DNA of 64,000 bases, from NCBI GenBank assembly GCA_003971905.1, contig RSEE01000015.1, positions 310,001-374,000 of the forward strand. The letters are read 5' to 3'. The position numbers and the translations under genes are program-made. This stretch comes from Moniliella sp. 'wahieum'. Lineage: Eukaryota; Basidiomycota; Moniliellomycetes; Moniliellales; Moniliellaceae. The notes under the pieces are model-generated. The model ran no database searches and had not been told where the DNA came from. It saw only the letters and a list, made by a program, of their open reading frames with translations. Shown piece after piece: positions 1 to 64,000 of this stretch (positions are counted from its first letter, which is position 1; the number at the start of each line of letters is the position of its first letter).

Positions 1-735
1 CCACGGTAAATGAGCTTCAGTTCATCACCCACGGCCAGGCGCACCTCGCCCGACTCAAGTTTGGGAAGCGACATCCATGCCACCTTTCGCATGTTGAGTC
101 CTTGGTCCCAACGAATCTTCACATTTTCTTGGGTCTGCGACTCCTTCAATTTCTTGTCGTAATCAGCTTCGATTTTGACGAACGGGCCCAAGATGTTTTG
201 ATACTGGAACGCATCCTCGTACCGCAGCAGAATCCCCGGCGGATCTTCATCCAACCCAGGCTTATCAATGTCCTCGAGCGTCGCCTTGGCATTTTCCTTC
301 CATAGCTCTTCAAGGCGGTTGTTTTGGTGAAACGTGATTCCCTGCTTGGGAGCCTGCGCCATCTCAGCATCGGTAGGGGCCTTGACGAGCCACGTAAGGA
401 AGGCCTTGTCCTCAATGAGCGGCGCCCAGCGAGATGTGTCCGAGCGGCAAAGCCTCCATTCCCACGGTGGCCAAACCGGCCCAGATCGACGGATCGTGCG
501 CCGTCGCGGCTCCACTTGTGGAGGTACGTTTCTCCTCCGTTCTGCTTGGCCATTGTTGATGAACGCCAGAGGTCCAACCGCAGTGTAGGCCGTGCCGTTA
601 AAGACCAAAGAATACACACCCCCAATAGCACTGGCCAAGCGACGGTCATACTTGGCAATCAAGAAGAGAAGGCCACTGTTCAATGGAAGGGTTAGATCAG
701 TCGACAGGAGGAGAGGAGAGTTGAAACATACCCTG
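1..735 (-). CDS. UPF1: UPF1/Nam7 RNA helicase, N-terminal part, cut by window edge
   Basis: UPF1 is the ATP-dependent RNA helicase of nonsense-mediated mRNA decay. From about 449 down to base 1 the minus strand reads without interruption through the region between the Cys/His-rich domain and the helicase core. Diagnostic stretches are [52 protein letters not shown] and [18 protein letters not shown], followed by the 1B beta-barrel ([13 protein letters not shown]) at the edge. The helicase motifs lie outside the window. Upstream of 450 the frame stays open to about 675, where a canonical intron (676-731, donor GTATGT, branch CTAAC, acceptor AACAG) joins more sequence. That upstream part ([20 protein letters not shown]) does not resemble the expected Cys/His-rich domain and shows no zinc ligands. 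UPF1 identity is firm for 1-449; assignment of 450-735 to the same gene is uncertain. Confidence 0.85.
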
Positions 736-3180
736 AACGCAACATAAGGAGACGCGTGGGTTGGCCTTTGAAGAGCGCCCATGTCCTGCGACGAACATGT
801 ATGCGCCCCAGTACCGACACAATGTCCATTCCCCCGCCGTCAACCGAGACTGAATGGGCCGACTCGCATCGACTGGTTCCGGTCACCCTTCTTCTGGTGG
901 TCGCCAGCATTGATGCGGCTCGCAGTGGCACCTTGCCTCGTCCCCAACCGATCGTCCGCACCGAAGTGGTTCGTGCCACCTCACCCCCTCTGTAATGCGA
1001 TCGACACTGGGTCGGTCGGGTCCTGTCGTGCCGTGCTCGTCCCACACGGGTTCCCATCCCAAGAAACCCCGGGGGCGGGCCTCCCGCCGGGCGCCCAACG
1101 CTGATGGCCAAAGCCCGGGCGCTCCCTTTTCAGTCTCTGCTACGGGGACAATGCCTCCCCTTGATGATTGACGGCTTTTTTGCATGTGTGGGGCTCGCCA
1201 CCATCACAAGTACCCTGATCCTCTCTCCCCCGTTTCTGGGACACGGGAGGGACAAGCTCCATTCTCCTCCGTTTCCGGCTGCGATCGATCTTCTTCCGGT
1301 CTGCGCTTACAGAATCAAACACGTTTTCTCGATCAGACACACATAGCCTTGATCTAGCACGTTACAATCGCCAACCAGAAAGGTTTGGCCTGTGCGGTTC
1401 GACGTACCTTTTGGAAATCTGGGTTGGACAAGTGAGCATGTGGCCTGGTGGTCTTGTGGACGTTGGGGCCTTGTGGTATCACGAACGGGGGCTGGGTCCC
1501 TCGCCGGCAACTGGCCTGGGGCTTTCATCCGCCGTTGCCCCTGACCCAGGAGAATCGGCGAGGCAGATGGAGGCGGTCAGGCAGGGGCCGCCAAAAAGCC
1601 TCGCCTGGCTTCCCATCCGCACCGGTCGCACATTCCATCCCCAAGTTGTTCTGCGTGGCGGCGATGGTGGTGGGCAATGGCGCGAGTGTTGGGCATGACG
1701 GCACAAGCGAGCCAGTCTCCAGCCGCGCTCTTTTGTCGGCGTACCGACGACCGCGCTGCGGGCTGGCATTGCACATTTCAAGTCCGCGTTCCCCATGGGG
1801 ATGCGCCACATGTCGCATCTTGTGCGATCGCATGCGACACGTCGCACTACTATTACGTGGCTACGACCCACGAGAGGGAGAGATAGCTGGCCGATCCATC
1901 CCAGTAGACTAATCTTGGGGACCCCGCGGTCGTGACATGCAAACGTGGCTCGCATCGGTCGGTTGGACCATCGAGGAACAGAGGAAAGGAATCATCTGTG
2001 GCCAGGCGTATAAAAGGATCGGGGATGAGCGCAGCGACAGAGTGCTGTACAACAGAAAATTATACCGGCGGTGAGGTTGCCATGGATCAAGCCGTGGTCA
2101 TATGGATCGGGGCGCGAAAGCCAAATGGATTTGCTTTATTGTGGACTGTATGTATTCCAGGGGGACAGATGACCATGGAGGTGACGCTTGAGAAAGTGGT
2201 CCACTGAGCAGGCCTTTTCCGGTCAGACACAATGTAAACTGGGTTATGTCGCTTGTAGAGAATCACCTCGTGCACGTGTGCCCAACCAATAACGTCCGTC
2301 GGTTCATGGTGCCGACTTCATGCAGACTCTGGGCGTGTTCCAACGTCTTGGCGCGCCTGGCCTTGTCGTTGGCACTCGCACTGATCATCAGCTGTTTGCT
2401 GCTCTTCATCGTCTGCCGACGAAAGAGGCTGTACAATCCGGATTAGCGTTCCTGTGGTCCACTCGCAGTGATAGGTCTGGATCCGTACCCTTGCATCTTG
2501 ATCGGAAGGATGGGCCTCAGACATCTCAGTGACCAAAGTGGGGTTGCCTTTTGGATACAGTCGAGGCGAGAACGGGCCCGGATCAGAAGAAGGGTGACGA
2601 AGGGCTGGTGCTGATGGACGATGATAAATGACGGGACGAGGGGATTATGCCGTCGTCGTCTATGACGGGCTGGGAAGATGGAAATGCGTCGGCCCAGCTG
2701 CTGGGTGATGCTGGGAAAGGGGAATATGGGCGGTAGCGCAAGGCGTGCTTGGGCGATGATGAGTTGGCCACATAGCTAATCGAAAATGCCGGTAACAAGG
2801 TTCCGGATAGATATGAGGACTACGTACGAAATTCAAGGTGGGCAAGACCCACAAGATTGTGCACCAGAAATTTCGATTAGCCATGCATCTGCACCATTTT
2901 TCGTTTTCGTCGCAGACGAGGACGAGGTGGGGGGTGCGCGCCGCAGCCTCGCGTTGCGCACGATTGGCATCAGCCATCCGGGTACTCGCAGGGCACGGTC
3001 GATGGCAGCTTGCGGTCCTCGCTGTATATGGGACCGCAACGCCGAGGAGGTAGAAGAGGACGAGGAAGAAGATGAAGAAGATAAACGACTAGGAGGAAGA
3101 TGAGGAGGGGGAGGAGGGTGTTGGGTGCCCGGTTGGCCATAGCCGAACCCGCCATAGTGGTCTTAATGGTACTTGTGCAA
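736..3180. other. gene-poor stretch
   Basis: I see no open frame here with convincing protein character on either strand; the many short frames overlap each other with random-looking composition. A TATA-like TATAAAAGG at 2009-2017 on the plus strand precedes a 60-codon frame starting at 2029 (MSAATECCTTENYTGG), which I cannot identify and do not call as a gene. An acidic, GAA/GAG-rich tract lies at about 3045-3115. Confidence 0.4.
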
Positions 3181-3189
3181 CCTATGTGC

Positions 3190-3850
3190 CTCGGCCCTGC
3201 GCTGCTGCGGCGCGAGTCGGGGTTGGGGGCATAGGTCCAGGGTTGTTTGCGATTACGGCGAGACCGGGGGCGCGATACATCCATTGCCACTTGGGAAAAC
3301 TCATCAAGCTCTGCTTCGGCCCCTGAACGCTTGCCGCCCGGAAAGCCATCCGCCATAAACTTAGCGTACCCGTCCGACAGCAAAGCTGATTTCCTCTGCT
3401 GTGCCTCGGAAGTCAGGTATTGAGCGTGTGCAACTTGGCCTCCAGCACTTGGATCTTGCTTTCCGCCTCGGCCACTTGGGCCGTGCCAGCATCAGTTTCC
3501 TGTTCCGTCATGGCAGCCTGAGCCTTCTTTGCGCTGCCAAATAGGTAATGCGCGCTCGGCGTGGCCACCGTCGCTTTCTCCCCGTCTTGGTGGTGGTTGC
3601 TCCTTCTTCCTTTGCAGTCCCCGCAGTGAGCACGGCCAACATTCCCGAGACACCCTGCTCGATCACAGCGCTGCGCTGCGCTTCGAGCCGGCTCAGTCCG
3701 GCCGCATGCTCCGCCTTGACTTGCGCCACGGCGTCGGACGCTGCACTGGCCGCGGTGGCTTGGGATGTGGCGGTAGCCTGCTGCAGCTGCGCCAAGACAG
3801 CATGCTTTTGTGCTAGAGTGCGACTTGGGAGCACTCGCGATCCTATGGAT
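3190..3850 (-). CDS. coiled-coil protein, frame-shifted, unidentified
   Basis: Three successive minus-strand segments have strong protein character but lie in different frames: LAQKHAVLAQLQQATATSQA (about 3820-3760) running into SRLEAQRSAVIEQGVSGMLA; then AMTEQETDAGTAQVAEAESK with KIQVLEAKLHTLN (about 3515-3420); then LTSEAQQRKSALLSDGYAKF (about 3410-3350). The Ala/Gln/Glu-rich heptad-like composition predicts coiled coil. Joining the segments needs two frame shifts, like those in known genes of this window. Neither the start nor the end is clear. Upstream exons probably include the duplicated 53-nt exon described separately. I do not recognise the family; a trafficking or cytoskeletal coiled-coil protein is possible but is a guess. 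Confidence 0.45.
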
Positions 3851-3864
3851 CAGCTGCGAAGCAG

Positions 3865-4019
3865 CCTTCAGACAAGGCGTGAAGGCAAAGTGGTGAGCCA
3901 CAAGTCTTCAAGCAACGTCTGATTGTGAGGAGCAACAGGTCAAGAAAGGAAGCAGAGCGTACCTTCAGACAAGGCGTGAAGGCAAAGTGGTGAGCCACAA
4001 GTCTTCAAGCAACGTCTGA
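3865..4019. repeat. two perfect 58-bp direct copies, 97 bp apart
   Basis: Bases 3865-3922 and 3962-4019 are identical over 58 bp. On the minus strand each copy begins after a pyrimidine-rich AG acceptor-like sequence and contains ACGTTGCTTGAAGACTTGTG, ending in CTGAAG. The interval between them has the form of a 44-nt intron (3962 down to 3919: donor GTACGC, TTGAC branch-like site, acceptor ATCAG). The arrangement looks like a duplicated short exon with its intron in the coiled-coil gene. Confidence 0.85.
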
Positions 4020-5400
4020 AGGGAAGGAGAAAGGAGAGAAGAAGGGAGATGGAGCGAGCAGGGCGTGCGCGGCCTGCGAGTGGAACGCTTCCGCTCGGCT
4101 AGGCGAGCGTCACCGATCCATTGAGGGCCGCGCAGGAGAACCCTAGCAGTACCCTCTAACATTTTGGTCTTCCACTCGGAGAAAGATGGGTGACAGACAT
4201 AAAATAGCAAGGGGTGGGGCGAAAGAGACCGCTCAGCCCAGTGACTCAGATCAGATCTGAGGCCCTGATATAGCAATTGAAGCACAGGCAAGGGGCTATA
4301 GTGTGGGATCGATGAGAGGGGGGGACATCCGCACCCCACTAGCTCGGGCACTGCGCCTGCGGCTCCTCCTGTGGGGCACATATGCCAGTGAAATCCCAGC
4401 GATATGCTCACAGCTGTGCCATCCGCCCAGAGAGCTACCCCATCGCCCCTCTGCATAGCCTGCCGCTGTTGCTGCTGGCAAAGGCACAAAAGATGGGCAT
4501 TCTCGCCGTCCTGGGTCTCAATCGCTAATCGTGTGGGTAATGCCCCACCCGTATACCCCGCCACAGATCGAGTCCCACCGCCTTCTCCCTCCGGTTTGCA
4601 TGCCCTTTCTCGACCACTTTCATCGTCCCACTCGGCACATTAATATGCACTGACTCTGGCTGCCCACATGCCCCATAGCAAAAAAGCCCAGGATGGAGCG
4701 CCATTGACGTGTAGCGGCAATGGAGAGGCGATGATCGACTGTGACATGTGACATGTGAACATTCATCGTTGATAATCGATCTCGCAGTACAGGCCACGCC
4801 GTGCTGGTATGATAGAAACGTTGCTGTTACTCAATAACGCTCCTATCCGAGCTGTGGCTTCAATGGGTGCCCAAACGGCGCAGGGTATATACCTTGTTTG
4901 CCTCGTCGGAAAGACAGAGAGGGTACTCTCCGACATATAGCTTGAGATGTATATTATGCAGGGGATCACAATAACGTTCATCAAGACACAATCAAACACT
5001 GTGCGGACTGATATGTTGGTACTTAGTATATGTACTAGTGCTGTGGGGGGTTATGCATTTTATGTAGCTTGCCCACCCCCAGACCACTGGAGACGGGAGA
5101 CGGGCTTATAGGGACTTTGTGAATAAGACATGTGCGGGTATCGGTACTACTCTGCTACCGCCCCTGCAGCCCCGTGCGTCTCGACCAGTCCCAATCTCAC
5201 AATCCTTGCTGGTAGGACGAAAATATATACACCACACAATACAAGTCTGCAAAAGCGCTTTTTATATTGTGTGCATTCCATTGACAGAGCTTAAGGCTGG
5301 GACAGGGGGAACGCTACGTCTAAACCGAACCGTTCATCTTGCGGGGGTTACTTGGAAGCGCCACCAAGATTAAGGGACCAGGGGGATCGCCAGGATATCA
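4020..5400. other. intergenic stretch without assigned gene
   Basis: No gene is supported. A 199-codon minus-strand frame covers 3965-4564, but its composition (runs of Ser, Leu, His, Cys) and position over the duplicated exon do not argue for a product; at most it includes an upstream exon of the coiled-coil gene. The region contains the CATGTG-type motif at 4741-4758 and becomes AT-richer between about 4900 and 5300. Confidence 0.35.
4741..4758. promoter_or_regulatory. double GTGACATGTGA motif (E-box-like)
   Basis: GTGACATGTGACATGTGA contains two overlapping CATGTG cores. Read on the other strand it contains TCACATG, which fits the RTCACRTG consensus of Cbf1-type bHLH factors. The same core recurs in intergenic DNA near 9520, 13555 and 49970. 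No gene is assigned immediately next to this copy. Function is inferred from the motif only. Confidence 0.35.
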
Positions 5401-5412
5401 GGACCCTCCGGC

Positions 5413-5685
5413 TCACGCCATCCGGTCCCGTACCCTAGGAAGCGCGTGTGGACACGGAGGAACGTGGTTGACATACGAGCGAGGAACCATTCCCCACTGA
5501 GACTTAGTAGCCAACTCCTTCCAATGCGCAAACAACTTGCCCGCCGTCTTGGTGCCGTAGTATCCTCGCGTCGTCAAAACCAGGGGGAAAAACGGTTCTT
5601 GAGTGCGTCCCTGGTACTTGGCGTTCTTGTCGCATTCTGCTTGTTCAAGCAGCCGAAGCAGTTCCTTCTCCCGGCGTTCCAAGGC
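5413..5685 (-). pseudogene. possible retroelement nuclease remnant
   Basis: A minus-strand frame reads LERREKELLRLLEQAECDKN, then EPFFPLVLTTRGYYGTKTAG and KLFAHWKELATKSQW. The layout (basic helix, short linker, F-x-P-x-V-x-T-x-x-G-x-x-G, helix) resembles the restriction-endonuclease-like segment that follows the reverse transcriptase in some non-LTR retroelements. No reverse transcriptase motif is visible around it and the frame ends at both sides, so it would be an isolated scrap. A fragment of a host gene is equally possible. Confidence 0.25.
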
Positions 5686-5849
5686 GACGCAGTGCTCTCA
5701 TGCACCACCCGCCGGTACGCGCTCTGCGCCTCCTAATTAGACACAGTTCAATTCTGTGTGGCACTAAAAGGGAGAAAGACAAGGGCATAGTAACTAAGTT
5801 ATTAAAGCTCTCACGTTTCCCCCTGCACTCCAAAAGCACCGTTCGAGAC

Positions 5850-6228
5850 TTTTCGGACCACCCATCTCATGCACACTGATCATTTGTGTGCCACACGGCC
5901 TATAGGATGTGCATATGTGTGGTGGCCGAGAAGAGCGCAAACATCGTTAGATCACATATGTCTGCTTTTACCCTCTCACATGCATGTTGGCACACACAGC
6001 ATTCTCTTCTCCGCGACAGACTCTCCTGCACAGTGTGCGGGGCTATGTAAGGTAATCTTGACACAAAAGCTCCCAAAGGCGAAGATATCATGCCCTCTTG
6101 AGGCCAATCTCATAGACCTCTCCCGCGTCCACTTTCCTTCCATTTTCCTTTCCTCAACACATCTCACGCCCACACCCACCTCTTTCCATTTTCCTAGCAT
6201 CCAACGCTGCTCACGACCTTTTTTCATT
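5850..6228 (+). promoter_or_regulatory. upstream region of the aspartyl protease gene
   Basis: This intergenic stretch ends in a strongly pyrimidine-rich tract (about 6115-6225, alternating CTTTCC, CACCC and CTTTTTT) directly before the protease ATG at 6229. CT-rich tracts are common just upstream of fungal start codons. I see no clear TATA box. Confidence 0.4.
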
Positions 6229-7662
6229 ATGCAGCTCATTCGTAACAGTCTGGTTATTCTGCCGTGCTGGCGCTTGATGCCACAAGCGCCCTGGCTGCTC
6301 CCTTGCTCTCCACCAGCCGGCGCTCGAGCACGATGCCTCTTGCGCAACAGCGAACGTAACATCTTGAGTGACGGCGTGGTGGACAAGGACAAGCTCTCCA
6401 AAGAACTTCTTCGTTTGCGTACCAAGTATGCCACTGGATTGACCAACTATGAACGCAACGTTGGCAAAAAGCACGCGCACGATGCCACACCTCGTCCACC
6501 GTGACACGGGCAGCATCCTCCTCGGCGTACAGGAGGACGGTGCTCTTTGGACCGGACAGGCTAAGTGGGGTGGCCAGCTGATCGAGCTAGGTTCGTCCTT
6601 TCCTCCTAATGCGGATGACAGGGAGTGGGATAAAGTAACTCATCTTCTTCGCCTTTTGGAAACAGACTTTGACACGGGCAGCGCGGACACCCTGGTTGTC
6701 CCAAACGCTTACCTCGCCCTCCAAATCGAGCGCATCCAGGAATACCGGCACCACGTTTAACATTTCCTACGGCGACGGCACTAGCGCATCCGGTGAAGTG
6801 TACTCGGATACCCTGGCTCTTGGCGGTTTGTCGGCCGACAAGGCCTACATTGGCCTCTCAAAGCAGTCGTTCCTCCGCAGTGACGGCAACAGCCAGGGCA
6901 TCAGTGGGATGGCCTTCCCTTCAATTTGCACCTTTAAGCAAAAAGAGCCCTTCTTCCAATCGCTCATCAAGGCTGGTGGACTGGACCAGGAAGGGTTCAT
7001 GTTCAAGGTGCGGAACCACTCGCAATCGACTCTGACTCTTGGTTCGCTTAGCTCTACCGCCGTGTATGTGCCAGTGACAGAGGCGGCATACTGGACCGTC
7101 AATGCCAAGATTAACCAGCAGTCCATCTCGGCCATCATTGATTCGGGCACGACGTTGATTGTGGGTGCGTACACATCACCTCTCTCTGTTTCATGATGGC
7201 GGTCATTGTCTTCACACACCATACAATAATGATAAGCTGACGCGAGAGGTCTCTGTCCATGATGTTTTCCTTACTACTATAGCCCCCACTGCCCAGGCCA
7301 CCCAGCTCTACAAGTCGCTGGGGCTTAAGGCCCAGCGTGACCTACTAGGCTCGGTCACGGCTACGTTTGATTGCGCCTCCCCCCCAAGGTGAGCATGACC
7401 TTTGGCTCCAAGACCATCTCCCTTGGTGAAGCTACATCTTATGGCAAGGATGACGATGGCAAGTGTGTGTTTGCCGTAGTTGGCCAAGACATTGGTACTG
7501 ACAGTTGGGTCACGGGCGACGCCCTCTTCCGCAACACCGTACGTTCTCCCCCCCCCGACACAAACACCGCCACCCTCCATACACACCTGGTAGTACTGAC
7601 CTCGTTTCCTCTTGCAGGTGGTCTCGTTTGACGTGGCCAACAAGCATGTCGGCTTTGATTAG
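6229..7662 (+). CDS. secreted pepsin-family (A1) aspartyl protease
   Basis: This is an extracellular acid endopeptidase of the A1 family. Both catalytic motifs are present: DTGSADT at 6671 and DSGTTLI at 7140. Between them is the flap-type core (ISYGDGTSASGEVYSDTLAL, GISGMAFPSI) and the C-terminal fold follows (FGSKTISLGEA, ending in VSFDVANKHVGFD). Three introns fit: 6591-6665 (joins LIEL to DFDTGS), 7165-7282, and 7539-7617. After splicing the protein is about 385 residues, normal for a preproprotease. The start ATG at 6229 gives MQLIRNSLVIL, and a one-base shift then restores an Ala/Leu-rich signal sequence ending near ALAAPLLST. The propeptide includes DKDKLSKELLRLRTKYATGL. Another shift is needed before VSMTFGSK at about 7390. 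No transmembrane or GPI tail is visible, so secretion is likely. Family assignment is firm; substrate is unknown. Confidence 0.9.
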
Positions 7663-8136
7663 AAAACTGGATCATCGTGTACCTTTTTCTCCTTTTTCTC
7701 ATTTGTTGGCTGTCCCCGCGTTAAGAAAAGAGCGATCAGCAGCAGATACTCTTTCTTCCTCCCTCCGCGTTCTCTTTCTTTTTTGGCCCTGTCCATGTAT
7801 TGGCGCACACTCTATTCAAAAGGGTTTGTCAAGTCGGGCCTCACGAATCTGCCTTCAACCACAAAACACGCACGCGCTTCTCTATGTTTTCACAACCCTC
7901 ATTCCCTTCTCTCCACTCATTGTTCGAATATTCATAGTTCAGATGGACCCCTCTGTGTGACCTTATCTGCCCTTCAATCATCTCTTCGGGTTTACCAGGC
8001 AAATGAACGGAGGATATGGGTCCCCTATACAAACTAAAACCAGATCAACCAGACAGGGGAGAGATTGGGCATAACACCCACCCACCCGCGTCGATAAAGA
8101 TTCATTGGGATGCGTCGTGAGGGGAAGAAATTGAGG
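7663..8136. other. intergenic region between convergent genes
   Basis: This holds the 3' flank of the protease gene (+) and of the uL29m gene (-). It is T- and C-rich from 7680 to 7800 (runs of CTTTTTCTCC), as expected of fungal 3' untranslated regions. I see no gene. Confidence 0.5.
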
Positions 8137-9454
8137 CTACACCTGGGGTTGAGCCGGTGCCTCTGTTGGAGTCTCGAACGATCCCAGCGGGGGCTCGTTA
8201 GCGTGGCGGCGGTACTGACTGCCAGCCCGCCTGGGTGCCTTCGATTCAGCTTCGTCCAGCGTCTCGCGCTCCAAGTGGAGACGTTTGGCTTTTCCCATCG
8301 CCTGTGCATCCCACAAGGCCTCCGACCGTTCCAGAAGCACTCTCTGATGCGCCGTCGGTCCAGCGCAACTTGTACAACAGGCAGTAGGTGATTTCCGCTG
8401 ACCCAATTCCATATCCCCCGCATCTCTAACCGCCGCACTACGGCCCAAGCAGAGGAGAGCTTGTTGCGTTCGAACATGCACATGTACCACAACTGGTGCA
8501 GCTCAAACGATGCCTTGAGACGCAGCTCGGACGTCTCCCATGCGCGGTTAAGACGGGTCCCGGCCCAGCATTCCCTCGTGGAGTGTGACAGGAACAACAA
8601 TGTTGCCATACTCTTCCTTGTGCGCCTCGTCGTTCCCCATGTTCACCGGGCCGCAGTATTTGATCGAATGCTCCGCTTCGCTGACAGGGATCACGTCGAA
8701 AACCTTGAGCAGAGAATACCACACCGGGGCACAGAATACTGCAGAATACCACGGACATCCGGATCAGTGAGAGTGACGCGGGTACCGTTTGCTGCACCAC
8801 ATTGTGCGGCGTCTCGGTATGGGCCAAAGCATGCGCCGCGGGCGGGCTTGATGGGTATAACCAGGGGTTTGATGCCTTGCTGGGGACGCGGAACTCGACC
8901 GCGCGTCGAGTTGTGGATGGGCACGGTGGAGGTGCCATCGCCATTGGGTCGCGGGGTCATGGAGTTGTTCTACAGGCTTTTGCCGGTACAGCGGACCGTG
9001 ATGTTCTTCCGGATGGGCAGTGGCAAGGGGCGTGGCAAGGGCGAAGTAGGTGCGACCTTGACGTTTTGCGGCAGGAAGTTGCCCAAGGCATAGCGACCGC
9101 TCTTGATGAAGCGCTACGAGAACTGGGATTGCATGTCGCGCATTTTTTGCACCTGCTCCGCCGTCGCATTCTCCGGCAGCTTGACTGCGAACTGTTCGCC
9201 CGGCTGGGGGGGCAGCGGGGCGTCGGTGTGCTTGGCGCACACATTGGCGAGGTGAGCGAGAGCAAAAGTGGCGTGGGGGCGATGCTCAGCGCGGCAGGAG
9301 GCACGCCGAGACGGAGTGCGACGGCCAGCATCCTTCTTCCCCAGCTGTCTGTCGGTTGCGCCCTAAGAGCCGTCGGGTGAGGCAGCGTAGAAGGCGGGGG
9401 GGTTACGCCTCGCAACAAGCACTGGTGGGGGTGGGGTCGCACCGACCGCTGCAC
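8137..9454 (-). CDS. mitochondrial large-subunit ribosomal protein uL29m (MRPL47/MRPL4 type)
   Basis: uL29m is a nuclear-encoded protein of the mitochondrial large ribosomal subunit. The diagnostic core at about 8555-8440 is NRAWETSELRLKASFELHQL followed by WYMCMFERNKLSSAW, which matches the family pattern RAW-x-x-SELR-x-KS-x-x-xLH-x-LWY-x-x-x-x-ERN. It is preceded by EAEHSIKYCGPVNMGNDEAH and YGNIVVPVTLHEGM. After a frame shift it is followed by LLERSEALWDAQAMGKAKRL and an acidic Pro-rich end, stopping at 8137. Further upstream, GEQFAVKLPENATAEQVQKM and an N-terminal MLAVALRLGVPPAALSIAPT (about 9330) look like a mitochondrial presequence plus linker. I attach these to the same gene, but a separate gene between 8800 and 9454 cannot be excluded. 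Several frame shifts interrupt the reading. Confidence 0.65.
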
Positions 9455-9511
9455 GGGTCACCGGTCAGCGCGGAGCCAAGGATGATCGCGTGATCAATGT
9501 AGGATCGACAA

Positions 9512-9544
9512 GTGATGACATGTGACACGTGACATACATGACAC
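9512..9544. promoter_or_regulatory. CATGTG/CACGTG motif cluster
   Basis: The run contains TGACATGTGACACGTGACA, i.e. CATGTG and CACGTG cores spaced by a few bases and flanked by GTGA/TGAC. It lies about 60-180 bp upstream of the likely start of the uL29m gene, a sensible promoter position. A perfect CACGTG core is the canonical target of Cbf1/USF-type bHLH proteins. The role is inferred. Confidence 0.4.
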
Positions 9545-10300
9545 TGGGCAGGTGCGGGAGGGGTCTTTGATAAGTTGGACGCTGGGCGATGACAGCGATG
9601 GCTTGGATTCGCGTTCGGTAAGGGTGGGCCCTGGTGGGCTCCCCCCTTCGACGCCACCCTCCACCACCGGCTCCAACCACTCACCCGCACCAGCAAGGAC
9701 ATCATCAGTTACCTGGTCCACCTTTTGGTGCCTCCCTCACGCTCCTCAAGTCCACTATGGCACATGTCGTGGGCGAAGTGTTGGAGACGCCCACATGTCC
9801 AACAACGGACGCCTCTCGCGAACCCCTTCCTAACCCTCTCCCCTTCTGACCCAGCTCTGTTTTTAGGCGCTTCCACCCTTGTCCCAGCCTGCCTTTTATG
9901 GCAGGTGCCAGATGGTGCCGATCCGCTGGCGGCTTCCGGGATCTGGCCTATTAAATGTTTGGCGACAGCAAGCAAAACACAAGCCGGATGAGCAGGTCGG
10001 TCTAGGCGCAGCGCCAATTCTTTGTTCCTAGCCTTAAGCTCTGTCAATACTATTCTTGCACCAGTAGGATGTGCCAAGGTCGGGGGAGAAGGACCAGTGG
10101 ACGGCAGAAAAGTAAGCCGAGTTGCACTCCACGTTTGTCCGAGCCCCACAGCGGACCTGGCGCTGCTGGCCGCGACACGTGCGTTGTGATCTGCAAAGAA
10201 AAACCCCAGTCCGAGTATAGCGAAAAGACAAGGAGGAATGGGTGTGGTACAACCCGGTCGCACGTCACGGTGCCTACCTCCGGACACCTGGTGACGTTTC
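9545..10300. other. intergenic stretch without assigned gene
   Basis: Open frames on both strands overlap here but show no family character. The longest one on the minus strand runs through the microsatellite and is an artefact of it. Nothing else was recognised. Confidence 0.4.
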
Positions 10301-10302
10301 CC

Positions 10303-10475
10303 AAGATGGATGGATGGATGGATGGATGAATGGATGGATGGATGGATGGAGGATGGATGGATGGATGGATGGATGGATGGATGGATGGATGGATGGATGG
10401 ATGGATGGATGGATGGATATGGATGGATGGATGGATGGATGGATGGATGGATGGATGGATGGATGGATGGATGGA
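10303..10475 (+). repeat. (GATG)n tetranucleotide microsatellite
   Basis: About 170 bp of GGAT/GATG units with three small interruptions (GAATGG near 10328, GGAGGATGG near 10350, GGATATGG near 10418). Because the unit length is four, all three frames stay open and encode DGWM on the plus strand and HPSI on the minus strand, which produces spurious long frames. Confidence 0.97.
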
Positions 10476-10837
10476 TGATGTTTGAAGACGGGGCAAATGG
10501 TGTGCTGCTCTGCGTAGGCTGGACAGCTGGTATGGACTGAGATCCGAGGCTGCTCCAGTGCGTGGGGCTGCCAGTGAAAAGCTGCCGTGGCTGCGCGGAT
10601 GCCGGGAGACGCGCCGAGTGCGGCCCTGTGCCGCGCGGGGTAGTGTGATGCGTGTGATGTGGCGCCGCCGCGCGGAGGCAGGGGTGGGGCAGCCGGGCAG
10701 TGTCTCCGTGCAGCAGCTGCAGCGGGGCTGCCTTCAACCCTGCGCCTTGGGCCGCCTTCTGGCCCGCGCCCCCGCTCCCCCACGCAGCGCCCCCCCGGCG
10801 CCTCTTCGCCTCGCCTGCCCCCACTCCCTCGGCCGCC

Positions 10838-13409
10838 ATGGACCCCTCCGCCCCGCTGTCGCCGCGCATCCTCGCGCCCACCGCCTTCTTCACCCGCCCC
10901 GCCGCCGCCGCGCCCCCCCGCCCCCGCCCGGCCCCACGGGCTCGGCACGCCCCATGCGCAATGTGCGCGTGCCCGGGTCCCAGTCGGCTACCGACGACTC
11001 GGACACCGACACCGACGTGCGCACCCGCGCCGCCTTGGCAGCCGTACGCGCCCCAGCTGGCGCCGCAGCCGCCTACCGCACCCGGCAGCCGCGTCCACAG
11101 CAGCTTGCGCATGGATCGCGTGCCAGCACGCCCGTCACTGGCCGCCCGTCGACAGGGCTGAGCACCTACCGCTCCGCTCATTCCTCCGCCTATGGCTCCG
11201 CCTATGGCTCTGCCCGAGCCAGCATCACGTCTGCCTACGAGTCGGCGTACTCTGTGGCTCTGGCTCCGAGTCCGAGTCCCGCACCTCCTCTCGCCCGAGC
11301 TTCACCATCCCACGCCCCACCTTGGTCCAGGGCCCCCCCCCGCCCATACTACCTCTGCACTGGATGTGCGGAGGCGCAGTGCCGGCTCCGTCGCTAGTCC
11401 CAGGGGCAGCCTCACCCTCTCCAGCACTCCACTACCACCAGCCGCTGCAGATGTGGGCGTGCCTAGCGTCGTCCCGGCTGAAGACACCCAGGGGGAAAGA
11501 GAGGAGGATTGCGCTTCCCCCACAGCCTCGCATCCCTCCCGTACAAGCCCGCTTCCCTTTTCTAGTCAGGAAGATGATTCGTGGCATGATCGCGCAGAAA
11601 GCAATGGAACCACCACCACACTGGGCGACAAGCTCCGGACCGAGGGTGGGACTAAACCTCTGTCCTCCTTCACGCAGGCATCCCACACTGGAGCCGAGTC
11701 CACCTTATCTCATGGCGCCACCTACTCCACCATTGGTGACAGCCCCAAGGGCTTGTCCGTCTCAGACATCAACCCTCATTTCGGGGGAAAGTGGCCCGCT
11801 GGGACTCCATCTCAGCAGTCAGTTGCATCCTTGGACCCGCTTGCAGGCCAAGTCAGTGCCCAATCCTACGACCTCTTTGTCAAGCGTCCTTCGGATCCAC
11901 CTGCCCGCCCAGCGAGCTCCTTAGGTGCAACAGAGTGGAAAGGACGACTCATGCCGGTCACCCAGGGTGCTACGGAGCGCAGGATGCGCAAGTATCGGCT
12001 GTGGCTGGGTGGGAACCGCTTCTTCTTGGGTGGGTTGGGTCTTACTTCCCAAGCTCCTCCTGGGCGGCGCTCATATCCTTTGCCCTTGTCCTCGCCCTAC
12101 CGGCCGTATGGATGGTCTGGGACGGCCGATGGGTTGTCCACAATATTTCCCCTGGGCTTGTTGTCGTTGTGGCCTATTTTTGGATGGCGAGCATCGCTAC
12201 CATGATACATACCGCCTGCTCTGACCCTGGAGTTTTGCCGCGTAACTTGGACCTCCGTCCTGCCTGCCTCAATCCTGACGACCAAGGCGACGGAGAGGTA
12301 TTCCTTGCTAGTCCGAGCGACAAAGCGGTGCCGATCGCACGTCGCGTCCGGGTGGGTCCTCAAGGCCGGATCTTGAAGCTCAAGTGGTGTGAGACATGCC
12401 GCACGCACGTACCGCCCTCCTAGGAGCTCGCACTGTCGTAGCTGCGACAATTGCGTCGAAAACATTGATCATCACTGTACTTTTCTCAACAACTGTGTGG
12501 GGCGAAGAAATTACCCCTCGTTTCTCTGGTTGCTCTTTGTTCTCCTCACCTCGCTCGTGCTCATGCTGTCACTCAGTGTTGCACACCTCGTCATGCTCAC
12601 CTGGCACAAGGACCATTCTTATCCCCGCTCGGGCCACCGTAGCCCGGGGCTCTCCTTTGGCGGCGCTCTGCGCAGGTCTCCGGCCTCCGCCGTTGTGGGA
12701 CTCATGTCCGCGTTCCTGCTGGCGCCTGTGACGACGCTGATGGGGTACCACGTCCGTCTCCTCTGGCTCAACCGGTCCACGGTAGGAGATCCGGATGGCG
12801 GCGCGGAAGGTGGGCGCAGATGCAGCAGGTCTGGAAGAGGTGGAAGGGCCGACACAATCGGCCACCGCCGAACCAGAACCCCGTTCTTCTTTCCTCAACA
12901 CCTTTCTGGGTGGGCTGACTGCCCCCTGTCGTCTCCTTCTCCCTGGAGGAGATGGAGATAAAGACTCCACCTTCCCTTCCTCTTCCCGTCCTCGCCGGCG
13001 CCGCAGTACCCGGCCTGCTGACCCCAACCCCTTTGCCCGTCCGGGCCAAGGAATGAAGAACGTGCTCGCAACCCTATCCCGTCCCTACTCGTTGTCCTGG
13101 ATGGATCGGCGCGGATGGGCGCAGCCCGATCTGCGCCGGACCAACCCTGCCTTTCTCTTGACCGACACGCCGCTGCAGGCACAGGGCGAGACCCCCTGGC
13201 CACCTGGAGCACCAATCACAGTGTCCACTTCCGAAGGGCTGGGGGAGAAGCATACCGGCCACACCTACTCTGCTTCGGGGGAGACGCGCATCCCACTGGG
13301 CACGCCGGAGGGATTGGCGGGGACATGGTCCCACCAAGACGCCCCGCCTGCCCATACGAACGACGGCGCTGGCGCCCACAACACATACGAGATGCGTCAA
13401 CGCTTCTAA
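10838..13409 (+). CDS. ERF2: DHHC palmitoyltransferase, Erf2 type
   Basis: DHHC enzymes attach palmitate to cysteines; Erf2 with Shr5/Erf4 modifies Ras in the endoplasmic reticulum. The start ATG at 10838 lies in GCCGCCATGG, an ideal context. An Ala/Pro/Ser-rich N-terminal half (to about 11930) has no recognisable domain and contains [14 protein letters not shown]. Then come the Erf2 signature [16 protein letters not shown], two membrane helices ([37 protein letters not shown]), [12 protein letters not shown], and the cysteine-rich domain [20 protein letters not shown] with [19 protein letters not shown]; the catalytic motif is intact. Two further helices follow ([40 protein letters not shown]). 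The C-terminus has [20 protein letters not shown] and ends in EMRQRF at 13409. Frame shifts occur near 11390, 11940, 12040 and 12420. At up to 850 residues it is much longer than yeast Erf2, mainly in the N-terminus, part of which may be intronic. Confidence 0.88.
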
Positions 13410-14288
13410 CTTACGATGATGGCATTACGATGATGGCAAGACCTGAGGCCTCAGCCCGAGGTTTCTGTCGCTGCGCTGGATCGCTGGATCGCACCAGACG
13501 GTCAGGTTTGCTGGGGCTGAGCGCTCAGGCTGAGCGGGCGTCGACGCAGCAGCTGTGACATGTGACACCGGTTTTGATTGGTTGTCGCAGATGCTCGATG
13601 AGTTCAACGTTTACATGGCATGGCAACATGTCGTCGGCAATGCTCACGTTGGGCCTCTCATCCCCCCTCCTCTCTCCTCGCTGTCCTTTCCTTGATGCTC
13701 TTATCTCTCTCTTTGATACCATCTTGCTCGCCCACGTCATCTACTCCGCCACGCGCCAATGCGTTGTTCTGGAACAGGCATTCCACCGCCTCAGCCATGG
13801 GCGGAGACAGGATGGAAGAAATAGGTGGGGCGACTTGGGGCGCCCGAAATGGGGCCTCAGCTGCTGAGTAGATTCGGCAAGGCAGATAGAAGATTGTCGT
13901 GTCGGCTGGAATGACGTCGGGCCTTCCTGACCACGTCGGGCGGTCATGCGTCCATGCATGACGTTTGTTTGTGACAGGTGGCATCCGCCTATCCGCTCCG
14001 AACAGGGGCAGTGTGGACCCACACGGGGGGGCGACACGGGCGCCGTGGCTGGTTCGCCCTGGTTCGTTGGTCTTCCCTCCTCTTCTGTTCCCCCGCGTGG
14101 AGGGCGGCGGGAGAACCACAGGCCACTGCCCCCGTGCCTGCGCCTCCCGGCGGCGGTGGGTCCCCACCGCCCCAGTGCGCCCTCCCCGCCTCGGTGCTTC
14201 TGGGGGCGCGCACTGGCCACTTATTTAAACGAGCCCCCTGGCCGGTGCTCCCCCATCCCTCCTCCATCTCCCACATCTCTCTCCTACC
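13410..14288 (+). promoter_or_regulatory. intergenic and promoter region of HSP70
   Basis: This is the upstream region of the Hsp70 gene. It contains a TATA-like TATTTAAA at 14222-14229, about 60 bp before the ATG, and a CT-rich tract (CTCCCCCATCCCTCCTCC, about 14250-14285). A GTGACATGTGAC motif is at 13555-13566. I looked for arrays of nGAAn heat-shock elements and did not find a clear one. Short overlapping frames here have no gene character. Confidence 0.55.
14222..14229 (+). promoter_or_regulatory. TATA-like box of HSP70
   Basis: TATTTAAA lies 60 bp upstream of the ATG in otherwise very GC-rich sequence. Position and sequence fit a TATA element of a strongly expressed, stress-inducible gene. 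Confidence 0.5.
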
Positions 14289-16291
<2,003 letters not shown>

Positions 16292-16801
16292 ACAAGTCGA
16301 CTTTGCCACTAGCTCGCCTTGTTTTGTTCTCTGTTTCTTCATCCCATGATGCCCCTTCGTTACGGCGCTCGCGACGCTCGAGGCCGTTGTACTACAAAAA
16401 TTCCCATGATTTGACTCCACATGCTGTTGAGATGTAGAATTCCCACTTGATATAGTTCCTTGAAGGGGAGGAATAGCCATCGTACATGCTAACTGCATTT
16501 GCAGCTCGTCAAACACGTTCAACATTCCTTGGACTGATAGACCCACGCGGGGTCCCGCCTCAAGCACAATTGGCTGCCCTATCCACCTACCTACATCTAC
16601 TTCCCCGGCGGTATGGGCGGGAGCTGGGGGTGCACCCTGCCCGGCTCGCCTGAGGCAGCACGACATGATGCCATGTGGCAGGTGCTTTGGCTCGGGGTTC
16701 AATGGAACGTTGACAGAATGAAGATGAATGAATGGTAGATGTACAAAACATGCGGGGCGAAGGCGAGGGGCGCGAGGCGCGAGGCGAACCTGGGCGGCAC
16801 T
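16292..16801. other. convergent 3' regions
   Basis: This lies between the Hsp70 stop (+) and the BTB gene stop (-). The first 150 bases are T-rich (TTGTTTTGTTCTCTGTTTCTTC) and probably Hsp70 3' UTR. No gene is visible. Confidence 0.5.
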
Positions 16802-19800
16802 CTAGACGAGGCCGAGGGTGCAGATACAGCGGAAGCGGGTGGCCCATTCGAGTGTGGCGTCGTCCAAGCGACCGGTGGGGAGGTTGAGCGTGCCGAGCAA
16901 CGAGGACGATTTCCACCCCCAGGATTGGGACAGGGTGAAGGTCCGGTCCTGAGCTGAAGCGGGTCAAGGCGTTGCCCAAGGGCGACGGACAGTGGATGGC
17001 GAAAAAGGCACGGATGGCCTTGCGTGAATCGGTAAAGGGCATAGCGGGGCGCGGGGGCGTGGTCCAGTTCAGCCCTTCGCCCAGCGGTAGCGAGGGGTGC
17101 AAGCTTTCGCTCAACAGCTGGTCCAGCGCCGGCGCGCGCAGCCGCGGCTTGTCCTTGTCGCCCTGCTCGGGCGGCGCAGACGCGGCGGGATACTGTCGCT
17201 GGGGTTGTGGCGTTGGAGGTAAATGCCCAACTGGGGTCCTTTAGGTTTGGGCGTCGTGACCACATACAAGTTCCACAGACTGCCAGCATAGAACCACGTG
17301 GGCGAATAGAGTCGACTGCGGTCTTGTAGCTTGTCCACGCCCCAAAAGTCCACCCCGATCCGCATTGGTTCAAATGGCACCCACAGCTGTCCCAACGACC
17401 GCGGCACACTTGCCTGCCCAGCCCCAGCCCCGGGCCCGGCCCACGCTTGCTCCGCCCACGCCTCCAGCTCCTCCCCACGCGCCGCGCGCGCCGCAACGCC
17501 AAACGACTTGTGCACCGACCCGCCCCGCGCGCCTGGGGGAGCGGCAAAGCGTGCAAGTCGGTAACGCGGCCAAGCCCGTTGCCGTTGCGCCGTCGACGAC
17601 GCATACGCATCCGCCTCCGCATCCGCCACCACCTCCTCCATCTCCACTTTGGACTGCGACAGGTGGTCCCGGATGGTCTGGGACGAGCTCACCAAGCTGC
17701 TCAGGTTGTCGCCCAGCTTCACCGTCTCGTCCTCCGGGACGCGGAAGAAACGTTTGCGGGCGCGCGTGCGGTGGGAGAGCGCGCTGGGCGAGGCGGGCAG
17801 GCCACGCGACGATGACGCGGGCGAAAGAGGAGGCAAAAACGCTTCTTCTGAATTGGCGGGGGCGGGTCGGAACGAAGCCAAGGTGACTGCCAAGTTCAAC
17901 TCTTTTGCGTCCCCGTCCCCGCTCTTGGTCGGCGCACACGACTCGATCCGCGTTCGCAGCTCCATCCCGGACCACAGCCCACGCTGCAGCACATCCCCGC
18001 GCGTGTAGAGCTCGCGCGAGGTAGGCGATACGTCATCGGCCATACTGCTCAGCTCGTCAAAGCTCATGTGGGTATAGTAGATCCCGTGGCAAACAAGTCA
18101 CGGTACTCCTCTCATCTTCGTCTTGGTCTTGGTTTTGGGTTTGGTTCGGTCTTGGTCGTGGCGTTGGTCTGGGCTTTGGTCTTGATCTTGGCTTTGATCT
18201 GGGTCTTGATCGTGATTGTGATCTTTGGGTTGCTCCTGCCCTACATTAATTTTGCCCATCTCGTTCGGTGGGCGGGGGGGTTGGGCTGCGCATCCCGGTC
18301 GCCGGTGGGAGAGCCAGTGAGCCTTCTTGGCCCTTCGAAACTCGACCACCTGCCGGGCAAATTTGTACCGTGTCCATTCGGTCAAGGTAAAGAACGAGTC
18401 GGAGGAGATGAGGGTGCGAACCGTGGCGGAGGGCAAGCCCAACTGAGGATCGTACGCCCACACCACGGGTACCGGCGGCGGCGGTTCCACCGCCCCGGGG
18501 GATCGGACGCCGCACGCGCAGGCTCAGGGTCCGGCTCAAGCTCCAACGTGACAGACGTCATGGGGGAGATGAACGTCGGAGTCGCACGGCCCGCTAGGTC
18601 GCGCAGTGCTCCCTCGCCCGAATCGGGCACCGAGCCCGACCCGACCCGCCTGAATCGGTCCGCGAGCGGCGCAGCAGCGACCTGGGTCGCTCCCGCCTCG
18701 TCAGAGGACCCTGGGTCGTCGAGCGTGGGGGGCGAAGAAGCACGGGGAGAGAGGAAGGGCGCCTGCGGTGTGCTCAGCGGCGGTAAGTGCGCCGGCGCGT
18801 GCAAGGGCGAAGGCAGGGGCGAGGGCGAAGGCAGGATGGGAGTGATACTGGGCATGGGCGTTGCGGTCCGCATCGTCACGTCCTAGTAGCCGTCGCCCTC
18901 GTCGTGTCGGCACGGCCGGGCGGTAAGTGCATCTCCCATTCTAGCACCTCACTGCCCCAGCGACAGAGCCAGCACACGGCTGCCTGGCCAATCTTGCGGC
19001 ACGACAGCCCGTAAAATACAAGAGGTCGGGAAGGTGGATCGTCGAGCGTCGGCTCGGGCGGCGGCGAGGGACTAGGGGTGGGTACGGCGGTCGAAGCAGT
19101 AGCTGTGGCAGGGGCGGTAGCGGCGGCGGGGGCGGAAAGGGGAGAGGCGATTGGGAAGGGGATGGGGGCCAGAGTTGGGGCGACGGCCGTCGTCGAGGGC
19201 GGAGGAGTGGCGGGCGTTGGATGGCGGCCAAAGGGGGAGGGGAGGGAAGGGTAGAGAGGGAGCTCCATCCAACCAGGGGCTCGAGGAGCTCATCCACCGG
19301 CCGCGGGGCGTCAGGCAGGAGCGAGGTGGCAGGCACGATGCCCAGGCCAGCAGCGAAGCGGAGGTAGGTGGCGACGGTATAGGGGGTAATGCTGGCGCAG
19401 AGCAGGGTGAAGGCGAGGGAGGTGACGCTGGGCAGACCAAGGTAGGTGCTGGTGGCGATGAGGGAGAGGAGGAGAAGACGCGCGGGGGTGGGGGAAGCCT
19501 GTGTGGGGGGGGCATGCGCGCGGGCGCCGGCGGGGTAGGGAAGGCCGGGCTGAGAGGCGCGTCGGCGGCGGGTTGGCCCACACGGGCAGCTGCAGTGGCG
19601 GAGGCGCGCCATAGAGCGTGGCAGGCAGTACTCGAACGCCGGGCGCGACATGTTGGGGTCGGGAAAGGGGAGGAGGAGCGGGCAAGACAGGCTGCCGTCC
19701 GCCTCGCCGGCGCGCGGGCAAAGCGCGCGTGGAAGAAGGCGGCCTGGACGAGGATGAGCTTGTGCACGGGTACACACGCCCAAACGCGGCCACCGACACG

Positions 19801-20139
19801 TCGCAGCAGATGCCCACGCCGGGGCGGAGAGCACGGCTGATGTGCTGGTGCAGCGCGAGGGCGGCGAGGTGGGTGCGCTGCCGCTGGCGGGTCGAGGCGG
19901 GGGCGAGGGCGGCGGGGGGCGTGGGCGGCCAGGGTGGACAGGGGGGCGGTCCCGGCAGGCGCGGCGGCGCCCAGAGCGACGTCCATGTCGCGCTCCGCAC
20001 TGGCGCGGCTACGCAGGGACGCCATGGGCGGTGGCGGTGGGCGTGGCGGTGGTGGGGGCGATGGGGATGGCGATGGGGCGGGCAGAGAGGCGGGGATGGT
20101 GCGTGCGGCGCGGACTGACTGGGCTGCTCGGACCGGCAC
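16802..20139 (-). CDS. BTB/POZ-domain protein of a fungal family with C-terminal beta-rich region
   Basis: The order of recognisable segments on the minus strand fits one protein. The BTB core is CCDVSVAAFGRVYPVHKLIL followed by AAFFHARFA, then PNMSRPAFEYCL, LIATSTYLGLPSVTSLAFTL and CASITPYTVATYLRFAAGLG. Next are PLVFYGLSCRKIGQAAVCWL, LISSDSFFTLTEWTRYKFAR and QVVEFRRAKK, typical of the post-BTB part. The C-terminal half has RLYSPTWFYAGSLWNLYVVT, GPQLGIYLQRHNPSDSIPP and SWGWKSSSLLG, ending in RFRCICTLGLV at 16802. Such proteins occur in many basidiomycetes. BTB domains usually dimerise and recruit Cul3, but no function is established here. A Gln/Asp/Lys-rich repeat (DQDQSPDQRHDQD) is coded at 18100-18240. 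Start candidates are 20139 and 20025. Many frame shifts are required. Confidence 0.75.
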
Positions 20140-20176
20140 ATGTGGGCTGCTGGCTTATGTCATGTGTGGGCCGCAG

Positions 20177-23083
20177 TCACCTGACGTGGGATCTGTGTGT
20201 GCGTGGGTGTGCGCGTGCTAGTAGCCTACGACAGGAAGATGTCGATGATCGATTAACGTGCAAACATATACTACGCCGACCCAAGAGATGGTGCACAGCC
20301 GAGCTGAGAGGCCGCCAGCGGCTACTGGGGCGTGCTGCTCGCGGCGCGCGCAGGCGCGAGGCAACCGCCGTGCCCGCCGTCGCCTCCCGCGCGCGCCGCA
20401 GCATCGTCCGCGACACGCGTCCGTCGCCCGAGTGCGCCGACAAGTCCGCGTCCCAGCTCGTCGATCCCACTGGCGACGCACTGATCGGCCCGCCGCGTTC
20501 GGCCCAGGCCCAGACTCCGACCCGTACCGTACCCACGCCCATACCCATACCCATCCTCAGTCCCAGCCCCAGCCCCAGGTCCAGCCCCGAGCTCGGCCTC
20601 GGCGATCCCCCCCGCGCTGCGGCGGCGCGGCGAGCTTGCACGCGCATGCGCCACTCGGACCGGGGCGAGGAGGGGTCGGGCGAGGCGGGTGTGGATGGGC
20701 GCAGCGGGCGCAGGGAGAGGGAAGCAGAACTGGTATCCTCCGCCCGGGGGGGCGGCATCTCCGAAACCGAGCGCACATGCCGTCTTGTAGTGCCAAGCCC
20801 GATCTGCGCCCCAGCACGGCCGTATGGCTCCCGCTGCCGCGCGCACGTGCCGCTCCACAGGCCCGGGGGGAGGAAACGTACTCCCCGTGCCGGAGGGCAG
20901 GCGGGAGCGTACTGAGCTGGCTCAAACGCGGGCCGAGAGGGGGGCAAACGAGAGACTGCTACTGGCCCGCGCGGTGGAGCGGCCACTGTGAGCGCCAATG
21001 GTCGATATGGACATGGAATGGGCGTGCGCGATAGGCCCAAGCCCAAGCCCAGACCAAGAGGTGTGCTGGTGTTCCTCGGGATGTCTTTGCCCATGTCCAT
21101 AGTGTGGTTCGGGTTCGGGTTGAGGTTCGGGTTCGGGTTGAGGTTCTTGTCCTTGTCCTCGACAAGCGCATGCAAAGCACACGTGAGTGTGCGCGCTTGG
21201 TCATCGCTGCCACGCACGACCGACGCCAGCCGGTCCACCATCGTCTCCCATCCATCCTCGCCGCTTGGAGGGAGGAATCGACCTGCGCCTCGATCGCGAA
21301 CTGCAACAGCATCTGCAGCGATACGTTCATCTCTGCCACGTTCTGCGCCAAGTCCACAAACGGTTGAGCCACCTCGTCGGCATACAGCTCGGGCACCCGT
21401 GCTGCCACTTGCTCCAGGTTGCGCAGATGCGTCGCCTTGCCTGCCCTTTGCGAGGCAGAGGCAGAGGCAGAGGCAGAGGCAGAGCCAGGCAGGGGGGTGG
21501 GCGTGGGCGTGGTAAGCGAGCGGATACGAGGCCAGTCGTGGTGAATCGGGCTGGCGGGGGGTACCAGTCGAGGGGGAGACTGCGTCGGTCCGGCCGAAGC
21601 AGATGGAGCTGAGGCGAGACGCGGTGCGCACTTCGCGTTCTCGTTCCCGCTGGAGCCCTCGCGCGGGGGCTCGACAAACGAAATGCGGCGCGTACGGTCC
21701 ACGAGCGAGTCGTACCCGCTGGTATAGGTAGGCGTGCGTGTGTGGGTGGGAGAGTGGGTGAAGGAGGCGAGGGAAGCATGTGTCGCGTGGCTCATCGCCG
21801 TACTGACTCGCAGCGGACGATGGGGCAGGGTGCTGAGCGAGGCTGTTCGATCGTGGTTGCGCAGCGGAGGTAGACGAGTGGCAATTTCGGCGACACTGGG
21901 CCGGGGCGGAGCAGGCTCCTCCCTCCTCCGCTCAGGCAGACGGCTACCTCCTTCGTCCGAGTGACGCGGGAGGGGGGAAGAGAAGGGTGCATGAGGAGCG
22001 TCCCGCGGTCGCGTGTACGCTGAGGAAGAGCGTAGTAGGGGACACGCCGGGCGGGTGCTGGTCGCGCAAGGGAGAGCGATTGGGCTGGCTGGTGGGATAC
22101 GCGGTAAGAAGATCCATATGAAAGGCGCGAGGCTTGCGAGGGCGAGCGGGTCGAGGTACTAGGGCGATAGGGCGAGCTAGGTGGGTGGCCTTCCGCCCGC
22201 GGTGTAGGTCGAATGGAAGCTGAGGACAAAGACAAGGCGTCGCCCGCCCTGCCCAGATCGGATGAGGGAGGCGCGCAACACACTCCCGCCTCGTCGTCCA
22301 CCTCGGATCCCGAGGCATCGGACATCAAGTCCACAAATTCGCGTGGCGGAGGGGGCTCTTGCCCATGCGGTGGGACGTGGGGTAGGCGGGGAGGAGGGGT
22401 CCTGCACGGGGAAAAAGTGCGAGGACGATGTCCTGGTTCGTGGGCGCGGGGAGGAGGTGGCGATCGCAAACGAGCCGTTGCGCATCCCAATGGGGGAGAG
22501 ATGTCGGCGATGGAGACATCAGCGAGGGACACGTCGGCGGCATAGGGGTCGAGGGCAGACCGATCGCCGTCGGGGCCAAGGCCGAGCCGGCTGGCCATGC
22601 TGCCCAGGCTGAGGGTGGAGACTTGTTCGTCGTTGGAGGGGGACGAGGGGATGGATGGGTAGGGGGAGGGGGGCGGGGAAGGGGAGGGGGGGGTGAAGGT
22701 GACGGCGGGGGGGAGGGCGACGTGAGCAGGCGGGGCGCAGGGAGCACATTGGGGCTGTGGGGCCGGAAGGCAGGCGGGATGGGGGCGCGGGCGGGGGCGC
22801 GGGCGGGGGCGCGGGGCGGCGGGGGCGGGGCGCCGCTGGAGGCCGAGTCGGCGTCGATGTCGCTGAGGCGGGGGGAGCGTGGGGGCGGGGACGGGGACGG
22901 GGACGGCGAGGGCGAGGGCGAGGGCGACGGGGAGAGGGCGGGGCGGGAGGGTGGGCGCGGCGAGGACGGAGGGCGTGCGGCGGAGGAGGTCGGCGATGGG
23001 CAGGCGGCGGACCGTGCCGAGGCCCGGGCGGGAGAAGGCGGCGGCAGCGGGCTGGGCGGCGGCGGGCGGGCATCGCAGCCCAC
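20177..23083 (-). CDS. Ser/Pro-rich protein with a helical C-terminal region, unidentified
   Basis: A Pro-rich N-terminus (start near 23083, MGCDARPPPPSPLPPPSP) is followed by SPSNDEQVSTLSLGSMASRL, DVSLADVSIADISPPLGC, EFVDLMSDASGSEVDDEAGV and a Ser/Arg-rich region ending RISFVEPPREGSSGNENAK. Then comes a helical stretch: KATHLRNLEQVAARVPELYA, DEVAQPFVDLAQNVAEMNVS and LQMLLQFAIEAQVD. After a frame shift it continues with GEDGWETMVDRLASVVRGSD, ALHALVEDKDKN and an Asn-Pro/Asn-Leu repeat (about 21105-21160). The end is unclear: frames continue to about 20320 and 20177. The acidic SDASGSEVDD and Ser-Pro content suggest a phosphoregulated protein, possibly cell-cycle or cytoskeletal. I do not recognise a domain. 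The long plus-strand Gly/Arg frames opposite it are shadows. Confidence 0.5.
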
Positions 23084-23456
23084 AGCGGCCGGCCGGGGCG
23101 GGGGGGCAGGGCAGGGCAGGGGGGCCAGGGGCGCGTAGAGTAGAGCAGAGCAGAGAGCAGAGAGTAGAGGCTACGCGCCGCGTGTGCTGGCTACCAGCTA
23201 ACCCAGCCAGCCTCCCTCGCCCGACGAGGATGCAGCTTGTTCTGGCACGTGACCCCCCCCAACAACATCCACTCCCCCTTGCAACATTCAAATCCCACGT
23301 GCCCCTGCCGCTGCCTGCCCCCCCCCATTAGCCTGACTGCCTAGCTCCTATCAAGGTTGCGTGGAGTAACTAGTAACCCCCCCCCGCAGACACACATCCC
23401 ACACGGCCAGCATGCCTCACGCACCCTTGCGCATTCATCGGTGCCCCCCACCCCTG

Positions 23457-24854
23457 CTACATTATCTCCTCCCCCGAGTCATCCTCCTCCCCGTTCTCGT
23501 CCTCCTCCTCCTCCTCCTCCGACGCGCCGGCGCCCTTGTCCTGCAGCTGCTTCTCGCGCTGCAGCGCCAGCGCACGGTCCCGCTCCTGCTGGTGCGACGC
23601 CTTGCTGGCACTGTACTCGGGCCGCAGCGCCCAGTAGCCCGCATACGTGCCCTTGCGCTCCATCTGCGCAATCGACGACAGCACCTCGCGAAATACGGCT
23701 CGGGCTGCTCCGTCTGCTGCCGCAGCGTCTGGAACTGGTAGTACTTGTACTTTTCAAACAGCGCAAACAGCTGCTGCAGCAGATCCGTACGCGGCATCCG
23801 AGCAAACTTCTCCACGCCCTTGCCCTGCTTGATGATCTTGCCCGTCTGCTCATCCCAGTCAGCAACCCGCCCTGCCTGCCTCCAACCGCAAACCAAAAAG
23901 AAACAAGAAGACAGTCCACATACCGAAAAGCCAGCTTGCTGGTGTGCCAACCCCGACGTGATCCGGCTCTCCAGCCCCGAGTCAACATCGTCCATCATAA
24001 TCATCTTCCGCTTCGGCTGCATCGCTTGCGACTGACGCAGCTTCATCATGCGTCGGTACTCATCCAACCTCTTCTCTTCCGCTAGTCGGCCGGAGAGCTT
24101 GCTCCCGCTCGGCAGGGTGCTCGCAAGAGTCGATGGGACCCGCGGGTGCAACCGCCGCTTCGTTCGCCACCTTGCCGACAATTGCCGTATGGCCTGGGCA
24201 TCGTTAGCTTCGCCCCAGGAGGGCGGGGGGGGGGGGGGGGGACATACGCCTGAATTGGAGTTCTTCTTGCGCTTTTGCCTGGCACAGCTGCCGAGTCTGC
24301 GCCTTGGAGCGGAAGCACGTCTTCATCCTCCGACTCCTCCCCCGACTCGTCGTCCGAATTCGACCCCGAGTCCACCTCCTTGCCATCCGCCTTGCGACGA
24401 GCCTTGCGCGCCCTTCGTTCTTTCTCCGCCGCCACATCCTCGTCCGGCCGCTTCTCCTTGAAGGCAAAGATGTTGCGGCTGCCGGTATTGTGTTGGTCGG
24501 TGAGGCGAAGGTTGTAGGCGCGGGGCAAATGGGCCAGGGTGGGGTCCAGTGCAAAAGCCGACGGCGGCAGCGGCACCGCAGGCCCTGGCGCAGGCGGCAA
24601 GATGAGCTCCATCTCCGTCTTGGTAGACCCGGGCTCGGGGTCGTACAGACGCACTGTGCCCAACGGCTGCCCGGCCTGCTCGACCTGGGACCAGGCATCG
24701 AAAAGGAACTTGGGTACCTTGACGAGCCACAGCTGGTTCTGCGCACCACTTACATCCAGATCCTCGTCGGGCTCGGCATCGTAGAACGGCTCCTTGGTTT
24801 CGGGCTCCTTGGCGCGGTGAGACCGGCCGGCGCGTCGTCGGGGAGATCGTCCAT
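23457..24854 (-). CDS. TFG2: TFIIF small subunit (Tfg2/RAP30)
   Basis: TFIIF beta binds RNA polymerase II and TFIIB during initiation. Start ATG at 24854 (MDDLPDDAPAGLTAP). The dimerisation domain has LDVSGAQNQLWLVKVPKFLF, DAWSQVEQAGQPLGTVRLYD and MELILPPAPGP, with RAYNLRLTDQHNTGSRNIFA. An acidic/basic linker follows (KARRKADGKEVDSGSNSDDE). Two introns fit: 24194-24247 (donor GTATGT, CTAAC branch, containing an 18-base homopolymer run) and about 23873-23923. After RRMMKLRQSQAMQPKRKM the winged-helix domain reads FARMPRTDLLQQLFALFEKY, QFQTLRQQTEQPEPYF, then, one frame over, EVLSSIAQMERKGTYAGYWA and LRPEY. The tail is Glu-rich (EEEEEEDENGEEDDSGEEIM) and stops at 23457. Spliced length is about 430 residues, close to yeast Tfg2. 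It faces the Pom33 gene across a 239-bp shared promoter. Confidence 0.9.
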
Positions 24855-25093
24855 GGCTCGGTGGCGGGGCGGTGGTGGGCCGGAAGCACAGAGGGGATGG
24901 CAAGTTTCAAATTGCATCCTGCCGAGGTAGCCCTCGGGAGGCAGGAGGCGTGATGTGCAGGATGGGTGATGGGTGGTGCCTGCCTGGGTCATGACGTACC
25001 CCCGGGCAGCGTGGATTACGGCATGCGCGGCGCAGGACACGCTGCGCTCGGACGAGCGTCGCAGTCGGTCGCTCTGAGCCTCCAACCGTCGCG

Positions 25094-25999
25094 ATGGTGC
25101 GTGCCCCTCCCACCCCCCCCCACCGCCTCCTCCGCGGCCCTGACCCCCATGTCCTAGTCCCGCCCCACTGCCAGCGCCCCGCATCTCGTCTGGGCCGCAG
25201 GCCACGTCCTGACGCTCTTCTGCGGCGTCTGGGCGCTCAAGTCGGCCGTTTTCTTCTGGACGCACACGGTGCCGGTCTATCCTACACTGCCGCCTACCTC
25301 GGCGCGCTGGTTAGCTATGGGATTGTGGTGTACAAGTCCTTTGGGCATCCGCAGATGTCCAAGGCCAGCCTGCACCGCATCCTTTTGGATGAGAACGTAC
25401 AGTACCTCGTCCTGTCGCTCTACTGGCTCTGGCAGACGCACCCTGTCCCGATCACGCTTCTTCCCTTTGTCGTCTTCTCCCTCTTCCACGTGCTCACCTT
25501 TATCCGCACCACCCTCATCCCGCTCGCGTTCCCACCCCCGATCCAGGGCACGCCTGCTGGCACCGCCGCCTCGTACTCAAAGAAGGCACAGACGCTGATC
25601 CAGAACTGGGTCAAGAACTACTACGACCTAGCCATGTGCATTGTGGCCTATGCCGGTACTCATCTTTGTCCGTCTGCTCCTCGGTGTGGCCCTGGGCGCC
25701 AACTCGGTCTTTGCACCTTCGTCTTTGCCCACTTTTACGCTTGCGCTTCGTCATGAGCTCGTTCACCCGCCAAGCCTTTGGCCGCGTCCAAGCCCACCTC
25801 GACACGCTCAGCCGCGACACGCTGCCCAGACCCGCTCCGCAAAACTTACCTCACCACACGCGACCTTCTGGCCCGTTACGCAAACGTCGTGCTGCCCTTT
25901 GACATGGCTGTGCCTGCGGGCACACCGGCCAAACCTTCAGCCCCGCCCGCAGCCACGGCCCCAGCCCCGGCCCCAGCGCCAGCATCAGCCTCCGCGTGA
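25094..25999 (+). CDS. Pom33/TMEM33 family nuclear-pore/ER membrane protein
   Basis: Pom33/Per33/Tts1 proteins are ER and nuclear-envelope membrane proteins that help nuclear pore formation. The best model puts only ATG in exon 1 (25094-25096), an intron at 25097-25157 (CTGAC branch, TAG acceptor), then SRPTASAPHLVWAAGHVLTL. Membrane segments are GHVLTLFCGVWALKSAVFFW, YLGALVSYGIVVYKSFG, YLVLSLYWLWQTHPVPITLL with FVVFSLFHVLTFIRTTLIPL, and IFVRLLLGVALGANSVFA. Family motifs are NVQYLVLSLYWL, AQTLIQNWVKNYYDLAMCIV and FAHFYALRFVMSSFTRQAFG. A basic C-terminal helix and Ala/Pro-rich tail end at 25999. Frame shifts occur near 25270, 25660, 25725 and 25830. Family assignment rests on topology plus these motifs. 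Confidence 0.72.
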
Positions 26000-27203
26000 A
26001 CAGCTACACTACCCCTCCCTCGGCGCCCAAGGCCACTTCCCCCGCCGTTCCTCCCCCTGCTTTCACTGCCACGCCCTAGGCCACGACACGTAACATGGAC
26101 GCCGCCGCGGATGCGCCTACCGCGTCGGGCGCCACGTTGTACTCCAGTCCCCCTTGATGGGAAGACTAGGTTTCCGGTGTCCGTCGCACGGGATGACCAG
26201 TGTCCCCTCCCCCCATCTTACCTTACGCCTGGGGGCTGCAAATCTGATCCCGTAACCAAATATGGTGGAATGGTGGATTCCCTCCCTCCCCTTCCCCTTC
26301 TCTCTCGCCCTCCCCCCCCCCGTTCTCATCTCGTCTCTCTTGTGCACGAGGCTTCGGTGTGTGCTCCTAGTTTACTTCCTCTTCCTCTGCCCCGTTTCTT
26401 GTGATAAGGCTTGTCGTATTATCCTGTTCTTCCCCCCGGGCTCCTCCTGGACCGTTTCCCCCGCTTGATTGGGGCGGCCGCCCGCGGTGCTGGCTAACCG
26501 GATGGCTCATTGTTCCGCCTCGCTGATGCGGCGGTAGGTAACCGGTACCCTGCCATGGGGCGTGCCTCGCATGCACAGGCCACAGCCAACGAGGGAGGGA
26601 AAGGGAAGGGAAAGGGAACCCCCTTGCTCAGGGCCCTGGCCGGCGCGCAAAATAGCGGAGAACGGCACCGTATCCCGCAGGGCGTAGGGCCAAGTACGCG
26701 CGAAAGTGGGCACGGCGCGCGCGAGGCTGTAGACGTAGACCTTGGTTCAGCTGCCACCGCCTCAATTGGTATAGCACGGCAGGGGGTTGGCATGGATTGG
26801 GCGGGATCAGCCTGAGCGCTCAGCTGAGCGATAACCTTGCCTCTGCGTTTCCGTCCGTCGGTCGTGCAGCACAGCCCATGTACACCCCATAGCCCCGTGC
26901 GACGCGTGCGACGCGTGCACACGCTTCTATCAAGGGGGCTCTTGTGAGTCGCGTGACAAAAGCCCCGGTTCGGCCGCGCACGCCCACCTTGGGGCCGATA
27001 TACACGGATAGGAGGAGGGGCACAACGATTGATGCCCTCCCTTGGCAAGTGCCTCATTGATGAACGGAGGCCTTGACGGGGGGGGGGTCAGTGCGCTCCA
27101 GCCACCGGGGTCGGCGGGCCGAAGCTGATGGAACGTGAGGAGAAGGCTTGATTCGTTTGATGGGGTCCCGGTTGGTTTCGTGGTACGCAGGATAAAAAGA
27201 GTT
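26000..27203. other. intergenic stretch, no gene seen
   Basis: Downstream of the Pom33 gene the sequence is T/C-rich (26280-26460), consistent with a 3' UTR. It then becomes GC-rich with short overlapping frames and no protein character. A run of nine G lies at 27079-27087. Confidence 0.45.
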
Positions 27204-27300
27204 GCTTCAAAGGGGAATCGAACCCCTGTCACATCGAAGTCCCACAGGCGCGGGGCCAGTCTGGCAACGATGTAGTGTAGTATACCACAACCATTGAAGC
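27204..27300 (-). tRNA. tRNA-Gly (anticodon GCC) with intron
   Basis: The minus strand from 27300 begins GCTTCAATGGTTGTGGTATA. The acceptor stem GCTTCAA (27300-27294) pairs with TTGAAGC (27210-27204), with discriminator A at 27203. The anticodon stem is CATCG (27272-27268) with CGATG (27236-27232); the loop starts TTGCCA, giving anticodon GCC. The T arm is AGGGG-TTCGATT-CCCCT (27227-27211). A 24-nt insertion (about 27261-27238) directly after position 37 is the canonical place for a tRNA intron. The D arm is short by about two bases compared with usual tRNA-Gly, perhaps a consensus error. B-box GGTTCGATTCC is intact. Confidence 0.9.
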
Positions 27301-29008
27301 GTACAATACCCTTATGCTACAGCTTCACCCCTTTTAGGTCCTGCCTTCTCGTAGTTCGGCCCACCGTCTAGTAGCTCATACCGAGCATGGACCAAATCCA
27401 TCTCCATTGTCAGAATCACACCGTGCTAGGGGGCCCTTGCCCACTAGGCCCGTATGGGCACTATGGCGTGATTCCTATCAGTTGGGAGATCCTGTGTCCA
27501 CCTCTCGACTGTGCCCCTTCCTGAGGAGGTCATATACCTCCTCTGCGTCCATAGATGTATGCAATCCATCTGCACCCCCCCATCTCCGTCTCCTGACATC
27601 CATCAAGCCATCCTAGCTTGCACTCGTTCCTCAGTTCCTATGGTATCACCTTTTCTTGTCTTGCATCGCAATTGCATGGTGTGGATCCAATAGTCATAGC
27701 GACCATCATCTCGAATGAAGCTCAACGTCCCAACTCCTCATCACATCCCTCACCTCTTCTGTGGACTTTTTCAACTTCGTTCTTGTCACCCTCTTCTCTG
27801 TTTTCGGAGAGTGAATCAATGGCACTCCTTCCCAATTCCTGCCGTAGAATGTAACCAAACGAGGGGTCACTGGGATGCGGTTCAATGGACTCTTACTTTA
27901 CACACTCAGGCTTTTTCCATCGGGCGAAGACTTTCCTGTACATACATGCTTCCTCCCGGAGATTTATATCGCAAGGCGAGGGCAGGGAGTCGCCCCCAAT
28001 CTTCCCCCTCTGGCCTTGACGCGACGAAAGGGGTGCCATCCAGAGGACTCATAAACGGATGTCTCATCATGGCGGTGTGGTAGCTAAAAAGTCACGGTGG
28101 TCCTGGGTTTTTACTTATGGCGCACAGGTCCACCACGGTAATGCTTACCCTTTGGCGCTACATGATATGCTTTGGAAACGAATCGCCCGGGAAGCAGAGG
28201 GTTATATCTGATGATGCGAATGCCGAATGACATCCTATAATTGGGTTTAGGGGCGAAGAGCAAAGTGTCAGCAAACGACAGATGAGCAAGCCGGCATCAG
28301 TGGTGATGGAAACAAACGCATATGATGAGATCGACTCTTGGCACATGTTGTTTTTGTCACGATCGCCTGTTGCAGTAAACGAGACAGTGCCTTCTCCCAA
28401 CGTCCGACATAAGCGCGGACGTCTTAGCATCCTCCGGCTCCTGGACGGAAGCTGTTTCGAAACTGCTGTCAAACCAACGCGACAGTGAGGTCGACGCTGG
28501 GGAGGGAGTGCGAATGCATAGTATAGTGGCTGGCGGTCTTCTGAGTTCCATGTGGCGGCAAACAGCCTCTGGACTACGTCGCAACCTTTGTGCATGTATA
28601 GTTTTACTTGAGAGCTCATGCGTCATCAGCGGCCGGGCCCCCGTCGTTCCGGTAAACGATGAGCGCCCTAGCCGTAGCAGACTGCAAAACTACGGGGGGC
28701 CCACACAATATAGCGAAGAGGTATATGGCCAGTATAGCAGGCAGTATAGCTCGTCGTCACCCGTCCTTACCGTGTTTTCCCTGCATCAATTCCACAAAGG
28801 CCAGCGCTATCTGTTCTGGGACTCGACCTCCGACTCAGCTGCTACATTCACTCTATAGATGCAGCATTGCAGGCGGGAGGGAGGGAGGGGGGGGGGGGGG
28901 GGGGTGGGGGGTAGAGACAGGGGCGCAAGCCCCGCTCAACGTTTTTAGATTCAAGAGACGAGACTCCATAACAAACAGGTGAAGCAAGGCGAGCAAAGCA
29001 AGCTTGCT
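27301..29008. other. long intergenic region with G-run
   Basis: No gene is supported over 1.7 kb. From about 27380 to 28620 the base composition is nearer 50% GC than the flanks, and all frames are short. A G-rich low-complexity tract (GGGAGGGAGGG followed by a long run of G) occupies about 28876-28910. Confidence 0.4.
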
Positions 29009-29707
29009 TTACATATTCAAGAGACCAGACTCCTTAACAAAAAAGAGGCATAGAGCCAACTCACTGCTGGGCAGCAGCACGTGGTGGAGCTTGAGGTTCT
29101 GGACGAGAGGGCCGTGGGTGTTGACAAACTGGAGGTAGCAGCCGTCCTGATGATACGGTTCTCGGCCATGGCCTGGGTGAACTGGGTGCGGTCGAGCTGG
29201 GTGAAACCCCACTTTTCGACACGATGATCTTCTGGCGACCGGCAAACTTGTACCGGGAGCGACGCAGAGCCTCGAGCACAGCAGCCTTGTTGCTGTCCTT
29301 GCAGCGGATCGAGATCAGCACCTGGCCAATGTCGACACGGGCCACCGTCGTAGGGCTTGCCCCAGGCACCACGCATACCGTCTGCAGACGGTCAGCGCCA
29401 GCGCAGAGCATCTTGTTGATACGGATCAGTGGAAGGGGTGCACACGGATGCGCTGTGGAAAGCGTCCTTGCCCCGTCTGACACACTTGTTGGCGCAAATA
29501 CGCGCAGCCTCAAGCGCCTCCGAGGTGATCTGCTGGTGCTCGTCGCACACCATGTGGGCACAGAAGGGGAAGTCATCGACCGACGCACGCTTGCGGCCCA
29601 GGTCAAAGATGGGATCTTGGGCTCGGGCACACCACGGTTGTAGCGCGACTTGGGGTAGGGCTTGTTGCAGTGCAGTAGCGGTAGCAGCGCGCAGGACGAC
29701 GACCCAT
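29009..29707 (-). CDS. RPL10: 60S ribosomal protein uL16 (Rpl10)
   Basis: uL16 is an essential large-subunit protein at the central protuberance, loaded late in maturation by Sqt1, and needed for release of Nmd3. Start ATG at 29707 gives [12 protein letters not shown], one base shift from [18 protein letters not shown]. Further matches in three frames are [10 protein letters not shown]-type sequence around 29560, [46 protein letters not shown] and [20 protein letters not shown]. The C-terminal part has [20 protein letters not shown] and [20 protein letters not shown]. At least five shifts are needed to read a full protein of about 215-220 residues. The true stop is either at 29061 or 29009 depending on frame. 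It shares a 955-bp divergent intergenic region with the WD40 gene. Confidence 0.93.
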
Positions 29708-30662
29708 CTTGATGAACTTGGCGGCGGTGGTGGTGAGGCACAGCCAAGCAGAGCGGCCAGGTGGCCACGAGGACCGGGCGGCGTGTGCGGAACCCTAACC
29801 GGAATTGAAAATCATGGCTCAGAACGGGGGCACTGTCGGCATTGCTGCGGCAAGGGAAAAATTGGCGTCAGGTGGTTACGCAAGGGCCGCCCCCCCCCCT
29901 GCCGGTGATAGAGGTGATCTGGGGCCGTGGCTACGACAGGGTGTGCGGTTGGGCGGAATATGCGTCTGGTTTCCAGTGCAATCGCCCATGGAGTCTGACG
30001 CGGACGGTCTGGTCTGGGCCTCAGGTCGGCAGGCGCAGGGTGTGTGAAGCGTGCGGACTGCGAGCGGTATGCTTTCCTAGTGAGAGAGCGGGTTAAAAGC
30101 AACGTGATAGATTCATGCCTGCTGAGGGGAGGGGTAGCAGAAGGAAGGGATGGCCAAAATGGGCGGGGGGGTGGGGCATGAGGCGGGGGCCAGGGCCTGA
30201 CTGAATACGTACGTGGCCCATATCCGCCATGCCTTGGCCAAGGGCGGAATCGCAGCGGAGCGGAACTGCGATGCAAGGGGAGCGCTAGCGCAGCGCGGCA
30301 GATGTGATGACATGGTGGGCCTGGCAGGGGTCAGTGGTTGCCATACACTGGTGCCGTGCTGGGGTGCCGGGGCGGAAGGGCGAGACGGGCCCCGTGAGAC
30401 GAGCGGAATGGAGGGGTGCCCCACGGGGGCAGGTGGGTGATGGCCTCAGCGGGCGGCTGGGCCGGGGCGCGAGAAGGGCGAGACGCGTGCAGGCAGCTGG
30501 CCGCTGCCGCGCCGACCCGTGCCGAGGCTGGCCCACCCAGGCCGACGCCCGCAGACACGGTACATGCCCCCGCCCAGCACCGCCAGCACCCGCAGCGCAT
30601 CCACCACCATCGCCCGCGCCTTCTCCGCCGACGGGCTCCGCCTGCCCTCTCTCTGCCCCACC
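29708..30662. promoter_or_regulatory. divergent promoter region of RPL10 and the WD40 gene
   Basis: The stretch separates the start codons of the uL16 gene (-) and the LisH-WD40 gene (+). I see no TATA box or gene. Short frames on both strands are compositionally biased by CCGCC/GGCGG repeats. Confidence 0.4.
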
Positions 30663-32790
30663 ATGCTCCCGGCGTGCAAGAGCGCCGACGTCAATCTGCT
30701 TGTGTACCACTACCTCAAGGAGAGCGGCTTCACCCACACCTGCTTTGCCCTCCGCCACGAGGCCCGCCTCGACGACGACCCAACAGCCAGCACGCCGTCG
30801 TCGAGCCCGGCGCCCTTATCCGCACCCTCCAGAAGGGCCTGCTCTACCTTGCCGTTGAGGCCCACATCAACCCTGTGCGTGTGCTTACCCTCCCCCCCCC
30901 CATCCGTCTTGCTGCGTCCCCATGCTTACTTCGCCTGCCATGACACGCGCACAGGATGGATCCGAGGTGGCCTGCAGCGCGCCCTTCCGCCTCATCGGCC
31001 CTCCCCACGTCTGTGACGGCCGCACCTCCCCTCCGCCCGAACCGCGCAAGGAACGCCTCCTATCCTCAGCGGCTCACTCCTGATCCGGACCCGAAAGAGC
31101 GCCGAGAATTTGCTGACGCCGCAACACAGACCTTCCCGCCGCCGCCGCCGCCGCCGTCACAGCCCCAACCCAACGGCGGCGGCCCGAAGCGGAAGCCAAG
31201 TGAGGAGCAAGGCTCACTTCCCCGAAGCGATAAGAGGCCACGTAGGGAGCTCTCAGAGCCTCCCACAAGGAACGAGGGCAGGAGAGGCTCCGATGAGGAT
31301 GAACCCCCCGATTCGGACTCGGCAATGAGCAAGAAGAGAAGCGCAAGGGCTATAAGGAATCTAAGAAGGCCCGCTCGGTTCCCGACCCAGGCTTTCATCC
31401 TTACCCACGCCAGGTGGAGGATGGGACCCAGTTCACGTCGGACGAGGTACAGGTCCTGACGGGGCATGTGGGCGAAGTCTTGTGTCGGCGTGGAACCCTA
31501 CGGTGCCCGACTTGGTTGCCTCGGGCGCTGGGGACGCGACGGTTCGAATCTGGGACTTGAGTCTTCCGGGAAAAGAAGGGGTGGAACCCATTGACCCTAC
31601 GACTGGGCCCACAGCCCGCTCCCAGACGACCAAGATGATTTGCAAACACCTTCCTGCAACTCACGCAAAAGACGTGTCCGCATTGGAGTGGAACCCAGAT
31701 GGAACGCTTTTGGCTTCCGGTTCATACGATGGGATCTTGCGCCTCTGGACACCCCAGGGGGACCTCCATCTGGTTATGTCTATGCACCAAGGGCCCATCT
31801 TTAGCGTGCACTGGAACCGGCAGGGCACACGTCTTTTGACGGGTTCAGCCGACAGCACGGCTATTGTCTGGGATCTTGGGACTGGGGGGTGTTGCAGCAG
31901 TTTGCTGTGCACTCGGACAGCGTCCTGGATGTGGATTGGCTTTCCTCTCCCGGGGATCTGGCTGGCAGCGGGTGGCAAGACGATATCTTTGCCACCTGCA
32001 GTGCTGACAACACCATTGATCTCCTCAAGCTCGGGGAGGGGAAACCACTTCGCGTCCTCAAGAGCCACGAGGACGAACGAAGTCAACGCCATCTCTTTTG
32101 ACCCGTCCAACACACTGTTAGCCTCTGCGTCTGACGACATGACGGCTAAGATCTGGATGGTGGATGCTGCACTTGAAGGACTAGGGGGGGGAGGGGACTC
32201 TCTCCGGCTTCGCGCAGGCGCACGCGACCGACCGACGAGGCGCGACCGCTCCTCCCTCGGACTCGACAGAGCAGGAGAAGGAAACTCCCCTGCCCGATCC
32301 TCCCACGTCGAGCAAATCCTCCCGGAGCGCCAAGTGCCTCAAGTTCACTCTTGCTGGCCATACAAAAGAACTGTACGCGCTCTCTTGGGCGCCACAGGGC
32401 CTAAGACTGCCAACGAAGCCCAACCTCGCATGTTGGCCACGGCATCGTTTGACCACACGGCGCGGATCTGGAACGCCGATACAGGCACGTGTCTTCGGGT
32501 GGTGCGGGAACATACCGACTCGGTTGTCGCACTAGCGTGGTCCCCGTGCGCACGCCTCTTGGTGACCGGGGGGATGGACGGATGGTGCTGGTAACGCGCG
32601 TACGCGATGGAGTGATTGTCAAGCGCTTCAAGGCAGCTGGGGGGGTGATGGACATTCAATGGCACTCGGACACGGATCCGCAGAGCCACCATCTCGGGCC
32701 CGACTGAGCATTGCCCAGCAGAACCGCATCTTGACTGTGTTGTGGATTCGGGAGCTGGCGGTGTGTGAGAAGGGAAAATCCGGTGATTTA
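30663..32790 (+). CDS. LisH-WD40 protein of the TBL1/Sif2 family
   Basis: TBL1 (animals) and Sif2 (yeast Set3 complex) are WD40 scaffolds of histone-deacetylase co-repressors in the nucleus. Start ATG at 30663: MLPACKSADVNLLVYHYLKE, then SGFTHTCFALRHEA, a textbook LisH motif. ALIRTLQKGLLYLAVEAHIN follows, then an intron at 30875-30954 and DGSEVACSAPFRLIGPPHVC. A charged nuclear-looking linker has GGGPKRKPSEEQGSLPRSDK. WD repeats: VRIWDLSLPG, LEWNPDGTLLASGSYDGILR, SVHWNRQGTRLLTGSADSTA, VDWLSSPGDLAG with FATCSADNTI, ISFDPSNTLLASASDDMTAK, KFTLAGHTKELYALSW, RMLATASFDHTARIWNADTG and ALAWSPCARLLVTGGMDG. The last blade is VLVTRVRDGVIVKRFKAAGG to QNRILTVLWIREL. Six or more frame shifts; the exact stop (about 32750-32790) is uncertain. 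The linker plus repeat spacing favours TBL1/Sif2 over other WD40 families. Confidence 0.88.
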
Positions 32791-33079
32791 TCTGGGCAGC
32801 TCTCAGGGGGAGGGAGGGAGCAGCATTGTATTGCCGGGACCCCTGCTGCCGAGTGCGGTTTACTAGCACCCCCTCGCCAACGACGCGTTGGTTTCACTGC
32901 TCGTGTTTGCCTCCTATGGTTTGTCTCTTTGTACCGCTGTACTGTACTGGTCTACCCCAAAGGACCCTCCGGCCTGCCGAGCGGACGGGGACGCAGGCCA
33001 TGCCCTGTTCAATTATGGGTTGGTTTGCGTATCTACACATTCATAGCCGGCTCAAAAGTGCAAGGGAAGAGAGAGGCAA

Positions 33080-33128
33080 GCGAGAAGAAGGAAGTAGGCC
33101 CCCGCGGGGCCTACTTCCTTCTTCTCGC
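33080..33128. repeat. perfect 23-bp inverted repeat with 3-nt loop
   Basis: The left arm at 33080-33102 (starts GCGAGAAGAAGG, ends GGCCCC) is the exact reverse complement of 33106-33128; the loop is CGC (33103-33105). It lies in the 3' flank of the WD40 gene, just beyond the convergent stop of the 33.2-kb gene. It would form a very stable 23-bp hairpin in RNA or a cruciform in DNA. Confidence 0.97.
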
Positions 33129-33158
33129 ATGGAGGAGGTATGACGTGAATGAGCAATC

Positions 33159-35171
33159 TCACCGATCCCATCTCAAATAGGCAATTGATATACGATGTTG
33201 CTCGTGCAGTTGGACACGGACCGAGTGGCGCCAAGCAAAGTATTCTTCCGCCCGAGGATGGGATGCACCCGCGGAGAGAGGCGGAGCAGAGTGTATATAA
33301 CCAATGTTAGGTCGGGTCGCATGCGCAAGCGCTTTGAGCTTAGAGTAGGTGTAGGTGTACCACTGCTGCGTCTGCGACAGCGGTGGCGGATCGGCCGCAA
33401 AGATGTCATCCACGTTTGTTTCTTGTGTGCTGACCGGCGTGAGTGAGTGGAAGCAGTAGACTCGACACATCCACACCTTCCACCCCAAAAGACGGGTAAG
33501 CAAACGCGCGATCTCACCCTGTTGGTTGAGGCGGATATGGTGGTCGTCAAACGTGTACCTCTAACGTGCCGAGACGGCGAAGCGGGCGACAGTTACGGAG
33601 GTGCCAAAGAAGATCTTTCAGCAAACCTTCCACGATGTTCACATCTGCCGCTGAGCCGATGCACCAAACTCATATACATATGCGCCCACAAACGTGCAAA
33701 CTGGGGTGGAAGTACATGCCCTATTATTCTCGATCGGGTGGAAGCCCAGGGGTGCCAATGCACCTTGGAGCTTGCGGGACCAGCTGGTGCGCACGTCATC
33801 TACCCCATACACGCCCTGCGCAGCTTGAAGAAGGCTCGACCGTGTCCATCGGGTGCACCGCCAAACCCGGCGGCTGCGGCATGTAGATGTCTTCCTCAAC
33901 CTCCTCACTCATGGAGGTAGGGGTTGAGAAAATCAAATGGTGCAGGACCAGGTCCGAGGTTACACGGCCAACACGGTGCGGGGAGACATGATCCTCACTG
34001 GCCAGTCGGGGCGAGCTGACGCGCAGATAGATGCACTTGCCTTACCACCCCCCTCCTCGCCCGGGCTGGGCTTGCAGATAAAGTGGGCGCGAGCAGCTGC
34101 TTGGTTTCGCGCATCAGCGCCATCTCGGGCCTGTCCCAGTCGACCAAGTCCCAGCTGTGGATCGCCTCAAAGTGGGGCATCCCAGCCTTAACAATGGAGA
34201 GCCAGGTGTTTCGGCGTCAGGGCCAGTAATAGCCTGCCGAATGATAGGCCGGTTGAGGTCGGAAGCAGCGTCCTTTTTTCTGCAGTAGCCAAGAGGACGA
34301 CGCGGAGGTACGGTGCTTGTCAATTGGGGTAGCAAGGTTAGCAGAGTGATGGTAAGGAGCGGGGTAAAAAGTTGGCGGACTACCGGCATCACCTCAGGTG
34401 ATGCGACAGATGGCGGGGAAGGCTCCTCCTTTACCGTTTCCAGTACCCTGGTTTCCACGGGGCTCTGACGGTACGCATGCCCTCGTCCCTCAGCGTCATA
34501 GCAACAAAAAAGTCAACCAGAAGGGTTATGTGTAACGCCACGGTGCGCCTCCCCGGTCCAACTCTGCCGCGGCCCCATCGCTCTCCCAAAACTGGAGACG
34601 TTTGCGGTGCTTGATGGATACACAAAGAGCGCAAGGTAGGTGTCACACAACGAGGGGTATATGGTAAGAACTGGCGGTGGAGAAGAAGGAACTTCTGATC
34701 TTCCCCCGCTGAATAGCCGTCCTTCTCCATCCATTCGAGGATGATGCGCAAACGAGCGCGAAAATGAGCAAATGATTCGTGCCTGCAACAGTGGTGCAAA
34801 GAATGCTGTGTCAGCCGCGCCAGTCTGTGGGGTAAAAGCGGGACAAACGCAGCCAAGTGGCACTTTTGTAGAGCAGTAAGCTCCTGGCAGAACTTAGTGT
34901 CTGCTTGCGCCCGAGGAAGCTATCAAGCTCCTTGAGATTGACGTAGGCGATAGAGAGGCGACGGATGTGGTGCGCGTGCTGGAGGATGGGCTCGCTCAAG
35001 GCAGAAGAATGGCATCGCGAGCGTATTGGCGCACGCGCTCAGTGTGGTGTCGGCACAGTGAGATGGATTCGATGGCTCGGCCTTGGAGCTCAAGGGAGAC
35101 AATCTCCGAATGTGAGGCCCAGTTCTAGGCCAGGAAGCTGTCGCGTCACTGGCAATAGCGGATACTGTCAC
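33159..35171 (-). CDS. unidentified protein, helical, frame-shifted
   Basis: Minus-strand segments with clear protein character are: ELQGRAIESISLCRHHTERV with RQYARDAILL (about 35090-35010); SEPILQHAHHIRRLSIAYVN and LKELDSFLGRKQTLSSARSL with ATWLRLSRFYP (about 34995-34815); LRIILEWMEKDGYSAGEDQK with FLLLHRQFLPY (about 34760-34670); SLCDTYLALFVYPSSTANVS; MPHFEAIHSWDLVDWDRPEM with MALMRETKQLLAP (about 34180-34090); SEEVEEDIYMPQPPGL (about 33910); and the C-terminal WKVWMCRVYCFHSLTPVSTQ, ETNVDDIFAADPPPLSQTQQ and EEYFAWRHSVRVQLHEQHRI, ending near 33159. Long amphipathic helices with His/Arg/Leu suggest a scaffold or trafficking subunit. I cannot name the family. Joining the pieces as one gene is an inference from order, strand and spacing. 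Confidence 0.45.
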
Positions 35172-36471
35172 GGAGGATGGGTGCGCGCGGGCCAGCTCTT
35201 GGCTGAAGAGCAGCGTGGGGGTGTGGGTCGCAGGGGGGGGGGGGGGGGAAGGAAGGAAGAGGGGGAGGGGGGAATGTTAAAATGATTGATCTGCCAGACG
35301 AGTGGGGGACGACAATGTCTAAGATCTAACGTCCTAACCAGACATGTCGGGATCAGACTCATCTGGTCACCGATGCTCACCAGATTGACTGGACCCTGTT
35401 TTGTTCTAGACCCTGTTTCCCCCTTTTGGTCTATGCTCCCCTTTGTTTTCTCCGTGGGACTCAGCTCACTTGTCCTCCTCTTCTCCGAGGTATATATACC
35501 TCGCTCCCATGCCACTCGATGAATATGATCTCTATCCTTTCCCCCATCTCCATCTCCTGTTAAGACAAAAAAGGAGAACAGCACTAAAGATGATTGTCGG
35601 GGGTTGCGGATATGGAAGGGATGGTGCCAGGGTCCAGACCTTTCAGGACCATTTTGTTTGCTGTGTGGCGCAGGAGGCTGTCATACGCCACACTCACACG
35701 CACATACTGCCCGCATCCACCCGCAAGTCTCGCTTGGGAAACGGCCTTTTCTCTCATCTCGAGGTTATGGGGCTTTTGATATGGTCGCTTTTTGCCGATG
35801 ACCGTCAGGAAAGGCCATATCGCTGAGACGTTGAAGCACTGTCCAAGCTTGGTTCGGCGTGGCTGGCGCTGACGCGTGACGCGACCGGCAATCGAGCATC
35901 GATTAGGTCGATTAGGTTAATCATTAATCACTATTGAATTAATCAATCATCGAGGTCCAGAAGCACCCGGCGTTGCGTTGATGTAGGGTTGGTTATAATA
36001 GCGCACCCTTGGACTGCATCAACCTGCTTTGCTTCCTCTCTTCCTCCATGGAAGTGGGCTGTCTATCCGTTGATCGTGCCTTCAAAAAGGGTATTTCAGA
36101 GAGTGATGCAGTCCGGCTTGTAATTCAAAGCAAAATAGCGAGGCGCAATAAAATCTGATGGCGTATTTTCTCTTTTTTCTCTCTTTTACTTAATTCGCGG
36201 AATCCCGCAAGACTGGGCTAGTGCCTTGGACCTTTTCGCCCCTTGAATGTTCTTGCCACAATTTCCAATTCAATTCGCTGGCTCAATTCTAATCGATGTT
36301 GAAGTTCAACGTTCAATCCAATTCATCTCCCACCACCACGCCACTCGCATCCGGTAAGCGCCATAAACAACATCAAAAGAGTAGTTTCTTACGCAAAACT
36401 ACGCACAGTGAGATTCCACCAAAGCATCACCCACCTGTATCGCTATCTCTGCCAGTAACCCTTGCGACGAG
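35172..36471. other. intergenic region with G-run and AT-rich core
   Basis: A run of 16-17 G lies at about 35231-35247. A tract of about 50 bp at 35905-35955 (GGTTAATCATTAATCACTAT and neighbours) is much richer in A/T than the rest of the window. Another AT-rich part, with TTTTCTCTTTTTTCTCTCTT, spans 36140-36300. These precede the AT-hook gene and probably include its promoter and 5' UTR. No gene was seen. Confidence 0.45.
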
Positions 36472-38474
36472 ATGCCTGAAACCTCCCAGACCCCGGCCTC
36501 CACACGGAAAGCCTCCGCAAGCGTCGCCACAGAGATCACAAGGACAAAGATCATGCTCGCAAAAAGGAGCGCCGCGAGAAGAAGAGGCGGAATAAAGAAC
36601 GCAAGGAGCGCCATGGCAAGGACAGCAACATGGAGACCACCAATCGCAGCTTCTACTCCGACGCGCCCGAGGCAGACATGAGCTTTGAACCCGGCGAAAA
36701 GACCACCGACACGGCCTTCACAGCGAATGACGAGGAGTCACTTCAGCTGGCTGAAGAGAGCGTTGGCGATCCATCGCAGCAGCAGGCGGAGGCCCACCTT
36801 TCCCCCATTCTAGCGGAGCCACACCTTGAACCCGAGCCATCAAGCCAGGCAGATTCACAGCTACATGCTGGGGTGCCCGAGCCCTCATGGCAGGATTCGT
36901 ACGCTGCAGGGGAATCTGCGTCTGAGCTTCGTCAACGTTCGAGTAGCAACGAGCTGCAGGAGCATGAAGCCGTGCCCACGCCAGAGGAGGCCGCGCCAGC
37001 CACGCCGGAGGCGGCCGATGATGACGACGACGACGTGGCTGTATTGGACACCCGCCTGCTCCGGTCGCGAGAAAGCGCGGACGGCCGAGCAACAAGGAGT
37101 TGGCGGAACGTGCCAAAGCAGCTGGTGTGGCGACGCCTGCAGTGCCTTCCACCGCGCCTAGGAAGCGCGGTCGGCCGAGCAGGAAGGCGGCACAGCAACT
37201 AGAGGATGAAGATGCTGACCGCCCTTCAGAGGAACCTTTGGATGAAGGGCAATCTGCGCTTGAGCCTCCCCAAAGCCCTGGTAGCGATGCGTCACAGGAG
37301 CATGAAGCCGTGCCTACGGAAGAGGAGGCCGCGCCAGCCGCTCCGGAGGCGGTCGACGAGGACGACGGGGCTGCATTGGCCGCCCCCCCCGCCCCGGTCG
37401 CGAGAGAAAGCGTGGACGGCCGAGCAAAAAGGAGTTGGCGGAGCGTGCCAAAGTAGCTGGCGTGGTGACGCCTGTCTCGCCCCCCACAATTCCCAGGAAG
37501 CGTGGCCGGCCGAGTAAGAAGGACCTTGCTGCACGCGCAGCGGCTGCTGCAGCGGCTGCGATGGCGATTGAGAACAACGGCGCCACAGACGCTGGCGAGT
37601 CGTCTCTGCCCAAGGCACGCAAAGCATCGCAAGCCCAAGTGCCGAGTGTGGACGTGCCACCGCCGCCTCTTCACTCGATTCCCCTTCCGCCGATACTTGC
37701 TGCTGGTCCGGCCTCGGGGACGGTCAACTTTATCGTGCTAGGTGGTCCGACCTTTGCGCGCTTGTTTTCTGGTATGTTGTCGAAGATCTCTTTGGGTTTG
37801 GGTTGACACTGACATTGGAACAGACATTCCTACGCTGGCTGCTATGGAATCGCTGGTGCGGGATCGGTTGGACTTGGACGCGACAGAAACGGTGTTGTTG
37901 GCCTATGCTTTCCGTGGCATGATGATGAGCTGCGTAACCAGACCGATTTCGCTGCGTTTGAACGCAAGATCAAAGCTCTTCCGCCTTGGACGCCGGACGA
38001 AGTGGTGATCTACGTCAAGCCGCCGGAATCCTACTCGTACCAGTTCATTTTCCCCCAGCTTTCGCATCAGATGCCTGTTGCCGCCGCCCCGGATGCGCCG
38101 CAGGATGATGCTATTGGACATGCGGCTGGGCTAGCGATGGGGACCCAGACTAGCGCGACTGCGGACACGGATGACGTGATGGCGTCCGATGAGGAACAGC
38201 AGAGTGCCGCAGAGAGCGATGAGTTGGAGACGACGCCGTTCGGGACACAACCGAAGAAAACGCAGAAGAGCCCTGCCCAAGAGGGGGGATGGCCAGTGTG
38301 CACGAGTGTGGGGTGTGCCACGCTACGCCGCACCATCCGCTTGCGGACTGTCCGTTGACGGTTGACACGGAGCTGATGCGGGCGCGGTACCAGGAACTGG
38401 TGGCACAGGGCCGGCGCAAGAACGCGTCGGAGCGCCTCGCCCAGCGCGAGCTGGCGCAGCTGCTTGCAAAGTAA
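36472..38474 (+). CDS. AT-hook protein with C-terminal Cys/His motif
   Basis: The N-terminus is extremely basic (HRDHKDKDHARKKERREKKR) and needs a frame shift after MPETSQTPASTRKASA. Then come an acidic region and two copies of a module with paired AT-hooks: RKRGRPSNKELAERAKAAGV ... APRKRGRPSRKA and RKRGRPSKKELAERAKVAGV ... IPRKRGRPSKKD, each preceded by an acidic EHEAVPTPEEAAPATPEA-type linker. AT-hooks bind the minor groove of AT-rich DNA, so this is a nuclear chromatin protein. An intron at 37772-37823 joins FIVLGGPTFARLFS to DIPTLAAMESLVRDRLDLDA. The folded C-terminal part has FERKIKALPPWTPDEVVIYV and ESYSYQFIFPQLSHQ, then HECGVCHATPHHPLADCPLT (C-x2-C-x3-H-x5-C, a zinc-knuckle-like motif) and a helical end QRELAQLLAK stopping at 38474. 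Family not recognised. Confidence 0.7.
36860..37530 (+). repeat. intragenic tandem duplication, unit about 336 bp
   Basis: Landmarks recur 335-338 bp apart: AGGAGCATGAAGCCGTGCC at 36958 and 37296; AAGGAGTTGGCGGA near 37095 and 37430; GGAAGCG(C/T)GG at 37161 and 37496. The copies differ by many substitutions (about 80% identical by eye in the best parts) and by small length changes, so this is an old duplication, not an assembly repeat. It doubles the AT-hook pair of the gene. Confidence 0.85.
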
Positions 38475-38697
38475 AGAGATGCGTGGAAGGTGTTGGTTCT
38501 GCTGGATGTCAATATGATTGATTTTTCTTGGTGCTCTTGACTGGGTCGTAGATGATCGCGATGATGGAAGAAGGGGGGGGAATTCGTAATGATGGCCCTT
38601 GCACTTCCGTGTTCGTAGAATAGCATTTGCCACCTTGAGTGGCAGGGACATTAGAACCGCTTCGCCTATACTAGGCCCGCTTTTCGAGCGTTTGCTA

Positions 38698-39111
38698 TCA
38701 GCTCGTGCCCATCCAATCTTCATCAGGAGGCCAATGGTGTCGCCCGCAGGCCCAGACCTCTGCCTCCCGGCATTTGTTTTGTCCAAACAGTGACTGCAGC
38801 GTGAGAGGAGGATGAGCATGGCGGACGTGTTGGCGATGAAGCGCGGCCGTCTCCCACACGACAACACTGCAACCAAGTTCCTTCCGCCGGAGAATACTCG
38901 AAACCTCTGGGCAAAGGAAGAGACGGCGTGCCGATAGCATGTGTGCTGCTGGTCGCACTCGGTCTGCTCGGGCAGCCGATGCAGCTCCTTGGCCCAGCAT
39001 CGGCTGCGTAGATGCCTCATCGATCTCATCGTCCGTGGCCTCAGCCTGGCCTTCCTCGTCCCTTCGAGCCCCACGAGCACCTGAAAACCGACGCAGGCCG
39101 AGAGGGATCAC
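38698..39111 (-). CDS. small hypothetical protein
   Basis: An open minus-strand frame of 137 codons starts with MIPLGLRRFSGARGARRDEE, then DDEIDEASTQPMLGQ, and later FLCPEVSSILRRKELGCSVV with VWETAALHRQHVRHAHPP. The Arg-rich, acid-free start resembles a mitochondrial presequence. It is divergent from the mitochondrial-looking gene at 39251 with a 139-bp gap, a reasonable gene spacing here. No family is recognised, and a chance frame in GC-rich DNA is possible. Confidence 0.3.
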   Translation of the reverse strand: MIPLGLRRFSGARGARRDEEGQAEATDDEIDEASTQPMLGQGAASAARADRVRPAAHMLSARRLFLCPEVSSILRRKELGCSVVVWETAALHRQHVRHAHPPLTLQSLFGQNKCREAEVWACGRHHWPPDEDWMGTS

Positions 39112-39250
39112 GTGACCAGGGCCTCACGTGCGGAGAGCGGAAGGGGCGGAACAGCGGGCTTCTTGAGACGGGTGGATGGAGGGCTTAAGCACCCTGCTGT
39201 TCTTTTTTCGTGCGCCACCACGGCCAAGCAAGCAAGCAAGTGCGCCTACG

Positions 39251-40804
39251 ATGCTGCCTCGCCGGATGCTCGCCAGGGCAGTCGCACGCCCCGCTCTGCA
39301 TCACGCCCCACGCGCCGCGCCTCGTCCCCGCCGCTCGCCCCCGTGCCTGCCCCCTCGTGCACACCACCCCTGTGCGCGCCAGCAAGGCCGGGAGTGTGGA
39401 CATTCCCTGGTTCATGGAAGAGGAGACGGCGCTCGAGGACGAGGCCTTCGTGCGGGGCCCTGTGCAGGACCCCGAGGTGCCCCGCCTAACGTCCTTAGCG
39501 GCATGGGGGAGGGAGTGGATACACGCACAGTTCCTTCTGCCCAGCCAGCTGGAGGATCTGTACGACGTGCTCCTCTCTGGTCCCGCGTCCCATTTGGTCG
39601 CGTCTGTCCTCGAGCCCACGATGGGAGAAGGCTCGGTCTACTCCATGCACCAGAGCCTTGTCCCTGCCGGACGCAGTCACTCGCGTCGCCCTCCGATCGT
39701 TTCATCCATACCCTTCCCTCGCGCCTGAGCAGCCCACAGCCGATGGATCCTCATCATCGAGGTCCGCAGTGCCACGCGCGGTGCGGTCAAACGCCTGGCG
39801 AGGAAATCGGGTACTACGTACGTCATCTGCCTCCCCCTCTTCTTGCTCTGTACTAACCTTCAACATGCCAAGTTGGAACAAACCGCCCCTCCCGCTGTGG
39901 CACTGGAGAGCACAGCCGAGTTCCTCGAAACCCTTGACCTCACTCCTGAGGAGCGAATGGAGCTCCCCCTGGCCCGCCTCTCGTCTCGCGTGAGGTCCAA
40001 GAGGGCATTCGGATGCTGCATAGTTCCAATCCTGAGCGCTACACACCCAGTGCTCAGCACTGTCTTCTGTCTTTCCCTTGACATGGTCCAGCGCCTGCTG
40101 CAGCTCGACGTCCCCCTCCCCCGGCCCAGCTGGCTCGGCGTAACACCCGTCTGCAGCTGTTCCAGCATGTGCGTGAAGCGGCGATGCCCGAGTTGGAGCG
40201 CTCGCTGTTTGATCGGGTCGAAGCTGCATTTGAGCGTGTCTACAACATCCCCCTCCCGCCGAAGAGCAGAAGGCCCAGCTCCAGGGATACGATGCGCGGA
40301 CCGACACCATGCCCACCAAGGTGGTGATGCAGCATGTCTACACCCTGGTCGATCGCGAGTCGGGTCGGGAACTCGTGACACCCACCAAGAGCCAACGTCC
40401 CATCCACCCGGTGCAATACGAAGGTCTCGTCCCCTTTACCCAGGCGACCGCGGTGAACCGTTCCAACCCCGGAACCAACCGGTACATCAACTTCCGTGGT
40501 CCCCGTATCGCGGCTCGGGTCGACAATCAGCGCAAGAGGGGTGACGGTAACTGGGCCATGGTCGATGCTGGGTGGTGCCAGGTGCATGTGGTGACCCCGC
40601 GTGCGCGGAAAGAGTACCCGATGGAACGGAATTGGGGAGGCTATGGCGCAGGCTGCGTACGAGCGGGACAATGCCCTCGCCTTCCTCCGCGCCCGCCCGA
40701 AAGACGAAGACATGCTGATCAAGCGCGACTACAAAAAGCGCCGCCCACCACCGCCCATGCGGGCCTCGAATCCCGGCGACGATGACTATGATAAATGGGA
40801 TTAA
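39251..40804 (+). CDS. probable mitochondrial protein of unknown function
   Basis: The start ATG at 39251 gives MLPRRMLARAVARPALHHAP, a classic Arg/Ala presequence without acids. Recognisable pieces in order are: SVDIPWFMEEETALEDEAFV, SQLEDLYDVLLSGPASHLVA, LPDAVTRVALRSFHPYPSLA, WILIIEVRSATRGAVKRLAR, an intron at about 39811-39872 (ACTAAC branch), LEQTAPPAVALESTAEFLET and LDLTPEERMELPLARL. Then EGIRMLHSSNPERYTPSA plus LSTVFCLSLDMVQRLLQL resembles the short helix-turn-helix of mitochondrial assembly proteins such as the Rrg9/neugrin and Bot1 kinds. It continues with HVREAAMPELERSLFDRVEA, MPTKVVMQHVYTLVDRESGR, NRSNPGTNRYINFRGPRIAA and a basic end DYKKRRPPPPMRASNPGDDD, stopping at 40804. I read all of this as one gene with several shifts; the 40309-40804 part could be a second gene. 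Confidence 0.6.
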
Positions 40805-40871
40805 TGCATCTGGTGGCTAGCTGGCGCGTGGCATGTGGATGGGATTGGCCGTTAGGGCAAAGGGAGACGCT

Positions 40872-42613
40872 CTACCTTGCGTACCCCGCGGGCATGTTTT
40901 GCCCCCCAGCCGTGTCGAGCTTGGCGCTGCGTGTACCAAATTGAATGGCGCGCTTAGCCCGCTCGGCGGTAGCCCGGAACCCCAATGCATGTGCCACGTC
41001 CCGCAACAAGCGCTTGTCCCCGACTTGGTCTGTAGGACCGTAGAACGCCTTTTGCTCCACAGGCAGTTGGGCCACATAGTTTACCACAGCCAAGGCAAGG
41101 AACGGGAAACGGCTTCCCGCCCGGTAGAAGAAATGACCCGATCGTCGCGCCCTAGGTTGCGTTCGGGCAAGCGGTCCAAATCGAGCTGCAGCTCGTCCCG
41201 GAGGCCCGGGTAGGCCTTGCGCTCAAACGCAAGGCGGTGACGTTGGTAGCCTCCAAAGAGCTCGTCGGCACCTAGTCCGCTGATCAGTACACGAGCCGGC
41301 GTGGTATAGGGCGTTTCGTGTCCCGTCTCTGGGTTGGCGACCATGCCCCGGCCCAAGGCAGCAAAGTAGAGTGCCATGGCAATGCTCAGGTCCATCTGGA
41401 TCCCCATCACCATACCAAGAGTCAGCTGATCCTATCCCTCCCATGCATACGCATACGCCACGCGACACGCACGTACCACTGTATCGCTTGGCGCCATCGT
41501 ATCTACCACCTTGGCTCGTTGGGCGGCATATTCCTCTTTGGAGACGTTGATCGTGACCAGGCGCCAGGCACGCTCGGGGTGGAGCGTGCGCAACTCCTCC
41601 AGCGCAGCAAACGCGGTGAGCCGATCGGGGGTGTTGTAGTCGTCAGAAGATTGGAAGGCAACGTTCAACAGGTCGATCGGCTGTGTAGGCGGGAGATGCT
41701 GGTGCATGAGCAGGGCCAGGGTGGTGCAGTCGATTCCGCCCGAGAAGAGGAGGGCAGCGGAGACAGTGTTGCTTTCAGGGCGGCAGAGGATCGGGGGAAG
41801 GCGACTGGCAACAGAATCACGGAGTACTTGGATCAGGTGCTGGATGACCGCAGCCTGTGTCTCGCTAGGCGTGGTATTAGTGTTGGGCAAGACCGAAGGC
41901 AACGTCCATTCTGGGCGAGATCGGGGGAGGAGATCAAGGTCCGGTCGGAGGCGCGAAGGAGAAAGTAATTATCACATGGGACTTCAGTGAGCGGAGTGGG
42001 ACCTGCAGCACCGCAGGAAGCAAGGAGGAGATGCTCGGGGTTAGGGGATTGGAGGAGGGAGCGCCGTCCTAGGGGGTCGCGGCCATAGACCAGTCTTCGT
42101 CCGTGATGAAGCAGAAGGCGTAAGGCCCGTCGATGCGATCAAGTATGGAGGAGGGCGGTGGTGGGGCTGAGGGAAGAGGTGTGGACCAATAACTCGAGGG
42201 CAGCGAGGAGCGCTTCGCCGTCGTTGGCGGCGGTGTGGAGGGAAGCGAAGAGGTGGCTGAGAGCGGAGGCGGCGGCGGGGGCGGCAGGGCGGGGTCGAGA
42301 GCGAAGATCTGGCCGTTCCAGCGAGCGTGCCGAGGGCAGAGCGAAGGGGCTGGGGGGTTATGTAGCGGCCGCGGAGGCCCAGGACGCTGGAGAAGAGGCG
42401 TGTGTCGTGCCAGGCAGGCCAGAAGGGGGCGATGGTGGCGCATTGGTCGGGGCCTGGGCGGGAGGACGAAGGGTTAGTTTAGCGAGGGTGTGGAGGGGTT
42501 GGGGGGAGCAAGACGCACCACCAGGCGGTTGGTGGCGACCAGCTGCGTCCAGTGGCCGCCATCGTCGCCGGATCCGAGGAGCTGGCGGCGGCGACGAGAC
42601 AGATGCCGCACAT
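40872..42613 (-). CDS. asparagine synthetase domain-containing protein (ASNSD1-like)
   Basis: This is a two-domain protein related to asparagine synthetase B; the function of the ASNSD1 branch in fungi is not established. Start ATG at 42613: [20 protein letters not shown], so the Ntn-type Cys2 follows the Met as in glutamine amidotransferases. An intron fits at 42454-42518 (donor GTGCGT, CTAAC branch). Then [40 protein letters not shown] and [20 protein letters not shown] complete the N-domain. The synthetase domain has [20 protein letters not shown] (the SGGxD ATP-pyrophosphatase loop), [20 protein letters not shown] and [21 protein letters not shown] second intron lies at 41396-41476, then [37 protein letters not shown] and the ASNSD1-like tail [20 protein letters not shown] with [15 protein letters not shown], stopping at 40872. 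About 530 residues. Confidence 0.88.
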
Positions 42614-42870
42614 GATGGCCAGGACGGCTGGATGGTGGAGCCAGCAGGCAGCGCGGCGTCTTGTAATTTTTTTTGATCGTCCTGAAGCTTGAAGCTTGAA
42701 GGCGCCTGAAGACGTCAGGCCTGACCTCGACCGGTGCGGGGGGCATCTGCGGAATTCCTGTTCCGCCCTGCCTCGCCACTCCTTTTTGCCGGGGTTTGGC
42801 CAGGGCAATTTTTTTCGTCCAGTCCGCCCTCTCGCCAGCCCTGATACGACGCTTCCAATCTCTTCTGACC

Positions 42871-43961
42871 ATGGCGCTGCGCAACTACGTCCAGCGGAGG
42901 AACCACAAGGAGCGTGGCCAGCTCGCTTCCCGCAGCCAGCTTGGCCTGCTCGAGAAGAAGAAGGACTACAAGCTCCGCGCAGAGGACCACCACGCCAAGT
43001 CTCGTGCAATCAAGCGGCTTGAGGAGAAGGCCGCCAACCGGAACGCGGATGAGTTTAGCTTCAGCATGATCCGCGGTCGCATCGACCAGCGCACCGGACG
43101 CCACATCACCGGCTTGTCCAAGGAGCAGGCCAATTTCTCCCACGCACTCATCTCGCTCTTGAAGACACAGGACTCGGCTGCGCTGCGCGACCAGCTGCGG
43201 CGCGAAAAGAAGCGGGCGGCCAAGCTGGTGGACAAGCTCGGTCCGCTCGTGCCGACTATGCGGGTTGTATGGCTGCGCACGCTCGTAGTCGGTGACTTTC
43301 AGACCGCACGCGAGGACAGGTCCTGCAGCTGGCTAACCTCTTGGCTGGCGAATGGGGCCCGCTGGACGAGATGGACGATGTCGATCCCGAGGCCCAGGCG
43401 GGGGAGATGGGCAAGAAGACGGTGGTGCGAATCTGTGGACGAATGTACGTTGATGCACACAGACTGGGTTGTTTGGCGGATACTGACCAAGGGATAGTGC
43501 GGAGCATGGCGGCCAAGGATAAGGGCAAACGCAGGGCCGAACCTGACGACGACGAGGAGGAAATCGACCCGACCGACCTGGATGGCGACGATGATCTTGC
43601 CCCCAAGGCAGGAGGGGGGAAAGTATGCTGCATACCTGGTGCAACTGCTGAGTGGACGGCAAGCACGAATGACCGTGCTGGAATCGGCATTGGGCAAGCT
43701 GGAGTTGGTGCGCAAAATCATGCGGACCAAGGGACAGCATGTCAAGCTTCAGACCCGCAAAGACGAGGAGCGTCATGACCAGCTCACCGACTTGGTCGCC
43801 GAGGGCAAGGTGACACCGTTTGGCATTGCATTGCCCGGGTACGAGGATGCCCAGGCGGATGCAGACTACCAGGACTCGTTTGGTTTCAAGCAACGTGGCT
43901 TCAAGGGTACCCCGAACCCAAGAAAAAGTCGTACAAATGGAGCACAGAACGGCAACGCTGA
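42871..43961 (+). CDS. UTP11: U3 snoRNA-associated protein Utp11
   Basis: Utp11 is a nucleolar component of the small-subunit processome needed for 18S rRNA maturation. Start ATG at 42871: MALRNYVQRRNHKERGQLAS, then RSQLGLLEKKKDYKLRAEDH, RLEEKAANRNADEFSFSMIR and LSKEQANFSHALISLLKTQD, all diagnostic. The middle is frame-shifted (GEWGPLDEMDDVDPEAQAGE; KGKRRAEPDDDEEEIDPTDL), and a short intron ending near 43496 is possible. Then KYAAYLVQLLSGRQARMTVL, ESALGKLELVRKIMRTKGQH and the C-terminal signature KKKSYKWSTERQR, stopping at 43961 in the corrected frame. Up to 360 residues, longer than the usual 250 because of an acidic insert. It shares a 257-bp divergent promoter with the ASNSD1-like gene. 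Confidence 0.92.
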
Positions 43962-44223
43962 ATGGAATCCACCTCTGTCTATTGTATGGTCTCCATTCCA
44001 AGTCCTGGATATCTAGCTGTCATAGCGCCCAACGTCAACGCCCAGAGGCGAAGCGACCTATCACTACTTTACTGCCAACTATGTTCAACGGTCGTGTGCG
44101 CTTTCTTGATGTTGACAGCTGATAAAGAGCACCCGATAGCCGGATGTCGTTGTCATTGGCATTGGCATTGCAGTGACAGCAGCTCACAGTGTGGAGACGC
44201 GAGCTGGACACATTTATACAATC

Positions 44224-44765
44224 TTACGGCTTGTTACCATTCAGCAGGCCTGCCGCCGCCGCCTCCTGGTCCGCCTCGAGCTGCTGCACCGGCTGTCCAG
44301 CAGGAACTGCCTCGTTGTAGGCTGCGTGCCGCGGTTTGGAGGGGCGCGCTGGTCACGTCCACGCCCCCGGGTTTTGCTTGGCCTGGGCCAGAAGCTGATC
44401 CTCGGGTCCACCCAAGACAGGACCGTCAAAGGCGTCGGCACGCGTGCCGAGCGACTCGGCGTGATCGTCGCCCCCTTCCTCGGGAGGAATGATCATGAGT
44501 CCCCACCCGTTTGGCCCGTCTGTCCAGTGTGTACAGACGCACCTGGGAGCCCTGCTACCCCAGACTCGTTCACCCCCGTTTCGTCCGAGGTGACAGTGTT
44601 GCGCGCGGCTGGAACTTGTCCTTGGTTTTGTAACTGCTCTTGGAGCCGAGCGAGGCTGCCTGATCCAGGGGAAACCATTGTTAGCTGAGATGAATGAAGG
44701 GGGGGGGCGCGTACCTGCTCCTCAATGATTTGCGCATCCGACTTGCCAGCGTACTCGTCCGACAT
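44224..44765 (-). CDS. small conserved-looking protein, unidentified
   Basis: Start ATG at 44765: MSDEYAGKSDAQIIEEQ, then an intron (44714 down to 44660, donor GTACGC, CTAAC branch, ATCAG acceptor), then AASLGSKSSYKTKDKFQP. In shifted frames it continues with GPNGWGLMIIPPEEGGDDHA, ESLGTRADAFDGPVLGGPED, QLLAQAKQNPGAW, then AYNEAVPAGQPVQQLEADQE and AAAAGLLNGNKP, stopping at 44224. The consistent Ala/Gly/Glu composition across the pieces supports one small soluble protein of about 160 residues. No family is recognised. Confidence 0.5.
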
Positions 44766-45308
44766 GATATTGCTCAGGTGGGGATCGTGGGTGTATGGGG
44801 TAAGAACGGGAGAGCGAGGCCATGCGATTTATACCATCAGCCTACGGCCTAATGATGCAGGCTAGAGGCGAATGACGTCGAGGGCAAGCTACAAGGGAAA
44901 CGTCGATCTCCTCTTCTTGCAGGGCAACGTCATAGCTGCCGTCGGACCAGCGGGCCGCACACTGGGCTGAATGCTGAGCTGGACGCACTGACCAACTCGA
45001 GGGCCACCCGAGGATCGAAGACGGCGAGCAGCGGATTAGAACCGTACGTCTTCGCAGGAACTAACCCATCCTATTGAACAACCATCCTCACGCGTCGTCG
45101 TCATCGATGCATTGGGCCGTCGCTCGGACCAAGCGCCCATCTGGGCTGCTGAGCACTTCGTTCACCGACCGTTCAGCTTGAGCGCCGTCCCGATCCGCCT
45201 CTCCTCGGCTACACAACGGCGGCTGTCCCCCGCGTCATGGCACTGGGCCTGCCGCGCGGGCCGAGGGAGGCCAGGCGGAGGCGGCATCCTGGCCATCGAG
45301 CGCAGCGC
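44766..45308. other. intergenic stretch, no gene seen
   Basis: This lies between the small-protein gene (start at 44765, minus) and the 3' end of the karyopherin gene (minus). It must carry the promoter of the former. Plus-strand frames here are shadows of the karyopherin C-terminus or chance. Confidence 0.4.
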
Positions 45309-48300
45309 CTACGCCATCGCCTTGGCCAGCAGACCTTTGTACTTGTCCCCCAGCTCGTCCCACAAGCCTGGACGGGCGCCCTGCATGGCCTCCAGCGTCG
45401 GCCCCAGCTCTTTCAGCCGCCGCGGCACTTCCCCCCTCAGGTCCAGGGTGGCGACCGGTCGTGGGCCCACTCTTCTTTGCCCATCGCGGCCGCTGGATCG
45501 ACCGCGCCGGCCTCGTCCATCACTCCGAGATCCAGCAGGTCCGACACGTGCATCCCCCCAACGACTAGTCGTCCCACCCGTCCTCGTCGACCTCCTCCGC
45601 CTCGGGCTCCTGGCCTGCCGACTTCACCGTCCAGCACTCCATCAACGCACCCAGCAAGCAAGCGCGACGGTGGAGCGGTAGAGTGTGTTGGCCGGCCATG
45701 GAACGCGTTACAATTTGCCTCCGGTCGGTAGCACTTCCCCCCGTACAGGTAGCGTCAGTAGCAGATCCCCTCCCTCCCGCAGCAGACGCAGCAGACGCCA
45801 GGGCGTTCACCTTGCGTGCCCAGACGCCATGCAGCGATCCGTCTCTTGCATCCAGCGTTCCGCCACGAGCGCAGCCCTGTCCGTCACCCAAGTCCAGCGC
45901 AGCGAGCACAGCCAGCGCATCGGTCCGCGGGCACACCAGCGTCGGGCCGGAATCAGGTAGAGAAGGGGCACGAGGATGCCGTGGGTTAAGGATGCTGTCT
46001 TGGCTGCCTTGAGGCGAGAGACGAGGGCACGGAGCAGCTCGCTGCTCTGTTGGAGCATGCCCTTCTCTCCGGATCAGGGCACAAAGGAACGGTCCAAGCG
46101 CCAACCGGCCGTCGTTTCGAGCGTGTCCTCGGGTCGAGCAAGGCAGTGAGCACGGGGCAAGGAAGGCGCGTGTCGAGGTGGGTGGCAGCGTGGGAGCAAG
46201 GGTGATGGGAAGCCCGTTCCAGGCCAGTGTGGGTTCGGGCGCCTTGCCAATGAGGTAGGTGAGGCTCTGGACGAGCGCCTGTTGCACGTCCGGTCTTGTC
46301 CCAACTCGGCCCAGGCACCCACCAGGGCGGGGAGAAGGGTGGGGCAGCTTGGACTGTAGTAGCGCATCGGGCTGAGCCGCACGAAGCAATGCATCAACAC
46401 ATGCCAGAGTAGCTGCCGCCGCCCGCGTAGCCCAGCGTCCATATCCTCCTTAGTCGCCCCCTCGATACTGCCTTCCAGCTGCACCTCGGCCTCGGTGGGG
46501 CGCACCACGTACCCAGCCACAAGGGGAATGCAGCACTGAGGATGGCCACATCCGCTGGCGCTTGCACCTGGGACACAAACGCCTCCAACACATCCTCCGC
46601 CACCGAGCTCACTACCGGATCGTCTCGCTGGGCCAGGAAGGTGTGCACCACGCCCTCGGCCAGCGCGGACGCTTCGCGGCGCTGACGCTACCCGAGGAGA
46701 GCGCAGCGACGCCAAACAGCCTGCACGGCCTCCAGAACCAGACGCTCGTGTCACTTTGTTCAGCAGTCTGGGTGCTTTGCAACAGACGGCCCAGGTGGCC
46801 CAGGAGAGTCGGCGCACACTCGCTGGCTTCAGGTGGCGTGGTAGAGGAGGCGAAGTGACGATAAAAGTTGCGCACGGTCCGCGTCGCGGCGGCCGTCGCA
46901 ATCGCATCGCTGCCGCCCAGGGTGAGGGTGGCCGCGTTAAGGAACTGAAGAGAGATGCTGAGGGGCAAGGCGGCGGCAAACTGGGAGGCAAAGAGGAACG
47001 TTTGGGCGGTCAAGAGAGGCGGGGCATTTTGCACATACGGCGCCACGGCCAGATCAAACGTTTTTTCCAGTTCAAACGCTGGCGTTTCAGCGAGCAGGTC
47101 TCCGTTGCCTCCCAAGAGGAGCAGGATAGCCTCAATCGGTTTCCACCAATCTGATCGTCCTTGAGCGCGGTACGCCTCTCCGACGGCCACGCGCGCCGGC
47201 ACAGCGCGTACCAATGCTTTGACACTTGCGTCTGGAATCACCTCCAATAGGTCCGACACCGGTCTCGAGCCCAGTGGCGCGCAAGGATTCCGTGCCAGCA
47301 AAGATGGCACCTCCACCATCGGCCTCATCAAGCTCGGCGACAAAGGCGTTGATGAACGGACCATTCCTCCTCTTGCTCGTTGGTCACCATGCAAGTTGGG
47401 TCAAACTTTCGACCCAGGAGCCGAGGAGAGAGATCCCACCTTCCTGACCTGGGCGGAGAAGATTGGAGCAGGTTGGAGACCGTCTTGTGGTACGCGCGAA
47501 GAAGCGCGCTGGCCGTCTCCACCGCTGCGCTCGCCACACCCGGGAGGGAGGAAGCAATGTCCCCATCGCCTTCGGGGGGAAGCCAGCTGGCTCCCCTCTG
47601 CCGAGGGGCTGGTTTCGTAGGTTTCCAAGGCCTGTGCGGCAGCGCGGGTAACAGCGAGGGAGGCAACGACCACGTCCGACACGTGCGATTTGAACACAGG
47701 CTTGACATGCGACGCCAGCTGGAGCGTGCGCAGCGCCTCGGCAGTGAGTGCAAGCTGTTCCCATGTTTCCACTCCCTGGGCACTCGTGGCGAGCGCATGC
47801 AAGCCCTGCTCGCCTTGCCGCACGAGCTGAAGAAGGGCAGGGATCCAACGAGGGAGCACAGTCTCAAGCGCCGTCTGGGCCGCTTGTGGAAACTGTTCCC
47901 GGATCAAGTAGGTAGCCTCGAGCATCTGACGCACCAGACCAACAGCGCGGGCCTGAAGGTGCGCATCGATGCCTTGGGGCGATGAGACGATGGCCTCGAG
48001 ACTAGGGAGAAGCTGATCGGTAAGGTGGAGGAGCTGGTGCTCGTCCAACTCGGAACGGGCAAACTCGGACAGGAAGACGAGGGCGCCATGAGCCTTGTGC
48101 GGGGTAACATTGGCTGGATCAAGTGCGGAAATGAGGACAGGCAGGAGCTCGGGCATCTGGTCGGGGAAGTCGGTGCTGGCCACGTGGCTGAGCGTGAGGG
48201 CCGAGGCGAGCCGGAGTTTGCGCTCGTCAGAGAGCAGGAGCTCAAGGAGGGTGGCGCGAACTTGGGCCTTGGCCGCGGCGGGCATGGCCTCGCCGTTTAC

Positions 48301-48543
48301 GCCTGTGTAGTTGGCGCCGAGAGGAGACCAGGTGGCATCGACAACCTGGCGCAGAAGTAAGGAAGCGGCCTGGCGGATGGGCAGCGGGACAGCCGGGGTG
48401 GCAGCGACCTGGACGAGAGCAGGGCCAAAGAGGCCGTCGCTGGTCTTGCGGTGCTGCAGCTGGGCCTCGGCATGGGAGCGGAGGCCCGTGTCGGCGTCGA
48501 GGGTCTGGGCGAGGAGCTGGGCAACCGCGTCAGGATCAGCCAT
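45309..48543 (-). CDS. KAP114: karyopherin-beta, importin-9/Kap114 type
   Basis: Kap114/importin-9 carries histones, TBP and other cargo into the nucleus with RanGTP-dependent release. Start ATG at 48543: MADPDAVAQLLAQTLDADTG. The importin N-terminal domain follows: LRSHAEAQLQHRKTSDGLFG, AVPLPIRQAASLLLRQVVDA, LRLASALTLSHVASTDFPDQ, MPELLPVLISALDPANVTPH and KAHGALVFLSEFARSELDEH, characteristic of this branch. HEAT helices continue (RALVQSLTYLIGKAPEPTLA near 46240; PWQLLWHVLMHCFVRLSP-like near 46400). The acidic loop near the end (PEAEEVDEDGWDD) precedes SDLLDLGVMDEAGAVDPAAA, LKELGPTLEAMQGARPGLWD and the end ELGDKYKGLLAKAMA at 45309. About 1,075 residues, normal for the family. No intron is needed, but at least eight frame shifts are. 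The start-proximal 300 residues are uninterrupted. Confidence 0.85.
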
Positions 48544-50331
48544 GGCGGTGGGGGGGAGGAGCAGCAGAAAAGTGGTGGAGAGGAGGCGTGCTAGGCTTGC
48601 TGGCTGGTTTTTTTTGTTGGTTTTTTTTCTGGCAGCCAAAGCGAAGAGGTGGTGCGCGCCGCGCTTTTACATCAGCAGCCCCACACTTGTCTTGCCCAGG
48701 AGAGCAGGGAAGGGGATGTTGCCTTGACGCGTCGCGCCGCCCCCACGCCGGGGCAGGCATCGCACGCACCAGGATTGGTCTTGCGTCCGGCGCTCCCGCC
48801 CCGCCCGCGTCCCACCCATGCGGGCGTGCCAGCCCCATATCCATCTCTTCGCGCCCCTCACACCTATTACGTCTGCGTCTCATGTCGGAATCCGACCCCC
48901 GGGTCTTACACGTTTCCCCCAACCTACTAGTAGTACTACACTGGACGTTAGTACGTACTAGAGTTACCGCTCTTTTTACCATCGATGGCTCGGGACCCTC
49001 TTGGCGTTTGTTTGCATGGGGTGCAGCCCAGTCACGCCTTCTTCCGAGGGAGGCACAGCAGCGCGTCCTGGCCGCCGCCTGGTTCCGCGGCTTCCCCTTC
49101 GCACGCGTTCCCTCCACCTGGGCGAGTCCTCGACGCTACGTTAAGTACCACATTACTTGCTGCCCACGGTCGATTGACACTGTGCGTATCGAACACGAGG
49201 CCTACCCCACCCAGTGTTGCTCTCACAAGACCGGGTCAACCAGGATACTACTAAGGACTTGCAGGGCAGCATATCTCCACGCTCTTTCTCCTTGCAATGG
49301 TTGTGGCATCGGAATCGTAGTCGGCCCAGGCCCATGCGGACAATGAGTTCACGCCGTGTCTGTGCGCTTCTCGCCCTGTGTTGGCCACCGCGGCGACCAT
49401 TTTTTCATGCTGGGGATGGTGGCTCTCAGCAACTTTTTTGTAGCTTCTGCCGGGTTCGGCCGCTTGAACTACACGGAGACCTGCCTTGAACGAACGATCG
49501 GAGGAAGTTGCAGGGTTTGAGGGGGTGGTGTGGGGCATCATGTGTGCTTGCATTGTATGCTGATTTTGGCGCTTGGACACAAGCGTAGTTTGCTGGTGCC
49601 GTGTGGAACGGCCATGCATATTCTTTGTGACGGGGGATAGGGGTGTTCTGTTTTGGCACATTGGGCCCTGCAATGGGCGAGGCACTAGTATTGCTGTGAT
49701 GCATACTATGATGTGGGGGCCAAAAGAAGCGCGAGCAAAAGTGCATACTGGTGACGGCAACTGGTGTTGGAGCTGTTGGGCTGCTGCCCCATGGATGATT
49801 TGGCGGGGCATGTTTGCCCTGAGGATGAATATTGAAGGGTGAAGCTTGAGCCTCAATCGGGAAGCGATTGGCGTAGGACGATGGAGCGGGGAGGAGGAGG
49901 GGACTAGGCACAGATGGGGTGCGAGGGCATCGGATGGACTGTGCGGCTGCATGCGGGCGAGGTGTGATGTGACATGTGATACAGTGTGCTGTGATACGGG
50001 CGATGGCGATGGAGAGTGCGCTGCTGCCTGCGCTGGAAAGCCAGACCCCCTCGGGGTGCCAGGCGGCTGTCGGGCTGTCGGAGCTGGGATGCGACGATGC
50101 GGAGGGCAGGCGGTGGATCGCATGCGCCGTGCTCAGCCATCCGATGGCTGAGCATTGATAGAGCATTGCCTCCTGCTGCTCCGCCCTCGCCATCGCCCTT
50201 GCCCCCGCCCTCGCCCTCGCCGTTGCCCCCCCCCTCGCCATCGCATCCCCCCCCCCCCCCCAACCACCGCCCTCGCTACCCCCCCCCTCCCTTCCGTGGG
50301 CCGATGAGCCGCGATCACGCGCGCCGTGGCC
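48544..50331. other. intergenic region between divergent genes
   Basis: This separates the karyopherin (-) and the Fab1-type kinase (+). It contains a GTGTGATGTGACATGTGATA motif at 49962-49981, an 11-bp perfect inverted repeat at 50130-50154 (TGCTCAGCCAT, loop CCG) and C-rich tracts (50225-50290). T runs at 48610-48630 lie next to the karyopherin start. I see no gene; the long minus-strand frames are compositional. Confidence 0.45.
49962..49981. promoter_or_regulatory. GTGACATGTGA motif copy
   Basis: GATGTGACATGTGATA carries the CATGTG core with GTGA flanks, as at 4741, 9515 and 13555. It is about 350 bp upstream of the Fab1-type gene. Function is inferred only. Confidence 0.3.
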
Positions 50332-53300
50332 ATGTCCAGTGCCGCCGTGGCCATCACATCTCCCACCCCTAGTCCCCCCCCACCTCCTCCTCTTCGCCCC
50401 TCCCCACTGCCTTTTCCACCCATCTGCATGCCCTCGCCCGCGCCCACTGGGCTGCCCAGCCCCCTCACGCCGCGCTCGACGGATCCACCGTCCCCCAAAT
50501 CCTCGACGCTGTCCTCTCCGCCCTCTCTGTCCTTGGCAGCCCCGACACGCTTGCTTCCCTCGCCGCCTCCGCCAGCCTGGCCTGGCGGCTGGACCCACTC
50601 TACACCAGGCGCCACACCACCCAAGACGGCGAAGCCAGGATGGATCCGTCTCTAGGAACGGCGCTTGGGCTCGGTCGCTGCCCACCACGCCTTCCTGCGC
50701 CCACGCCCACCCCCTCCACCCAAGTCTCGAGATGGGCCTGGGCCTTTTCTGGTACGCTTCCCCTTCCCTTGCTGATGATCCTGTCCCCGCGCCCGGTCCC
50801 GACCAGGTTCGCGAGACCGAGTCGGATGAGTGGCAGCTGTGCCTGTTGGGGGAGGGCGAGCAAGAGCGGATCATGCGCCGTTCGGTGGCGGTCAAGATGC
50901 TGACGCATGCCCTGAGTACGTCGGCCACTGAGGAACCGCCGCCGCTCACTTTGCGCGCCGGTGCCAAGACGCCCAAACGCAAGCCATGCTGAATACAGTT
51001 CCGATGGCGTGCACATCCGCCCTGCCGTTGCCGCTCCCGCGGTCGTCGTCACTGCCGACAATCCTGCATCCGGCTCGAGTCTGGCACTGCCCGAACCGGC
51101 CGTGTCGAGCACGGCAGGCGCAGAGGACATGCCGTCGGTCATGCACTTAGCCTCCATCGCAGCCCATGGGGTGGGAGTTTTGGGCTCGGAGGCGTTTCGA
51201 ACTCCTTCCACATCGCCCCGTCCTCCTTCGAGCGTGAGCGAAGACAAGCCCAAGGAGAAAGAGAGAGAGAAAGGGAAAGAGAAGGAGAAAGAGGAAGAGA
51301 GAAAGAAAAGGAAGGAGGTACAAGCCGTGCTCATGCGCATCTTGCCGCCATCGCTGCTTCCGGCCCGTCTCGTACACCGCACCGTGAGCGTAGGCCACCC
51401 CTGCCGCCCCAGCCGCCAGGACCAGAGGGCGTGACACTCACCCTAACTGCGTCCGAGGCGGAGAGACTGACAGTAGAACGGGCCGAGCGGGCGTTTGCGG
51501 CACGGATTGTTGAGGCATGTGAGCCTTCCACCCGAGTTGCCAAAATTCAACTCCAGGTCGAAGTCTTTCTTGAGGGGAAGCAGGTGCCGCTCTCCCATCT
51601 TGATGCGCATTTAGGGGACACGGAGGACGTGCCGGGCCCCTCGTCCAGGGTACGCTGGTCCTCTTTCCCCCGACCACCCAGCCAGTCCGATGAGCCCGAC
51701 CTGTTTGGCCGAGTGTATCCTTCCTCTTCCTCCTCCAATATCCCTACCCCATTGGAAGTCGCAACGGCCCGGTCCTCCCCAGAAAGCTCGCTTTTGCCAA
51801 CATCGCCTCTCCCTTCCGCACTTTCGGGGGGCGAGGATAAGATTCATTTGGTGGGCGGGACGTTTTCCATCCATGCCCGCTCGGCTTCCGAGGCAGGACG
51901 CGTGGTGGACATGTTGCGTACCCTGGTACGTCGTCTGTTTCCTTCCCTGCGGGCAAGAGACGTGAGCTAACCGTTCTTTGCTAGATGTATGCCGGGCAGG
52001 CGATGCTGCTTGAAGCGCAGTTCTTGGCCAACATGGGGATGGAACTGCCCTATCCGGAAGATGTACCGACTTCGACCCCCGCGGCCCGTGATGCCACCCC
52101 ACTGTCTCCTCCTGAGACTCACGCGAAAGAGAAGGATGGTTGGGGCAAGCAGATTTGGTCCTTACTCTCTTCGGTACGTCCCAACCACCAAGGTACGATC
52201 ATTGCGCCCCAAGGAGCAGAGATGGAATAGTGAGCGCATCCTGCGCGTTGAGGATGCTCCCTCGCACCCGACGCGCCCGCACATCAGTCACCTCGCTTCA
52301 ACCATTTCTGTAAGCCGGCTTGGGCATCTGCACCAACCGCGCCCTGGTTCCGTTTCGCGTTTTCTCCGTTCACTTTGGGGAAATGAGGAAACGTCAAACA
52401 CCTCTCCAGTTTCATCGCGACGTTCTTCGTTTACTCGGTCTCGCACTCTTTCTTTCCGCCGCACCCTCTCTCCTCCCACCACCCTTTTCATCGCAAGAAT
52501 GATGAAGGTAGCGCATCGGAGCCCGAGTCGGAGCATGCGGCGCAGGCGGTGCAGGCCGTGCGTTGGACACGACCCAGTAAGGTCGAGCGGATCGTCACCA
52601 CGTCTCCCTTCCTCCAACGGGAAGGGAAAAGTTTCGCTTCGTCCCAAGCGATCGCCCTGATTCGCGCTATCCCCCTCCCACGCCTACGCCGATCCCAATA
52701 CCCACGGACGCCCTTCGCCCCAACGACATGGGAGGCACGTCCGCCCACCCCACCCCTTCGTCACCCAGGACACTCCCCTCCCGTGCGCCGCGAGCAGAAC
52801 AGCGCCGCGTCACAAGTCTCACCTTCCCGCGCCCAATACAAGCGAAGCCCCGGAGCGTTTCGATGACGCTGCCTTCCTCGGACGCGGACTTGGCGCAGGG
52901 CATAGCCCCTGACGATGCCACCTCGACCGACAAGGCAGAGGCCCTGCCTCGGCCCTTGATCTTGGGCGATGATGCGGAATGGGTAACGATCGACTTTTTC
53001 CGCGCGCTTCGCAAGACAGGCGACGTACGCCTAGGACAGGTGGTGGAGACGTTAGCCTTGGCTGCCGCGGCCGCGGCCGGGGCCGGGCCAGGGACGGGGC
53101 CAGAGGCAGAGCCAGGGGCAGGGGTGGGGGCGGAGCCAAGCAAGGCGCCGCCCGACGTGGCGTATGGAGAGGAGACATGCTGGACCCTAGCGCACAATGG
53201 GTACCTTGTTACCCTTGCCGCTCGAGCGGTACGCGCGGGCGGGGAGAACCCGCCTTGTCTTCCCGGGTGAGCGTGGCCAGCGAGAGTGACTCGGCATGTA

Positions 53301-55603
53301 GCCAGTCGGAGAAAGCCGATCCCGAGAGTGAGGCGCGGGCTGTGGCCGAGTTACTCCAAGTTGGGATTGAGCCTGCACGCCAGGCGCTTCGCTTGGCCGA
53401 TGGCCTGGTGCGCCGTGCTAAGCAGCAAGCCGAGGCTGACTTGGGCGTCGATTCCGACCCACTCGTTCACGGTCCCATTGGGCCCGTCTCGCTCTGGACG
53501 GTTGTCGACGGGGTCCCGTCCAAGACCCAATGGCTCTCACCGGGTGCCTACCTGTGGTCTTTGGGCAAGTTTGTCGAAATGCTGATCTACCACACCTTTA
53601 CCGCCGACGGCCTTCCCTCCCAGCCCCGGCCCACCCCCACTTTCTTCTTCCGTACGACCCACGCCGTGGTAAAGGCCACAGCTTCTCCCTTTCGTCTATA
53701 TCACCTTCAGCTCCAAGATCCCTTCCTTCCGTCCCCACCCCAGGAGAAGGAGCAGCGTTTGGAAGCGGTACGTTGGAATTCCTTTGTGAAGAGCCGAGCT
53801 GACGATCTCCAGGCACGCGAGACGCTTGTGGACTGGACCCAGTCCTTCTATACGTCGGTGCAGCGTCACCTAGACAACGCCGCGCTCATCCTGGCGCAGC
53901 AGGCGGAAGCGCCTGGTGCCGCGGCGAGCGAGGCGCAGGATGACCCCAGCTCTCCTCGAGCCAGACTGTATGCGCTGCGCCAGGTTCTCGCCGAGGAGCA
54001 CACCCACCTCGAAACCACCATCCGCTCCACCCCCATCACAGAGCTGAACGATGCACGGATAGCGTTGCATGATCGCGCTGCGGCGGCGGCGGCGGGCCGA
54101 GGCTTGGTGGGGGAAGTACCTTGCTGATCCCATGCCAGAGACGCACTACGCCTGGCCCCCCTGGGAAGAGGAGTGATGCTGCCCTCGTCTTCTGTCGTGG
54201 TGCGCATGAACGATCCCTTGTCCGTCGTGGCGTACACCCTCAGCCTCCCTAGTTTCCAACGGGCCGTTCATTCCCATGCAGTCAGCCGGGATTCGGCGGT
54301 AGGCTCCCCACTCGAGCCCAAGGATTCGATGGAAGAGTTGACTGCGCAACCTTCCCGCTCCACTGTTTCCACTTCCCAACAGTCCACCGCTGAGCCTCCG
54401 CCTCCCGACCCCGACGATCCCGACGCGCAGTTCTACCGCCCTGAGCGCACAATGGGCGTGACCAAGGCCAAGAAACGGGCCAAGGATGCGTCGTTGCTTA
54501 CGTTCAACAAGCTCCGTCGCCTCTCCTCGCGGCAGAATGAAGAAGGGGACCATACGTGGCCGCGCAAGGCGCCGTATACCCCGTTGCGTCCCGTGTCGAC
54601 GCCCAGCCTGTACAGCATGCCTGAAAAGGATGAGTATGACTCGGATGGCGGCCATGGCACGCCCACCTACCCCCACTACCCCCACTCAGTGCATGTCAAG
54701 CACACGGTCACCCGGGGCGCGCAAGGTATCTTGTACAGCGTGGCACGCCGCTTCGTTTGCCCGCTTGCGTTCCCTGTGGGGTATGGGGGAGACGGATTTG
54801 GTAGAGTCGTTGAGCCATTGTACCAACTGGGCCGCTGGCGGCGGCAAGTCCTCCTCGGCGTTTTTCCGTTCGTCAGATGGCAAGCTGGTGGCCAAGCAAC
54901 TGCAGGCCGTCTGGACCATGGATGAGACGGAAGCGTTCCTGGACTTTGCGCCATCGTACTTGGCGTACGCGACCCACTGCGCCACCAGCCACCAGCCTAG
55001 TCTGCTGGTCCGCATCCTCGGCGTCTACAGCATCAAGATCAAGGACACCACTGGCCGGATACCTCGGAAGCAAATGAATCTGATGGTGCTGGACAATGTA
55101 TTTGCCCATCCTGCCGGGGCTGGGCCACTGCTGCGCTTTGATCTCAAGGGCATCCGCGACCGACGGGTGAAGCATGCCAATTTCGCCTTGGACCCCGGCG
55201 GCCATGTGTGGCACGATGCCGAGTGGGCGGAGCAAATGCGGCGCAGCGCGTTTGTCCCTGCGCCCGAGAAGAGCGGCTACTGCGTGCGCTCGAGCGCGAC
55301 GTGGCGTTCCTAGTGCAGCGGGACCGGATGGACTATTCGTTGCTGGTGGCGGTAGCGGGCACGCGGGTGCGGGTGCAGTGGTGGACTACCGGGGCGTTTA
55401 CATGGGGCAAGCAACTGGAGAGCACGTCCAAGCGCGTGCTCAAGTCGCCCGATGGTAAACACAACGTCACCATCCTCCCGCCGGGCGAGTACGCCGAGCG
55501 CCTGCAGACGGCAGTACGCGAGTACTTTGTCGCGTGCCCCACGGGCGGGGAGCGAAGAGCGAGGGCTGCCGAGCGTGTTGTAGGGTCGGTGGAAACAAGG
55601 TAA
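50332..55603 (+). CDS. FAB1: phosphatidylinositol-3-phosphate 5-kinase, Fab1/PIKfyve type
   Basis: Fab1 makes PtdIns(3,5)P2 on the vacuole membrane. The C-terminal lipid-kinase domain is clear: GGGKSSSAFFRSSDGKLVAK (nucleotide-binding loop and Lys), SYLAYATHCATSHQPSLLVR, ILGVYSIKIKDTTGRIPRKQ, MNLMVLDNVFAHPAG, RFDLKGIRDRR (catalytic DLKG), FLVQRDRMDYSLLVAVAG (MDYSLL) and LESTSKRVLKSPDGKHNVTI before the end at 55603. Upstream, GPVSLWTVVDGVPSKTQWLS with AYLWSLGKFVEMLIYHTFTA matches the Fab1 middle region. Other coding pieces are LTASEAERLTVERAERAFAA, an intron near 51929-51985, MYAGQAMLLEAQFLANMGME, and EEVTLALAAAAAAGAG-type low complexity at 53050. The N-terminal start at ATG 50332 and the segment HLHALARAHWAAQPPHAALD are tentative and could be a separate gene. 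I see neither a FYVE zinc finger nor a convincing chaperonin-like domain. Many shifts and introns. Confidence 0.82.
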
Positions 55604-57797
55604 TTTTTAATGCCCCACGGCCCAGGTGGAGGTGGGGGCGGTGGGGGAGGTGGTAGAGGCCCTGAGATGGCAGAGGGCAGACTGGACAGGGCGGGCTAGG
55701 GTGTAGGGCTCCCCCTGTCCACACCTTAGCTATGCTCGTCCCGAGCGGAAACGGGCGTGCAAGCAAGTGTTCCGCGTTCCGCCCACACCGCCTTCGTTTC
55801 AACTTTCAACCACCATGCAATATATCACACATCACACACATCATATCACATATCACACATCACCGGTCACCCTTCTGTGTCTCCTGTAACCACATGTAAC
55901 CACCCAAGAAACTACCACACGCAATGCCCCCTATACACACACCTCTCTCTCGGACAGTCTTCTGCCTAGCTAGACTAATATTGGTCCCAGAAAAACACGA
56001 CAAGGCATCGAAATGAGGTTCTGCAAGGTTTGCATCTCATTCATGCCACAGTGTTCCTTGTAAGGAGAGTATACATATGTTGTAGAATCTTGTCATGGGG
56101 GGGGGGGTCCCGAGATGGGACCCCCCTTAGCTGTAGTTTAGGAGTACATAAACCCTTGGACAGGCCAATCGGTGTCTCGTATGTTAGGTCCTGCTTCAGA
56201 TCCTGGTTAAACCGAGCGGGTGTAGAGGCGAGGAGAGACCGTCTAGTGTGGGTGGCTGCCTGCGTGTATATAGAGGCCGCAGCTCAGACACTCCGAGGTA
56301 GGGTTACGTCGTAGGTCGTTATAGACAAGTTGAAGGGGTCCAGGAGTTCCAAAGTTCTCTGTTCCTCGCAGCGTTACCACACGTACGCTGTAGTAGGCGG
56401 GAACACCGACGAGTCCTAAGGAAGAGCAAGCCCTACTGAGTACTGATGAGAGTAACCGCGGCTTGCAGTGTACTCGACGTATTAAGTCGGAAATTCGTAA
56501 TAAGCGTATAAGGGCAGTGGTATAGAAGGTGAAAGAGCGAGAGAGGAACGGGTAGTCGGGCAGACCAAAGACAGGATGGTCGACAAGGACCACAGCCAGC
56601 AAGCCTAGACATGGCTGCTTCTATACAACAGAAGAAATCAGGCCTCAAGTGCCCCATGGAAGGTATAGACAGAATGGGGGGCACTTTTTCCAGAGAGGAA
56701 AAGACAAATGCACAGCCCATGCTCTCAAAGGCGCTGACGCTGCGTAGTCGGGCGTAGCAGGAAGGGTTCTGCCAACTAGACTGGGTGCAAGGGGCACGAA
56801 ACATTGTACCGATGAGCCCAAGCGATCACATGGCAGGCGGCGGATGATATCCGCAGCATGGATACGACGGTCGACTGGCTCTCTGTCGCTAGTCTAAAAC
56901 AGGACTGACGCGTGTTGGGCTGAGATGTCTACGACATTCGGGGCTCAGCGTCCGAAGATAACTCGATTACCGCGATAACCGGAGCGCCCCGTAACAGAGA
57001 CGCTCGAGAAGAAGAAATTGGAAATGGGGGCGAGATAAGCCGAACAATTACATCAGTTACACTGCCCGATACATAGTATCTCAGAGTATTATTCGCCCAC
57101 GAAAGGCTCTCGCACAATCGTCGTTCGTACCGCTCTCATCCATTTTCATATCCTTGATATACTAAGTGAGAGCGTACCCAGCCAGGTCAGGAAACGGTCT
57201 GAAATTCGCCACGGACATATCCCATCCGATTCGGATGTCGGATGGACACGGTGGATCTCGAGACTGGTGATGCCTTGTTTATTCACGAAGTTTTGGTCTA
57301 CCCAGCGCTTACGGGGTTTGTGGATGGTATCAGTTTTATCCCATCCACTCTACCCGCAAGCCACTTTTTTCCGACCAGAATGCATCGGGGTGTAACCACA
57401 ACCGGTCCACACCATCACAATCCTGCGAACCACCGCCGCATATACGACCGACAGAGGATTGAAACTGATCGACGAGGTGAAAGAGCACCGCGGTAGACTT
57501 TATTGGAGGGGGGAGAGGGTAGTGAAATTCGGTGGACAGTGGCCATAGGGGGCATTTCAGAAGTGGCTTCGAAAGCACGTAATGAACAATACCACGGGTA
57601 GGGTGGTAGGGTTGTTTTCGCAGCTTGTAATTTTAGCGACTTCATGGTGTGTGTTCCTGCACGTGAAGTTGCGGAGGGAAAGGTGAAGCGGCCTTCTTCA
57701 CGAATATCGCACGTAACTTGGAGGAGAGGGGAAGAGGAGCTAAGCGTGTACCCTTATCACACCTTCACGCTTAAGATGTTGCCAAACGCATGTGGCT
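55604..57797. other. gene-poor, lower-GC region
   Basis: The Fab1 3' flank includes a run of CACATATCACACATCA-like repeats (55815-55865). A hairpin GGGGGGTCCC-GAGAT-GGGACCCCCC is at 56102-56126. From about 56000 to 57780 the sequence is close to 50% GC with only short frames on both strands. I find no gene. Confidence 0.45.
55815..55866. repeat. imperfect CACATATCA/CACACATCA repeat
   Basis: Alternating ATATCACACATCACACACATCATATCACATATC-type units form a purine/pyrimidine-alternating low-complexity tract in the 3' flank of the Fab1-type gene. Confidence 0.75.
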
Positions 57798-60588
57798 CTA
57801 TGCCGTCGGTGTTTGGACATCATGTGGCACGGGAAGTGTGCAGTCCATGAGGGATGACGGAGAAGGGGAGGGGGATGGAGTAAGATCCTCCGACAAGGCA
57901 GTGGGCGAGAACATATCTTGAGCGGACGGAGGGGGGGTCACTAATTTGGAACCCCTCGTTGACAACTGCTTCTGAGGAAGCGGTAGAGCATCAGTGGCCT
58001 GATCACGGAGGATATCGGCGCGCATTTTTTGACGGCGCCGAGCAATATACCGTGAGCGTTTGGCCCTTCGCCTCTGTTTCCGTTCCTCCTCGGGGAGTTC
58101 CGGAACACCGCCGTTGCGCTTTCGGAGGGCCTCGGGACGATGACGTGTACAATAAAAGTCGTCCGTACGCCAGTCGATCGGAGAAATATTTTGACGAATT
58201 AGAAAGTTGTTCCAGCAGCGGGTATGCTGCCTGATTCCACACACGGCGCACTCTAACATCGGCCACTTTCGAACACCGAGGGAAAACTGTCCCTTGCGGC
58301 CACAGACCTCACAGTCATAGGTCACCATTCCTGGTGCTGTTGTCGCCGCTGACTTGGGTTTAGGAGCGAGCGATGCAGTGGGATCCCTCGGTGTGGGCTG
58401 CTCTAGCTTCTGGCTTATTGGGTCCAGGAAATGAGCGGGATCTCCCTGGCAATATTGCCATGGCCTTACAGCACCACCTTCCTTTTGTTCGCCTCTAGTC
58501 GCCCGCCACGCCTTCAACCACTTGCGCTGGGCTGCCGCTCGCTCCTTTTTGGCCCAAGTCTGCTGTAGGGCCCTCTCCTTCTTAGCCTGGGTCACTTGCA
58601 GCACCCCCCTTTTCTCCGTCCGGGCCTTCTTCCTCCCGGATTCAAGCGTAGTATCCACCTCCGCTTTGACTTGGTCTTCAACCCGTACTTGCTCTTGAGC
58701 CACCGTGCGGCAAGAACGCTTCCGCGTGTCCTGGAAAAGCTCCATGAGTTGAGCTCGGGCTTGAGTTGCCTCCATTTTCTCGGCCTTGGCTTGGGCATCC
58801 ACATCCGCTAATATTTTGTCCAAGCGCGAGGACAAACATGTGAACATGGCCACCTCGTCCGCGTGTTGCTTCCTCCTCCTCTTGACTTTTTTCTTCCTTG
58901 GTGGGCAAAGGGCGGAAAAGAAGGCTTCCCACTCGGACCGTGCGCAGCAGACCACCTCCATTTCCACACTCCCCTCGAGTGGAGCTTCAAGTGCTGCGGC
59001 ATCCAATGCGTACTGTTTGTCCCATTGCTGGAACTGTGCGAGCTTTTCCGCGTCGGCTGAGAGTGCAGCACGCCGTATTCCACTTCCGACTGTGCTCCTG
59101 GCATCATATCGTTGGCGTCCGGACCAACATGGTGCTCAGGACTCAACATTGACTCCGGGCACGGCATTTGTGAACGAGAGGGTATCGCCGTCCCGTGCTC
59201 TGCAGGGGGAGCATCAACGACGATACCGTCATCACACTTGGACGAGTAGGCGTCCGTCGACGGGCGGCCCTGCTGAGTCAGTAGGGCATCAGAGTATGTG
59301 TCTTCCCCACCATCCTCAGCTGCATTCGAATCTTGGTAGGGCCAGGGGTTAGGTGCCTGTTGTGAGGACACCATTTCCATCTTGGTTGGTGAATGAGCCC
59401 GTGTTTCTGAAGACGGCCCGACTCGAGTAGCCGCAATTCAGGAAGATGCACCCCCTTCACAGGATCCTCCAAGTCCTCTGAGTCCTCTGAGTCCTCAGAT
59501 TCTCCTGGTGCCTCCGGTTCCGTTGGCTGTTGTGGCTTCCCCGAATGGGCATAGAGTACCCATAAGCGCGTGCCAATTAGGTAGTACGTGTTCCCGTTCC
59601 GATCAGACCCTATAGGGTCGTTTTGCTCGTGTTGAACAAGACTTTCCTCAGTCACCATATGGAGGCAGTCGGGCGTTTCGGAGATCCAAGAAGTGACATC
59701 ATGAAGGACTCCTAATTGAATGGGACGGGACAGGGAGGCAAACGTGCGTGGGTGCTCGTCCGACCCGAGCCAAGCAGAATGCGAAGGCATACGACGCTCG
59801 TATTCAGCCCGCAGGGTGCTGAGCCATGTCTCAGACGAGACGGTTCCGGGAGTGAGGAAGCGCATCAGCAGGCGAATTATCTCGGCTGTGCGCACAGCCG
59901 ATCCATTCACCAAATCCTGCTCCAGTTGCCACGGTGACATGGTGGCAGACCCGAGGAGTGGCCGGAAAGCCGAGAGGAATTGGCAGACGGCAGCAAAGCG
60001 TGCATCGCGGCGGAGACGGGCGATTCCCGGCTCGGTGCCCTGTGACGCAGCGAGAGCGGTGGTGAGGGGGTGTGAGCCAGGTTCGACAGAGGCGATAGGG
60101 AAACCCCGAGGAACTGAGAGCGTAGGCGTGGGTGTGGGTGTGACGACAGGTGGTGGTGGTGGCGGCGGGGCAACCTCCACAACAACGTTGCGCGTTGTTT
60201 CTGGTGGAGGCCAATCAAACCCTAGAAGCATTTGGAGTTGATGGGCAACATTGTGCTGGAGGGCCAGCTGAACTGCAGGGCCAAGCGGGATCCATGTGCC
60301 CTGACACTGGATGGGCGTGCCCTTCACTCTGTCATACTTGCAAGTGAGGATGAGCTTATCCAGTATACTCCTCCACTCGGCAGGCCCCAGTCCAGCAGCT
60401 TTCAGGATCTGGGTCGCGTTCAAGTATCCATCGGTCTTCCGGCGCATGCACGCAATGTTGCCCACCTTTGCCTCGTATACGGGCACACGTCCGTAGTTCA
60501 CCTCAGTAACCTGGCTTGGAGTTGGCGTGACGGTGGATACACCGGCGAGAGCGCTCGCCGCAGCGCCAGGAGCACCAGATGGAGGCAT
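57798..60588 (-). CDS. KilA-N/APSES DNA-binding protein with DDT/WHIM-like region and PHD-type finger
   Basis: Start ATG at 60588 (MPPSGAPGAAASALAGVSTV). An APSES/KilA-N domain follows: TEVNYGRVPVYEAKVGNIAC, MRRKTDGYLNATQILKAAGL and VKGTPIQCQGTWIPLGPAVQ, i.e. the helix-turn-helix of Mbp1/Swi4/StuA-type factors. After a Pro-rich linker, VCQFLSAFRPLLGSATMSPW, AEIIRLLMRFLTPGTVSSET and LGVLHDVTSWISETPDCLHM, with DPIGSDRNGNTYYLIGTRLW, match a DDT/WHIM module (D-P-[IL]-G-x-D-R-x-G-N-x-Y). Two frame shifts then lead through an acidic part (DALLTQQGRPSTDAYSSKCD) into REKLAQFQQWDKQYALDAAA, a basic coiled coil (AKKERALQQTWAKKERAAAQ) and a PHD-like finger: YDCEVCGRKGQF, PMLECAVCGIRQHTRCWNN, FYCTRH (C-x2-C, C-x2-C, H-x2-C, C-x2-H). 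Stop at 57798. About 920 residues. I infer a chromatin-linked transcription factor; no ankyrin repeats are seen. Confidence 0.8.
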
Positions 60589-63500
60589 GGCTGTGGTAGA
60601 AGAGGATAGAGCAGGCGGCAATTTGAGTGCTGTTCCCGCAGATGGCAAAGCGGATTAGACCACAGCGGGCGGAGGCGGAGCTGGTTGGGTAGAGCTCAGA
60701 GCGAAAACGGTGCTGGCCGATGTCGATTGTAATGAACGCCGGCGGTGTGTGTGTGGTTCACGCCAACACCCACGCTCAGACGCTCACGACGCCAGTGCCC
60801 GTGAGTCCGTGTAACCCTAACATACACCGCTATTTACCCATTCATTACGTACCAGACTGGCCTAGTGCAGCACAAACTGTGTTACGTAACAGTGTCTCTG
60901 CCGCAGCATTAACCAGGCTCGTCCTGACGGACACATTTCTGCTCTCTGGATCTGATACGTAATGACATTTCTTTCGGAATGTCCAGATCGTTTGGAGTTC
61001 ACCGACAATATACATGAGGATGCCGGCATAACTGCTCATAATTTCTTGCCAGGGAAACTTTATGTGTAGTCACAAAATTCTATCACGAAGCCTCGATTTG
61101 AGTGCGAGCCATGCACGGTCGAGAGGAAAAAGTTAGAAGACCAAAGGTTGATCCCACCAGAAACTGGGGACTGTTTGACTGCATGAGATACTAGAAAAAG
61201 GCAGGATTTGCTTGGATTTGAGAATGAATTGTCGGAAGGATGGCGATGGAAGAGGATCGATGACCCCGCAAGAGGTGACGAACAAGTTGCAAAGACCAAT
61301 CCAATGAAGCCTGTAGAGGAATAGGCAACAAAATAAATTATGAGCGTTACAGGATAGCTCTTGGGTTTTGGCCAGGATCCCGTCAGTCCCCTTCCGTCCG
61401 GCGTTGGTGCACCGCTGTTTTCGCACTTCTGCTGTACATGCAGCACGGTCAGGCCTGATGAAGACTGGCCGCATGATGACCCTGTTGGGGTGATAGGCTG
61501 GCTTAAATGGTCAACACCACCACTAGTGCGATTGCACCACTGTCGACCGCAATCAAGACGCCAGGGCCCATCACAAAGGAGAAAGTGTGAGTGTAAACAA
61601 TAAGGTCCGCAGCCCGCAACAAAAGGAACAGGGACCAAAAGCGGAATGCACCCCAGCCTCAACCAGAAAACGCAGTAGGGAAAAGCCTCCAGACAAAAGA
61701 AACGCACCAATGAGAGAGTTCGACATTGGCGATGGAATAGGTCAACATAAAGAAAGGATTTGAAGCGGGCCCAAGCGCACAAATAACCACCGCCGTACGG
61801 CTGGTAAAGACTGGGGCCAGATAACCCAGGTCGAAGGGAAACTGCACCATTTCGACAGAACCAAGTTCATCGTTTCGGTCGATGAGACAATCCGTTCGTC
61901 AGGCAGACATAACCCAAGCAAGAGAGACGGAGGAACCTTGTGAGTACGGCGTCGGGATCGTCCTCCCGTCTTCGCCAGGGATATAATAATGCTCGTTGTG
62001 TGTATTTCGCACGGGCGACCGATTGAGGTACCGTTGGGGGTGGTAACGCAAGAAATGGCTTGATGGTAGGAGACAAATTCCCTCTTCGTGGGCAGCGCAC
62101 CCCATGTCAAGTCAGGGCGTCAGAGCGTAGCTCAATTTTGGCGGTCCAGCACGACTAGACAGAAAAGTCCGTGAAGTCTGTGAAGTCCGTGAAGATATTC
62201 CATGTGTAACGCGTCTCGCGCGCCATAGCCCGTCGCGGGCATATTCCGCTTCGAGGCCGGATGTGGCCATAATTGAGTGACCTGCCCATCGCCCCAGGGA
62301 CGGGATACAACCACGGCGTCACCTCTGGGGTGGACTTACTGTTTAGTCTGAGGAGCGGGGCAGAACGGCCGACGCGTAACCGCAAACTCCATTCAACGGT
62401 GGGGTAATCGGGTCGACGATCATGGTGTATTCTGTGCACTTGGGGCAAGAGGTAAGGGGCTGTCGTCAACCGCCCCACCACGATGGAGCCAACTGCAGCC
62501 CTCACCACGTTCCGAACCTCAACGGGTCCAGAACAACGACCAGACTGGGGCATGTGCCCGACTCTGTCTCATCTCTGCGATCGAGGCCACAGCGATGCGC
62601 CCACCCAAGTGTACTATCTCAAAGCATCGACGAAAAAGCACTGCGAGGTAAGGGTTATTCTTGGAAACACACAACCCGGCACCAGCAGCGTTAGGCTGAG
62701 GGCACCAGCAGCATTAAACAGTGCGCATGCTCAGCGAACGTTGAGCTCCGGCACGTCTCGCGCAGGACTTTCAGCACAGGAAGCTCGTGGTGATGATGAG
62801 GATGGTGGTCTGCTGAAATATGGAGTCTGAGGCTCCGACCCTCAGGCCAGAGCTCAGGGACGGAGTCGCTGCAAACAAGCACAGCACCAACCCTAGCCAT
62901 CTGAGCGGAAGACGAAAACACTGACCCTGTGCCCCAAGGCGCAAGTGGCTTACGCAGTTGGACCACCATGTGTCATGCATTATGATGGGTGATGGATGGA
63001 ACGGTCAGTTGGCCACTGCATAGCGATCGGTGATTGGTACGTAAGCGCCCTCGAAATTCTGCATGCCGGGACCGCCACTAGCGCAACAGCAGGAAAGCGA
63101 CACAAACTACTAGGACGACAGGCCAAGAAGGAACGCGGCGTTGTGGCGACCACCAGGATGGTCCGTACGCGCGTTTGCTGACAGCTGTCCTGGAGCTCAC
63201 ATCCAGCCATCATCCCGCCAGACAATGCGCGCATACGCCAACCGGATTCGTTTGTCCTGGGCCATTCCTAGAAATGATTTATCGCGGGAGGGCGCGATGA
63301 AGCAACCATGCCATGAAAACGCCCCAAAAGAAAAGAACTTCATCCGCAGTACTGAGAAAAGCTATCAAGAGAGACAGAAGGTGATATGGCGGATAGGATC
63401 GATATGTGGAGAGGTAAGAAAGAAGTGGCCTGGCATGGACGGGCCAAGTAGAGGCAAACGATCGTGCTTCGCACACTTAGGTCACGTTTGGCATACCACA

Positions 63501-64000
63501 TCATAGTAGTGTTTGCACTTACACCCCCGCCCCACTCCACGACGCCTCGAGGCGATGATCCGATTGCCTGCTGGTGATGATGAGTCCGAGACAATTTGTG
63601 GGCTTGGTGGGGGAATCTCTTGAGGCCCATTAGAATTTGGCGCACGCATGAAGTATAGCGACACCAACATCAGTTTATACTACTGTGTGCATCATCTGGA
63701 AGCACGGTATCATAGAGGGCATGAGCTTGCCGAAGTCATTGGCGGTGGATTCTCAGTCCAGAGGGTATGTTGAGGAAAGATATGAGCTCCGAAACTTACT
63801 CAGGGAACCACTGCGGACGGATATGTTCATGTGATGGGCCCCACAAAATGAAAACCGACGACCACGCTCCGATAAGAGGGCAGCAATCAAGAGTCGCTGG
63901 AAAGGCCTCCCCTGAGTAATGGGAGGGGAGGAGAAGCTTAGGCCGTGACCTTGCTAATACGAACAGCGTATAGGATCAGAGATGAGACCACAAGTTGACA
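60589..64000. other. lower-GC right end without assignable gene
   Basis: Over 3.4 kb I cannot assign a gene. The longest frame (minus, 61060-61782, 240 codons) is rich in Cys, Phe, Ser and Pro (FLYVDLFHRQCRTLSLVRFF; TLIIYFVAYSSTGFIGLVFA) and matches no family. A minus-strand frame at 61659-61850 (MVQFPFDLGYLAPVFTSRTA, PASNPFFMLTYSIANVELSH followed by GTGCGT) could be an exon of a multi-intron gene, as could 61742-62110 (FVSYHQAISCVTTPNGTSIG). Triplicated GTGAAGTCYGT occurs at 62170-62196. The region may hold an intron-rich gene, decayed mobile DNA or subtelomere-like sequence. Confidence 0.4.

What the first reader, a model, noticed from the sequence alone, without database searches (positions are those of the whole stretch)
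57798..60588. KilA-N/APSES domain combined with DDT/WHIM-like module and a PHD-type finger in one protein
Seen: an N-terminal KilA-N/APSES domain, a central region ending in DPIGSDRNGNTYYLI, and a C-terminal Cys/His finger, all on the same strand and in order. Known: fungal APSES factors (Mbp1, Swi4, StuA, Xbp1, Bqt4) pair the domain with ankyrin repeats, coiled coils or a membrane anchor. DDT-WHIM-PHD combinations belong to ISWI-associated remodelling subunits (BAZ/ACF1, RSF1). Inference: this gene joins sequence-specific DNA binding to a chromatin-reader layout, which would be an uncommon architecture. The finger ends in C-x2-H rather than the usual C-x2-C. The two halves are linked only through two frame shifts.
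Basis: partly seen in the sequence, partly recalled or inferred. Interest (0 to 1): 0.75.

Follow-up and report, generated by a model that had tools for sequence, protein, structure and literature searches.

The report
Fungal DNA-binding domain on remodeller-like protein
A fungal gene appears to join a domain taken from a cell-cycle DNA-binding protein to a protein that resembles a helper of chromatin-remodelling machines, an uncommon combination; the two frame breaks inside it look like background errors of this genome assembly.

Summary
The minus-strand gene at 60588-57798 is real. Its N-terminus is an APSES/KilA-N domain (four PDB Mbp1-type sequences, E 1.2e-15 to 1.6e-14), in one open frame with a central module. 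A second frame carries a conserved block and a PHD-like finger ending C-x2-H. The two frame breaks are one-base length differences against a sister copy; their density matches that of Cpn60/TCP1 genes in the same assembly (0.75 per kb). Eight loci form two paralogues: four with APSES (two of these with two APSES-like domains) and four without. The APSES-less copies lie around the Pfam WSD (WHIM2) cut-off; DDT and WHIM1 do not match. Diverged copies are under purifying selection. The APSES domain nests in the organism's own Swi6/Mbp1-type clade on a long branch and lacks the QxGxGxxQ wing motif that 8 of 8 ordinary copies checked keep. The tryptophan beside the finger's histidine is replaced too. 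Best reading: a duplicated RSF1/ISWI-accessory-like gene that captured an APSES domain as a targeting or docking module. New variant of known kinds; mechanism inferred.

The parts
57798..60588 (-). whole coding region (first in-frame ATG at 60588, stop at 57798), read in three frames
   Evidence: homologous module order at eight loci
60202..60588 (-). APSES/KilA-N winged-helix domain with short N-terminal extension
   Evidence: 4ux5, 1mb1, 1l3g, 1bm8; tree
60080..60201 (-). proline-rich linker between APSES and central module
   Evidence: translation, by eye
59527..60079 (-). central RSF1/WHIM2-like module ending DPIGSDRNGNTYYLIGTRLWVLY
   Evidence: 43 and 47% identical to two APSES-less paralogues that lie around the Pfam WSD cut-off
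59399..59526 (-). acidic linker with first frame break (near 59.41 kb)
59060..59398 (-). linker in the middle frame; second frame break near 59.06 kb
58880..59056 (-). conserved post-WHIM block (EMEVVCCARSEWEAFFSAL)
   Evidence: 69% identical to C64, 64% to C91
58314..58879 (-). charged, probably coiled region and spacer
   Evidence: translation, by eye
58140..58313 (-). PHD-like finger, Cys4-His-Cys2-His
57801..58139 (-). basic and Ser/Pro-rich C-terminal tail
   Evidence: translation, by eye

Best explanation
One gene. A duplicate of an RSF1-like ISWI-accessory gene (central WHIM2-like module, post-WHIM block, PHD-like finger) captured an APSES winged-helix domain from the organism's own Swi6/Mbp1-type gene at its N-terminus, then diverged. 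Shown: the modules, their order on one strand, the APSES-less paralogue, purifying selection, the kinship of the APSES domain, loss of the CGCG-reading wing motif and of the finger's tryptophan. Inferred: the protein still docks on a remodelling ATPase through its central module, and the APSES domain acts as its targeting arm, by a changed DNA specificity or by protein contacts as Swi6 does. [quoted passage not shown] The frame breaks are most likely assembly errors.
For: APSES. APSES to central module in one 458-aa open frame; part of the same joint lies in one frame in C39 and in C64, while C186 is broken there. Eight loci, two paralogues. WSD at 4 of 4 APSES-less copies, 25.2-25.9 bits, but 23.4 and 23.8 for the two frames scanned alone (cut-off 25.4). 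Central module 43 and 47% identical between paralogues. Selection: window v. C186 central dN 0.166, dS 1.28; post-WHIM v. C64 0.206, 2.53; finger v. C186 0.310, 1.91; APSES v. two ordinary own copies 0.426, 1.28 and 0.400, 1.25, about the same ratio as between those two ordinary copies (0.175, 0.51). Tree: fused APSES inside the own Swi6-type clade, 96/86. Background: 41 frame changes in 54.7 kb of Cpn60/TCP1 matches, 30 of 40 loci with a break or inner stop. The first ATG of the third frame lies inside the conserved post-WHIM block, so a separate gene starting there would cut it.
Against: No Pfam match for the central module in the window copy itself. No DDT or WHIM1 match. The AlphaFold2 model of the central module is too poor to use (mean pLDDT 44.2); its profile matches no PDB sequence at E up to 10. 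No relative of the central module among 2179 candidates. Between the sisters C15 and C39 dN/dS is 0.90 in the finger and 2.07 in the tail. Short pieces of the second APSES-like domain of C64 and C186 against the window show weak constraint (dN 0.246, dS 0.34 on 28 codons; 0.373, 0.71 on 29). The background break density could also reflect real decay of duplicate copies. The remodeller link rests on a short motif and on recalled resemblance to RSF1. No transcript evidence.
Confidence: 0.55

Rival explanations
1. The fused protein is a true sequence-specific factor: its APSES domain binds MCB-like sites and carries a remodeller accessory module there.
For: Domain clearly homologous to Mbp1/PCG2 DNA-binding domains; the residues equal to PCG2 Q89, T91 and K56 are kept (my reading of the alignment with PMC4333399 numbering).
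Against: Residues equal to PCG2 Q82, G84, G86 and K62 are replaced (by K, T, I, P). In PMC4333399 Q82L/N lowered binding at least 30-fold and Q82E abolished it; Q82K is not mentioned in the passages seen. Ordinary own copies keep the motif in 8 of 8 checked.
Confidence: 0.15
2. The APSES domain no longer binds DNA and is a protein-docking module, plugging the accessory protein into MBF/SBF-type complexes, as Swi6 acts without DNA binding of its own.
For: Wing motif lost in the window, C39 and C186 second domain and C64 first domain; long branch 1.24; Swi6 has no DNA-binding domain of its own and recruits Isw2 (PMC7968928 passages).
Against: Constraint on the APSES domain about equals that between ordinary copies (about 0.33), which does not say what is kept; a new DNA specificity fits equally well.
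Confidence: 0.3
3. Two adjacent genes: an APSES-central protein and a separate PHD-finger protein.
For: The first frame closes at 59278 and the third is separate.
Against: The same order at eight loci, including APSES-less copies; the third frame has no ATG before its conserved block; break density is background.
Confidence: 0.1
4. Decaying pseudogene.
For: Frame breaks in the window copy and more in C39; finger and tail of the sisters show dN/dS 0.90 and 2.07.
Against: Cpn60/TCP1 genes show the same break density; comparisons with diverged copies show purifying selection.
Confidence: 0.1

Closest known systems
Mbp1/PCG2/Swi6 (APSES, KilA-N) cell-cycle regulators
   Same: N-terminal APSES winged-helix domain, nested in the own Swi6/Mbp1-type clade
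   Different: no ankyrin repeat match; QxGxGxxQ wing motif lost; fused to a central WHIM2-like module and a finger
RSF1-like ISWI accessory proteins (WHIM2 + PHD)
   Same: central module ending in a WHIM2-type D-R-x-x-N-x-Y motif, then an E-M-E-x-V-C...E-W block, then a PHD-like finger (RSF1 comparison recalled, from no call)
   Different: APSES domain at the N-terminus; finger ends C-x2-H; Pfam WSD approached only by the APSES-less paralogues; no DDT or WHIM1 match
Itc1/ACF1/BAZ (WAC-DDT-WHIM)
   Same: presumed remodeller-accessory role
   Different: no DDT match; the genome's DDT genes and its strongest WSD matches lie elsewhere (C37, C99, C6)

Membership tests
APSES/KilA-N (SBF/MBF) | homologous APSES domain | tested here: met
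   E 1.2e-15 to 1.6e-14; Pfam 19.8 and 20.4 bits, under its cut-off of 23.8
APSES/KilA-N (SBF/MBF) | wing motif QxGxGxxQ that reads CGCG (PMC4333399) | tested here: not met
   for C64
APSES/KilA-N (SBF/MBF) | ankyrin repeats of Mbp1/Swi6 | tested here: not met
   no Ank match at E<=5 in any of the three frames
DDT-domain ISWI accessory (Itc1/ACF1/BAZ) | DDT domain PF02791 | tested here: not met
   none of the eight family loci; for the window
DDT-domain ISWI accessory (Itc1/ACF1/BAZ) | WHIM1 PF15612 | tested here: not met
   for the window
RSF1-like (WHIM2 + PHD) | WHIM2/WSD PF15613 | tested here: inconclusive
   window no match; 4 of 4 APSES-less paralogues around the cut-off
RSF1-like (WHIM2 + PHD) | PHD finger | tested here: inconclusive
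   20.2 bits v. cut-off 24; model pLDDT 67.7, the first 19 PDB matches are entries with PHD fingers but the best E is 0.024
RSF1-like (WHIM2 + PHD) | binding to an ISWI ATPase | not testable with these tools
   needs protein interaction data

The most novel reading that the evidence does not exclude
A lineage-specific class of chromatin regulators in which a captured cell-cycle APSES domain, in one or two copies, is covalently part of an ISWI-accessory protein, replacing the adaptor step by which yeast Swi6 recruits Isw2; both its DNA-reading and its histone-reading surfaces have been re-tuned.
Probability: 0.35. Interest if true: 0.7.

Novelty: new variant of a known kind. Interest (0 to 1): 0.5.

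Why it matters
Yeast Isw2 is steered to promoters by separate DNA-bound factors such as Swi6 complexes (PMC7968928 passages). A natural fusion of the two would show how such steering can be hard-wired, and how an APSES domain behaves after losing its known DNA-reading residues. Two subfamilies (one or two APSES-like domains) and an APSES-less paralogue in one genome give a built-in comparison.

Tried and rejected
Introns as the cause of the frame changes: many GT-AG pairs are possible, but the sister alignment shows one-base length differences at the two places, so introns are not needed; they are not strictly excluded.

Homologue searches. (central region; proteins of about 511-1626 aa): none of 2179 candidates at E<=10. 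Fusions elsewhere may have been missed, because the word-based search is insensitive to distant relatives.

The structure model of the central module was too poor, so no fold search was run on it. A strict DNA pattern for the wing motif found one place, C5:1047k, an ordinary APSES copy. Paper searches: APSES, PHD finger, WHIM, at least two terms (13 papers, none on this by title and abstract start); HARE-HTH, WHIM, DDT domain, ISWI, at least two (38 papers, 15 listed); APSES, KilA-N, domain architecture, Basidiomycota, at least three; RSF1 and fungi, at least four of five terms; KilA-N + ISWI; APSES + ISWI (unrelated by title and abstract start); MLL5 W141. That this architecture is not in print is only as good as these searches.

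Full report
What is there. The window is C15:310001-374000 of a 69.5 Mb, 223-contig genome. On the minus strand a 458-aa open frame (59278-60654) has its first ATG at 60588. It holds an APSES/KilA-N domain that matches four PDB sequences of Mbp1-type domains at E 1.2e-15 to 1.6e-14; Pfam KilA-N scores 19.8 and 20.4 bits, under its 23.8 cut-off. The same frame runs on, without a break, into a central module ending DPIGSDRNGNTYYLIGTRLWVLY. A second, 445-aa frame (57798-59135) carries a conserved block (EMEVVCCARSEWEAFFSAL), a charged stretch and a finger of pattern Cys4-His-Cys2-His.

One family, two paralogues. Six-frame searches of the own genome and fetched regions show eight loci with the central module. 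In the best aligned block C15 (window) and C39 are 90% identical in DNA, C64 and C186 95%, C110 and C91 89%, C11 and C5 91%. C15 and C39 have one APSES domain. C64 and C186 have two APSES-like domains before the central module; the pieces scanned with Pfam give no match, so this rests on similarity to the window domain. At C91, C110, C11 and C5 (E<=0.001) shows no match to the APSES part. Thus an APSES-less gene and an APSES-bearing gene coexist.

What the central module is. The window copy alone matches no Pfam family. It is 43 and 47% identical to the C91 and C110 copies. All four APSES-less copies match Pfam WSD (WHIM2, D-TOX E) over its first half: 25.2-25.9 bits in the genome search, but 23.4 and 23.8 bits for the two frames scanned alone, around the cut-off of 25.4. 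DDT and WHIM1 match none of the eight loci; the genome's DDT genes are elsewhere. The order WHIM2-like motif, E-M-E-x-V-C...E-W block, finger recalls RSF1; that comparison is from memory and is a lead only. The AlphaFold2 model (mean pLDDT 44.2) and the PDB profile search (no match) do not help.

The finger. Pfam PHD gives 20.2 bits (cut-off 24) for the window finger. The family profile best matches a PHD entry, 1wee, E 0.0011. The model (pLDDT 67.7) has entries with PHD fingers as its first 19 PDB matches, best E 0.024. The end of the finger could be read in 7 of 8 copies and is C-x2-H in all 7; in C110 it was not found. The tryptophan next to the QH pair is present in the four APSES-less copies (C11, C5, C91; C110) and replaced in the four APSES-bearing ones (CGIRQH in C15 and GIRQH in C39, CGVLHH in C64 and C186). 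That this tryptophan usually forms part of a methyl-lysine cage is recalled, from no call.

The frame breaks. The changes of frame near 59.41 and 59.06 kb are one-base length differences against the C39 copy, which has several other breaks of its own. As a control, 104 of the 105 Cpn60/TCP1 (PF00118) matches were grouped into 40 loci: 41 frame changes without room for an intron in 54.7 kb of matches (0.75 per kb), and 30 of 40 loci with a break or an inner stop. The window gene has 2 in 2.79 kb. Since chaperonins are essential, assembly errors are the simplest cause; real decay of duplicates could add to the count. Forty such loci and, for the importin-like neighbour gene, close copies on C15 and C39 only suggest paired haplotypes plus partial duplication; ploidy was not established.

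Selection. Between the sisters C15 and C39 dN/dS is 0.48 overall, 0.33 in APSES and 0.30 in the central module, but 0.90 in the finger and 2.07 in the tail, on few changes. Against diverged copies: central module v. C186 dN 0.166, dS 1.28; post-WHIM block v. C64 0.206, 2.53 (near saturation); finger v. C186 0.310, 1.91; against APSES-less copies, central v. C91 0.457, 1.85 and finger v. C11 0.489, 1.32. APSES v. two ordinary own copies: 0.426, 1.28 and 0.400, 1.25, a ratio of about 0.33, much as between those two ordinary copies (0.175, 0.51). Short pieces of the second domain of C64 and C186 give higher ratios (0.246/0.34 on 28 codons, 0.373/0.71 on 29).

Where the APSES domain came from and what it can do. 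In a tree of 40 APSES rows the two fused domains sit with the organism's own Swi6-type copies (C53, C50, C15:882k, C26) and P0001, support 96/86, on a long branch (1.24); the inner forks are weaker (89/71, 94/74). The PCG2-DNA structure paper (PMC4333399; passages seen, including part of the abstract) says that the QxGxGxxQ wing motif reads CGCG and that changes at Q82 or Q89 cut or abolish binding. Eight ordinary APSES copies checked keep the motif, 8 of 8; two more show it in other outputs (C47; C5:1047k); three further APSES-like places (C2, C3, C29) were not examined. The window and C39 lack it, as do the C64 first domain and the C186 second domain. In the window the residues equal to Q82, G84, G86 and K62 are changed, those equal to Q89, T91 and K56 kept (read from the alignment). 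MCB binding is therefore unlikely; another DNA target or a docking role is open.

How it probably works. In yeast, Swi6 recruits the Isw2 remodeller to MBF and SBF sites through the accessory protein Itc1 (PMC7968928; passages seen). Here a Swi6-type APSES domain is part of what looks like an accessory protein. The inferred reading is an accessory subunit with a built-in targeting or docking arm and a changed finger. The link to an ISWI ATPase is not shown.

Novelty. APSES domains and WHIM/PHD accessory proteins are each known; their union was not found in the searches made, whose limits are given under Tried and rejected. I call it a new variant of a known kind.

Noticed in passing
whole genome: Cpn60/TCP1 matches fall into 40 loci with 0.75 frame breaks per kb: the assembly seems rich in one-base errors and in duplicate copies, which affects any reading of broken genes from it.
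   Followed up: partly
L048 3518-4250 and its counterpart in L049 (C64, C186): Sister gene with two APSES-like domains in tandem before the same central module; the wing motif is absent where it could be read (C64 first domain, C186 second domain).
   Followed up: partly
window 14987-16288 +: C-terminal part of an Hsp70 gene (PF00012, E 2.4e-119), with a 562-aa open frame on the opposite strand at 15113-16801.
   Followed up: no
window 54462-55310 +: Phosphatidylinositol phosphate kinase domain (PF01504, E 3.6e-14), by eye Fab1/PIKfyve-like.
   Followed up: no
window 47404-48666 -: Importin-beta N-terminal domain protein (PF03810, E 1.3e-10); close copies only on C15 and C39, two weak matches elsewhere.
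   Followed up: no
window 31365-32591 +: WD40 repeat protein (PF00400, E 8.3e-41).
   Followed up: no
L052 6759-6966 (C11): Tandem array of a 15-base unit, 13.9 copies, just after the finger of an APSES-less copy; its partner C5 (L053 3788-3831) has 2.9 copies of what looks like the same unit.
   Followed up: partly
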